Source: Syntrophaceae bacterium (GTDB lineage Bacteria > Desulfobacterota > Syntrophia > Syntrophales > Smithellaceae). Taken from it: a stretch of DNA of 46,179 nucleotides. This document shows, one piece after another, positions 1 through 46,179 of the stretch. Made by a program: the position numbers and the translations under genes. The DNA is taken from positions 1 through 46,179 of the forward strand of contig PLGI01000137.1 of the NCBI GenBank assembly GCA_003139775.1. Direction: 5' to 3'. Position 1 is the stretch's first letter, and each line of letters begins with the position of its first letter. The notes below the pieces were generated by a model. It was not told where the DNA came from. It was given only the letters and a program-made list of their open reading frames with translations, and did no database searches.

Positions 1-1
1 A

Positions 2-406
2 AATGTTGACATGTCTCGGCAACTAACAGAATGTCTTTCAAAATTGAAAATTAAACGCAAAGAAGAATATCTTGCTAAAGGAGAGGGCGTGCCCGAATGG
101 ATTTTTATTTCCGAGATAGGCACACCTTTGATTGAAGGTCATTGGAGAGAGCGTGTATTCAAGAAGATTCTTGAGAAAGCCAAAATGCGACAAATCCGCA
201 TCCATGATATCCGTCATACCTATGCTTCTCAACTTATCCAAGATAATCGTTCTCTTGCCTACATCAAGGACCAGCTAGGGCATCATAGCATTCAAGTCAC
301 TGTCGATATATATGGGCACCTTGTACCCGGAGCGAACAAAGAAGTGGTTGATAGCCTGGATGATCCTGATTACACCTATATTGCACCCAATTTAAAAGAA
401 GCGTAG
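2..406 (+). CDS. Tyrosine recombinase/phage integrase, C-terminal part (5' end outside window)
   Basis: C-terminal catalytic half of a tyrosine site-specific recombinase. The reading frame stays open to the left edge, so the ATG at 11 is probably internal. Visible catalytic elements are HDIRHTYAS (the HxxR box) and LGHHSIQVTVDIYGH, which carries the second His region and the nucleophilic Tyr. The residue pattern matches integrases of genomic islands and prophages. The gene ends about 30 bp from the 3' end of a tRNA-Glu gene on the opposite strand, the usual arrangement of an integrase beside its attachment site. I infer that an integrated element extends to the left of the window. Whether the N-terminal arm-binding domain is intact cannot be seen. 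Confidence 0.9.
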   Translation, partial: NVDMSRQLTECLSKLKIKRKEEYLAKGEGVPEWIFISEIGTPLIEGHWRERVFKKILEKAKMRQIRIHDIRHTYASQLIQDNRSLAYIKDQLGHHSIQVTVDIYGHLVPGANKEVVDSLDDPDYTYIAPNLKEA

Positions 407-434
407 AATTATCATTGTAAGTTATTGAATTACT

Positions 435-509
435 TGGTAGTCCCACAGGGAGTTGAACCCTGGTTTCCGGCGTGAGAGGCCAGCGTCCTAACCACTAGAC
501 GATGGGACC
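435..509 (-). tRNA. tRNA-Glu (anticodon CTC)
   Basis: Read on the minus strand, a complete cloverleaf can be folded: acceptor GGTCCCA/TGGGACT (G1-U72 wobble), D-arm starting GTCTAG, anticodon stem CTGGC/GCCGG with loop CTCTCAC, T-arm CAGGG-TTCAACT-CCCTG, discriminator A and an encoded CCA. Anticodon CTC gives glutamate. The T-loop has TTCAACT in place of the common TTCGANT. Its 3' end points toward the integrase gene, making it the likely attachment site of that element. gltX, encoding the cognate synthetase, lies upstream on the same strand. Confidence 0.93.
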
Positions 510-513
510 ACAT

Positions 514-587
514 TGGTTGGGAGACCATGATTCGAAACTCTGTAGTAGGGTTCAGAGCCCTGAGTCCTATCGCCAGACGATCTCCCA
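514..587 (-). tRNA. tRNA-Gln (anticodon CTG), T-arm degenerate
   Basis: Minus-strand cloverleaf immediately 5' of tRNA-Glu with a 4-bp spacer. The acceptor TGGGAGA/TCTCCCA is perfect, discriminator A and CCA are encoded, the D-stem GTCT/GGAC pairs, and the anticodon loop CTCTGAA has anticodon CTG. However, the anticodon stem ends in a C27-A43 mismatch, and the T-stem (AGAGT against CATGG around loop TTCGAAT) pairs at only about one of five positions. It is either a decaying tRNA or a tRNA with a non-standard T-arm. The tandem Gln-Glu arrangement beside gltX supports a real origin. Confidence 0.65.
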
Positions 588-699
588 ACAGTGTGGAAAG
601 TTGAGGGTGAGTATCTATTCAATTCGACTTTAAAAGTCAAGATGAAAGTGACGCAGGTTTTAAAACACCGCAATTGCGGGGTCGTTGAGAAATCCCATG

Positions 700-900
700 T
701 TTTGGGGCTGTTCAAATACCCTAAGGGGCACGCCGAATGTTCAGATGCAAGGCGCGCAAAAAACCTAACCGCGAGGCGTATAACCTAAAGGTCACACGTA
801 TGAATATACGTTGAGCGGTGCGGTTTTACGCGCAACCCCGGCCTTCGCCGGGGTAAACTCCGCAGACCATGGTGCCCTTCAGGGTATGAGCGTTTTGCAA
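700..900. repeat. Intergenic repeat block between gltX and tRNA-Gln
   Basis: About 330 bp between the tRNAs and gltX hold no credible gene. They hold several repeat words found elsewhere in the window: GAGGCGTAT...ATACGTTGAG (also near 11200 and, inverted, 22810), the core AACCTAAAGGTCACAC at 781-796, a short dyad ATACCCTAAGGGGC near 715, and the reverse complement of ATACCCTGAAGGGC near 874-887 (again near 14512). The block looks like nested short repeats. Confidence 0.7.
836..853. repeat. GC-rich perfect hairpin downstream of gltX
   Basis: CCCCGGC-CTTC-GCCGGGG is a 7-bp perfect inverted repeat about 70 bp beyond the gltX stop. There is no T-run on either side, so it is not a classic intrinsic terminator. 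A very similar palindrome with loop ATGC occurs at 35200-35217, which suggests a REP-like dispersed palindrome. Confidence 0.6.
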
Positions 901-922
901 TAGCCCCCTGCCCTGAACAGCC

Positions 923-2326
923 CTATTTATTCTCAGTTTCAATATAGGCAAGCGCGGCGTTAATCCTTTGAATAACCCGTTCCTTGCCCAGAGTGACCAT
1001 GATTTCATCAATGCCGGGGCTGACGGTTTTCCCCGTCAGCGCTACTCGCAGCGGCTGGGCGATCACTTTAAACTTTATGTCTTTTTCCTGCGTGAAAGCC
1101 TTGAGGAATTCTTCCAGGTCTTCTTTGTTGAAATTTTGCACCGTTGGAATTGCGGTGACCATTGCCTTCAAATGATTGGAAATCTCCGGTACCAGAAATT
1201 TCAGGGCGGCTTGTTCTTCATATTTAATCTCATCGGCAAAATAGAAATTTGCCGCACCGGCCAGTTCCACCAACGTTTTGACGCGCGGCTGTAAATCCAC
1301 AATCACTTTCTGAATGAAAGCGGCGTCGCCTAAATTGGTGCCTTCAGGCCACAGGGATTTCATCTCTTCCATTAACCGCTTAGGGCTTGCTTCCTTTATA
1401 TAGTGCGCGTTGAGCCAAAGCAATTTTTCGGGATTGAAAACAGCGGGCGATTTGCCGACAGCATCCAGAGCGAATTGCTCAATTAGTTCTTTTTGCGAAA
1501 AAATTTCCTGGTCTCCATGCGACCAGCCGAGGCGTACCAGATAATTGACCAGCGCCTCCGGCAGATAACCCATCTCCTTATAGGCCATGACAGATGTAGC
1601 TCCGTGACGCTTGCTCAGACGTGCCTTATCCGATCCCAGAATCATCGGGACGTGAGCGAATTTGGGCACATCGAAACCCAGTGCCTGATACATCAAAATC
1701 TGGCGGGGGGTATTGTTGACATGGTCGTCACCACGAATTACATGCGTGATATTCATGAGTGCGTCGTCGATGACGACGGCAAAATTATAAGTCGGATATC
1801 CGTCGCCGCGTTCTATAATCAAATCGTCCAACTCATCATTATTAAAGCTGATATTTCCTTTAATGAGGTCTTCCACAATCGTTATGCCGGTTTGCGCACC
1901 GCGAAAGCGGACAACACTGCCGGGCGATTTCTTTAAATTCTTGTCGCGGCAGGTACCATCATATTTGGGCTTTTCCCCGGCGGCCAAGGCGGTTTTTCTT
2001 TTGATTTCAAGTTCTTCTGACGTACAAGTGCAATAGTAGGCCTTGCCCTCTTTGATCAGTTTTTGCACCATTTCGCGGTGCAACTCGACACGCTGTGCCT
2101 GAAAATGGGGACCTTCATCCCAGTTTAGACCCAGCCAAGTCATGGCATCGAGTATCGCCTTTGTTGATTCATCGGTCGAACGTTGCTGATCGGTATCCTC
2201 AATCCTCAAAACGAATTCACCGCCGTGATGGCGGGTATAAAGCCAGTTAAAAAGAGCAGTTCGCGCTCCGCCGATGTGCAAAAAACCGGTTGGCGAAGGC
2301 GCAAAGCGGGTTCTGATTTTTCCCAT
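923..2326 (-). CDS. gltX: Glutamyl-tRNA synthetase
   Basis: Class I aminoacyl-tRNA synthetase that charges tRNA-Glu with glutamate in the cytoplasm. If the organism uses GatCAB it may also mischarge tRNA-Gln; that cannot be settled here. The N-terminus has the class I signature in FAPSPTGFLHIGGART, and the KMSKS-type loop appears as DKARLSKRHG near residue 240. Length 467 aa is normal for bacterial GluRS. AAGGAAA lies just upstream of the ATG and a good sigma-70 promoter lies 30-60 bp upstream. Next to it on the same strand are tRNA-Gln and tRNA-Glu, a sensible functional cluster. On the other side it diverges from yceD-rpmF. Confidence 0.97.
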   Translation of the reverse strand: MGKIRTRFAPSPTGFLHIGGARTALFNWLYTRHHGGEFVLRIEDTDQQRSTDESTKAILDAMTWLGLNWDEGPHFQAQRVELHREMVQKLIKEGKAYYCTCTSEELEIKRKTALAAGEKPKYDGTCRDKNLKKSPGSVVRFRGAQTGITIVEDLIKGNISFNNDELDDLIIERGDGYPTYNFAVVIDDALMNITHVIRGDDHVNNTPRQILMYQALGFDVPKFAHVPMILGSDKARLSKRHGATSVMAYKEMGYLPEALVNYLVRLGWSHGDQEIFSQKELIEQFALDAVGKSPAVFNPEKLLWLNAHYIKEASPKRLMEEMKSLWPEGTNLGDAAFIQKVIVDLQPRVKTLVELAGAANFYFADEIKYEEQAALKFLVPEISNHLKAMVTAIPTVQNFNKEDLEEFLKAFTQEKDIKFKVIAQPLRVALTGKTVSPGIDEIMVTLGKERVIQRINAALAYIETENK

Positions 2327-2354
2327 TGTTTTCGTTTCCTTAATTTTTTGTAGC

Positions 2355-2384
2355 TTTATAGGGTTGAGATTAGCTTTTTGTCAA
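2355..2384 (-). promoter_or_regulatory. Sigma-70-type promoter for gltX
   Basis: On the minus strand TTGACA is followed after 18 bp by TATAAA, placed 30-60 bp upstream of the gltX start codon. The near-consensus hexamers and position make this the likely gltX promoter. Confidence 0.7.
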
Positions 2385-2484
2385 GGCCCTTAATCTTCTT
2401 ATTTAGCAAATTATCCTTGACAAGAAAAAGAATTTATAATTTACTTCTAAGATTATAATTTTAGCAAAATTTTTATAAGGCAGT

Positions 2485-3036
2485 ATGCTTTCGATGTCTA
2501 ATTCTTTGAAAATTAACGTAGTTCTTATTCCCGAGGAAGGGCAGAATTTCGTTTTTTCCGAAGATGGTGACTGGTTTAAGGGATGCTTTAAAGATAGCGA
2601 TAGTCTTGATTTTACTCTGCGCCAGGTTGATGTAAATTGTCTGATAACAAAAGTTTCAGGCACTGTTTTTATTAAAGGTACATTTTCTGCATTTATTGAT
2701 ATTTATTGCAGCCGCTGTTTGGAGCACGCAAGCCTGCCTATTGGCAGTGATTTCGCTTATACGTTAATTCCTGCGAAGGCGGAAAGCAGAGAAGATTTAG
2801 AGCTGACGCCGGAAGAACTGGAAATAAGCTATTATCAAAGCGATTTTATTGACCTCGCGCCTATTATCTGTGAGCAGATAATTTTGCAAATACCGATTAA
2901 GGTGCTTTGCAGTGAAGAATGTAAAGGTTTATGCCCGCACTGTGGCGCTAATTTGAATACTTCTTCCTGCAATTGTCATTTAAATTTTGTTAATGATCGT
3001 ATGGCTGTATTAAAAAATTTTAGAGTAAAAAATTAA
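2485..3036 (+). CDS. yceD: YceD/DUF177 family protein
   Basis: DUF177/YceD family protein, linked in other bacteria to 23S rRNA processing or accumulation and almost always encoded just before rpmF. The protein has the family pattern of a Cys pair in the centre (YCSRCLEH) and a C-terminal cluster (CSEECKGLCPHCG plus SCNCH), suggesting a bound metal. Length 183 aa is typical. Start at 2485 follows a modest AAGGCAG; an alternative ATG lies at 2494. rpmF begins 19 bp downstream, so the two form an operon. Confidence 0.88.
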   Translation: MLSMSNSLKINVVLIPEEGQNFVFSEDGDWFKGCFKDSDSLDFTLRQVDVNCLITKVSGTVFIKGTFSAFIDIYCSRCLEHASLPIGSDFAYTLIPAKAESREDLELTPEELEISYYQSDFIDLAPIICEQIILQIPIKVLCSEECKGLCPHCGANLNTSSCNCHLNFVNDRMAVLKNFRVKN

Positions 3037-3055
3037 TTATAAAGAAGGATAATTT

Positions 3056-3241
3056 ATGCCAAATCCGGTAAAGAGACATTCCAAAACCAGGCGTAACCAG
3101 AGAAGGGCGAATGATTTTTTGAAGTCGCCTTCATTGTCGTTATGCCCACAATGCAATGAACCGAAATTGCCTCATCGCGTTTGCCCGACATGTGAAACCT
3201 ATAAGGGCAGGGACTACAAAAAGACAGAAAAGAATGCCTAG
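3056..3241 (+). CDS. rpmF: 50S ribosomal protein L32
   Basis: Small basic zinc-ribbon protein of the large ribosomal subunit. The N-terminus [18 protein letters not shown] is diagnostic, and the zinc ligands are CPQC and CPTC. Length 61 aa is normal. A ribosome-binding site AGAAGGA precedes the ATG. It follows yceD as expected. The usual downstream plsX-fabH-fabD-fabG block is absent, and an intergenic gap with a candidate terminator separates it from acpP. Confidence 0.97.
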
Positions 3242-3268
3242 TATTTAGAAGATATGTTTTAGGCCGCG

Positions 3269-3302
3269 CCGGTTATTACCAACTGTAATCCGGACATTTT
3301 TT
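3269..3302 (+). terminator. Candidate terminator after rpmF
   Basis: An imperfect inverted repeat CCGGTTA...TAATCCGG, with one bulge, is followed within 4 bp by a run of six T. It would separate rpmF from acpP. The 259-bp rpmF-acpP gap otherwise holds AT-rich sequence with no credible gene. Confidence 0.55.
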
Positions 3303-3500
3303 ATGCTAAAAAATGTTTGCGATCTTTTGCTAAAGCAAATTGTTTTGTCTGTGAAATGGTGGCAAATAGTGGGAAGATGTTATTGTAGGCGTAAAAACAA
3401 TGAAAAAAATAAGGAATTATTTTTAAAAAACAGGTAAAAGACATACAATTTAGTTCAATTTTTAGGGCAATAACAGACTGAGACTGGAGGAGGATTTTGC

Positions 3501-3737
3501 ATGACGTTAGAAGAAAAAGTCATTAAACTTGTTATGGAACAATTGGATGTAACCAAGGAAGAGTGCGTTTTGGAAGCTTCTTTTATTGATGATTTAGGAG
3601 CGGACTCTTTAGATATTGTTGAGCTCCTCATGGAGATGGAAGAAGCTTTTGGTGTGGAGATAGCTGACGAAGAGCTGGAAAAAATTAGTACAATTAAAGA
3701 CGTAATTGATTTTCTTAAGCAAAAAGGCATCAATTAG
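3501..3737 (+). CDS. acpP: Acyl carrier protein
   Basis: Small acidic carrier of fatty-acyl chains in type II fatty acid synthesis. The phosphopantetheine attachment serine sits in [16 protein letters not shown], and length 78 aa is standard. A strong GGAGGAGG lies 6-14 bp before the ATG. fabF follows after 23 bp, the classic acpP-fabF pair. The gene is separated from rpmF by about 260 bp, so the core plsX/fabH/fabD/fabG genes must be elsewhere. Confidence 0.97.
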
Positions 3738-3760
3738 TTCACCGCGTAGGATCCTAGCCA

Positions 3761-5020
3761 ATGAAAAGGCGTGTCGTTGTAACAGGTCTTGGGGCGTTGA
3801 CCCCCCTGGGAAATTCAGTTAGTCAATCATGGGAAGGCGCCATTACAGGTAAATCCGGTATTGGTCCGATTACCAAATTTGATTGCAGTTCTTATAAAAC
3901 AAAAATTGCCGGCGAAATAAGAAATTTTGATCCGATGCAATTTGTCAACAAACAGGAAGTCCGCCGCTACGATGATTTCATACTCTATTCTCTCGCGGCT
4001 TCAGAAATGGCTATGACTGACGCGAAATTGACGATCAGTCCGGAATTTTCTGAGCATGCCGGTGTAATAATCGGTTCTGCTATTGGCGGCTTATCAACAT
4101 TGGAATGCGAACTAAAAAACTTGTTAGGAGCGAATCCCCGTAAAATTTCTCCCTTTGCCGTTCCGTCAATTCTTGCCAATTTAGCTTCCGGTCACGTCTC
4201 TATTCGATTTGGAGCTAAGGGTCCCATAAATTGTGCCGTTACCGCTTGCGCTGCGGGAACATCGGCAATAGGCGATGCTTATAAGACTATTGCCTATGGA
4301 GATGCCGATGTAATGATTACCGGTGGTGTTGAAGCGGCGATAACACGGTTAGCCGTAGGCGGCTTTGGTGCCATGCGGGCGCTGTCGGTGCGAAACGATG
4401 AACCGCAGAAAGCCAGCCGGCCGTTTGATAAAGACCGTGATGGTTTTGTTATCGGGGAGGGTTGCGGTATAATTATTCTGGAAGAATTATCATTCGCTCT
4501 CAATAGAGGCGCGCGTATTTACGCGGAACTTGCCGGTTATGGGTGCACATCCGACGCTTTTCACATGGCCGCCCCGCCGCCCGGGCACGAAGGCGCCGCC
4601 CGCAGTATGCGAATTGCAATAAAAGATGCCGGTTTAAATCTCGAAGATGTCGATTACATAAACGCTCACGGCACATCAACGCCTCTAAATGATTTATATG
4701 AAACTCAAGCCATCAAATTTCTCTTTGGAGAACACGCCCAAAAGCTCATGGTCAGTTCCACAAAGTCTATGACCGGCCACATGCTGGGAGCGACGGGAGG
4801 AGCGGAAGCCATTTTCGCGATTAAAGCTTTACAGGAAAGCATCATCCCGCCCACGATTAATCTGGATAATCCCGGCGAAGGATGCGATCTTGATTACGTG
4901 TCTAAAGTTGCCCGGCACAAAGAAATAAATACAGCCATGTCCAACACTTTTGGTTTTGGCGGCGTCAACGCTGTTTTATTATTTAAGAAATATAGTGAGT
5001 CCCAAGTTTCAGAAGCGTAG
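3761..5020 (+). CDS. fabF: 3-oxoacyl-ACP synthase II (KAS II)
   Basis: Condensing enzyme that elongates acyl-ACP with malonyl-ACP. The N-terminus RRVVVTGLGALTPLGN, the active-site Cys in TACAAGTSA, His in NAHGTSTPLND, and Lys/His in KSMTGHMLGATGG are all present. Length 419 aa is normal. The ribosome-binding site is weak (TAGGAT), so translation is probably coupled to acpP. The stop codon TAG lies in the loop of the first hairpin of a downstream repeat array, so the last few residues appear to be encoded by the repeat. Confidence 0.97.
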   Translation: MKRRVVVTGLGALTPLGNSVSQSWEGAITGKSGIGPITKFDCSSYKTKIAGEIRNFDPMQFVNKQEVRRYDDFILYSLAASEMAMTDAKLTISPEFSEHAGVIIGSAIGGLSTLECELKNLLGANPRKISPFAVPSILANLASGHVSIRFGAKGPINCAVTACAAGTSAIGDAYKTIAYGDADVMITGGVEAAITRLAVGGFGAMRALSVRNDEPQKASRPFDKDRDGFVIGEGCGIIILEELSFALNRGARIYAELAGYGCTSDAFHMAAPPPGHEGAARSMRIAIKDAGLNLEDVDYINAHGTSTPLNDLYETQAIKFLFGEHAQKLMVSSTKSMTGHMLGATGGAEAIFAIKALQESIIPPTINLDNPGEGCDLDYVSKVARHKEINTAMSNTFGFGGVNAVLLFKKYSESQVSEA

Positions 5021-5412
5021 CGCGCTGAAATTTGTTGGACGAACTATCCTAGGAGCGAAGCGACGTAGGATAATGAGCATTTCTTGATATACCAGGCGCA
5101 TAGTGCCATAGTAAAACGAATCCCGACGAGTCGGAATGAAGTTTCTCCCTGCCCCTTAAGGTGGCGGGATAATTCGCTCTAAGATTTTCCGAGTACTACG
5201 TTTCGGAAAATCAAGGCTCATAAAAGCGTTAGTCGTAATGAGACTCAAATTGCATAAGCTTAGCGTAATGAAATTTGTTAGTCGAATTTTCCAATAACCT
5301 TTAGTTATTGAAAATTATCCCGCCAGAGGTGGAGACAGTGAGACTCAAATTGCATAAGCTTAGCGTACTGAAGTTGTCTGGTCGAACTATCCTGCGTTAG
5401 CAGGGGTTGAAG
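5004..5412 (+). repeat. Modular hairpin array between fabF and glyA
   Basis: This roughly 430-bp gap has no credible gene. It is a chain of short inverted repeats joined by recurring linkers. Linkers include GTAATGAGACTCAAATT, GTCGAATTTTCC and GGATAATTCGC. Hairpins include TCCTAGGAGCGAAGCGACGT-type, a CCAATAACC/GGTTATTG-type, ATTTTCCGA/CGGAAAAT and CCAGGCGCATAGTGCCATAG. Two near-identical units starting GAGACTCAAATTGCATAAGC occur about 100 bp apart. The first stem starts inside fabF, and the array ends about 45 bp before the glyA start. Confidence 0.85.
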
Positions 5413-5457
5413 ATCCGAGATATGTAGAAATTAATAGTGAAGGAGAGAACAATTCCC

Positions 5458-6711
5458 ATGTCTTTTTTAGAAAAAGTTGATCCGAAAGTCAGTCAGGCCA
5501 TTGATTTGGAAACACGCCGGCAGGCGGGGAAAATAGAGCTGATTGCTTCCGAGAATTTTGTGAGTGAGGCGGTATTAGAAGCGCAGGGTTCTGTCATGAC
5601 CAATAAGTATGCCGAAGGTTATCCCGGGAAACGTTACTATGGCGGCTGTGAATTTGTCGACATCGTGGAAAGTCTGGCGATTGAACGCTGTAAACAGCTT
5701 TTTGGAGCCGATCATGTCAATGTACAGCCGCATTCCGGCACGCAAGCGAATATGGCCGTATATTTTGCGGCAGTACAGCCGGGGGATACAATTTTGGGAA
5801 TGAATTTATCTCACGGTGGACATCTGTCTCATGGAAGCCCGGCCAATTTTTCGGGTAAACTTTATAAGATTATTCCTTACGGCGTCAGTAGAGATACAGA
5901 AACTATTGATTATGATGAAGTGGAAAAATTAGCCAAAGAACATAAGCCTAAAATGATTATTGTCGGCGCCAGCGCTTATCCCAGGGTACTTGATTTTCAA
6001 CGGTTCCGGAAAATTGCCGATGAAGTCGGCGCTGTAATCATGGCGGATATCGCCCATATTGCGGGGCTTGTCTGTACGGGATTGCATCCTTCCCCTGTTC
6101 CCGTTTGTGAATACGTCACGTCCACAACGCATAAGACTTTGCGCGGGCCGCGCGGCGGCTTGATCATGTGCAAAGAAGCTTACGCTAAAACATTGAACAG
6201 CAGAGTTTTCCCCGGCATGCAGGGCGGCCCTTTAATGCATATTATTGCCGCTAAAGCCGTTGCTTTTCAGGAAGCGCTTTTACCGGAATTCAAGGAATAT
6301 CAAAAGCAGATAATCAAAAACGCTCAGGCAATGGCGGATGAACTAAAGAATCAGGGATTCAGGATTGTTTCAGGCGGAACGGACAATCATTTGATGCTGG
6401 TTGATTTAACTGCCAAAGGTGTTACAGGAAAAGACGCGCAGGAGACGCTCGACCGCGCCGCCATAACTGTCAATAAAAACGGTATTCCCTTTGATACGCA
6501 AGGACCCCAGGTAACCAGTGGAATCAGAATCGGTACCCCCGCTGTGACTACGAGAGGAATGAAGGAAGGCGAGATGCGTTTAATCGCTTCCTATATCGCC
6601 GATGTAATTAAAAATATCAATAATGAGCAGAACATTCAGGCTATTGCTGAAAAGGTAAAAACTCTTTGTGCCCAATTCCCTCTTTATCAACGAAGGATTA
6701 AGAGCCTGTAA
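5458..6711 (+). CDS. glyA: Serine hydroxymethyltransferase
   Basis: PLP enzyme interconverting serine and glycine with tetrahydrofolate. Seen in the sequence: [19 protein letters not shown] near the N-terminus, the PLP-Lys motif [15 protein letters not shown], and [14 protein letters not shown] near the C-terminus. I chose ATG 5458 over the GTG at 5437 because GGAGAG lies directly before it and the family N-terminus begins here; length is then 417 aa, which is typical. It is followed by comEB after 44 bp, leading into the nrdR-rib cluster, a common arrangement. Confidence 0.97.
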
Positions 6712-6755
6712 AAAGACTTAGGATGAAAGAATCAGCTTCGTGAAAGCGTGTAAAT

Positions 6756-7241
6756 ATGGCCAAAAGGAAAGCATCTTCAGCAAGTCTGCCGGAGAAAATT
6801 AACAAAAGACCCGATTGGGATGCTTATTTTCTGGAAATTGTCGAGCTTGTTTCTAAGCGCAGTACTTGTTGCAGGCGAGCTGTGGGATCTGGATTGGTGC
6901 GCGATCACCGGATTCTGGCCACCGGCTATAATGGCGCTCCCTCCAAACTCCAACACTGCCTGGATATTGGCTGTCTGCGCGCGCAACTCAAAATTCCTTC
7001 GGGTGAGCGTCATGAATTATGCCGCGGACTGCACGCGGAACAAAATGCTGTTATTCAGGCGGCGCTGCATGGAGTGAATACTAAAGGATCGACGTTGTAT
7101 TGTACCAATCATCCCTGTGTTATTTGTGCCAAAATGATAATCAACGCCGGTGTTGTCCGTATAGTTATCCGCGACGGCTACCATGATAAATTGGCCGCGC
7201 AGATGCTCAAGGAAGCGGGAATTAGCGTAAAACAACTCTAA
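6756..7241 (+). CDS. comEB: dCMP deaminase (ComEB-like)
   Basis: Zinc-dependent deaminase of the dCMP/cytidine deaminase fold, probably converting dCMP to dUMP for thymidylate synthesis. The zinc ligand and proton shuttle motif [11 protein letters not shown] and the second motif [14 protein letters not shown] are clear. Length 161 aa fits the family. It lies between glyA and nrdR, a common position linking folate and nucleotide metabolism. The ribosome-binding site is weak. Confidence 0.9.
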
Positions 7242-7272
7242 ACTTTAGAAAATAATTAAGGTAAACAAACTC

Positions 7273-7734
7273 ATGAAGTGCCCTTTTTGCGGTCATGCGG
7301 AAAATAAAGTTATTGATTCGCGAATAAGCAAAGATGGCAAAGCCGTCCGTCGCCGCCGGGAATGTTTGGGCTGCTCAAAGCGCTTTACCACTTATGAGTA
7401 TGTAGAAGATATATTGCCGATGGTCGTAAAAAAAGATGGCCGTCGCGAACAGTTTGACCGGCAGAAAATATTAAGTGGTATAAAAAAAGCTTGCGAGAAG
7501 CGTCCGATCAGTATGGAGTCCATAGATAAACTTGTCGAAAATGTAGAGCAGGCCTGTCAGGAGATGCAATTAGAAGAAATTTCTTCGACACTTATCGGAG
7601 AAAAGATAATGAACGAACTCAAGATGTTTGACGGTGTTGCCTACGTCCGGTTTGCCTCGGTTTACCGTCAATTTCGCGATGTCGGCGAATTCATGTCCGA
7701 ACTGAAAGATTTATTGAGCAAGGGTAAAAAATAA
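7273..7734 (+). CDS. nrdR: Transcriptional repressor NrdR
   Basis: Repressor of ribonucleotide reductase genes with an N-terminal zinc ribbon and an ATP-cone. The start [17 protein letters not shown] and a second Cys pair (ECLGCSKRF) form the zinc ribbon. The ATP-cone is visible as [16 protein letters not shown]. Length 153 aa is standard. No NrdR box was identified in this window, so its targets lie elsewhere. ribE starts 3 bp after the stop, so it is the leading gene of the riboflavin segment. Confidence 0.96.
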
Positions 7735-7737
7735 TTT

Positions 7738-8376
7738 ATGTTTACCGGAATTGTAGAGGGATTGGGCAAGGTCAAACGCCTGACAATGAAAGGCGCCGAT
7801 GCCGTTTTAGAAATTGAAACCGCAATCAATTTAACGGATGTGTCCGTCGGCGATAGTATCGCGGTAAACGGCGCTTGTCTTACCGTCACCTCAAAAAATC
7901 AACAGAATTTCAACGCCGATGTTTCCGCCGAAACGCTTTCCAGAACAACGCTCAAACTTTTACAGGCGGGACACAAAGTTAATTTGGAAAAATCATTGCG
8001 GGTTGGCGGCTTCGTCGGCGGTCATTTCGTTTTAGGCCATATTGATTCAGCCTGTCGAATTCTATCGCAGGCGCAAAAATCCGGCTCGCTGATTCTGGCT
8101 GTGGAAATGAATGATAATCTATCACGCTATATTGTGGAAAAAGGATCGGTGGCCATAGACGGCATCAGTCTTACCGTGAACAAACTTGAAAAAAACAGGT
8201 TTTATGTTAATATAATTCCTCATACAGCGGCCAATACTACTTTGCTTACGAAAAAAGACGGTGACCTGGTAAATATCGAAACTGATGTTCTGGGGAAATA
8301 TGTGGAAAAATTATTGCAAACTACGCGGGGAATAGATAAAGACTTCCTGGCGCAGCACGGTTTTTCAAATAAATAA
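7738..8376 (+). CDS. ribE: Riboflavin synthase, alpha chain
   Basis: Catalyses dismutation of 6,7-dimethyl-8-ribityllumazine to riboflavin. Two lumazine-binding repeats are visible: [12 protein letters not shown] with [11 protein letters not shown], then [14 protein letters not shown] with [10 protein letters not shown]. Length 212 aa is normal. It starts 3 bp after nrdR. The usual ribD, encoding deaminase/reductase, is missing between nrdR and ribE. Confidence 0.96.
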
Positions 8377-8389
8377 GGATAAATACGCA

Positions 8390-9592
8390 ATGGCAATCAG
8401 TACAATTCAGGAAGCAATCGAAGATATTCAAAACGGGAAAATGGTAATTCTCGTTGATGACGAAGACCGGGAAAATGAAGGCGATCTTTGCATGGCGGCG
8501 GAATTTATTTCGCCGGAAACAATCAACTTCATGGCCCGCTATGGCCGTGGTTTGATATGTTTGACTCTCAACGAAGAAATAGCGGATAAACTTCATCTGA
8601 AACAAATGGTTCAAGACAATCAGGCGCGTTTCGGAACGGCATTTACCGTTTCCATCGAAGCGCGACACGGTGTTTCCACCGGCATCTCCGCCGCCGACAG
8701 AGCGACAACAATTCATGCCGCTGTTAATCCCTTGTCCAAGCCGGAAGATTTAGTCAGCCCTGGCCATGTATTTCCGATCCGTGCCAAGCGGGGCGGTGTT
8801 TTAGTGCGCACCGGACAGACTGAAGGATCGGTAGATTTATGCCGCATAGCCGGCTTGACGCAGGCCGGTGTAATTTGTGAAATCATGAAAGATGACGGCA
8901 CAATGGCGCGGATGCCGGATTTGGAAATTTTTGCCCATGAACATAATATAAAAATTGTCACCATTGCCGATCTTATTGATTACCGGATGCAAAACGAATC
9001 TCTCATCAGACGAATGGCGGAAGCGACAATTCCTACCAGTTTTGGCGGTGATTTTAAAGTTATCGTTTACGAAAATGATGCTGATGACTGGCAGCACATT
9101 GCTTTGGTTAAAGGTGAAATTAAAGAAGAAGATGAAGTGCTGGTGCGTGTCCATTCAGAGTGTCTTACCGGCGATCTTTTTGGTTCCAAAAAATGTGACT
9201 GCGGCGATCAGCTCCATCGCGCGATGAGCATGGTGGAAAAAGAAGGAAAAGGCGTGATCGTTTACATGCGGCAGGAAGGCCGGGGAATCGGTCTCGTTAA
9301 CAAACTCAAAGCTTACGCCTTGCAGGAACAAGGACAAGATACGGTTGAGGCTAATATCGCCCTTGGATTTAAGGCGGATTTAAGAGATTACGGCATTGGA
9401 GCGCAAATCCTCGTTGATCTGGGTGTGCGCAAGATGCGATTATTAACTAATAACCCGAAGAAGATTGTCGGACTTGAAGGTTACGGAATCGAGATCACTC
9501 AACGAGTTCCTATTGAAATAAACCCAAACGAAGACAATATAAAGTATATGAAAACAAAACAAAAGAAGATGGGTCATATTTTAAAAATATAG
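8390..9592 (+). CDS. ribBA: Bifunctional DHBP synthase / GTP cyclohydrolase II
   Basis: N-terminal RibB makes 3,4-dihydroxy-2-butanone 4-phosphate ([17 protein letters not shown] near residue 25, [14 protein letters not shown] near 100). C-terminal RibA (about residues 205-400) opens GTP and has the zinc Cys set [18 protein letters not shown] plus [17 protein letters not shown]. Length 400 aa is typical for the fused enzyme. AAGGAT precedes the ATG. It is co-transcribed with ribE and ribH. No FMN riboswitch was found upstream in this cluster. Confidence 0.97.
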
Positions 9593-9629
9593 TTAGAGAA
9601 AAATTCAAACATAAGGATGGTAATAGACA

Positions 9630-10094
9630 ATGCCGAAAATAATTGAAGGAAAAATCGTCGCCAAGGGAATGAAATTTGGCATCGTAGCCAGCCGTTTTAA
9701 CGATTTTATTTGCGGCAGGTTAATTGAAGGAACCATCGACGCATTGATGAGAGCAGGCACGGAAGAAAAAGATATCGCAATCTATAAAGTTCCCGGATCT
9801 TTTGAATTGCCGCTCACGGCGAAAAAATTAGCAAAAAGCGCTCGTTTTGACGCCATAATTTGTTTAGGCGCCATAATTCGCGGCGCGACTCCGCATTTCG
9901 AGTATATAAGCGCCGAAGTATCCAAAGGCATTGCCAGCGTTGGTCTCGAAACAGAAGTTCCTGTTATTTTCGGTGTGTTGACAACGGATACAATTGAACA
10001 AGCGATTGAACGCGCGGGAACGAAGTCGGGAAATAAAGGCGCCGATGCGGCGATGACGGCAATAGAAATGGTTGATTTATTCAAGAAGATTTAA
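9630..10094 (+). CDS. ribH: 6,7-dimethyl-8-ribityllumazine synthase
   Basis: Condenses the RibA/RibD product with the RibB product to form lumazine. Family motifs seen are [47 protein letters not shown] and [16 protein letters not shown]. Length 154 aa is normal. AAGGATGG precedes the ATG. It sits between ribBA and nusB, the standard order. Confidence 0.97.
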
Positions 10095-10180
10095 GGTTAA
10101 ACTGCCATCCTGTTATGGCAAGAATATCAATAGAGAATGTAGCAATCTGATGATGTTGCTCTTTGAGGTTTAAGGATTAA

Positions 10181-10636
10181 ATGCGTGGGCGGAGAAAGGC
10201 ACGAGAAATTGCCTTACAGGTTCTTTACGGTCTTAATTTTGTGGATATTGATGTGCAGAAGGCTTTAGATCTTTTCTGGGGTAATTTTGTTGCTCCAAAA
10301 ACGGCTAAAGAATTTGCGGCATTTCTGGTGCAGGGCACATGTGAACACAAGGAGGAACTGGATAAGCTTATTGCCGATTGTTCGGATAACTGGTCGCTGG
10401 GACGGATGTCCAAAGTAGATATAAATATTTTGCGTCTGGCTGTATTTGAGTTTCTCTACTGTGAAGATATTCCGCCGAAAGTTACTTTAAACGAAGCCGT
10501 TGATCTGGGAAAGACTTTTGGTTCGGAAAATTCCGGCTCTTTTATTAACGGCATATTGGACGCGCTTAATCTGAAATTAAACAAAAAAAATGCAACTAAC
10601 CTTCTCGACAGAAAATCCAGACCTTCCAAAACATAA
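10181..10636 (+). CDS. nusB: Transcription antitermination protein NusB
   Basis: RNA-binding antitermination factor acting with NusE/S10 on boxA. The N-terminus RRKAREIALQVLYGL and the C-terminal region VTLNEAVDLGKTFGSENSGS with FINGILDAL are diagnostic. Length 151 aa is normal. It follows ribH by 86 bp. Its last 47 bp overlap the start of the M17-like ORF in another frame. Confidence 0.96.
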   Translation: MRGRRKAREIALQVLYGLNFVDIDVQKALDLFWGNFVAPKTAKEFAAFLVQGTCEHKEELDKLIADCSDNWSLGRMSKVDINILRLAVFEFLYCEDIPPKVTLNEAVDLGKTFGSENSGSFINGILDALNLKLNKKNATNLLDRKSRPSKT

Positions 10637-11159
10637 ATGTTTAGCGTTGGGTATTTTTGCAGACGAAAAGCCGCCGCGCGGGATTTGCGGCTTTATCGAC
10701 TGGCGTCTCAACGGCATGATTTCGAGAGAAATTAAGCAAGGAAGAATCAGCGGAGAAATTAAGGAAAAGATAGTTATTCCCTTTCCCCAACGCATTGGCG
10801 CCGAAATGCTGCTTCTTTTTGGTCTTGGAAATAGTTATGATATAAATTACGATAAGATTTATAATGCCGCTTACCTTATTGCGGAAGCTGTCGATGGAAT
10901 GTCTCTGAATAGCTTTGCTTTTGAAATTTGTGGAGAAGACCGCTCCAGCCTCGTCACCGCGAATATCGCGGAAGCGATGGTTACCGGAATTTTTGATTTT
11001 TTATCCGCGGATATAGAAAAAATCGCCAACATGTCTGCCTGTATTGTTACTTCTCCCGCCCATCTTCAGGAAGTATCAGCAGGCATTAAACAATTCAAGA
11101 CCAATGTGAATGATAAGGGCTCTGTGGTTTTTGGCGAATTAGAAAATAGTTTCGCTTGA
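10590..11159 (+). CDS. Stand-alone M17 (leucyl aminopeptidase) N-terminal-domain protein
   Basis: The 189 aa resemble the N-terminal macro-like domain of M17 leucyl aminopeptidases (motif VIPFPQRIGAEMLLLFGLG). The C-terminal catalytic domain with the two-metal site is entirely absent, so no peptidase activity is expected. The ORF overlaps nusB by 47 bp and has no clear ribosome-binding site, suggesting coupled translation. Its stop codon TGA coincides with the first bases of a short inverted-repeat element. It may be a genuine small M17-N protein or the remnant of a longer gene cut by that element; no catalytic-domain remnant was seen downstream. Confidence 0.7.
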   Translation: MQLTFSTENPDLPKHKCLALGIFADEKPPRGICGFIDWRLNGMISREIKQGRISGEIKEKIVIPFPQRIGAEMLLLFGLGNSYDINYDKIYNAAYLIAEAVDGMSLNSFAFEICGEDRSSLVTANIAEAMVTGIFDFLSADIEKIANMSACIVTSPAHLQEVSAGIKQFKTNVNDKGSVVFGELENSFA

Positions 11160-11282
11160 TACCAATTCGCTTTCTTCGGCTAACTTTATTGGCATCGTCG
11201 TCGGCTTCCTCAACGTATTATTAATACGCCTCGTCGCCTCCTTCTTGCCGCCTCGTTATCCATTGAAATCGAAATGGTATGA
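11157..11282. repeat. MITE-like element with 18-bp imperfect terminal inverted repeats
   Basis: Left end TGATACCAATTCGCTTTC and the reverse complement of the right end, TCATACCATTTCGATTTC, match at 15 of 18 positions. The ~126-bp interior contains CCTCAACGTATTATTAATA followed by CGCCTCG, a word shared with repeats near 780 and 22810. It has no coding capacity. It supplies the stop codon of the preceding ORF. Confidence 0.7.
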
Positions 11283-11292
11283 TACATTCTGC

Positions 11293-11322
11293 AACCATTA
11301 TTTTTCAATAGTCAAAGGCAGA
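11293..11322. repeat. 30-bp direct repeat, copy 1
   Basis: The word TTTCAATAGTCAAAGGCAGA and the bases before it match the copy at 12040-12069 with one difference over 30 bp. The pair brackets the hypothetical gene at 11371-12021. Near the second copy the sequence continues CCCGACCCC, so the reverse complement reads GGGGTCGGGTCTGCC, which resembles REP-like words often seen near Y1 (RAYT) transposases. Confidence 0.75.
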
Positions 11323-11370
11323 TTCGTCCCTTGTGTTGCCTGAGAACTATTATGGATGATGATTAGGGAG

Positions 11371-12021
11371 TCAGGAACAAAGCGCATACATTTCAGTCGA
11401 GATTTCTGCCGCCTGCTTTACATATTCCTGCAGTTTCCGCGGTGAAATTGTTTGACCCCAGCGATAGATCACCAGTGAATGCTGAAAGCCCTCGATGGTC
11501 CATTTTCCTTTTTGCAGTTTCTGGAAAAATTGAGGATTGGCTTTGGAAAAAGTTTGCATTGCCCATTGCGGGTCGCCGGATGATAAACGAAGCGAGCCCA
11601 TATCTTTCTCGCGTCCCGGGACCTTCAATTCGTCTCCGCAGGTTCTCTGGTTGATCACGTGCGACCAGTCGGACGGCTTCAATTGGAACTTCGGCATCGT
11701 TACTTGCGGGTTCTTCACGATTACCGTGGATTGATAAAACCAGTTTTTCCCGGCCCCGATATAAAGATCGAAAAATCCCGCATCATATCCATTAATCTCT
11801 CCCCGCAAAATTACAAAATATTTGTTGTGGGTAGGATTGATCAGCGGAACCAATACGACCGGCAATATTTCTCCCTGCGCCAGACGATGAAATCCCAACG
11901 ATTTTCCGGCCTCGGTAATGGCTCGCTTGTGCCACTTTTCCCATGATATAATAATTACGATGGTAAGAACGATGAGCCCGATTAATCCGCACATTACGGC
12001 GATGGAGACGCCATTTTTCAT
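11371..12021 (-). CDS. Hypothetical membrane-anchored protein
   Basis: I do not recognise a family. The 216-aa protein has one N-terminal hydrophobic segment (about residues 6-26, IAVMCGLIGLIVLTIVIIIS) followed by a basic, aromatic-rich soluble domain containing no obvious catalytic motif. A single-pass, membrane-anchored topology is likely. It is bracketed by 30-bp direct repeats, which suggests insertion as a cassette or past duplication. Neighbours give no functional hint. Confidence 0.6.
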   Translation of the reverse strand: MKNGVSIAVMCGLIGLIVLTIVIIISWEKWHKRAITEAGKSLGFHRLAQGEILPVVLVPLINPTHNKYFVILRGEINGYDAGFFDLYIGAGKNWFYQSTVIVKNPQVTMPKFQLKPSDWSHVINQRTCGDELKVPGREKDMGSLRLSSGDPQWAMQTFSKANPQFFQKLQKGKWTIEGFQHSLVIYRWGQTISPRKLQEYVKQAAEISTEMYALCS

Positions 12022-12039
12022 ATATTAATTTCCTCCGGT

Positions 12040-12069
12040 AACCATTATTTCTCAATAGTCAAAGGCAGA
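12040..12069. repeat. 30-bp direct repeat, copy 2
   Basis: Second copy of the repeat at 11293-11322, with one mismatch (TTTCTCAATAG versus TTTTTCAATAG). It lies just upstream of the start of the minus-strand hypothetical gene. Confidence 0.75.
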
Positions 12070-12131
12070 CCCGACCCCCGTTGTTCACTTGCTTTCGAAC
12101 TTATTTGCCGAAACACCAACGGTCGATTGTT

Positions 12132-12386
12132 TTATTTACCCATTCCTACGGCAATCCATGCGGCAAGTGCGCTGAACAACGATGCGATTGCAGAAATGAG
12201 AGCCACTATCCACAGCTTGTGTTCTCTTGCCGACCGTTGTGCTTCAATGAAACGCCGCTGCAATTCGAAATCGGTTGCGCGTGGGCGGTTGCCAGACGAG
12301 CTTTGAGTCCTTGGCTCACCCGTGATGTCGATTCCCAATTCTTGGCATTGTTTTTCGAGATCATCGGCAATTGGCAGTTTCTTCAT
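12132..12386 (-). CDS. Small hypothetical membrane protein
   Basis: 84-aa protein with a charged N-terminal half (ELQRRFIEAQRSAREHK, probably helical) and one C-terminal transmembrane helix (WIVALISAIASLFSALAAWI). A tail-anchored topology is suggested. AGGAGAAACACA lies directly before the ATG on the minus strand, supporting translation. No family was recognised. It lies on the same strand as the neighbouring hypothetical gene and the peptide-binding protein. Confidence 0.6.
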   Translation of the reverse strand: MKKLPIADDLEKQCQELGIDITGEPRTQSSSGNRPRATDFELQRRFIEAQRSAREHKLWIVALISAIASLFSALAAWIAVGMGK

Positions 12387-12493
12387 GTTGTGTTTCTCCT
12401 AAATCGAACAATTAATATACGAACGTCGCTTTTTCCGATAAATTTTTTATCAATCTAATACGTGTCGCTTTTCTGCAACCTCAATAATTAATG

Positions 12494-12585
12494 AACTACC
12501 CCGCAGCAAGCTACGGGGTATCAAAAGCCTCTATAAGGAATAGGCCTTTCGTAGCAAGCTAAGGGGAATTAACCCCAAACAAGAT
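12494..12585. repeat. Hairpin repeats with AGCAAGCT loops
   Basis: TACCCCG and CGGGGTA flank the loop CAGCAAGCTA. A second unit nearby contains CGTAGCAAGCTAAGGGG followed by GGGGAATTAACCCC. The AGCAAGCT loop word recurs in repeats near 20880 and 24175. The position is just 3' of the minus-strand peptide-binding gene, and the 225-bp gap has no other content. Confidence 0.6.
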
Positions 12586-12611
12586 TAAAATAAATCCCGT
12601 ATTGAAAGTTC

Positions 12612-14246
12612 TTATCTGGTCATGGTGTATTTTTGTTCGTCTTTCGGGACGTACCATTTGATGAAGTTGTATTCCAGGCCGATAGGCGCGGGCTCAATGC
12701 CCCGGAAACGATTGTGGGTGATGACCAGAGCATCGGGTACGTAAAGAAAAGTATAGGGTTGATCTTCCGCGAGGATTTCCTGAAAGCGGTCATAATATTT
12801 TTTTCTTTCCTTTTGGTCGAAGGTGCTGCGTCCTTTTACCAGCATTTCGTCCGCTTCCGGATTATTATAGGAAATAAAGTTCAGCTCTTCCGGCTTTGTT
12901 TTGCTGGAGTGCCAGACATCATAAGCATCGGGATCAAGCGGAATAGTCCAACCGAGAATCACGGCATCGAAACGGCGTTTGTTGATAAAGTTCGTCACAA
13001 ATGCCGACCATTCCAGAATTCGTATTTTTACCGTGATGCCGATATCCTTGAGCTGCCGCTGAATGATTTCCACGCATTTCTGCCGCGTCTCATTGCCCTG
13101 ATTGGTGACTATTTCAAAAACAAATGGCTTGCCGTCTTTTTCCAAAACGCCGTCGCTGTTCAATTTTGTCCAGCCTGCCTCACGCAGCAGTTCGCGCGCC
13201 TTTTGCGGGTTGTAATTGTAGTTTTGAACTTTATCATTGTAAGCCCAGCTGCCAGGCTTGTAAGGGCCGGTTGCCGGTTTACCTAAGCCCAGCAGTACGC
13301 CGCTGATAATTTCATCTTTGTTAATGGCATACGAAATTGCCTGCCTCACTCTCTTGTCGGTAAAAAGCGGGTTTTTCAGATTGTAACCAAGATAGGTGTA
13401 AGCAAAGCTGAGATATCGATATTTATTAAAATTATTTTTAAACAAATTGTTTTCTGTCTGCCGTGTGTATTGCAGAGGCGTCAGGCCCATCATGCCGAGG
13501 TTCTGGGCGCGCAACTCCAGAAACATCGTGGCGGTATCGGGAATAATTCGCGTGATCTGTCCATCGATATAGGGCCGTCCTTCAAAATAATCAGGATTGG
13601 ACACAAGAACGATTTTCTGTCCGGCCACCCATTCCTTGAATTTGTAAGGCCCGGTGCCGATAGGATAGCGCGCCAGCGGACTTTTGGTAATATCCTTGCC
13701 CAAAAGTAAATGCCGGGGCAGGATGGAACTGCTCCAGCTGATCAGGGCAGGGGCAAAAGGTTTATCGTAAGTCACCCGGAAAGTATAATCGTCAAGCGCT
13801 TCAGCTTTTTTTACCGCTCTGAAATCTTCCGCGTAAGCTGTGGGTGTTTTCGGATCAACAGTTACCTGATAGGTATAGAGAACATCGGCGGCGGTAAATG
13901 GTTGGCCGTCGTGCCATTTCACGTTCTTGCGCAGATGAAAAGTAATGACCAGACCCTGGGCAGTTATATCCCAGGATTCGGCCAGATCGCCCACAATGTT
14001 CATATCCTTGTCGTATTTGACAAGGCCGTTGTAAACCATTCCGGCAATACTGTGCGAAGACGAATCAGAAGCCAGAAGCGGAATCAAATTGCTGGCGTCG
14101 CCGATTTCGCCTCTGACCAGTATATCTCCATAAGCAGGTTGTTTGGCTGATAAAGGCTGTGCCTTATCTGCCGCGGGCTTTTTATCGCATGCGGTAAAAG
14201 ATATGATGATCAGAGATAAAAAAAATAGATGACTAAATTTGCGCAT
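12612..14246 (-). CDS. ABC transporter peptide-binding lipoprotein (SBP_bac_5 family)
   Basis: Extracytoplasmic solute-binding protein of oligopeptide/dipeptide ABC importers, 544 aa. The N-terminus is a lipoprotein signal peptide (hydrophobic stretch ending SFTACDKK, with the lipidated Cys in FTAC). Family features seen are DLAESWDITAQGLVITFHLR, VKWHDGQPFTAADVLYT, and a later VRQAISYAINKDEIISG. No permease or ATPase gene is adjacent, so it is an orphan binding protein or works with components encoded elsewhere. Substrate unknown. Confidence 0.92.
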   Translation of the reverse strand: MRKFSHLFFLSLIIISFTACDKKPAADKAQPLSAKQPAYGDILVRGEIGDASNLIPLLASDSSSHSIAGMVYNGLVKYDKDMNIVGDLAESWDITAQGLVITFHLRKNVKWHDGQPFTAADVLYTYQVTVDPKTPTAYAEDFRAVKKAEALDDYTFRVTYDKPFAPALISWSSSILPRHLLLGKDITKSPLARYPIGTGPYKFKEWVAGQKIVLVSNPDYFEGRPYIDGQITRIIPDTATMFLELRAQNLGMMGLTPLQYTRQTENNLFKNNFNKYRYLSFAYTYLGYNLKNPLFTDKRVRQAISYAINKDEIISGVLLGLGKPATGPYKPGSWAYNDKVQNYNYNPQKARELLREAGWTKLNSDGVLEKDGKPFVFEIVTNQGNETRQKCVEIIQRQLKDIGITVKIRILEWSAFVTNFINKRRFDAVILGWTIPLDPDAYDVWHSSKTKPEELNFISYNNPEADEMLVKGRSTFDQKERKKYYDRFQEILAEDQPYTFLYVPDALVITHNRFRGIEPAPIGLEYNFIKWYVPKDEQKYTMTR

Positions 14247-14327
14247 GAAAGTAAATTAGCGCAGTAATCAAACCATTGCAATAAAATTTTTATTGTGAAA
14301 CTCCAATTCCGAAAGCGAATAACCTAA

Positions 14328-14483
14328 TACCAAGTTGCTTTCAAATATTAAGATATGAATTTTTGAAAGCTTACTTGGTATTATGCCAAATCAATCAACT
14401 TTAATGAAACTCAGATATTACAAGCGAAGCACGGTAATATCTGTAAGTTGAATTATCCCACATGCGAAGCTTAGTGGGACTAT
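14328..14483. repeat. Inverted repeat and hairpin array, part 1
   Basis: An inverted repeat ATACCAAGTTGCTTTCAAA...TTTGAAAGC/ACTTGGTAT at 14328-14383 is followed by the array TTTAATGAAACTC, AGATATTAC/GTAATATCT with loop AAGCGAAGCACG, AAGTTGAATTATCCCA, then CCCACATGCGAAGCTTAGTGGG. The same modules occur at 21050-21130 and 25830-25915. Confidence 0.85.
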
Positions 14484-14489
14484 CTTATT

Positions 14490-14700
14490 GTCTGATACCT
14501 AATTGGTATAAATACCCTGAAGGGCGCCATGGGGTTACTATAGGCGCAGCGGAATTGATAAGTTGTAATGAGACTCGCTGAAAACGAACGGAGTGAAGTT
14601 TGAGGCGTTAGTCGAATTATCCCGCGAAGCGGAAGGTAATGAGACCCAAGCTCTGGAAACAAAGTGCACCGAAGTTTGCAGGTCGAATTATCCCGAATAA
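14490..14700. repeat. Hairpin array, part 2
   Basis: Two further units with the linkers TAATGAGACTCG, GTAATGAGACCCAAGCT and GTCGAATTATCCCG are seen (twice each), with loops AACGAACGGAGTGAAG and AAACAAAGTGCACCGAAG. The dyad ATACCCTGAAGGGC at 14512 is embedded. The 512-bp gap between the two flanking minus-strand genes is entirely repeat material with no coding evidence. Confidence 0.85.
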
Positions 14701-14758
14701 GTGGGATATAGTAACCAGCAGTTTGCTGCGAAATGTCTCCAAAGCTTGTTTCGGGGTT

Positions 14759-16042
14759 TCATACCCGTGGTTCTCGATCGTGTTGCGTATGCGGATCATT
14801 GTGTTTCTTATGCGGCTTATGGGCTTTGGGAGTTTTCTTTATTTGGCGGCGAACATTATTCTGTTTAAATTTGTCGAAAAATTCTTTTGAGGCAAGATAT
14901 TTATCCGCAAAAGAAACTATGAAGGATTCCTTATGCTTCGGCGGAACCAGCGTGAGGGGCCACATATGTTTTCTGATGATATCTTCTTCGATATCATTCA
15001 AAATAAAATGTTTTTTGGCATTGGCGATGGCGATTTTGGGATGTTCGATGCCGTGGAATTTTTCCGCAGGAAGGTCCGGAACGTCATGATTCCTCCAGTC
15101 GTACAGGAAAAAATCATGAAGGAGCGCCCCGCGGGCGGCGGATTGATAATCGAGCTTCAGAAACTTGCATGCCCTGTAGGAGAAATAAGACACATCCATA
15201 ACGTGATCGTAAATTGAAGAATTATGATGTTGATGCAGTTTGAGTTTCATGAATTCATCATGCGTGTAAATATCTTTAGTTATATCGTAAAATTCATCTT
15301 CAAATGGCTTCCGTCCCTCCATGTTCAACCTGATCTTACTAAGAATAGATTTTAAAAACGTGCTAATCCTGTTCTTGATCTCCATGTCGATGTTGTTATC
15401 GATATACCTTCTCAGATTGGGGTACGCGGAGCGGAGCCGTTTAAAGGAACTAAATATCTTCTCAATTTCAGCGTCACTCAGATTAAAATATTCAGAATAC
15501 AGATACGAGATCTTTCTCCTGAAAGCGGTAATCGTGGCGATAGAAAAAACGAAGTCCGTCACGCCATAAATTAGGAGTACAATGGAAATAACGCGTAGAA
15601 ATGATCCGTCTTGCGCCTGCACATGCCGTAAAACAGCCGGATGGATAAAGGTGATGAATATCAGAGCCAGGGCTGTCCAGCACAGTGAAAAAAGCAGAGA
15701 GACTCTTCCATGTATATTAAATCTGCTGTCTGAATAGTCCCACAATTTTAATTTGAATACTTTTTCGAAAATGAAGCCTGTGAAATATTCGGTTAAGGTC
15801 AAAACAATGCCGTACACGATCAGCTTGATTGGCAGTGGCCAGGGATGGATCAGAAATGTCAGAATGATGATGAAAGCAGCCCCGAACCCATAGATGGAAA
15901 TGAACGGCCCATATAAAAAACCGGGGTTGATAAATTGGCGTTCGGAGATGGACCTGTATACGGCTTCTATGATCCACCCCATGAACGAGTAGATTGCAAA
16001 AAGGACGATAGCTTGGGATATGCTTATATTATCAAATATCAT
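14759..16042 (-). CDS. CmpB-type membrane protein fused to an HD-domain hydrolase
   Basis: 427 aa. The N-terminal ~190 residues match the putative ABC-transporter type IV/CmpB membrane family: SFMGWIIEAVYRS, then NPGFLYGPFISIYGFGA, with about five to six hydrophobic helices. After a charged linker, residues ~270-390 form an HD-type metal phosphohydrolase with HHNSSIYDHVMDVS, the pair GALLHDFFLYDW, and HPKIAIANA with HMWP. The C-terminal tail is Lys/His-rich (KAHKPHKKHNDPHTQHD). The fusion suggests a membrane-tethered phosphohydrolase; substrate unknown. It is transcribed divergently from the hydrogenase genes. Confidence 0.8.
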   Translation of the reverse strand: MIFDNISISQAIVLFAIYSFMGWIIEAVYRSISERQFINPGFLYGPFISIYGFGAAFIIILTFLIHPWPLPIKLIVYGIVLTLTEYFTGFIFEKVFKLKLWDYSDSRFNIHGRVSLLFSLCWTALALIFITFIHPAVLRHVQAQDGSFLRVISIVLLIYGVTDFVFSIATITAFRRKISYLYSEYFNLSDAEIEKIFSSFKRLRSAYPNLRRYIDNNIDMEIKNRISTFLKSILSKIRLNMEGRKPFEDEFYDITKDIYTHDEFMKLKLHQHHNSSIYDHVMDVSYFSYRACKFLKLDYQSAARGALLHDFFLYDWRNHDVPDLPAEKFHGIEHPKIAIANAKKHFILNDIEEDIIRKHMWPLTLVPPKHKESFIVSFADKYLASKEFFDKFKQNNVRRQIKKTPKAHKPHKKHNDPHTQHDREPRV

Positions 16043-16154
16043 TATGATATCTTCATCACATTTTAAGAATTTAAAATCAATGTCTTGTCTTTAACTTGAA
16101 ATTTAGCATTCTGAGTGCATAATATATAATTAATTAAACGGATTGGATGTAGTG

Positions 16155-16181
16155 TCTATAATATTAGTGACCAGTTGTCAA
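16155..16181 (-). promoter_or_regulatory. Possible promoter for the CmpB-HD gene
   Basis: On the minus strand TTGACA is followed by TATAGA with a short 15-bp spacer, or TAGACA at 17 bp. The site lies about 110 bp upstream of the gene. Spacer length is not ideal. Confidence 0.4.
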
Positions 16182-16226
16182 TGAATCTCTATTATTATGT
16201 GCTTCCTACACATTTTGTTTTTTTTA

Positions 16227-16255
16227 TTGACAAGAAAGGAATGTCCATACATAAT
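16227..16255 (+). promoter_or_regulatory. Sigma-70-type promoter for the hydrogenase operon
   Basis: TTGACA, 17-bp spacer, CATAAT; about 90 bp upstream of the first hydrogenase gene. Near-consensus hexamers with optimal spacing. The rest of the 300-bp divergent intergenic region shows no gene. Confidence 0.65.
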
Positions 16256-16346
16256 ACTAAACCGCAGTAAGTAATTAACATAAACTGGATCATTCATTAT
16301 TACGTAAAAGCATAAAATGGTTAATGATAAGGAGGCGAGGCAAAAG

Positions 16347-18131
16347 ATGACTATGGCAAATATCACTATTAATGGCCAGAAAATCAGCACAAAGGCGGGA
16401 ATTACTGTTCTGCAAGCCGCAAGGGAAGCGGGCATTGATATCCCCACTCTTTGTGACCATCCCGCGCTGTCTGCGGTTGGGGCTTGCCGAATGTGTATCG
16501 TAGAAATAAAAGGGCAACGTGCTTTGCAGACTTCATGTACATTTCCTGTAACCGAGGGAATGGAAATACAGACAGATTCCAAAATGGTGACTGATGCCCG
16601 CAAGCTGGTTCTGGATATGATCTTTTCGGAAAGAAATCATTTTTGTCCATATTGTGAAATGAGCGGCAGTTGCGAGTTGCAGGATCTCGGCTACCGTTAT
16701 CGTGTTGATCACTGGGTTTTCTCCACTTATACGAAAGCTTTTCCACTGGATGCCACACATAAATATTATCTGATGGAACACAACAGGTGTGTTCTTTGCG
16801 GAAGATGTATTCGTGCCTGCGATGAGCTTGTGGCCAATCACACTTTGGGTTTAGGGCAGCGCGGAAGCGAGAGTATGGTTCGCGCGGATGCTAATATTCT
16901 GCTTGGTGAATCTTCCTGTATTTCCTGCGGCACCTGTACTCAGGTTTGTCCAACGGGAGCTCTGTTTTATAAAAGAAGCGCTTTTATGGGCAAAGACAGC
17001 CTGACGACAAAAGTAAAAAGCACGTGCAATCAGTGCGGCATCGGCTGTGGTACGGAAGTTGTGACACGCGGCGGAAATGTTCTGGGTATTCTGGGCGACT
17101 GGGATGCTCCGGTTAATAAAGGGCTGCTTTGCAAAATGGGCCGCTTTGAACCCTTATATGATAGCCGCCGGAGACTTACCGCACCTCTTCTACGCACTAA
17201 AGGGAAGCTCAAAGAAATAAGCTGGGAAGAAGCAATCCAGACTCTGGCAAAACAAATTAACACAGTCAAGGCTTCCGAAATAGGTGTGCTTTCCGGCAGC
17301 TATTCTTCAAATGAGGCCCTGTATTTAATTAAAAAATTATTCAATGAGAAATTGCAAGTCTCCAATATCGGCCTGACCAATGCTGTGGCTCCCAGGATTT
17401 TCGACAAAGGTCAGAGCAAGTTGGAAGATATTACTAAAAGCGATATTATTCTTGTTGCCGGATCCGATCCTTTAAACGACCAGCCGGTTGCTTCATTCAT
17501 CATCAAACGGGCGGTAGACAAAGGCGCAAGACTGATTGTGGTTGATGATAAGATAAATGGTTTGGCGCCGTTTGCCTTCATGAATGTCGATATGGCTGGT
17601 ATAAGCAAAGCCGTTGAAGTTACCAAAAGAGCCAATAATCCGTTTATTCTCTATGGCGCCGGGATTACCAAAACTGCCATAGCTGAGCTCAAGAAACTAA
17701 AAGATAAAGCAAACTACATTATAGTTGAATCAGGCGTCAACACTGTAGCCGCCGCGGCGTTAGGATTAAATAACGGTTATAATCCGGCCGGCCTCAAACT
17801 TTTATATGTCTTGATGGGTGAGCAAAATTATGAAGGCGCTGATTTGTTCAAGGGAGTTCCTAAAAATGCGTTTATCGTGGTACAGGCAAGTTACTTGTCG
17901 CCTCTCACAGAATGGGCGGATCTGGTGTTGCCTGCGGCAATCTGGTCGGAACAAAACAGCAACCTGACCAATATCGAAGGAAGGATACAGAAGATCAATA
18001 AAGCGGTGGAACCTGCCGGAGAGGCTAAACCGGACTGGGAAGCATTGCAATTATTATCCGCAGAACTGGGCAAGAATATTGCCGTGTCTATAGATAAAGT
18101 TTCAGCCGAAGTGATGAAGTCACTTAAATGA
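16347..18131 (+). CDS. hoxU: NuoG/HoxU-like iron-sulfur subunit of [NiFe]-hydrogenase
   Basis: Electron-transfer subunit, 595 aa from ATG 16347. I chose this start because GGAGG lies 11 bp upstream and the ORF-track start at 16317 lacks one. Domains in order: [2Fe-2S] ferredoxin (CDHPALSAVGACRMCIVEI), His-Cys cluster (HFCPYCEMSGSCELQ), two [4Fe-4S] motifs (CVLCGRCIRAC and CISCGTCTQVCPTGA), a further CNQCGIGC...GLLCKMGRF cluster, then a molybdopterin-oxidoreductase-like region without evident cofactor function. It is larger than plain HoxU (~240 aa) and closer to NuoG. It leads hoxY and hoxH. No HoxF/NuoF flavoprotein is encoded nearby. Confidence 0.88.
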   Translation: MTMANITINGQKISTKAGITVLQAAREAGIDIPTLCDHPALSAVGACRMCIVEIKGQRALQTSCTFPVTEGMEIQTDSKMVTDARKLVLDMIFSERNHFCPYCEMSGSCELQDLGYRYRVDHWVFSTYTKAFPLDATHKYYLMEHNRCVLCGRCIRACDELVANHTLGLGQRGSESMVRADANILLGESSCISCGTCTQVCPTGALFYKRSAFMGKDSLTTKVKSTCNQCGIGCGTEVVTRGGNVLGILGDWDAPVNKGLLCKMGRFEPLYDSRRRLTAPLLRTKGKLKEISWEEAIQTLAKQINTVKASEIGVLSGSYSSNEALYLIKKLFNEKLQVSNIGLTNAVAPRIFDKGQSKLEDITKSDIILVAGSDPLNDQPVASFIIKRAVDKGARLIVVDDKINGLAPFAFMNVDMAGISKAVEVTKRANNPFILYGAGITKTAIAELKKLKDKANYIIVESGVNTVAAAALGLNNGYNPAGLKLLYVLMGEQNYEGADLFKGVPKNAFIVVQASYLSPLTEWADLVLPAAIWSEQNSNLTNIEGRIQKINKAVEPAGEAKPDWEALQLLSAELGKNIAVSIDKVSAEVMKSLK

Positions 18132-18144
18132 AAGGAGACCCCGG

Positions 18145-18690
18145 ATGGCAAAAGTCAGGATAGCGACAGACTGGTTGGCAGGCTGCGCAGGATGTCATAT
18201 GTCGTTACTGGATATTGATGAGCGTATTGTAAAACTGTCGGAATTGGTTGAATTTACATCGAGCCCGATTACAGATCTTAAGCATCCGCCTAAAGAAGGC
18301 GTAACTGTGGGTATTCTGGAAGGAGCTATCTGCAACACTCACAATATCGAAGTCGCCAAGCAAATGCGTGAACGCTGCGATATCCTCATTGCAGTTGGCG
18401 ACTGCGCAACATTCGGCGGTATTCCGGCCATGCGTAATCTGGTGGGTACTGATGCGGCCTTAAAGCGCGCGTATATTGAAACGGAAAGCACTGTTGATGG
18501 AGTTATTCCGGATTCCGATGAGTTGGGAAAGCCTTTGGATATGGTTGTTGGAGTAGATAAAGTGGTCAAGGTTGATCTGTTCATTCCGGGTTGTCCGCCG
18601 AGAGCGGATGCATTTTATTATGCATTAACAGAGTTGCTTGCGGGACGCACGCCGGTAATTTTGCCGCCCGAATTATTTACATACGATTAG
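18145..18690 (+). CDS. hoxY: [NiFe]-hydrogenase small subunit (HoxY-like)
   Basis: 181-aa small subunit of a group 3 cytoplasmic hydrogenase carrying only the proximal [4Fe-4S] cluster. The cysteines are in GCAGCHMSLLD, GAICNTHN, VGDCATFGG and PGCPPRAD. There is no Tat signal and no medial/distal cluster domain, as expected for the soluble 3d-type. AAAGGAG precedes the ATG. It lies 13 bp after the NuoG-like subunit and 13 bp before hoxH, so the three form one operon. Confidence 0.93.
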   Translation: MAKVRIATDWLAGCAGCHMSLLDIDERIVKLSELVEFTSSPITDLKHPPKEGVTVGILEGAICNTHNIEVAKQMRERCDILIAVGDCATFGGIPAMRNLVGTDAALKRAYIETESTVDGVIPDSDELGKPLDMVVGVDKVVKVDLFIPGCPPRADAFYYALTELLAGRTPVILPPELFTYD

Positions 18691-18703
18691 AGGAGAAACT
18701 TTT

Positions 18704-20131
18704 ATGGGTCGGAAGATAACTATTGAGCCTGTAACACGTATTGAAGGTCATGGACGTGTAACAATACATCTGGATGATCAAGGCGTTGTGGAACAAACTT
18801 TTTTCCACGTTGATGAATTCCGTGGTTTGGAAAAATTCTGCGAAGGCCGTCCGTATTATGAAATGCCGCAAATTACACAGCGCATATGCGGAATCTGCCC
18901 GATCAGCCATCATCTGGCAGCTTCCAAGGCCTGTGATGCTGTTGCTCGTGTGGAGCCTACGCGCACCGCCAAGCTACTGCGCGAATTGATGCACATGGGA
19001 CAGACAGTTCAGTCACATGGCATGCATTTTTTCCATCTGGCAGCGCCGGATCTTCTGTTTGGCTTTGATTCTGATCCAGCAACACGCAATGTTTTCCGGA
19101 TAATAAAAGAAAATCCCAAGCTGGCGCTGAAAGCCGTTAACATGCGCCGCTATGGTCAGCAGATAATAGAGAGGCTAGGCGGAAAACGCATTCATGCTAA
19201 TTTTTCGGTTGCCGGCGGAGTCAATGCTCCATTGACTGAAGAAAATCGTAAAGCCATGGCATCGGAGCTAAAGGCCATGACCGCGATAGCTCAGGAAGCG
19301 ATCAGTATTGCCAAAGGCTGGCTCGAAGCCAATAAGGAAACTGCGGCGACCTTTGCCTCTTTCCCCTCCAGTTACATGGGGCTGGTGGATGCGGAAGGTG
19401 GACTTCAGCTGTATGACGGTGAAATTCGCGTAAAAGGCGCGCAAGGCAATTTTCTGGCTCAGTTTAAACCGGAGCACTATCTGTCTTTTATTGCCGAGCA
19501 TGTCGAGCCGTGGTCATTTTTGAAGCATCCTTATCTGCGTAAGATGGGCTTTCCCCAGGGCTTCTATCGAGTCGGGCCATTGGGCAGACTGAATGTCATC
19601 GATAAAATCGGCACACCGCTGGCTCAGGAAGAATTCAAGTTGTTCAAACAAATCAATGGCGGACTGCCTATAGAGGGTTCTCTGTATTATCACTACGCGC
19701 GGATGATTGAGGCTCTTTATGGTGTGGAACGCATTGGCCAGTTGCTGGATGATCCGGATATTATGTCCACTAATGTTCGCAATTATCCGCCGCTTTCGAA
19801 TGTTCCCGGTCAGGGAGTGGGCGTTGTTGAAGCGCCTCGCGGAACGCTGTTTCATGACTACAGCACAGATGAAAACGGTGTTTTGACCAGAGTTAATCTC
19901 ATTGTGGCTACAGGCAACAACAATTGGGCCATGCACACAGCCGCAGGCGTTGTCGCTAAGGCTTATGTTGACGGCACAAAGCTGACTGAAGGAATGTTGA
20001 ACAGAGTGGAGGCGGCTATTCGCTGCTATGATCCCTGTTTGTCTTGTTCCACGCATGCCATTGGCAAAATGCCGCTGGAAATTACATTGATCGCTGCTGA
20101 TGGCACTGTTCTTGACCGCATCAGCCGTTAG
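18704..20131 (+). CDS. hoxH: [NiFe]-hydrogenase large subunit (HoxH-like)
   Basis: Catalytic subunit binding the NiFe centre, 475 aa. Motif L1 is RICGICPISHH and motif L2 is DPCLSCSTH, supplying all four Cys ligands as Cys, not selenocysteine. The precursor ends 24 residues after the L2 His (AIGKMPLEITLI...), the peptide normally removed by an endopeptidase after Ni insertion. The N-terminal VTRIEGHGRVTI is the family signature. The subunit set suggests a group 3 NAD(P)-linked or related bidirectional enzyme, useful for H2 release or uptake in syntrophy. The matching protease gene follows after a repeat element. Confidence 0.95.
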   Translation: MGRKITIEPVTRIEGHGRVTIHLDDQGVVEQTFFHVDEFRGLEKFCEGRPYYEMPQITQRICGICPISHHLAASKACDAVARVEPTRTAKLLRELMHMGQTVQSHGMHFFHLAAPDLLFGFDSDPATRNVFRIIKENPKLALKAVNMRRYGQQIIERLGGKRIHANFSVAGGVNAPLTEENRKAMASELKAMTAIAQEAISIAKGWLEANKETAATFASFPSSYMGLVDAEGGLQLYDGEIRVKGAQGNFLAQFKPEHYLSFIAEHVEPWSFLKHPYLRKMGFPQGFYRVGPLGRLNVIDKIGTPLAQEEFKLFKQINGGLPIEGSLYYHYARMIEALYGVERIGQLLDDPDIMSTNVRNYPPLSNVPGQGVGVVEAPRGTLFHDYSTDENGVLTRVNLIVATGNNNWAMHTAAGVVAKAYVDGTKLTEGMLNRVEAAIRCYDPCLSCSTHAIGKMPLEITLIAADGTVLDRISR

Positions 20132-20172
20132 TGTAGGCACACATAATCATTCAGGCGGATAGGTGTAATGCT

Positions 20173-20336
20173 TATCCCAATTCTAAATCAAAGGGAACCC
20201 CAGCGAATGCCGGGCGCTATTTTTTCTACCTAGCCCCGCTGAAGCGGGACAGTTCAACTAACGAATTCCAGTTCACTGCGTAACTGTAATTCGAGTTTCA
20301 CTGCCGCATCAATATCATCTTTGATTTAAAATGGTA
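20173..20336. repeat. Repeat element between hoxH and hoxW
   Basis: Bounded by CCCAATTCTAAATCAAAG and CTTTGATTTAAAATGGTATT, which are imperfect inverted ends. Inside are CCCGCTGAAGCGGG, linker ACAGTTCAACTAACG, a long stem ACGAATT.../...TAATTCG around CACTGCG, linker GAGTTTCACTGC, and TCAATATCATCTTTGA. A nearly identical ~110-bp segment occurs at 22862-22977. It lies inside the hydrogenase gene cluster. Confidence 0.85.
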
Positions 20337-20376
20337 TTCCTAGCCTGTTTTTTCTGAGAAATAATCTGGAAAAGAA

Positions 20377-20862
20377 ATGAATTCCAAAACAATTATTATT
20401 GGATACGGCAATATATACCGCGCGGACGATGGTGTCGCCTTTGCTATAATAAACGAGTTGCGCCGGCAACTGGGGCAGAAACTGCTGGAAGAGGGTGATA
20501 CCGGTCTGGATGAACTCACTGGTGAAAATGATTCAATCTTTCTACTACAGCTTGTACCGGAAATTATGGAACTGCTTGCGGGCTATAATAAAATAATTTT
20601 TGTTGATGCTCATGTCGGTTCTGATCTAGAAGATCTCAACTGCTCGCCGGTTTCGGCACAATATATTTCTTCTTCATTTACTCATCACATGACGCCTTCC
20701 GCGCTTTTGGCATTTCTTAAAACTATGTATCAGTGCGAACCTCAAGCGCATCTGGTCTCCATCAGAGGTTACGATTTTGATTTCAAACGAACCCTTTCGC
20801 CCAAAGTGCAGGCGCTTGTGCAACCGGCTGTGGATGCCATTTTAAAAGTGATAGATCAATAA
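20377..20862 (+). CDS. hoxW: Hydrogenase maturation protease (HoxW/HycI family)
   Basis: 161-aa nickel-dependent endopeptidase that trims the C-terminus of the large subunit. The N-terminus IIGYGNIYRADDGVAFAIIN carries the family's GxGN...DDG motif with a metal-binding acid; a second conserved region is FVDAHVGSDL, and a later His pair is in THHMTPSALL. The standard substrate, hoxH with its 24-residue extension, lies directly upstream. The 245-bp gap between them is repeat DNA, so the protease gene may be more weakly co-transcribed. Confidence 0.9.
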   Translation: MNSKTIIIGYGNIYRADDGVAFAIINELRRQLGQKLLEEGDTGLDELTGENDSIFLLQLVPEIMELLAGYNKIIFVDAHVGSDLEDLNCSPVSAQYISSSFTHHMTPSALLAFLKTMYQCEPQAHLVSIRGYDFDFKRTLSPKVQALVQPAVDAILKVIDQ

Positions 20863-20867
20863 TAGGT

Positions 20868-21134
20868 ATGAACCCCAAAGTAAGTTGCTGGGTATTATAT
20901 CCCGTTTATACGGGGTAGCCCTACATCGCTTTGCTCTTGGGATCAATTCCATTTACGCTTCAAATTTCGCTTCACTCATTTTCAGCGAATGTCATTGATT
21001 CGAACTACAAGCTTCAGTGCATTATATTTCTGAAGCTTGGTCTCATTACAATAGTCCCACTTAGCTTCGCACGTGGGATAATTCAACTTACAGATATTAC
21101 TGCACTATGCTTGTAATATCTGAGTTTCATTAGA
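20868..21134. repeat. Hairpin array between hoxW and the radical SAM gene (minus orientation)
   Basis: Reverse complement order: AATTCTAATGAAACTC, AGATATTAC/GTAATATCT hairpin, AAGTTGAATTATCCCA, CCCACGTGCGAAGCTAAG/TGGG hairpin, GTAATGAGACC, AAGCTTCAG/CTGAAGCTT hairpin, GAATCAATGACATTCGCTGA segment, TGATCCCAAGAGCAAAGCGA hairpin, then GGGGTTCATACC. The same modules in almost the same order occur at 28001-28618 on the opposite orientation. It extends into the 3' end of the radical SAM gene. Confidence 0.88.
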
Positions 21135-22669
21135 ATTGGAGTTTCACAAACAAAAAACGGTGCGTGGTTGGAGGTGAAAAATTTCGGTGTGCGTTTGAGT
21201 ATTAGAGCTACCGCCGGATGCTTCTTAAAAGTCTTCTCTAAAAAATTGCGCACAGCAGGTCTCTGCCAGTCAAAGGGGTGCTGAAAGTTTTTGTACAAAG
21301 ACAAATCACCTTCATAAAAGTCATGCGTCGCGAGACTTTGCGCTTCAATGCTTTGAGAGGGCAAATTAAAAATCGCCAGATTTAAAAAGTCGATGCAGTC
21401 ATGATGCCGGCAAACGAAATCCAGCGTCTTCACCGCGCTTTCCTGTGTTTCCGGCGGTGTACCGAACAGAAAATAACAATAGGCGGCAATACCTGTTTTT
21501 TTCAATGTTTTTAAAACTGCGGAAGTTGTCGGCAGATCAATTCCTTTATTTAATTGATCAAGCACTTCCTGATCGCCGGATTCAATTCCCAGTTTGAGCA
21601 TGGCACAGCCGCTGCGTTTTAAGGATAAACAAAAATCTTCATCAGCTAAATGTTGAGTGATCCGGGTAAAACCATACCAGGGCGCGCCCGGCGGCTTTTG
21701 TGCCAGAGCGCCGAGCAGTGACGGAGAGATGGAACTATCCAGAATATGAATTAGTGAAGGATTCATCTGCCGTGTTAGGATTTGCAAATCTTTTGTGACC
21801 TGAGAAACCTTAAGAGGCAAATAAGCATTGCCTTCCGCTTTTTCCGGGCAAAAAGCGCATTTGTGCCAGTAGCAGCCGCGCGCGCTGCTGTAGGGCAGGA
21901 TCGGGCCGGGCGATAAATATTGATCAAGCGGGAAGCCATTGTAATCGGGTGGGCAGTTGATCTGGCCTTCTTTAACGTTCAGAAGCTCCAGTAATATTTT
22001 TTCTCCCGCGCCTGCGACCATTTCATCTACAAGTCCCTTGAAAATATCATTGTGTGCGCCGAGTTTAATCCATGTGGTAATAAGCGATCCGCCTAAAATA
22101 ATTTTTTGCCGCGGTTGAATTTGTTTGATAAAGCCGATCATGGCAAAGGTGCAGAGTGCCTGACTAAGATAGTTTAAAGAAAAACCGATAAAATCCGGAT
22201 TTTCTTCCAACGCGTTCATCAGGCGATGTTGAAAGTAAGGATAGAAAGGATTGGCTTGCGGTTTTTCGGCTGCGGACATTAAGTTGGCGCTTTTTACAGG
22301 GGATAGACATTGATCGCGATAATCGGCAAGCGATAGATCAACACGCCGTGATTTACCTGCCACATTTAGAAGATGGTTAATATCCATAACTGCCCGCTGA
22401 TAACGGCTTAGACTTCGGTAGGTGGCGATGTCTTGCAAAGCAACAAGATTGTGTTTCAGATTTTTTACGGCACGCGTTGTCCATCTATCGGTTATCGTAT
22501 TGTTATTGGAAATATCCTTAAACAGGTAGAGGATGCCTTCCAGATTGGCATCAATAACATTGTGGTGAACACTATTTGCGTTTAGACAGGCGGATAATTT
22601 GGCGATGCCCGCGGGCGGTTCTGAACATTTGGCAATTGGTGGATGGATTAGAATTATTTTTGGCGGCAT
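21083..22669 (-). CDS. B12-binding-domain radical SAM protein
   Basis: About 528 aa from the ATG giving MPPKIILIHPPI, preferred because the upstream ORF extension is a palindromic repeat (TTCGCCA/TGGCGAA). The N-terminal ~170 residues resemble a cobalamin-binding-like domain, and the radical SAM core has the cluster motif GCYWHKCAFCPEKAEGN (CxxxCxxC pattern) followed by a TIM-barrel region with KLGIESGDQEVLDQL. The substrate is unknown. The last ~18 codons (ending RYYKHSAVISVS) are encoded by a module of the neighbouring repeat array, so the true C-terminus appears replaced or extended. No ribosome-binding site is obvious. Confidence 0.82.
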   Translation of the reverse strand: MPPKIILIHPPIAKCSEPPAGIAKLSACLNANSVHHNVIDANLEGILYLFKDISNNNTITDRWTTRAVKNLKHNLVALQDIATYRSLSRYQRAVMDINHLLNVAGKSRRVDLSLADYRDQCLSPVKSANLMSAAEKPQANPFYPYFQHRLMNALEENPDFIGFSLNYLSQALCTFAMIGFIKQIQPRQKIILGGSLITTWIKLGAHNDIFKGLVDEMVAGAGEKILLELLNVKEGQINCPPDYNGFPLDQYLSPGPILPYSSARGCYWHKCAFCPEKAEGNAYLPLKVSQVTKDLQILTRQMNPSLIHILDSSISPSLLGALAQKPPGAPWYGFTRITQHLADEDFCLSLKRSGCAMLKLGIESGDQEVLDQLNKGIDLPTTSAVLKTLKKTGIAAYCYFLFGTPPETQESAVKTLDFVCRHHDCIDFLNLAIFNLPSQSIEAQSLATHDFYEGDLSLYKNFQHPFDWQRPAVRNFLEKTFKKHPAVALILKRTPKFFTSNHAPFFVCETPILMKLRYYKHSAVISVS

Positions 22670-22675
22670 AAGTTT

Positions 22676-22977
22676 TACCAATTCTAAAGGAAGTTTTCGC
22701 CATGCTGGCGAAAATTCTCGGCAATGTAAGGTCATATTCACTATGCGCTTCCCTTGCGGGATGCGCTTCCGATCAAAGCGCTATTTTTGTTGGCGTCGTT
22801 GTCGGCTTCCTCAATGTATAACCTGAAGGTCACACGTGTAAAATACGCCTCGTTGCCTCCGCCTAGCCCCGCTGAAGCGGGACAGTTCAACTAACGAATT
22901 CCAGTTCACTGCGTAACTGTAATTCGAGTTTCACTGCTGCCTCAATATCATCTTTGATTTAAAAATGGTATTGCTTA
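22676..22977. repeat. Composite repeat upstream of the radical SAM gene
   Basis: Begins ACCAATTCTAAAGG next to the radical SAM start codon and contains the palindrome TTCGCCA/TGGCGAA, the GTCGTTGTCGGCTTCCTCAA block shared with 11200, the inserted word AACCTGAAGGTCACAC at 22820, and a ~110-bp segment nearly identical to that at 20230-20336. It ends CTTTGATTTAAAAATGGTAT. No gene is seen. Confidence 0.82.
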
Positions 22978-23104
22978 AAAAGGTTTCGATATTTCTTTAA
23001 TATCTATTTTTTGCCTAAGCAAGGCCAATTTTACAGTCCATATTTGCCGCTTGACAGTTGGTAATCTTTACGCAATAGTCACTCCCGCGATGAGAGTGTG
23101 TCGC

Positions 23105-23225
23105 AATCATCATTTGTCATTGCGAGTTCACGACAGTGACCGTGGCAATCCCTATGATGTCGATTAGATGCGAGATTGCTTCGGTCGTAACTCTCCCCCG
23201 CAAAGACATTACGACACAGTTTGCA
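23105..23225. repeat. GTCATTGCGAG-type dispersed inverted repeat
   Basis: Halves GTCATTGCGAGTTCACGACA...GTGGCAATCCC and GCGAGATTGCTTCGGTCGTA...CCCGCAAAGACA are approximate inverted copies. This word type (TCATTGCGAG...GCAATC) is a commonly seen dispersed repeat in anaerobic bacterial genomes. The rest of the region 22980-23368 shows no gene. Confidence 0.65.
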
Positions 23226-23368
23226 AGCCCGGTATGATGGGAAAGAAAGTTTTTAAAAAGCATCGAGTAATACAATGATTGGTGTCTTGCTTTTTCTAAA
23301 TAGATTGTTATATTTGCAACATAGTTGAAAAGAATCACTGTAAAATTAAAGAAGTCTTTTGGTAATTT

Positions 23369-24154
23369 GTGAAAAATATATCTTTTGACAGTAGAGTTAA
23401 AATAATACTGGTTCTGGCTATCGCGCTGTTTATGGTGCTGATAGCCAGTACCATATTTGCAGCCGAGAAGTATCCTTCGCCGCGCGGTGCGGTCAACGAT
23501 TTTGCCAATGTCATTGATCAGGATAACGCCGTTAAAATAGAAGCCCTGGCGCGTGAAGTTTTACAAAAAACAGGCACGGCGGTTATTGTGGTAACTGTCC
23601 CTACTATCGGAGAGGGAGAAGAAACCAGTCTTTATGCTAATGGCCTTTATAAAGCGTGGGGTATCGGGAAAAAGGGCGAGGACAAAGGTCTTTTAATTTT
23701 TTTAACTGTTAAAGAAAGAAAATATTGGATTGAAACCGGTTACGGCGTAGAGGGTATATTGCCGGATGGTTTAGTCGGCGAAATCAGAGACAAGTATCTA
23801 AAGCCGCAACTCCAAGCAGGTAATTATGGTCAGGCTTTTTATGACACAGTGTCCGCATTTAGTTCTATTATTGCTAAAAATGCCGGTGTTGAGTTGAGCG
23901 GATCGCCTGCACCATACCGGACAAATGCCCGTGCCCAGCAAAAAGGCATTAACGTTTTTGGATTAATATTTTTCTTCATTGCGGCTGCGTTGCTTTTAGG
24001 CACAAGAACAGGAAGATCAATGCTTCCATGGATATTGCTTTTGTTCTTGAGTGGCGGCCGTGGTGGTGGAGGTGGCGGCGGCGGTTTCGGCGGCGGCTTT
24101 GGTGGCTTTGGCGGCGGCGGTAGCGGCGGCGGCGGGGCCGGTGGAGATTACTAA
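23369..24154 (+). CDS. TPM-domain membrane protein (YgcG family)
   Basis: 261 aa with a GTG start. The N-terminal signal/anchor (IILVLAIALFMVLIASTIFA) is followed by a TPM domain (AVNDFANVIDQDNAVKIEAL; GIGKKGEDKGLLIFLTV; WIETGYGVEGILPDG). Two hydrophobic segments (VFGLIFFFIAAALLLGT and LPWILLLFLSG) precede a strongly glycine-rich tail. The TPM domain thus lies outside the membrane. Such proteins are commonly encoded beside lemA, as here, though a nucleotidyltransferase gene and two hairpin arrays now separate them. The molecular function of bacterial TPM proteins is poorly defined. Confidence 0.87.
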   Translation: MKNISFDSRVKIILVLAIALFMVLIASTIFAAEKYPSPRGAVNDFANVIDQDNAVKIEALAREVLQKTGTAVIVVTVPTIGEGEETSLYANGLYKAWGIGKKGEDKGLLIFLTVKERKYWIETGYGVEGILPDGLVGEIRDKYLKPQLQAGNYGQAFYDTVSAFSSIIAKNAGVELSGSPAPYRTNARAQQKGINVFGLIFFFIAAALLLGTRTGRSMLPWILLLFLSGGRGGGGGGGGFGGGFGGFGGGGSGGGGAGGDY

Positions 24155-24164
24155 TCACGGGTAT

Positions 24165-24304
24165 GAACCACAAAGCAAGCTGCTGGGTATTATATATAGT
24201 CCCACTTAGCTTCGCACGTGGGATAATTTCCAATAGCCTTTGGCTATTGGATAATTCGACTAACAAACTTTAATGCGCTTCGCTTTTAAAGTTTGAGTCT
24301 CATT
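24165..24304. repeat. Hairpin array after the TPM gene (minus orientation)
   Basis: A compact, clear example: CCCACTTAGCTTCGCACGTGGG hairpin, linker ATAATTTCC, CCAATAGCC/GGCTATTGG hairpin with TTT loop, linker ATAATTCGACTAA, CAAACTTTAA/TTAAAGTTTG hairpin around TGCGCTTCGCTT, linker AGTCTCATTA. It is preceded by GGTATGAACCACAAAGCAAG, as near 20870. Confidence 0.9.
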
Positions 24305-24325
24305 AAAATTAATCGGGTGTGTAAA

Positions 24326-25051
24326 ATGGCAAAAATACCAGATAAACCAGAAGATGTTTTTGTTCCTTTAACTCAAGACTATCAGAAAGTATTCGGCAAG
24401 GAGCTGATCTCTCTTATTCTTTACGGGAGCGCCGCCGGTGGCTCTTATGTAAAAGGCAAATCGGACATTAACCTGCTCGTTGTCTTGACCCCGGAGGCGA
24501 TCAACAGGCTGGAAGATTCTTTGTCTACGGTTAAACATTGGAAAAAGAGCCGTGTGGCCGTGCCTCTTATTATGACAAAGGCATTTATTGAGTCTTCTCT
24601 GGATTGTTATCCGATAGAGTTTTTGAATATGAAAAACCGCCACATTTTAATTTATGGCGAAAATGTTTTGGAACAATTAAATTTTAAGCCGGAAGAATTA
24701 CGTCTGCAAATTGAAAAGGAACTGAAGGGGAAACTGATTTTGCTCCGCCAGGGTTATCTGGAAACAGAAGGGAACGCGCGGCAATTGAAACAGTTGATCA
24801 GCCGGTCATTTACGGCTTTTATTTCCATATTCAATGCCCTGCTTTATTTGAAGCAGGAATCGGCGCCGCATAAGAGACGCGACACAATAAAAGAAGTGGC
24901 CAAGCTTTTTGCGGTTGACGCGGAAGTATTTTTGTCTTGTGCGGACATTAAAGAAGGTTTGGATAGGCTCTCCGGCGAAGAATTAGCTGGAATCTTCAAA
25001 AAATATATGAACGAAGTCGAAAAGCTTTGCAATATCGTTGATGCTTTATAA
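24326..25051 (+). CDS. Nucleotidyltransferase-domain protein
   Basis: 241 aa from ATG 24326; the ORF-track TTG start at 24293 lies inside the repeat and is unlikely. The N-terminal part matches the nucleotidyltransferase fold: ISLILYGSAAGGSYVKGKSD is the GS...D motif, though the usual DxD reads SDINLLVVL (D followed by N), so metal binding may be altered. The C-terminal ~120 residues are helical. Related proteins act as antitoxin-like, aminoglycoside or uncharacterised nucleotidyltransferases; the role is unknown. It is sandwiched between two hairpin arrays and interrupts the usual TPM-lemA pairing. Confidence 0.75.
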   Translation: MAKIPDKPEDVFVPLTQDYQKVFGKELISLILYGSAAGGSYVKGKSDINLLVVLTPEAINRLEDSLSTVKHWKKSRVAVPLIMTKAFIESSLDCYPIEFLNMKNRHILIYGENVLEQLNFKPEELRLQIEKELKGKLILLRQGYLETEGNARQLKQLISRSFTAFISIFNALLYLKQESAPHKRRDTIKEVAKLFAVDAEVFLSCADIKEGLDRLSGEELAGIFKKYMNEVEKLCNIVDAL

Positions 25052-25146
25052 ATTATCCCGACACACTTTGGTATAGGGATAATTCGACTAAAAATTTTTA
25101 CTTCTCCCGCAGTTATGCGGGATTGTAAAAATTAAGTCTCATTATA
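25052..25146. repeat. Hairpin array before lemA (minus orientation)
   Basis: Linker GGGATAATTCGACTAA, hairpin AATTTTTAC/GTAAAAATT enclosing an inner CCCGCAGTTATGCGGG, then AAGTCTCATTA. A CCCGACACACTTTGGTATAGGG hairpin precedes it and starts directly after the nucleotidyltransferase stop codon. Confidence 0.85.
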
Positions 25147-25171
25147 AATTTAAAATATGCAGGAGGAAAAA

Positions 25172-25747
25172 ATGGATTCAAAAAAGAAAACTTTAATCAT
25201 TGTGCTGGCAGTAATTGTTTTTCTGGCTATCGCCGCTTATTCTTTTTTCGCGGGCAACTACAATAAATTTGTTAGTCTGGATACGACAGTTAAGAATTCA
25301 TGGGCGCAGGTGGAAAATCAATTACAGCGGCGTTTTGATTTGATTCCCAATCTGGTGGAAACCGTAAAGGGTTATGCCAAGCAGGAAAAAGATGTTATGA
25401 TAGGAGTAACTGAAGCCCGCGCTAAAGTAGGCGGAGCTGGAACTGTTCCTGATAAGATCGCGGCCAATAACCAATTATCCGGCGCTTTGAGCAGATTGAT
25501 GGTGGTTGTAGAAAAGTATCCTGATCTGAAATCCAATCAGAATTTTATGCACCTGCAGGATGAGCTGGCAGGGACGGAAAACAGAATCGCCGTGGAAAGA
25601 ATGAGATACAACGAAGCGGTAAAAGATTATAATCAGACAATAAAATCATTTCCGGCCAATTTGCTTGCCGGCATATTTGGTTTTAAAGAAGGGGCATTCT
25701 TTAACGCGCCAAAGGAAGCCAGAGAAGCAGTCAAGGTTAAATTCTAA
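25172..25747 (+). CDS. lemA: LemA family protein
   Basis: 191 aa from ATG 25172, chosen because AGGAGG lies 7 bp upstream; the earlier ATG at 25157 precedes that site. One N-terminal transmembrane helix (TLIIVLAVIVFLAIAAYSFF) is followed by the family signature WAQVENQLQRRFDLIPNLVE and helical repeats ending NLLAGIFGFKEGAFF. The function of LemA proteins is unclear; they are membrane-anchored helical-bundle proteins often paired with TPM proteins. An intrinsic terminator follows immediately. Confidence 0.93.
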   Translation: MDSKKKTLIIVLAVIVFLAIAAYSFFAGNYNKFVSLDTTVKNSWAQVENQLQRRFDLIPNLVETVKGYAKQEKDVMIGVTEARAKVGGAGTVPDKIAANNQLSGALSRLMVVVEKYPDLKSNQNFMHLQDELAGTENRIAVERMRYNEAVKDYNQTIKSFPANLLAGIFGFKEGAFFNAPKEAREAVKVKF

Positions 25748-25775
25748 AATTAAAAGTATTTTTGTGAAAAAAATT

Positions 25776-25812
25776 AGCCCCGGACTTTAGATAATAAGGT
25801 TCGGGGCTTTTT
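25776..25812 (+). terminator. Intrinsic terminator after lemA
   Basis: AGCCCCGGAC...GTTCGGGGCT hairpin with a near-perfect 9-10-bp stem followed by a T5 run, about 30 bp after the lemA stop. This is the clearest intrinsic terminator in the window. Confidence 0.88.
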
Positions 25813-25827
25813 AATGAGAGTCAAATT

Positions 25828-25916
25828 TTAATGAAACTCAGATATTACAAGCGCAGTACAGTAATATCTGCAAGTTGAATTATCCCACGTGCGAAGCTAA
25901 GTGGGACTATATTAGT
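25828..25916 (+). repeat. Hairpin array overlapping the 3' end of the Nudix gene
   Basis: TTTTAATGAAACTC, AGATATTAC/GTAATATCT hairpin with loop AAGCGCAGTACA, AAGTTGAATTATCCCA, then CCCACGTGCGAAGCTAAG/TGGG hairpin. The Nudix stop codon lies at its right edge. Confidence 0.88.
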
Positions 25917-26808
25917 GAGATTCAGAGTAATAAGCTATTTTCCACACACCGTTTTCAACTAATATCCGGGACGGTTCGCTTAAATTTACCGGCCTTTTAT
26001 AAGCATCAATACTGTATTCGGGATCATGCGGTAACTTGAGACTGTTACCCGTTAATTGCGGCAGGATGGGATAGATGATTTTTGTTTTAGCCGCGGAGAA
26101 AAGCTCGTCAATATTTCTAAAGGCGGACAGCTCATCTATAGTTTTCAATGTGGGCGGCATTAAGATAATTTCTTTCTGATGATGCATTTTCAACGCCTTT
26201 TGCGGCGTTACCCAGAGCGATTCCGTAAACTCTGCCGCATCAGCCACAGGCGTCTGATGGGGAGGCAACTTGGCCAGAAAAAAGCGGGTGTTAAATCTCT
26301 TTTGTTCAAAATCCGGCGTAATCCAGTGGGCATAAGGGATCAGAGCATCAGGGAAAAATAAAATTTCTTCTTTTTGAGCAATCCCCGCCAGTGTAATTTG
26401 AGAGGCGTTAAGCTGATGCCGGTAGTCATTGAATTTTCTAAGAACTTTTTCGTCATGAAACGAAACAAAGTTTCCGGTAGTTTTGCCACCTAAAAGAATG
26501 CCGGCCTCTTCGAAAGTTTCCCTGATGGCGGCGATAAAAAATCCCAGCGCTTTTTCTCCGGGCAAACTGCTATCCTGCAGTAACCGATATGGATCAAAGA
26601 CATCCGCAGTCTTGATATAATTTTCGAGTTGCGGATCGTTGTCGGTCTCTTCCAATTGACCGCCGGGAAACACATATGCCCCGGCCATGAAGGCCTGCTT
26701 TTGATGACGCCGTGCTAAAAATATTTCCCAGTTACCAGAATTCGATGGCCGGATTAAAATCACAGTTGCCGCGTCTTTAAACACAAATTTATTTTCTGTT
26801 AAATTCAT
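25912..26808 (-). CDS. Nudix hydrolase (NUDT19-like arrangement)
   Basis: 298 aa. The Nudix box is split by an insertion: GAYVFPGGQLEETDND near residue 45, then AAIRETFEEAGILLGG near residue 90, giving the REXXEEXGU catalytic core. This layout, with the insertion inside the box, resembles the NUDT7/NUDT19-type acyl-CoA or nucleoside-diphosphate-linked hydrolases, so a CoA or nucleotide-sugar type pyrophosphate substrate is plausible. The C-terminal region is uncharacterised. The stop codon touches a hairpin array. It is divergent from yedF. Confidence 0.87.
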   Translation of the reverse strand: MNLTENKFVFKDAATVILIRPSNSGNWEIFLARRHQKQAFMAGAYVFPGGQLEETDNDPQLENYIKTADVFDPYRLLQDSSLPGEKALGFFIAAIRETFEEAGILLGGKTTGNFVSFHDEKVLRKFNDYRHQLNASQITLAGIAQKEEILFFPDALIPYAHWITPDFEQKRFNTRFFLAKLPPHQTPVADAAEFTESLWVTPQKALKMHHQKEIILMPPTLKTIDELSAFRNIDELFSAAKTKIIYPILPQLTGNSLKLPHDPEYSIDAYKRPVNLSEPSRILVENGVWKIAYYSESH

Positions 26809-27024
26809 AAGGTTTCAATGAAAAATTATATTCTTCTTTTGGGGCAGTTTCAACTTTTATATATGTCAAAAAGGTTCAAGGCTTTTCTTAAAAATTCAAA
26901 AATTTATAACTATTGTTTGTAGATAAGAAAAATTTATGTTACGCAAAAAGTTATGAGTACCGAACAATTCAAAAACATTACCGAAGCGATCTAACTACAG
27001 GAGTAAGTAAGTGGAGGTATTTCA

Positions 27025-27639
27025 ATGAGTGAAGTGAAAATCGTCAACGCCACGGGGCTGGTCTGTCCGCAGCCGGTTGTCTTGGCTAAACAGGCTTTGG
27101 AATCTCATGAACAAGTTATGGTGATTGTGGATAACGATACCGCGCTGGAAAATGTAAAACGCCTGGGGACAAAGCTGGGCTGTGATGTGAAAGTTGAAAA
27201 GAAAAACGACGGCACTTACGAGATTAATCTGGCGCGGAAGGCAGGCGCAGTTGGGACAAAAGAAGAATTTGTCCCGTCGTGTGACGCAACACCTGTGCAG
27301 TCCGGGCCTTTTGTGATCGTCATTTCCGCGAATACAATGGGGCGTGGCAATGATGAATTGGGTTATGTTCTGATCAGGGCATTTCTTCACACCATCGCCG
27401 TGCAGGCCGAAAAACCGGATATCATGATTTTTTATAACACCGGCGTCAAACTTGCCTTAAAGGAATCAGAAGTTCTGGATGATTTGAAAGAGCTGGCTTC
27501 TGCTGGTGTGGAAATGCTGGTTTGCGGAACATGCCTGAATTATTTTGAGGTAAAAGAAAAATTAGGCGTCGGTGTTGTTTCCAATATGTATGACATCGCG
27601 GGAATCATGAGCCGCGCGGGACGGTTACTTGCGCCATGA
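27025..27639 (+). CDS. yedF: Selenium metabolism protein YedF (TusA + DsrE-like)
   Basis: 204 aa. The N-terminal TusA-like domain carries the CPxP motif in NATGLVCPQPVVLAKQAL. The C-terminal DsrE-like domain contains LVCGTCLNYFEVKEKLG. This two-domain protein is associated with selenium utilisation, possibly as a carrier of Se or S for labile-selenium enzymes or selenophosphate. GTGGAGG precedes the ATG. DUF3343 overlaps its stop by 4 bp (ATGA), and a candidate tRNA-Sec follows, which supports a selenium role. Confidence 0.93.
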   Translation: MSEVKIVNATGLVCPQPVVLAKQALESHEQVMVIVDNDTALENVKRLGTKLGCDVKVEKKNDGTYEINLARKAGAVGTKEEFVPSCDATPVQSGPFVIVISANTMGRGNDELGYVLIRAFLHTIAVQAEKPDIMIFYNTGVKLALKESEVLDDLKELASAGVEMLVCGTCLNYFEVKEKLGVGVVSNMYDIAGIMSRAGRLLAP

Positions 27640-27869
27640 AAGAACAGCCCCGATATTTTGTAATGCTGTTTAAATCGGTTAGTTATGTTCTGAAGGCGGA
27701 AAAAATTCTCCAGAAGGAAGGACTTCCGCACAAGCTGATTCCCGTGCCTAAGCACATCAGTGCGGATTGCGGGATATGCCTGCGCTTTGAGCCGGCAATC
27801 CAAAGTAAAATTAAAGCCGCTCTTTTGAACAAAGTGGAAATAGAAGAGATTCGAGAGATGGCAAATTAG
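27636..27869 (+). CDS. DUF3343 putative Se/S carrier-like protein
   Basis: 77-aa small protein of the DUF3343 family, typically encoded beside yedF and suspected of carrying S or Se equivalents. It has the characteristic KLIPVPKHISADCGICLRFE with two close cysteines. Translation is coupled to yedF by a 4-bp overlap. Its exact activity is unknown. Confidence 0.88.
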   Translation: MKEQPRYFVMLFKSVSYVLKAEKILQKEGLPHKLIPVPKHISADCGICLRFEPAIQSKIKAALLNKVEIEEIREMAN

Positions 27870-27894
27870 TTATAGTTTATAAATATAAAGATTT

Positions 27895-27987
27895 GACCGG
27901 GCGAGCTGGCTGGCGCCGGCCGCGGGCCTCAACCCCGTCGGGCAAACACTAAAATGTTTGCTGATTAGTTCGATTCTAAGCCCGGCC
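27895..27987 (+). tRNA. selC: Candidate tRNA-Sec (anticodon TCA) with non-standard features
   Basis: Selenocysteine tRNA architecture: 8-bp acceptor (GACCGGGC/GCCCGGCC), 6-bp D-stem with 4-nt loop (GCTGGC-TGGC-GCCGGC), anticodon stem GCGGG/CCCGT with loop CCTCAAC giving anticodon TCA, a long variable arm with 7-bp stem GCAAACA/TGTTTGC, and T-loop TTCGATT. Departures: A2-C71 mismatch, C33 where U33 is normal, only 4 clean T-stem pairs (TTAG/CTAA), T following the acceptor and no encoded CCA. It lies 25 bp after DUF3343 and yedF. The shape is too specific to be chance, but it may be decayed or a variant UCA tRNA. Confidence 0.78.
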
Positions 27988-28000
27988 TTATTGTGAAACT

Positions 28001-28083
28001 CTAATGAGACCCAAGCTTCAGAAACTTAGTGAACTGAAGCTTGAAGGTCAAATTATCCCACGTGCGAAGCTAAGTGGGACTAT
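28001..28083 (+). repeat. Hairpin array after tRNA-Sec
   Basis: CTAATGAGACCC, AAGCTTCAG/CTGAAGCTT hairpin with loop AAACTTAGTGAA, GGTCAAATTATCCCA, CCCACGTGCGAAGCTAAG/TGGG hairpin, then GACTATATATGATA. The same modules as near 20950-21130 reversed. Part of an 800-bp gene-free region between DUF3343 and the PilT-like gene. Confidence 0.88.
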
Positions 28084-28165
28084 ATATGATACGCAACCGC
28101 TTGCCTGGGGGTGCATACCCGTGATTTATGCGATATTTCAATATGTAATGATTGCTTAAAAACAA

Positions 28166-28194
28166 TTGACATACAAACGGAACTTCTCTATATT
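28166..28194 (+). promoter_or_regulatory. Near-consensus sigma-70 promoter with no obvious gene
   Basis: TTGACA, 17-bp spacer, TATATT. The transcript would start near 28201 with a CAAGA/TCTTG hairpin, and a run of T occurs at about 28275. No convincing ORF follows for 480 bp, so it could express a small RNA or the distant pilT-like gene. Confidence 0.6.
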
Positions 28195-28389
28195 TTCCCT
28201 GCAAGAAAACAATGTCTTGTGAAACACGGCAAAATAATCTCCACACTGACATTGAAGGTAAAATTTGCGCACTTTTTTTATAGAGAAATGTCCGCCCAAG
28301 CGAAAAGGGGAAAAGGACATGACCACGCTTCCTTTCAGCATGATGTCCAATGATTTGTGATGATGCTAATATCTGTTGCTTTTTTCAGG

Positions 28390-28414
28390 CTGGAAGTATA
28401 TTTTTTCCTTCCAG
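28390..28414. repeat. Hairpin CTGGAAG/CTTCCAG with T-rich loop
   Basis: 7-bp inverted repeat around TATATTTTTTC, followed by CCCTCCGGAAGG. It lies downstream of the orphan promoter and could be a stop for that transcript, although no T-run follows it. Confidence 0.45.
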
Positions 28415-28439
28415 TGGAGCTCCCTCCGGAAGGACGCAA

Positions 28440-28618
28440 TAATGAGACCCAAGCTTCAGAAACAAAGTGCATAAACTGAAGGTCACACGCTGAAGCTTGA
28501 AGGTCGAATCAATGACATTCGCTGAAAATGAGTGAAACGAAATCTGAAGCGTAAATGGAATTGATCCCAGGAGCGAAGCGACGTGGGGCTATCCAGCGAA
28601 GCAGAGGATAACGCGACC
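28440..28618 (+). repeat. Hairpin array with an inserted 18-bp word
   Basis: AATGAGACCC, AAGCTTCAG...CTGAAGCTT with the insert ATAAACTGAAGGTCACAC within its loop, AAGGTCGAATCAATGACATT, the segment ending GAAGCGTAAATGGAATTGATC, the hairpin CCCAGGAGCGAAGCGACGTG, then CCAGCGAAGCAGAGGATAACG. It matches the array at 20868-21060 in reverse complement, except for the insert. Confidence 0.88.
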
Positions 28619-28677
28619 TTCCGAGGGTTACGGAACATTCCCAAGCCGCGGGATTAATAATCGGATAAGGGGGTTTT

Positions 28678-29910
28678 ATGAAACGGTTTGAAAATATTAT
28701 CGATACCGCAATCAAAGAGTGTATATCGGATATCCACATCACCGGCGAACATCCCGTTGTGTCAAGAAAGAATGGTGATATTCAATTTCACGGTTCCCTG
28801 AAGTGGACCCATCAGGAAATCGATGATCTGACCAAAAAGCTTCTGACACCCCTGCAATTAGACAGACTGCGGCAGGAAAAATCTGTTGATGTTTCCGTTT
28901 CCACCAGCAATGCCCGTCTCCGGGTCAACGTTTTCACCACGATGCGTGGAATAAGTATAGCGATTCGGATTCTTCCTGGTCATATACCGACAATTGAGGA
29001 ACTCAATCTTCACCCCTCACTCCATGATATTTCCAAGATCAAGTTCGGCCTGGTTCTCATTTGCGGCGGCACAGGGGAAGGTAAGACAACGACAATTGCA
29101 GCCATTATCAATGACATCAACAACTCTCATCAGGCACATATTGTCACGATTGAAGACCCCGTCGAGTACCGCTTTCAATCGAAAAAATCCTTCATTGAGC
29201 AACGTGAAATCGGTCCTCATACGCCTTCTTTTAAACAGGGGCTCATCGATGTGCTGCGCGAAGATGCCGATGTTATCGTCGTAGGCGAACTGCGCGAAGG
29301 AGAAACAATGCAGCTCGCTCTCAATGCCGCGGAGTCGGGACACTTGGTCATTGCCACAATGCATGCAGGCAGTCCGGAAGAGGCCATCTACCGCATGTGC
29401 AATGCTGTCCCCGTAGAGGCCCAAACCGAGGTGCGCAACCAGCTGGCGTCTACGCTGGCCTGGATCACTGTTCAGCAACTGGTGTACCTGGAAAAAGCCG
29501 GACAACGCGTCCCCATTCTGACCATTGCTCACGGCACCCAAGCCATCAAGAACATTATTCGCGAAAACAAACTTAACCAGATCAACAACGCCATAGATAC
29601 CTCTAAAAACGAGGGTATGTTTCTGTCCGAACGTTATTTGACACAATATCTGAATACCCGCTCCGCCTTCACCCCCTATGGCAAAATCTTTCGCCCATCA
29701 GCAGAATTGTCGCCGGATAATTTTTATCAGTCGCCGCTGACGGACGAGCCACAGGTAAAGCATGGGGCAAGATACGAAAGGAGAAAGGCATCAAGGCCAA
29801 TCGTCGACGTGTCTGAATCCAGCGACGAAAATGTCGACAATATATTGGATATCAATGATAATATATCGCTACATAAAATTGTCGAAAAGTTGAATAAGAA
29901 TAGCGAGTAA
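28678..29910 (+). CDS. PilT-like type IV pilus/secretion ATPase
   Basis: 410-aa ATPase of the PilT/PilU/GspE family that would power pilus retraction or a related secretion function in the cytoplasm. Walker A reads CGGTGEGKTTT, the Asp box region EDPVEYRF, Walker B ADVIVVGELREGET, and a His box HLVIATMHAGS. It carries a ~60-residue acidic, Asn/Asp-rich C-terminal extension after the core. It is an orphan here, with no other pilus genes nearby. A stretch of G before the ATG (AAGGGGG) serves as ribosome-binding site. Confidence 0.9.
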   Translation: MKRFENIIDTAIKECISDIHITGEHPVVSRKNGDIQFHGSLKWTHQEIDDLTKKLLTPLQLDRLRQEKSVDVSVSTSNARLRVNVFTTMRGISIAIRILPGHIPTIEELNLHPSLHDISKIKFGLVLICGGTGEGKTTTIAAIINDINNSHQAHIVTIEDPVEYRFQSKKSFIEQREIGPHTPSFKQGLIDVLREDADVIVVGELREGETMQLALNAAESGHLVIATMHAGSPEEAIYRMCNAVPVEAQTEVRNQLASTLAWITVQQLVYLEKAGQRVPILTIAHGTQAIKNIIRENKLNQINNAIDTSKNEGMFLSERYLTQYLNTRSAFTPYGKIFRPSAELSPDNFYQSPLTDEPQVKHGARYERRKASRPIVDVSESSDENVDNILDINDNISLHKIVEKLNKNSE

Positions 29911-30082
29911 AATCTTCAGTCGCTTTTTTTCCTAAAGCTATCAAATGTTTCTGCCCTTATTACTCAAATTGCTACTGAGGGTTGTCTGCTAATAAAGTGT
30001 AAGTAGGATTTGCTTCTTACTGTAAGCAGCATATTTGAACAGTACGAATAATAAATTTCCATCAATGAGAAAAAACTAAAAA

Positions 30083-31243
30083 ATGAACAGGAACATTCTC
30101 TATTTCGACAATGCCGCCACATCGTGGCCGAAGCCGGAAGCAACAATAATGACAGTTGATTCATGCCTGCGGGAAACGGGCGGCAGCCCCGGGCGTTCGG
30201 GACACAGCCTCTCCATCGATGCCGGCCGCGTCATCTTCAACGCCCGTGAGGTCTTGGCCGGACTCTTGGGCATTGACGACCCTCTGCGGATCGTCCTGAC
30301 GAAGAATGCCACGGAGGCCTTGAACATTGCTGTCTTTGGTCTTTTGAAACCCGGCGACCATGTGATCACCTCGTCCATGGAGCATAACTCCGTCATGCGG
30401 CCACTGCGGGCTATGGAGGCAAACGGTGTTGATCTGACGGTTCTTCCCTGTTCCACCGCGGGGGAGCTCGATCCGGGCGTTATCGTACCGGCCATCAAGA
30501 AGAACACGAAGGCCATCTTCCTGACCCACGCCTCCAATGTCACGGGGACGATCATTTCCGTGGCCGATATTGGCAGAATCGCCCGAGAGCACGGCCTTGT
30601 CTTCTGTGTCGATGCCGCCCAGACGGCGGGGACGCTCCCTATTGATATCGGAGCAATGGATATCGACCTGTTGGCCTTCACAGGACACAAATCCTTATTC
30701 GGTCCTCAGGGGACGGGGGGACTGTATATCCGCGAGGATCTTGAGCAGGTTATCTCTCCCCTGATGAGAGGCGGTACGGGCAGTCGGTCGGAGTACGAGG
30801 AACAGCCTGATTTCATGCCGGATAAATTTGAATCGGGAACACCGAATACGTCCGGTTATGCCGGATTGACAGCCGGTATCAACTTTATCCTGTCCCAGGG
30901 ATTAAACACCATCAATGCCCATAAAAAAAGTCTGACAAAACTTTTTCTGCATGGTATCGGAGCTGTTGATGGCGTCACGATTTACGGCCTTAAGGACGCA
31001 TCCAGGCGAATAGCCGTTGTCTCCTTTAACATCCAGGGTATGGACCCGGCAAAAGCAGCGCTGGATCTGGATGAACGATTCGGCATCATGTCGCGACCCG
31101 GCTTGCACTGTGCACCGTCAGCCCATCGGACAATCGGCACATTTCCAACGGGAGCGATCCGTTTCAGTTTCGGCTGGTTTAATACGGATGAAGAAATCTA
31201 TCAAGCCGTGGAAGCCGTCCGGGTTTTGGCAAATCAAAAATGA
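30083..31243 (+). CDS. Class V aminotransferase / cysteine desulfurase family protein
   Basis: 386-aa PLP enzyme of the cysteine desulfurase-like family (EGG-type). Start motif FDNAATSWPKPEA, PLP Lys in FTGHKSLFGPQGTGG, and a reactive Cys in PGLHCAPSAHRTIG. It could deliver sulfur or selenium from cysteine or selenocysteine; the nearby yedF, DUF3343 and tRNA-Sec make a selenium link plausible. The gene looks visibly more GC-rich than its AT-rich flanks, which may indicate later acquisition. It stands alone between the PilT-like gene and the kinase. Confidence 0.88.
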   Translation: MNRNILYFDNAATSWPKPEATIMTVDSCLRETGGSPGRSGHSLSIDAGRVIFNAREVLAGLLGIDDPLRIVLTKNATEALNIAVFGLLKPGDHVITSSMEHNSVMRPLRAMEANGVDLTVLPCSTAGELDPGVIVPAIKKNTKAIFLTHASNVTGTIISVADIGRIAREHGLVFCVDAAQTAGTLPIDIGAMDIDLLAFTGHKSLFGPQGTGGLYIREDLEQVISPLMRGGTGSRSEYEEQPDFMPDKFESGTPNTSGYAGLTAGINFILSQGLNTINAHKKSLTKLFLHGIGAVDGVTIYGLKDASRRIAVVSFNIQGMDPAKAALDLDERFGIMSRPGLHCAPSAHRTIGTFPTGAIRFSFGWFNTDEEIYQAVEAVRVLANQK

Positions 31244-31295
31244 TATGCCGGAAGAAAAACACATGTAGACAGCATCTGATGGCGCCAATATTTCC

Positions 31296-31325
31296 TTGAC
31301 ATATAAGAGTTTTCTTCAATATAGT
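31296..31325 (+). promoter_or_regulatory. Sigma-70-type promoter for the PAS kinase operon
   Basis: TTGACA, 18-bp spacer, TATAGT, about 125 bp upstream of the kinase start. The remaining 31244-31451 gap shows no gene. Confidence 0.65.
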
Positions 31326-31451
31326 TAGTCTACAGTAATAATTTCTTATACATAATTATCTTCCCCACAGGAACCGGCTCTTTCGGAGTTACAGGTTTTT
31401 TCATAAAATTGTCCAGTCAAGACTATATTTAATTCTCTCGGGTAATAGAAG

Positions 31452-33596
31452 ATGAAATATAAAGATTGCCAACACAAAGATAAAAAGAAGAAACCCAAAT
31501 ACAGCGAAAATGTATGGGTGCGGGAAGTTTTCAGCAATGGCCAGCAATCCCTGCAAAGCATTATTGGAAGCTCTCCTATTCCCGCGTTTATAATCGGGAA
31601 GGACCATCTGATTATCTACTGGAATAAGGCTCTGGAAGAACTAAGCGGAATCAAGTCCGAAGAGGTGGTAGGTACCGGACAGCAATGGAGGGCATTTTAT
31701 AAAAGCGAAAGACCCTCCATTGCCGATTTGCTAGTCGATGGATTTCAAAAAGAGATACGCCATTGGTATGCCGGTAAATTCATCAAGTCAAAATTGATTG
31801 CCGGCGCCTATGAGGCTACCGATTTCTTTCCTGAACTTGGGAAAAAGGGACGATGGCTGCGCTTTACCGCCGCCGTTATCCGGAATTCCAAAGGCGCCGT
31901 TATTGGAGCGGTAGAAACGCTTGAAGATATAACTCAGGCAAAAAGGGCGGAAGAGGCGTTATTGAAAGCTCATGAAGATCTGGAAATTAAAGTAAAAGAA
32001 CGCACGCATAAATTGGCGAAAACCAACAAAGCCTTAAAAGAGACTACAGATCATTTGTCCCTTATCCTCGAGTTCCTTCCTATTGTTTCCTATACCTGTA
32101 ACGCCGATGAAAATTTAACGATTACTTTTGTCAGCAACCGCATCAAAGAAATTACCGGATACACGCCTGAACAATTCACGAACGATCCGACTTTTTGGCA
32201 GAAGCACATCCATCCTGACGAACAAAAAGAGATACTCAAAGAGTTGAAATCGGCCACGCACAAAGGAACTTACAAGTTCGAGTATCGTTTTCAGGCGGCC
32301 GACGGTTCTTATCGCTGGTTTTCCGATCATCGCCGTTTGATCAAGCCGGGCAATCGTTCCCGAAGATATATGGTTGGCGCCTGGCAAGATATAACTGAAA
32401 ACAGGAGAGTTCGTCAGGAGGGGGAACTCCGTATGCAACAGATGATTCAATCCCATAAATTAAAAGCCCTCGGTGAAGTTGTAACGGGAGTCGCCCACGA
32501 AATAAACAATCCGGTTAGTTTTATTGCCAACAACATTCCTCTCTTGGAAGAAATGTGGACTGCCGTGGAACCGATTCTGGCCAGCGATGGAGCCTCTCAT
32601 CCGGATTGGGGTGATAAAGGTATCAGTTATGTGGAAGTCTGTACAAATATGAAAGAAATTATTGAAGAGTTCAAAATAGCTTCCCAACGCATCAAGCGTG
32701 TCATTACGGGACTAAAAGAATTTGCCCGGGTGGATGAAACAGTACAAAAGAAACCGATTCAAATTGAGGAAGTCATTCAGGGAGTTCTGATTATTGTCGG
32801 CGCTCAGGTTCGTAAAACTGTCTCCCGCATCGACCTTTATATAGACAGCGGTTTGCCCACCATTCAGGGACATTTTCAAAAAATCGAGCAGGTAATCGCC
32901 AATCTGCTGATTAACGCGCATCAATCTATTACGCCCGACAGAAAAGGAAGAATAATTATTACTGTAAGAAATATCGAAAGATTGAACGCAATTCTGATCG
33001 AAATTGAAGATAACGGCATCGGTATGAAAAAAGAAGTGCTGGATCATATTTTTGAGCCTTTCTTTACGACTCGCCGGGATCGGGAAGGAACGGGTCTTGG
33101 GCTTTCCATTTCTTATGGACTAATCAAAGAGCATCGGGGAATAATAGGGGTTACTTCCCGTCCCGATATCGGCAGTCGGTTTTTCATCTACCTTCCTTTA
33201 GACGCTAAAACACAAATAAATATTAGTCCAGCCATACTTTGCTGTGATAGTGATGCCTCTTATCTCAATGAACTTAAAATGAGTTTTGTTGATGTTATTG
33301 ACTGGTGCTGCGGTTCTAATGATACCTCCGAAGATGTCATTGCCTATCTGGAAACCCATCCGGAGGTGGATATTTTTATTTCGGAAATCAAACTGCCGGC
33401 AATGAACGGATGGAAACTCACGAAGAAAATCAAAGAACGTTTTCCTCTTCTGTCCGTAATTCTTTACTCATCCGACCCCCTGTCCGAGAAACAAGAAGGA
33501 AGGATAGCCGACAAACCGGATTATCTGCTTAAGAAACCTTTCAGTATGCTGCAATTACAAAATATAATTCGTGAAATGGGAAGGCAGAGATTATGA
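31452..33596 (+). CDS. PAS-PAS sensor histidine kinase with degenerate C-terminal receiver
   Basis: 714 aa, apparently cytoplasmic with no membrane helix. Domains: PAS 1 (~35-165) of an unusual type with IIYWNKALEELSGI, QQWRAFYKSERPSIADLLVD and RWLRFTAAVIR; coiled-coil (~165-200); PAS 2 (~205-320) with PEQFTNDP and YRWFSDHRRLI; HisKA with TGVAHEINNPVSF; HATPase with NLLINAHQSI, DNGIGM and GTGLGLSIS; then a receiver-like domain (~595-714) where the phospho-acceptor position reads ISEIKLPAMNG, giving Glu not Asp. PAS 1 closely resembles the three PAS copies at 44090. It overlaps the activator gene by 4 bp, forming a two-component pair. Confidence 0.92.
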   Translation: MKYKDCQHKDKKKKPKYSENVWVREVFSNGQQSLQSIIGSSPIPAFIIGKDHLIIYWNKALEELSGIKSEEVVGTGQQWRAFYKSERPSIADLLVDGFQKEIRHWYAGKFIKSKLIAGAYEATDFFPELGKKGRWLRFTAAVIRNSKGAVIGAVETLEDITQAKRAEEALLKAHEDLEIKVKERTHKLAKTNKALKETTDHLSLILEFLPIVSYTCNADENLTITFVSNRIKEITGYTPEQFTNDPTFWQKHIHPDEQKEILKELKSATHKGTYKFEYRFQAADGSYRWFSDHRRLIKPGNRSRRYMVGAWQDITENRRVRQEGELRMQQMIQSHKLKALGEVVTGVAHEINNPVSFIANNIPLLEEMWTAVEPILASDGASHPDWGDKGISYVEVCTNMKEIIEEFKIASQRIKRVITGLKEFARVDETVQKKPIQIEEVIQGVLIIVGAQVRKTVSRIDLYIDSGLPTIQGHFQKIEQVIANLLINAHQSITPDRKGRIIITVRNIERLNAILIEIEDNGIGMKKEVLDHIFEPFFTTRRDREGTGLGLSISYGLIKEHRGIIGVTSRPDIGSRFFIYLPLDAKTQINISPAILCCDSDASYLNELKMSFVDVIDWCCGSNDTSEDVIAYLETHPEVDIFISEIKLPAMNGWKLTKKIKERFPLLSVILYSSDPLSEKQEGRIADKPDYLLKKPFSMLQLQNIIREMGRQRL

Positions 33597-34960
33597 GAAT
33601 TCTGATTGTTGATGATGAAGAAGTAGCCCTGAATTCGGTGAAGCGTCTGCTTAAATGGCGGGGCATCAGGAACGTGGATATCTGTAATAACGGCAGGGAT
33701 GCCATTACCAAAATTAAAGAAACGGATTTTGATATTGTGCTTCTTGATCTGCTTATGCCGGAAGTCGACGGCTTGCAGGTTCTGGAATCCGCAAGACCTT
33801 ACCGCCCTCATACCGAATTCATTATTCTCACGGCTATTGATGACATTCCAACCACGGTTAAAGCAATTCGTCTGGGCGCTTATGATTATCTTGTCAAACC
33901 GGTGGATAACGATCTCCTTTTTCTGGCCATTAAGAGAGCCTATGAACGCAGGGGTTTGCTCATCGGTTTATCAGCGACATCTGGGGATAATAAAAATAAA
34001 ATTCCAAATGCCTTTTCTGATATTATTACTCAATGTCCGCAGATGTGTTCCATCCTGTCCTATGCTCAGGTTATGGCCGGAGGCGGCAACCCCATAATGA
34101 TTACCGGAGAATCCGGAACGGGCAAGGAACTTGTTGCCAAAGGCATTCATCAGGCCGGGCCGATGCCCCAGGGTCCATTCATCGCCGTTAATGTCAGCGC
34201 TATTCCGGCCAGCATGTTTGAAAGCCAGTTTTTCGGTCATGCTAAAGGAGCATTTACAGGCGCGGAGACGCCGCACCGGGGCTATTTTGAACAGGCGGAC
34301 GGAGGGACTCTTTTCCTTGACGAAATCGGAGAACTACCGATAGACCTGCAAACAAAACTGCTCCGTGTGCTGGAAGAAAAATCTTTCTATCCTCTCGGCG
34401 CATCAAAGCCGGTCTGGGTGGACGTAAGAGTTATCTCCGCTTCCAACAGTAATATTGAGAAGGACTGCCAGGAGGGCAATTTCAGGCTGGATCTGCTCTA
34501 CCGGCTGAAATCCGTCCATATTCACCTGCCTCCTTTGAGAGAAAGACAGGGAGATATTCCTTTGCTCGCGTCCCATTTTCTACGCAAGGCATGCAGTAAT
34601 TATAATAAAGAGGTTTTCGGTTTCAGTCCTGAGGCCATGGATTTATTAAACGGTAGAGATTACCCTGGCAACGTACGGGAATTGGCTCAAATTATTGAAA
34701 ACGCCGTTTTGCTAACCGACTCCAATCTTATTCTGCCCGGTCATCTCGGAATGATGTCAAATACTATATCCTCTTTAGCGCGCCAATTATGCACATTGAA
34801 AGAAAACGATGAAGCGCATCTGGTCTATGTTTTGACCAATGCTAATGCCGATCGCGGCAAGGTCGCGCAAATTCTTGGAATAACCGTCAGGCAACTTCAG
34901 CGGAAGATCGCCGCCATGAAAAAAAATCCCCAGTGGGAATCAATTCTTCGCGACATTTAA
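33593..34960 (+). CDS. Sigma-54-dependent response regulator (NtrC family)
   Basis: 455 aa: receiver with conserved Asp in DIVLLDLLMPEVDG, AAA+ domain with Walker A GESGTGKELVA, the sigma-54 contact loop GAFTGA, Walker B GGTLFLDEIGELP and arginine-finger region RVISASNSN, then a Fis-type HTH (VAQILGITVRQLQRKIAAM). It overlaps the kinase gene by 4 bp and is its likely partner. A perfect-spacing -24/-12 promoter about 325 bp downstream of its stop, reading into rsbRD and the atp genes, is an obvious candidate target. Confidence 0.95.
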   Translation: MRILIVDDEEVALNSVKRLLKWRGIRNVDICNNGRDAITKIKETDFDIVLLDLLMPEVDGLQVLESARPYRPHTEFIILTAIDDIPTTVKAIRLGAYDYLVKPVDNDLLFLAIKRAYERRGLLIGLSATSGDNKNKIPNAFSDIITQCPQMCSILSYAQVMAGGGNPIMITGESGTGKELVAKGIHQAGPMPQGPFIAVNVSAIPASMFESQFFGHAKGAFTGAETPHRGYFEQADGGTLFLDEIGELPIDLQTKLLRVLEEKSFYPLGASKPVWVDVRVISASNSNIEKDCQEGNFRLDLLYRLKSVHIHLPPLRERQGDIPLLASHFLRKACSNYNKEVFGFSPEAMDLLNGRDYPGNVRELAQIIENAVLLTDSNLILPGHLGMMSNTISSLARQLCTLKENDEAHLVYVLTNANADRGKVAQILGITVRQLQRKIAAMKKNPQWESILRDI

Positions 34961-35199
34961 GTCATTCGGGGTGACATAAAGGTCTTAATCGTTAAGCTCC
35001 TATATCTAAAGACTATTGTTTTTTTTTATGTCTGCAAATTTCTTCGAGCGACTTTCCCGGCGACGTTTATTTCGTATTTCCGTTTATTTCCTCTCTTGAT
35101 AATTCATGAATATCCGGCAAAAGACGATAAATTTATTTTTTATCAACCGTATTATTCCATGAGAGTTAGAATCCATAACTATTCAACAACACTGGATTC

Positions 35200-35217
35200 C
35201 CCCGGCATGCGCCGGGG
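35200..35217. repeat. GC-rich palindrome CCCCGGC/GCCGGGG
   Basis: 7-bp perfect hairpin with loop ATGC, nearly identical to the one at 836-853. Surroundings read TGGATTCC before it and GTTCCC after it, in the manner of a REP-type repeat. The 370-bp gap holds this and the sigma-54 promoter, but no gene. Confidence 0.6.
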
Positions 35218-35285
35218 TTCCCTGCCGGGCGTCGTTGTCCGCGCGCGAAAGAGGGACAGGAAATAAAATACAAAAAAACTTTTTA

Positions 35286-35301
35286 TGGCATGGCCGTTGC
35301 T
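35286..35301 (+). promoter_or_regulatory. Sigma-54 (-24/-12) promoter upstream of rsbRD-atp
   Basis: TGGCATGGCCGTTGC matches the sigma-54 consensus TGGCACnnnnnTTGC with GG and GC exactly 10 bp apart. It lies 30-45 bp upstream of the first RsbRD-like gene and 325 bp downstream of the sigma-54 activator gene. Expected start of transcription near 35312. Confidence 0.85.
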
Positions 35302-35331
35302 CTTTCCTATTATTGAAAGGAAAGAGTTGTG

Positions 35332-35790
35332 ATGAAAGCTTTTACCGCAAAACTTGTCGATTTAACTCAAAAAAACGCGGAAGCAATCGCCATGCAATGG
35401 GCAAGGGATGTAAAAACTAACGAAAAAACTTATGCCTATCATGAGGCATCTGAGGACAAGATTATTCATCAAGCTAAAGATTTTTACAATAACTTTCAAA
35501 TGATGTTTCTTAATGAATCACCATATGAACAAGCGGAAGAAATTTTCGAAAAGTACGCGGAGGAAAGATACAGGGAAGGAATCCCCCTGCATGAAGCACT
35601 GTATGCCCTGATTTTAATGCGGAGGCATATGTGGTTATACGCGGAATTTCAAGCTATGTTTAATGCAGAGGTAGAGCACCGGCAGGCGGTGGGAAGTCTC
35701 AGCCGTACAATTCTTATGTTCGACTACATTATATATGTTGTTGCCAGAAAATTCTGGAAATTAATGAAACTGGAGTTTATGGCGATATAA
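35332..35790 (+). CDS. RsbRD N-terminal-domain protein 1
   Basis: 152 aa from ATG 35332, with AAAGGAAAGAG upstream. It matches the RsbRD N-terminal domain (a helical, globin-like sensor fold seen on RsbR-type stressosome proteins) but lacks the STAS partner domain. The conserved core is ALILMRRHMWLYAEFQAMF and SRTILMFDYIIYVV. It is a paralogue of the protein at 45554 and lies directly downstream of a sigma-54 promoter, 41 bp before atpD. I infer a sensory or regulatory role connected to the ATPase region; direct function unknown. Confidence 0.78.
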   Translation: MKAFTAKLVDLTQKNAEAIAMQWARDVKTNEKTYAYHEASEDKIIHQAKDFYNNFQMMFLNESPYEQAEEIFEKYAEERYREGIPLHEALYALILMRRHMWLYAEFQAMFNAEVEHRQAVGSLSRTILMFDYIIYVVARKFWKLMKLEFMAI

Positions 35791-35819
35791 AATACGCTGT
35801 GATTGATGGAACAAATTAA

Positions 35820-37591
<1,772 letters not shown>

Positions 37592-37596
<5 letters not shown>

Positions 37597-37780
37597 TAAT
37601 GAGACTCTCTGAAAAGGAGCGAAGTGAATAACCTAAAGGTCACTGTAGGTTTGAAGTGTAAGTCGTAATGAGACTAAAATTTCAGAAGCAAAGCGCAATG
37701 AAGTTTTTTAGTCGAATTATCCAATAGCCAGAGGCTATTGGAAATGACCCCAGGAGCGCAGCGACGCGGGATGAATAGGG
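37592..37780 (+). repeat. Hairpin array inside the atp operon (atpC-atpQ)
   Basis: TAATGAGACTCTCTGAAAAG, loop GGAGCGAAGTGA interrupted by ATAACCTAAAGGTCAC, GTCGTAATGAGACTAAAA, stem with loop GAAGCAAAGCGCAATG, TAGTCGAATTATCC, CCAATAGC/GCTATTGG hairpin, then ACCCCAGGAGCGCAGCGACG. The 228-bp gap separates atpC from atpQ. Ordinary N-ATPase operons are tightly packed. Confidence 0.88.
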
Positions 37781-37824
37781 AAAGGAACTTAAAACGTAGA
37801 ACATCTCCAGGAGAGTAAATAAAT

Positions 37825-38163
37825 ATGGTTGAAATAAAACGAACACCGGAGACGCGCCGACAGAAAATTGCGGATCGTTTTGCCGAACAGATGGCTAGAA
37901 AAGAGGCACTGCGGCTCAGGGGCCTCCGTCATAAAGGCGAGACTGTCTGGTTCGGATTGGGCATGTTCGGGATTGTCGGCTGGGCCGTCGCTATTCCCTC
38001 GCTGGTCGGCGTTGCGCTGGGTCTATGGATTGACCGCACCTGGCCCAGTCAATATTCGTGGGCGTTGATGTTTCTTATTGCCGGTGTCATAGTCGGCTGC
38101 ATTAACGCTGCTTATTGGGTGAAAAAAGTTCGCAGTAAAATTATTGAGGATGATGATGAATAA
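37825..38163 (+). CDS. atpQ: N-ATPase AtpQ (AtpI-like membrane protein)
   Basis: 112-aa membrane protein specific to N-ATPase operons. It has a charged N-terminal region (TPETRRQKIADRFAEQMARK), then two hydrophobic helices (FGLGMFGIVGWAVAIPSLVG and SWALMFLIAGVIVGCINAA) with an intervening GLWIDRTWPSQYS. A role in assembly or ion supply to the c-ring is proposed for the AtpI/Q class. CAGGAGAG precedes the ATG. The stop overlaps atpR. Confidence 0.9.
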   Translation: MVEIKRTPETRRQKIADRFAEQMARKEALRLRGLRHKGETVWFGLGMFGIVGWAVAIPSLVGVALGLWIDRTWPSQYSWALMFLIAGVIVGCINAAYWVKKVRSKIIEDDDE

Positions 38164-38467
38164 CTTTATTAACATGAATATGGCCGTCATTTTGGCAGCG
38201 GATTTTTTTGCGGGCATGGTGCTGGGAGCGTTTTATTTTATAGGACTGTGGCGGACTGTGCGGCAGTTGCCATCCATAAAAAGTCCCGCATACCTGCTGC
38301 TTGGAAGTTTAATTTTAAGGATGGCAGTGGTGATGGCGGTATTTTATTTTATTATGGGAACAGGACATTGGGAGCGACTGGCCTCGGCCATGTTGGGATT
38401 TATTATTACAAAAAAGATTTTAACATATCGATTAGGACCGCAAAACGCGGTGGAAACTGTTAACTGA
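38156..38467 (+). CDS. atpR: N-ATPase AtpR
   Basis: About 103 aa from ATG 38156 (GAGG 6 bp upstream). A second small membrane protein typical of N-ATPase operons, with three hydrophobic helices (MAVILAADFFAGMVLGAFYF; YLLLGSLILRMAVVMAVFYF; LASAMLGFIITKKIL). AtpR proteins are thought to assist c-ring or Na+-related assembly. The gene overlaps atpQ by 8 bp and precedes atpB. An earlier ATG at 38150 is also possible. Confidence 0.88.
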   Translation: MNNFINMNMAVILAADFFAGMVLGAFYFIGLWRTVRQLPSIKSPAYLLLGSLILRMAVVMAVFYFIMGTGHWERLASAMLGFIITKKILTYRLGPQNAVETVN

Positions 38468-38511
38468 ATAAACTCGGGTGGGCAACATTCGCCGCCGCAT
38501 GGAGATTCCAT

Positions 38512-39237
38512 ATGGAAGTTGTGTCTCTCAATCAGATCAGTCCGGACCAGGTTATAATATGGAGTTGGTGGTTTATCACCATCAATGTGACAATGCTCTA
38601 TACTTGGCTCGTGATGGCAATCCTTGTAGTCGGTTCCTGGTTGGTTACGCGTAACCTCTCGACGGAGATGAACGCATCCCGTTGGCAGCATTTTCTGGAA
38701 GTGATTATTTCCATCATCAGGAATGAAATTAGAGAAATGACCAAAAGAGGAGCGGATAGCTATATCCCTCTGGTCGGAACGCTTTTTCTTTTCATTTGCG
38801 TCTCCAATGTTCTGGTGATTGTGCCGGGATTCGTCGCCCCTACTTCCTCTATTACTACAACAGCGGCACTGGCCACATGTGTTTTTATCGCTGTTCCCTT
38901 CTACGGCATATCCCGCATCGGCTTTGGTCATTATCTGAAGGAATATTTTCAACCCACTTTCATCTTTTTTCCGTTCCATGTCATGGGAGAACTTTCCAGG
39001 ACACTCGCTCTGACAGTGCGGCTTTTCGGCAATATAATGAGTCATGAAAAAGTCATCGGGATACTGCTGGCGGTTACCCCTTTCCTGTTCCCCGTTGTCA
39101 TGCAGGTCCTGGGGCTTTTGATCGGTGTAATTCAGGCCTACATTTTTGCGATACTTTCCATGGTTTATATAGCCTCAGCGCTCAGCGCCGAGGATGATTA
39201 TCCGAAAGAAGTAAAAGAAGAAGGCTCTACAGCCTAA
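38512..39237 (+). CDS. atpB: N-ATPase subunit a
   Basis: 241-aa integral membrane subunit a forming the ion half-channels. Seen: several hydrophobic helices and the family core GELSRTLALTVRLFGNIMSHE, whose LTVRLFGN arginine is the essential stator Arg facing the c-ring. Its length and LTVRLFGN motif are normal for the family. GGAGAT precedes the ATG. atpE follows after 26 bp. Confidence 0.95.
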   Translation: MEVVSLNQISPDQVIIWSWWFITINVTMLYTWLVMAILVVGSWLVTRNLSTEMNASRWQHFLEVIISIIRNEIREMTKRGADSYIPLVGTLFLFICVSNVLVIVPGFVAPTSSITTTAALATCVFIAVPFYGISRIGFGHYLKEYFQPTFIFFPFHVMGELSRTLALTVRLFGNIMSHEKVIGILLAVTPFLFPVVMQVLGLLIGVIQAYIFAILSMVYIASALSAEDDYPKEVKEEGSTA

Positions 39238-39263
39238 ACAATTTGATTAAAGGAGGAGTATTT

Positions 39264-39530
39264 ATGGATAGTGTAAGTTTGGTCGCGATGGCCTCTATTA
39301 TCGGCGCAGGTTTGGCGATTGGTATCGGTGCAATTGGCCCTGGCTTGGGTATGGGACTGGCTATTGCCCAGGCGCTGGCGGCAATAGCTCAGCAACCGGA
39401 TGAAAGGAACTCTCTGACCCGAACACTTTTTGTCGGATTGGCCATGATTGAATCCGTTGCCATCTATTGCTTTGTTATCTCGATGATCCTGATTTTTGCT
39501 AATCCTTTCTGGAGTCACGTTATAAAGTGA
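39264..39530 (+). CDS. atpE: N-ATPase subunit c, ion-site variant
   Basis: 88-aa two-helix c subunit. ATG 39264 is chosen because AAAGGAGGAG precedes it. Helix 1 has GAIGPGLGMGLAIAQAL, and helix 2 has VGLAMIESVAIYCF. The essential ion-binding Glu (E63) and Ser64 are present. At the position aligned with Gln32 of Na+-type c subunits (G-Q-G in Ilyobacter) this protein has Met (M30), and the Thr after Ser is Val. The complete Na+ ligand set is therefore not present. The typical N-ATPase alternative of Glu at that position is also absent. Confidence 0.94.
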   Translation: MDSVSLVAMASIIGAGLAIGIGAIGPGLGMGLAIAQALAAIAQQPDERNSLTRTLFVGLAMIESVAIYCFVISMILIFANPFWSHVIK

Positions 39531-39542
39531 GGGGGATGATCC

Positions 39543-40313
39543 ATGCATATCAACTGGTTTGTTTTTTTAGCGCAAATCTTTAATTTCCTCCTGCTCATGT
39601 ACCTGTTGAAACGCCTTCTTTACGGGCGGATCATCAAGGCTATGGATGACCGGGAAGCAAATATTGCCGCGCGGTTTGCCGAAGCCGAGGAGCTGAAGGT
39701 CAAGGCCAACGAGGAAGCCGAACTCTACGAAAAGCGCAATCAGCTGCTTAACGAAACCAAAGACCGGATGCTCAATGAGGCGACAATGGCCGCTGACGCC
39801 AAGCGCAAGGAGTTGATGGAGAAGGTGCGCGTGGAAGTAGATCAGGTCAAAATACGCTGGCAGGACATGCTGTCGCGCGAGCAGGATGCTTTTTTCTATG
39901 ATTTGCGGCAGCGTGCGGCCAAAGAATTATACGCCACGGCGCGCAAGGCTCTCAGAGATCTGGCGGACGCCGATCTGGAGGAGAGAATTGTCGATGAATT
40001 CTTGCGGCGGGTTAAAGCGCTCGATGAGGAAAAAAGCGTTCAGATGCGCAAAGCGATCAGCGGCGGCGGCAATCGCGTGACCATCCAGAGCGCTTTTGGT
40101 ATTCCCGCCCTGAGGCGGACTCAAATCGAGGAAACCTTGAAAAAGCAGATCACCAATGGTTTTACGATCAACTATTTGCAGCAGCCGGAGATTGTGTCGG
40201 GCATTGAAATGCGGGTGAACGGGCATAAGATCGCTTGGAGTCTCAATGAGTATCTGGAAACTCTGGTGGAGAACTTAACCGAAACTCTACAGAAAGAGGC
40301 ACATGCGGCGTAA
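39543..40313 (+). CDS. atpF: N-ATPase subunit b (long, delta-like C-terminus)
   Basis: 256 aa, longer than usual for b (~160 aa). The N-terminal membrane segment (NWFVFLAQIFNFLLLMYLLK) is followed by a long charged coiled-coil stator region (~30-170). The C-terminal ~90 residues include QPEIVSGIEMRVNGHKIAWS, which resembles the end of delta/OSCP subunits. N-ATPase operons lack atpH, so this extension probably supplies its role. GGGGGATG precedes the ATG. A repeat array follows before atpA. Confidence 0.93.
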   Translation: MHINWFVFLAQIFNFLLLMYLLKRLLYGRIIKAMDDREANIAARFAEAEELKVKANEEAELYEKRNQLLNETKDRMLNEATMAADAKRKELMEKVRVEVDQVKIRWQDMLSREQDAFFYDLRQRAAKELYATARKALRDLADADLEERIVDEFLRRVKALDEEKSVQMRKAISGGGNRVTIQSAFGIPALRRTQIEETLKKQITNGFTINYLQQPEIVSGIEMRVNGHKIAWSLNEYLETLVENLTETLQKEAHAA

Positions 40314-40323
40314 TTACACTCGC

Positions 40324-40434
40324 TGATAATGAGACCCAAGCTTCAGAAACAGAGTGCACTGAAGCTTGCTGGACGAATTATACCAGGCGCGTAGCGCCGT
40401 GGTAAAACTAATGGAATAAAGCGACGCGGGATAA
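40324..40434 (+). repeat. Hairpin array inside the atp operon (atpF-atpA)
   Basis: ATAATGAGACCC, AAGCTTCAG/CTGAAGCTT hairpin with loop AAACAGAGTGCA, GGACGAATTATACC, then ACCAGGCGCGTAGCGCCGTGG, followed by AAGCGACGCGGGAT. It ends ~25 bp before the atpA start. Confidence 0.88.
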
Positions 40435-40461
40435 AAGACGGTGAATAGGCAGGAGGCGAAG

Positions 40462-42030
40462 ATGAATCAAGAAGCGAACCAATTAGAAAGTCAGGAATTG
40501 AAAACCTTCCTGGACGATACGTTTGATACTATGGACAAGGTTCTGGATGATCAAAATCCTGAACTACGGCAATACGAAATAGGTACGGTCAATTTTGTTG
40601 GACGCGATATTGCCAGAGTCGGCGGCTTGCCGCATATTCGCGCGGAGGAACTAGTCCGCTTTGCGGGAAATTATATGGGGCTGGTTTTCAATATCGATCC
40701 GGCGGAAATAGGCGTGATTATGCTGGATCCCAGTGAACATCTGCAAGTGGGTTCGGAAGTGCAGCGTACCAAGCGCGTTCTGGATGTGCCGGTGGGAGAC
40801 GGCCTTTTGGGACGGGTGGTAGATCCTCTGGGCAGACCGCTCGATGGCTTGGGCGAGGTCAATACAGTCATGCGTCTGCCGGTGGAAAGACCGGCGCCTG
40901 CGGTTATGGACCGCGCGCCGGTAGTAGTGCCTTTGCAGACCGGTATTAAAGTTATCGACGCGTTGATTCCCGTCGGGCGCGGCCAGCGCGAATTAATTTT
41001 GGGCGACAGAATGACCGGTAAAACGGCTATTGCCGTGGATACGATCATTAATCAGAAAGAAACGGGGATTATCTCCATTTATTGCGCCATCGGCAAGAAA
41101 AGCGCCGACGTAGCCAGGGTGATTGCCGAACTGCGCGATCACGGTGTGATGGGATCGTGCATCGTGGTAGTGGCCACCGGAGAAGACACTCCCGGTCTGC
41201 AGTTTATCGCGCCTTACGCGGCTACGAGCATGGGAGAATACTTTGTGGAGCAGGGCAAGGATGTGCTGATCATTTATGACGATCTCACATCGCACGCCCG
41301 TGCCTATCGCGAAGTGTCGCTGCTGTTGCGGCGGCCACCGGGACGCGAAGCTTTCCCCGGCGATATATTTTACATCCACTCTCGTCTGTTGGAGCGTTCC
41401 ACGCATATGCGGCCGGAATTAGGCGGCGGATCGTTGACATCCCTGCCCATTACTGAAACGGAAGCGCAGGACATGTCGTCTTACATTCCGACCAATCTGA
41501 TTTCCATCACGGACGGGCAGATTTATCTTTCGCCGGTTCTTTTCAGCAAAGGCATTCTGCCGGCGGTTGATGTCGGCAAATCCGTATCGCGTGTGGGCGG
41601 CAAAACGCAATTGCCCGCGTATCGTTCCGTGGCCGGCGATCTGCGCTTGTCCTACTCGCAATTTGAAGAACTGGAATCCTTCTCCCGCTTCGGGACCAGG
41701 CTTGATGAGAGTACCCGCAAGATTCTGGAACGCGGTTGGCGCGTGCGTGAAATTCTCAAACAGGGGCAGTACAAGCCTTTGCGAGCTTCTGAGCAGATTG
41801 CCAGTCTGCTTTCCGTGACCGGCGGCGCGCTGGATAAGGTGCCGACGGAAAAAATCCGCGAAGTGGAACGTGTTCTGCTCGAAGCGGTCAATCAGGAATT
41901 GCCGGAATTGTGCGAACGCATCGAGTCCGGGAAAAAACTGGAAATGAGCGATCGCGACAACGTTATGGAGAAAATCAAACCGGCCATTGCGCCGTTTGAA
42001 GAAGTCGAGGAAGCAAATGCAAACAACTGA
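40462..42030 (+). CDS. atpA: N-ATPase subunit alpha
   Basis: 522 aa from ATG 40462 (AGGAGG upstream; the track's GTG start at 40441 is less likely). Nucleotide-binding alpha subunit. The P-loop reads [11 protein letters not shown], where most F1 alpha subunits have GDRQTGKT, a conservative change at the third P-loop position. The arginine finger region [21 protein letters not shown] and late [12 protein letters not shown] are present. The 3' end overlaps atpG by 14 bp. Confidence 0.96.
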
Positions 42031-42895
42031 GTCCCTGAAAAGAAGAATTAAAAGCGCGGGCGATCTCTTATCGGTGGTCAAAACGATGAAGGCTCTGGCT
42101 GCCGTAAGTATCCGGCAATATCAAAAGGCCGTAGAGTCTCTGGACGATTACAACCGGACTGTAGAAATGGGACTGCAAATTGTGCTCAAGGAACGCTTGG
42201 GAGCAATGTCGCAAAGTAAAAGCAGGGCTGTGAAGCGTTTGGGAGTAATAGTTTTCGGTTCCGATCAGGGGCTGTGCGGACAGCTCAATGAACAGATTTC
42301 CGTCTTCACGCTGGATCATTTCAAAGAAACCGGCGTGAAAAAAGAAAATCGAAAGGTGCTGGCGGTGGGCGCGCGCGTGGCGGATTACGTGGAAGACGCC
42401 GGACAGCCTGTAGATGAGTTGATGGCCACACCAAGCTCCACAGCAGGGATAACGCCGCTGGTTCAGGAAATCATCATGATTATTGAAGAGTGGCATTTTC
42501 GTCAAAACGTTGATCATTTTATGCTGTTTTACAACGATTATGTTAGCGGTGCCAACTATCATCCTTACAAAGTTCAACTGTTGCCAGTAAATCGGGATTG
42601 GCTCAAGGATCTTGCCCGCAAGAAATGGGATTCCAAATCGCTGCCTATTTTCCGGATGGACTGCCATAGGCTTTTTTCATCGCTGATCAGAGAATATCTC
42701 TTCGTTTCTCTTTACCGCGCTTTTGCCGAATCGCTGGCCAGTGAAAACGCCAGCCGTCTGGCTTCCATGCAGAACGCGGAAAAGAATATTGAAGAGCAAA
42801 TGCAGGATCTGCACGTGCAGTTCCACCGTACGCGTCAGATGACTATAACCGAAGAACTACTGGATATTGTTGCCGGCTTTGAGGCGTTGAGTTAA
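42017..42895 (+). CDS. atpG: N-ATPase subunit gamma
   Basis: 292-aa central-shaft subunit from ATG 42017, with GAGGAAG upstream and a start inside atpA. The N-terminal helix [24 protein letters not shown] and the C-terminal helix [20 protein letters not shown] (with the typical [16 protein letters not shown]) are diagnostic. Completes the atpDCQRBEFAG set; there is no atpH. Confidence 0.94.
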
Positions 42896-42936
42896 AAAAT
42901 GAACAGCTATTGTCAACAAGAAAGAAGGTGATAATC

Positions 42937-43800
42937 ATGGCAGTAGAAATGCACATTTGTGGTATTTGCGCGTGGCGCAGGGAATGTCAAAAAAAGTTTA
43001 AAGTTAGAACGGATGGATTTATAGGAAGCCATTGTCCTGATTATACAAGGGACTTGTCTTTTAAGCCTACGGCCTCGGATGAAGCAGAAGATGAAAAAAC
43101 GATCATGGATCGGATGGTTCAGCAGCAATTGGAAAAGTGGCGTAAACTGTTGGATAAAGTTTTGAAACAGGGAGTTAAAATAGAGAATTTCCAGGGTGGT
43201 CCGATAATCACTATTTCTAGAGAACCGGGAAGCGGAGGAAGTGAAATTGCAAGACGGCTGGCCAAGGCATTAGGTATGGATCTGATAGGCGGCCAAATTA
43301 TTCAACACGTTGCTGACAGCGCTAAGATGAGCAGAAGAGTAATCGAATCTCTTGACGAAAAAGAAGTAACATTTCGAGACACCCTGCTCATGTCTTTGTT
43401 TGGGGAAAGCCGTCCCTGGCCGTCGGAATACTTAAAGCATCTAACTCGAGTGATAGGGACTATTGGAGCTTTCGGCAATGTAATTATTGTTGGCAGAGGA
43501 GGGAATTATGTTCTGCCGCGAGAAAAGACATTCAAGGTCAGAATAATTGCTCCTCTGGAATTAAGAATTAAATATTTTATGGATGACCGTAAATATACGA
43601 GAGTTGAAGCGGAACAATATGTTGTCAAAACAGAAAATAACCGCAAAGCATTCATACGGAAATATTATAATGCCGATGTTGCTGATCCCCAATACTATGA
43701 TATCACAATAAACACGGAGAGAATATCAATGGGAGCAGCAACTGAATCAATTATTTCGGCTTTCAACCAAAGAAGGAATCGAAAGCGAAGCGAATCCTGA
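42937..43800 (+). CDS. Cytidylate-kinase-like protein with Cys-rich N-terminus
   Basis: 287 aa from ATG 42937 (AGAAAGAAGGTG upstream). The C-terminal domain is of the Cytidylate_kin2 type: TISREPGSGGSEIARRLAKAL is the P-loop, with IIVGRGGNYVLPRE and DPQYYDITINTE later. The N-terminal ~35 residues contain four cysteines (CGICAWRREC...CPDY), perhaps a zinc- or Fe-S-binding site. The substrate is unknown; in this family the nucleotide kinase activity is usually unproven. It follows atpG by 41 bp, at the end of the ATPase operon. Confidence 0.82.
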   Translation: MAVEMHICGICAWRRECQKKFKVRTDGFIGSHCPDYTRDLSFKPTASDEAEDEKTIMDRMVQQQLEKWRKLLDKVLKQGVKIENFQGGPIITISREPGSGGSEIARRLAKALGMDLIGGQIIQHVADSAKMSRRVIESLDEKEVTFRDTLLMSLFGESRPWPSEYLKHLTRVIGTIGAFGNVIIVGRGGNYVLPREKTFKVRIIAPLELRIKYFMDDRKYTRVEAEQYVVKTENNRKAFIRKYYNADVADPQYYDITINTERISMGAATESIISAFNQRRNRKRSES

Positions 43801-43805
43801 TTTGT

Positions 43806-43885
43806 TGAGACCAAACTTTGAGAAATAAAGTGTGTAACTTGAATAACCTGAAGGTCACTGCGGGGTCATCTGCGACTTAAGTTTG
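43806..43885 (+). repeat. Hairpin array remnant with inserted word
   Basis: GAGACCAAACTTTG... loop AAATAAAGTGTG..., AAGTTTGCTGGTTGAATGC, interrupted by ATAACCTGAAGGTCAC and CTGCGGGG. A degenerate member of the array family after the cytidylate-kinase-like gene. Confidence 0.75.
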
Positions 43886-43990
43886 CTGGTTGAATGCAGA
43901 CAATGAAAATGTGTAGGCAATATCATGACAGTGTACAAAACTTAAAAAGGCCTGTAATGTTGGATATCTTACAAAACAAGGCGTCCGATA

Positions 43991-44048
43991 GATATTCCAC
44001 CATACGGGTGCGAGTCAGAATCTCAGAATATCCGGGTCAAAACCGGGG
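43991..44048 (+). ncRNA. Candidate structured leader (three-way junction) before the triple-PAS gene
   Basis: A compact fold is possible: GATATTC/GAATATC as a closing 7-bp stem enclosing CACC/GGTG (loop ATACG) and GAG/CTC (loop TCAGAAT), followed by a CCGG...CCGG hairpin with loop GTCAAAA. It lies about 45-100 bp upstream of the triple-PAS ATG and is not part of the hairpin-array family. It could be an RNA control element; I do not recognise a known riboswitch. Confidence 0.45.
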
Positions 44049-44089
44049 GTGTAAGTGATCAAGCGGGCTTTTCATGAAAGGAGGGTTTT

Positions 44090-45484
44090 ATGAAAAGAAA
44101 AACGGTTGAAAAAATTGACGCTGTTGGAAGCGTCAAGGCCGCAAAAGGAAAACGCGGGATCTCGGATACATCCAAGGAATCAGCCCACCTGCTTCACAGC
44201 ATAGTCCAGGGCTTTTCCATCCCCGCCTTTGTCATCGGAGTAAATCATAAGATAATATACTGGAACCGCGCCCTTGAGCGGATGACGAATATTCCCATGA
44301 GCGAGGTGGTCGATACCAACCAACACTGGCGAGCTTTCTATGCCAGCGAGAGGCCCTGCATGGCAGACCTCCTCGTCGATGGTGCCGAGAACCGGATTCC
44401 CAAATGGTATGCCGGGAAATACCGCAAATCAGAACTTCTGGAAGAGGCTTACGAAGCAACAGATTTTTTCCCTGATCTCGGCGAAAAGGGGCGCTGGCTG
44501 CGCTTCACGGCCGCGCTGATTCGACAAGCTAACGGTAATATTGTCGGTGCGATTGAAACTCTGGAGGACATTACCGAACGCATGACTGCAGAACTTACGC
44601 GGCACGAAAGCGAGCAGCAGGTCTTCAGCATCATCGAAGGGTTGCCTATTCCGACCTATGTCATCGGTCTCGATCACAACGTGATTTACTGGAACCGAGC
44701 TCTGGAAAAATTGAGCAAGATCCCTGCTAAAGATATGATCGGTACAAATCAGCATTGGCGCGCTTTCTACGCCAGTGAGAGGCCCTGCATGTCTGATCTG
44801 GTCGTCGATCAGACCATGGAAACCATCCCGGAATGGTATGGGGGCGTCGCCAAATCAAAACTGTTAGAAGACACCTACGAGGCGGAAGGATTTTTCCCCG
44901 ACCTGGGAGACAAAGGGCGCTGGCTGCGGTTCACTGTGTCGCCCCTCCATAGTTCCCGTGGCGCCATCGTCGGTTGTATCGAGACGCTGGAAGATATTAC
45001 GGAGCGAGAATTGACGGAACGGATCATCTTCGACAGCGAAAGGATTCTGCACAGCATCCTTGAGGGATTTTCAATTGCCGCTTTCGTCATCGACAAAAAC
45101 CATAAAATTCTTTACTGGAACCGGGCATTGGAAAAACTGACGAGAGTGAAGGCCGCCGATGTTAGAGGGACCGATCAACAATGGCGGGCCTTTTATAAAA
45201 AGGCAAGGCCCTGCATGGCCGATATGCTTGTTGATAGTGCTCTTGAAAAGGTTCCCCAATGGTATTCCGGAAAATATCAAAAATCAGATCTCATCGAAGA
45301 TGCCTATGAGGCAACGGATTTCTTTCCCGATCTGGGGGATAGTGGGTGCTGGCTCCGGTTTACAGCCGCTCTCATCCGGGATTTTCAGGGAGAACTTATT
45401 GGGGCTGTTGAAACGCTGGAAGACATCACAGAACAGAGGCTAGCTGAAGACGCTCTGAAACGAAAGGGCAAGAGCGCGTCATAG
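44090..45484 (+). CDS. Triple-PAS protein without output domain
   Basis: 464 aa consisting of three tandem PAS domains (~30-165, ~170-305, ~310-450) that are close copies of one another and of the first PAS of the kinase at 31452. Each copy has WNRALEK/WNRALER, (H/Q)QWRAFYxxxRPCM, a FFPDLG box and ETLEDITE at its end. There is no kinase, GGDEF, HTH or methyl-accepting domain, and no membrane helix. It ends in a short basic tail. It is probably a cytoplasmic sensor or adaptor. AAGGAGGG precedes the ATG. GC content looks higher than that of the neighbouring kinase-like gene. Confidence 0.88.
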   Translation: MKRKTVEKIDAVGSVKAAKGKRGISDTSKESAHLLHSIVQGFSIPAFVIGVNHKIIYWNRALERMTNIPMSEVVDTNQHWRAFYASERPCMADLLVDGAENRIPKWYAGKYRKSELLEEAYEATDFFPDLGEKGRWLRFTAALIRQANGNIVGAIETLEDITERMTAELTRHESEQQVFSIIEGLPIPTYVIGLDHNVIYWNRALEKLSKIPAKDMIGTNQHWRAFYASERPCMSDLVVDQTMETIPEWYGGVAKSKLLEDTYEAEGFFPDLGDKGRWLRFTVSPLHSSRGAIVGCIETLEDITERELTERIIFDSERILHSILEGFSIAAFVIDKNHKILYWNRALEKLTRVKAADVRGTDQQWRAFYKKARPCMADMLVDSALEKVPQWYSGKYQKSDLIEDAYEATDFFPDLGDSGCWLRFTAALIRDFQGELIGAVETLEDITEQRLAEDALKRKGKSAS

Positions 45485-45553
45485 CCGACACTGCGGCAAA
45501 ACGGTGGATCCGTTAATGTATCCCCCCATTATGGGAAAGGAAGGAGTTAGGTC

Positions 45554-46072
45554 ATGACAACAACACAGACATCAAAGATGATTGAGACGATCGAGTATAA
45601 AGCCCAAGACATTGCCGAACAATGGTATAAGAATGTGAAGATCAACCCTAAAACGCCCATTTTTCATAACATGCCCCAGAACGAGGCCATAGATCTGGCT
45701 CTGAATTTCCTCAGCAACTACAGGAAACTTTTCAATACGGATAAACCATTTGAGGAGGCCAATGTCCTTTTCTCCAAGTATGCTGTGAATTTCTATAATA
45801 AGCATATCCCGCTTCCCCAGGCTATCTACTCTCTCATCCTGATGAGACGCCATATGTGGCTGTTTGCCGAGTACCAGGCAGTGTTCGAAACAGCCGTCGA
45901 GCAGCGTCACGCCCTGGAAAGCCAGAGCCGTATGATTCTCATGTTCGATTACGCCGAGTATGTTGTCATTCTGACCTATGACGACCTGATTAGAAATGAA
46001 ATCGAAGACAAGTTTAAAGGGTTGAAAGTCAAAAGCCCGTTTTTTGTTCTCTGGCCTGGTGGCGGACTGTAG
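45554..46072 (+). CDS. RsbRD N-terminal-domain protein 2
   Basis: 172-aa paralogue of the RsbRD-like protein at 35332, sharing the conserved core LILMRRHMWLFAEYQAVF and SRMILMFDYAEYVV, plus the upstream QWYKNVK/QWARDVK region. It again lacks a STAS domain. AAGGAAGGAG precedes the ATG. It follows the triple-PAS gene by 69 bp, and the two paralogues bracket the ATPase operon. Function unknown; it is likely a sensor or regulator. The remaining 107 bp to the window edge contain no recognisable gene. Confidence 0.8.
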   Translation: MTTTQTSKMIETIEYKAQDIAEQWYKNVKINPKTPIFHNMPQNEAIDLALNFLSNYRKLFNTDKPFEEANVLFSKYAVNFYNKHIPLPQAIYSLILMRRHMWLFAEYQAVFETAVEQRHALESQSRMILMFDYAEYVVILTYDDLIRNEIEDKFKGLKVKSPFFVLWPGGGL

Positions 46073-46179
46073 GAATAGGCAAAGTAGCTGGAGCGCTGGC
46101 AAAGGCGATGATTGTGCTGCAAGGCAGAGGCATCATGTCTTTCTTTTTTATTGCATATTTCAAATAAGCGTCAATCCAA

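What the first reader, a model, noticed from the sequence alone, without database searches (positions are those of the whole stretch)
39264..39530. N-ATPase c subunit lacking the Gln/Glu32-type Na+ ligand
Aligned by GIGPGxGxG, the residue at Gln32 of the Ilyobacter/Propionigenium site is Met30 here. The essential Glu63 and the following Ser64 remain, but the Thr after it is Val65. N-ATPases characterised by sequence usually have Gln or Glu at position 32. Loss of two ligands makes Na+ specificity doubtful and hints at an H+-coupled N-ATPase, which matters for a syntroph living near the thermodynamic limit.
Basis: partly seen in the sequence, partly recalled or inferred. Interest (0 to 1): 0.7.

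Follow-up and report, generated by a model that had tools for sequence, protein, structure and literature searches.

The report
Proton-type rotor in a syntroph N-ATPase
A second rotary ATPase in a Syntrophales bacterium, of a kind usually annotated as a sodium pump, has lost two sodium-holding residues of its rotor and is most likely a proton machine; the loss is real and shared by a whole family of relatives, but proton-driven members of this ATPase class were already known.

Summary
Window 39264-39530 encodes an 88-aa N-ATPase c subunit inside an intact N-ATPase operon (35832-42895). Against the Ilyobacter Na+ site it has M30 for Q32, E63 for E65, S64 for S66, V65 for T67 and Y68 for Y70. 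Two Na+-site residues are replaced by apolar ones, and no nearby polar residue substitutes.

Met30 is not an error. It occurs in 42 of 76 other Syntrophia-class N-ATPase c genes (nearly fixed in the window's family) and arose independently at least three times, once outside the class. It is seen only where the Thr67 site is already Ile, Val or Leu. That Thr is missing in 75 of those 76 genes, so its loss is class-wide.

The genome's other two c genes also lack the Na+ set. No Rnf/Nqr or decarboxylase Na+ pump was found, and the one membrane pyrophosphatase has the K+-independent (H+) lysine. By published criteria this is an H+ site.

An H+-coupled N-ATPase is already known (Burkholderia pseudomallei c17 ring), so the concept is not new. 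New here are a fully apolar 32/67 pair and its recurrent, lineage-wide fixation. Coupling is inferred, not measured.

The parts
35832..37226 (+). N-ATPase beta subunit (atpD)
   Evidence: TIGR03305 alternate F1F0 beta, 820.5 bits over cut-off 752
37219..37596 (+). N-ATPase epsilon subunit (atpC)
   Evidence: TIGR03166, 145.3 bits over cut-off 100.1
37825..38163 (+). AtpQ/AtpI-type small membrane protein
   Evidence: TIGR02230 ATPase_gene1, 116.7 bits over cut-off
38159..38467 (+). AtpR, small membrane protein typical of N-ATPase operons
   Evidence: TIGR03165 F1F0_chp_2, 78.4 bits over cut-off; exact start not established
38512..39237 (+). N-ATPase a subunit (atpB), conserved Arg in ...LALTVRLFGN...
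   Evidence: TIGR03306 altF1_A, 307.9 bits over cut-off
39264..39530 (+). N-ATPase c subunit (atpE) with M30/E63/S64/V65/Y68 at the ion site
39351..39353 (+). ATG codon of Met30, at the Gln/Glu32 ligand position
39450..39458 (+). codons Glu63-Ser64-Val65: essential carboxylate, retained Ser, and Val in place of Thr67
39543..40313 (+). N-ATPase b subunit with long C-terminal part (256 aa)
   Evidence: TIGR03321, 252.4 bits over cut-off
40441..42030 (+). N-ATPase alpha subunit (atpA)
   Evidence: TIGR03324, 802.8 bits over cut-off
42017..42895 (+). N-ATPase gamma subunit (atpG)
   Evidence: TIGR03323, 356.9 bits over cut-off

Best explanation
This is a complete N-ATPase whose c-ring has become a proton-type ring. 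In the Na+ site, the inner-helix Gln/Glu32 and the water-holding Thr67 supply oxygens to the ion; here they are Met and Val. The ring keeps the essential Glu63, the Ser64 hydroxyl and Tyr68, which suffice to hold a protonated glutamate in the closed form. Shown: the sequence, the residue equivalence, conservation, repeated independent origin of Met, and the genome context. Inferred: that the ring binds and carries H+, that Na+ does not compete at physiological levels, and that the enzyme works as an ATP-driven H+ pump and/or as a second ATP synthase with its own H+/ATP ratio, alongside the housekeeping F-type enzyme(s). The likely evolutionary order is loss of Thr first (class-wide Ile), then Gln to Met in the window's family.
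For: Operon complete and all subunits pass N-ATPase-specific models. Met30 aligns with E. coli Ile28 and Ilyobacter Gln32. No polar residue lies on that face of the inner helix (A23, P26, G27, M30, A33, I34). Met in 42 of 76 class loci, with Ile at the 67 site in all 42. Three independent Met origins forced by well-supported branches, each on an aliphatic-67 background. The two other c genes of the genome are Ile/Leu with ESI/ESV. No Rnf/Nqr or OadB/GcdB; the one mPPase has GNTFKA with Lys, the mark of K+-independent H+-PPases. Literature: aliphatic at 67 in all predicted H+ enzymes (PMC2359735); hydrophobic sites are H+ sites (PMC3692424); an N-type c-ring measured as H+ specific (PMC5376962). 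Arthrospira c-ring 2wie keeps the Gln but has E-A-L and is a known H+ ring (alignment; coupling from general knowledge).
Against: No labelling, transport or structure for this protein. The sequence-based Na+ prediction failed for B. pseudomallei, which shows that sequence rules are fallible, although in the direction of over-calling Na+. Ser64, Tyr68 and the backbone carbonyl at 61 remain, so weak Na+ binding with water ligands is not excluded. No a-subunit residue changes together with Met30 in both Syntrophia origins tested, so there is no independent mark of a switch in the stator.
Confidence: 0.86

Rival explanations
1. The ring still binds Na+ with fewer protein ligands: Glu63, Ser64, the carbonyl of residue 61 and extra water take the place of Gln32 and Thr67.
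For: Glu63, Ser64 and Tyr68 are retained; the enzyme belongs to a family first described as Na+-translocating.
Against: Na+ needs about five to six oxygens in a dry membrane site; Met adds none and takes the space. The loss coincides with an aliphatic 67 site in all three origins. The genome lacks the primary Na+ pumps searched for.
Confidence: 0.06
2. The enzyme is promiscuous, carrying H+ mainly and Na+ when Na+ is high or pH is alkaline.
For: Known Na+ rings also carry H+ when Na+ is absent (PMC2359735).
Against: That source says H+ enzymes do not translocate Na+; the substitutions move the site towards H+ preference.
Confidence: 0.05
3. Met30 is neutral drift in a site already committed to H+ by the earlier loss of Thr67; it has no effect of its own. 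(This concerns the meaning of Met30 and does not exclude the best explanation on the coupling ion.)
For: 75 of 76 class loci already lack Thr; Met appears only on aliphatic backgrounds; no matching change in subunit a.
Against: Met is nearly fixed across the family and arose repeatedly, while other apolar residues (Leu, Ile, Val, Ala) were not seen at this site in the N-ATPases read; this hints at constraint.
Confidence: 0.4

Closest known systems
Burkholderia pseudomallei N-type ATPase c17 ring (PMC5376962)
   Same: N-type operon and c subunit; H+ specificity was measured there and is inferred here; the 67-equivalent is not Thr/Ser (Met63)
   Different: It keeps a second carboxylate (Glu30) at the Gln32 position and has Thr62 beside Glu61; here that position is Met30, with Ser64 and Val65. 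Ring size is unknown here.
Ilyobacter tartaricus Na+ F-ATP synthase c11 ring (1yce, 2wgm)
   Same: Fold; essential Glu, Ser66 and Tyr70 equivalents present
   Different: Gln32 replaced by Met30 and Thr67 by Val65
Fusobacterium nucleatum two-carboxylate Na+ c-ring (PMC3692424)
   Same: The usual N-ATPase site (E..EST..Y) outside the Syntrophia resembles it
   Different: The window protein lacks both Glu32 and Thr67
Escherichia coli H+ F-ATP synthase c ring
   Same: Apolar residue (Ile28) at the position of Gln32
   Different: Uses Asp61 and lacks the Ser and Tyr; different ATPase family

Membership tests
N-ATPase (alternate F1F0 ATPase) | Subunits score over N-ATPase-specific curated models | tested here: met
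   TIGR03305, 03166, 03165, 03306, 03322, 03321, 03324, 03323 all over cut-off
N-ATPase (alternate F1F0 ATPase) | Operon order beta-epsilon-Q-R-a-c-b-alpha-gamma, no delta gene | tested here: met
   Nine genes in that order at 35832-42895; no separate delta ORF between them
N-ATPase (alternate F1F0 ATPase) | Subunit b with a long C-terminal extension | tested here: met
   256 aa, TIGR03321; feature stated in PMC4154653
N-ATPase (alternate F1F0 ATPase) | Present in addition to another rotary ATPase | tested here: met
   Two further F-type c genes in the genome; their other subunits were not examined
Na+-translocating rotary ATPase | Gln or Glu at position 32 | tested here: not met
   Met30
Na+-translocating rotary ATPase | Polar residue at position 67 | tested here: not met
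   Val65; rule from PMC2359735
Na+-translocating rotary ATPase | Glu65, Ser/Thr66 and Tyr70 | tested here: met
   Glu63, Ser64, Tyr68
H+-coupled N-ATPase (B. pseudomallei type) | c-ring labelling by NCD-4 insensitive to low Na+, stopped at pH 9 | not testable with these tools
   Needs protein
H+-coupled N-ATPase (B. pseudomallei type) | c17 stoichiometry | not testable with these tools
   Needs a purified ring or a structure

The most novel reading that the evidence does not exclude
In one family of Syntrophales, N-ATPases have become a distinct proton-coupled lineage with a fully apolar site at positions 32 and 67, selected repeatedly. If the ring is as large as the known N-type c17 ring, the enzyme would work at a pmf of about 90 mV and give these syntrophs a second, low-gear ATP synthase or proton pump near the thermodynamic limit.
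Probability: 0.25. Interest if true: 0.65.

Novelty: new variant of a known kind. Interest (0 to 1): 0.4.

Why it matters
Genomes are routinely annotated as having a sodium pump when an N-ATPase operon is found. Here almost a whole class of bacteria carries N-ATPases whose rotor lacks the Na+ set, and one family has lost it most fully, so that annotation is probably wrong for them. The three states E/Q + Thr, E/Q + aliphatic and Met + aliphatic form a natural series in one enzyme lineage, which would make a clean experimental test of which ligands set ion choice in rotary ATPases. For syntrophs it raises the question of why a cell with little energy keeps two proton-coupled rotary ATPases.

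Tried and rejected
Relocated ligand: many M-type relatives have Gln two residues later (GMGQA), but it lies on the other face of the helix and the window has Leu there, so it cannot replace Gln30. Sequencing error or pseudogene: rejected, since the site is conserved in many relatives and all nine genes are open. Co-change in subunit a: columns were compared for both Syntrophia Met origins; differences separate the families by descent, and none changed in both. Correlation test of Met with aliphatic 67 on the tree: only three independent pairs, too few for significance. Dibrova 2010, the paper that defined N-ATPases, is not held. Search of plasmids: only partial-length hits, 43-50% of the query in the rows listed and none covering 80% of it, so not used. 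A structure prediction was not run, because it would give a lone hairpin without coordinates and could not show the inter-subunit site. The first regular-expression passes missed variants such as GPALG and were replaced by a profile search. A first alignment with three rows on the wrong strand was discarded and redone.

Full report
WHAT IS THERE. The stretch 39264-39530 (+) encodes an 88-residue subunit c preceded by a good ribosome site. It scores 150.9 bits against TIGR03322, alternate F1F0 ATPase subunit c, cut-off 130.85. It sits in a nine-gene operon, beta-epsilon-Q-R-a-c-b-alpha-gamma, at 35832-42895. Every gene passes the model specific for this ATPase type or its accessory protein, and there is no delta gene. 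This matches the published locus definition: no delta, atpR present, b with a long C-terminal part (PMC4154653). So this is a genuine and apparently intact N-ATPase.

THE SITE. Recalled sequences of I. tartaricus and E. coli c were first checked against the PDB copy: E. coli c matches 1a91 letter for letter over 1-79, and the Ilyobacter sequence matches 1yce over its full length. In the alignment M30 falls on Ilyobacter Gln32 and E. coli Ile28; E63 on Glu65/Asp61; S64 on Ser66; V65 on Thr67; Y68 on Tyr70. In Na+ rings the ion is held by residue 32, Glu65, Ser66, the carbonyl of residue 63 and a water that touches Thr67 (PMC3692424). The window protein therefore keeps the carboxylate, Ser and Tyr and loses the oxygens of residues 32 and 67. 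The other inner-helix residues on that face (A23, P26, G27, A33, I34) are apolar.

HOW COMMON IS IT. In the window's class, 76 of 155 genomes carry an N-ATPase c over the cut-off. All of these other than the window were read: position 32 is Met in 42, Gln in 29 and Glu in 5 of 76 loci (one genome has two), and the 67 site is Ile or Leu in 75 and Thr in 1. Among the 80 nearest named genomes of GTDB the counts are Glu 61, Gln 14, Met 5, with Thr at 67 in 39. In samples of other groups Glu dominates and Thr at 67 is kept in most: 36 of 48 in the rest of the phylum, 13 of 16 in Pseudomonadota, 12 of 15 in Cyanobacteria and 25 of 29 in the Planctomycetota sample. Met recurs only in two genomes of that last sample, as TPALGMG with ESL.

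HISTORY. On trees of subunits a and b, with c left out, Met needs three separate gains, and well-supported branches force all three: the window's family, a pair in another Syntrophales family (L032, L033), and the pair L308/L311. Each lies on a background where the 67 site is already aliphatic. Within the window's family Met is nearly fixed; three members keep Gln (L009, L014, L016). The likely order is Thr to Ile first, then Gln to Met. With three events this order is suggestive and not statistically established. No a-subunit column changes with Met in both Syntrophia origins.

GENOME CONTEXT. The genome (listed as 100% complete) has three c genes. The other two carry Ile or Leu at position 32 and ESI or ESV, so none has the Na+ set. 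No NQR2/RnfD/RnfE protein and no OAD-beta decarboxylase subunit were found. The one membrane pyrophosphatase reads GNTFKA, with the Lys that marks K+-independent H+-PPases (rule in PMC9408878; the motif position was assigned from general knowledge). Other possible Na+ pumps and antiporters were not searched.

MECHANISM. [quoted passage not shown] Cyanobacterial rings keep Gln at 32 and lack the Thr, and are H+ rings (alignment; coupling from general knowledge). The best reading is a proton-type ring: a protonated Glu63 held by Ser64 and Tyr68 in an otherwise apolar pocket. Whether Met30 itself tunes the site or drifted in after commitment to H+ is open; the fact that Met, and not Leu, Ile or Ala, recurs argues for some constraint. 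An illustrative estimate: for a phosphorylation potential of 50 kJ/mol, a c17 ring (H+/ATP 5.7) balances a pmf near 90 mV and a c10 ring near 155 mV. The ring size here is unknown.

NOVELTY. H+ coupling of an N-ATPase has been measured in B. pseudomallei, c17 ring, site Glu30/Glu61/Thr62/Met63/Tyr66 (PMC5376962). What I did not find described, in searches limited to open papers, is an N-ATPase c site that has lost the residue-32 polar group, or the lineage-wide pattern reported here. I rate it a new variant of a known kind. A genome in the set with one contig of 3,179,300 bases (L004) matches from memory the size of Syntrophus aciditrophicus SB; if so, that model syntroph has Glu at 32 with ESI, and would be a practical test organism.

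LIMITS. All conclusions on the coupling ion rest on sequence and context. Trees are quick searches with a single-matrix model.

Noticed in passing
window 4993-5068, 5236-5311, 5336-5411, 14402-14477, 14637-14712, 25829-25904, 28002-28077, 37666-37741, 40327-40402: An interspersed repeat family of about 76-100 nt (TAATGAGACYCAAR...GTCGAATTATCC...) with nine + strand copies in the window; two copies lie inside the N-ATPase operon, between epsilon and Q and between b and alpha. Further pieces occur on the - strand, e.g. 24242-24261. Looks like a REP/MITE-like intergenic element.
   Followed up: partly
L001:1300-1731 (G000 C108) and L003:345-722 (G000 C46): The genome has two more c-subunit genes with signal-like N-termini, both of H+ type. 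The C108 copy has no subunit a gene within the bases held around it and is followed by a sensor-like membrane protein, so it may be a lone c gene.
   Followed up: partly
window 44090-45484 and 31784-31936: A protein of three tandem PAS repeats (copies about 64-76% alike in DNA) lies just downstream of the N-ATPase operon; a related copy of the unit lies in the histidine kinase at 31452-33596, upstream.
   Followed up: partly
window 35329-35790 and 45554-46072: Two paralogous-looking small proteins (about 153 and 172 aa, sharing a LILMRRHMWL.AE.QA.F stretch) flank the N-ATPase/PAS cluster; the first has a sub-threshold HisK_N match.
   Followed up: no
window 42937-43800: A cytidylate-kinase-like protein (PF13189) directly follows the gamma gene, 41 bases downstream on the same strand.
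   Followed up: no
L308, L311 (Planctomycetota-phylum sample): Independent Met at the same c position with TPALGMG and ESL, and Trp after the glycine (GMGWA).
   Followed up: partly
L269 (G355 C44): An N-ATPase c with Glu at 32 but Ala at the Ser66 site (EAT) and Cys in place of Pro (GCALGEG), in a genome with a second, normal N-ATPase c.
   Followed up: no
L250, L252, L253: Pseudomonadota N-ATPase c genes with the ETM site, the same as reported for the H+-specific B. pseudomallei ring.
   Followed up: no
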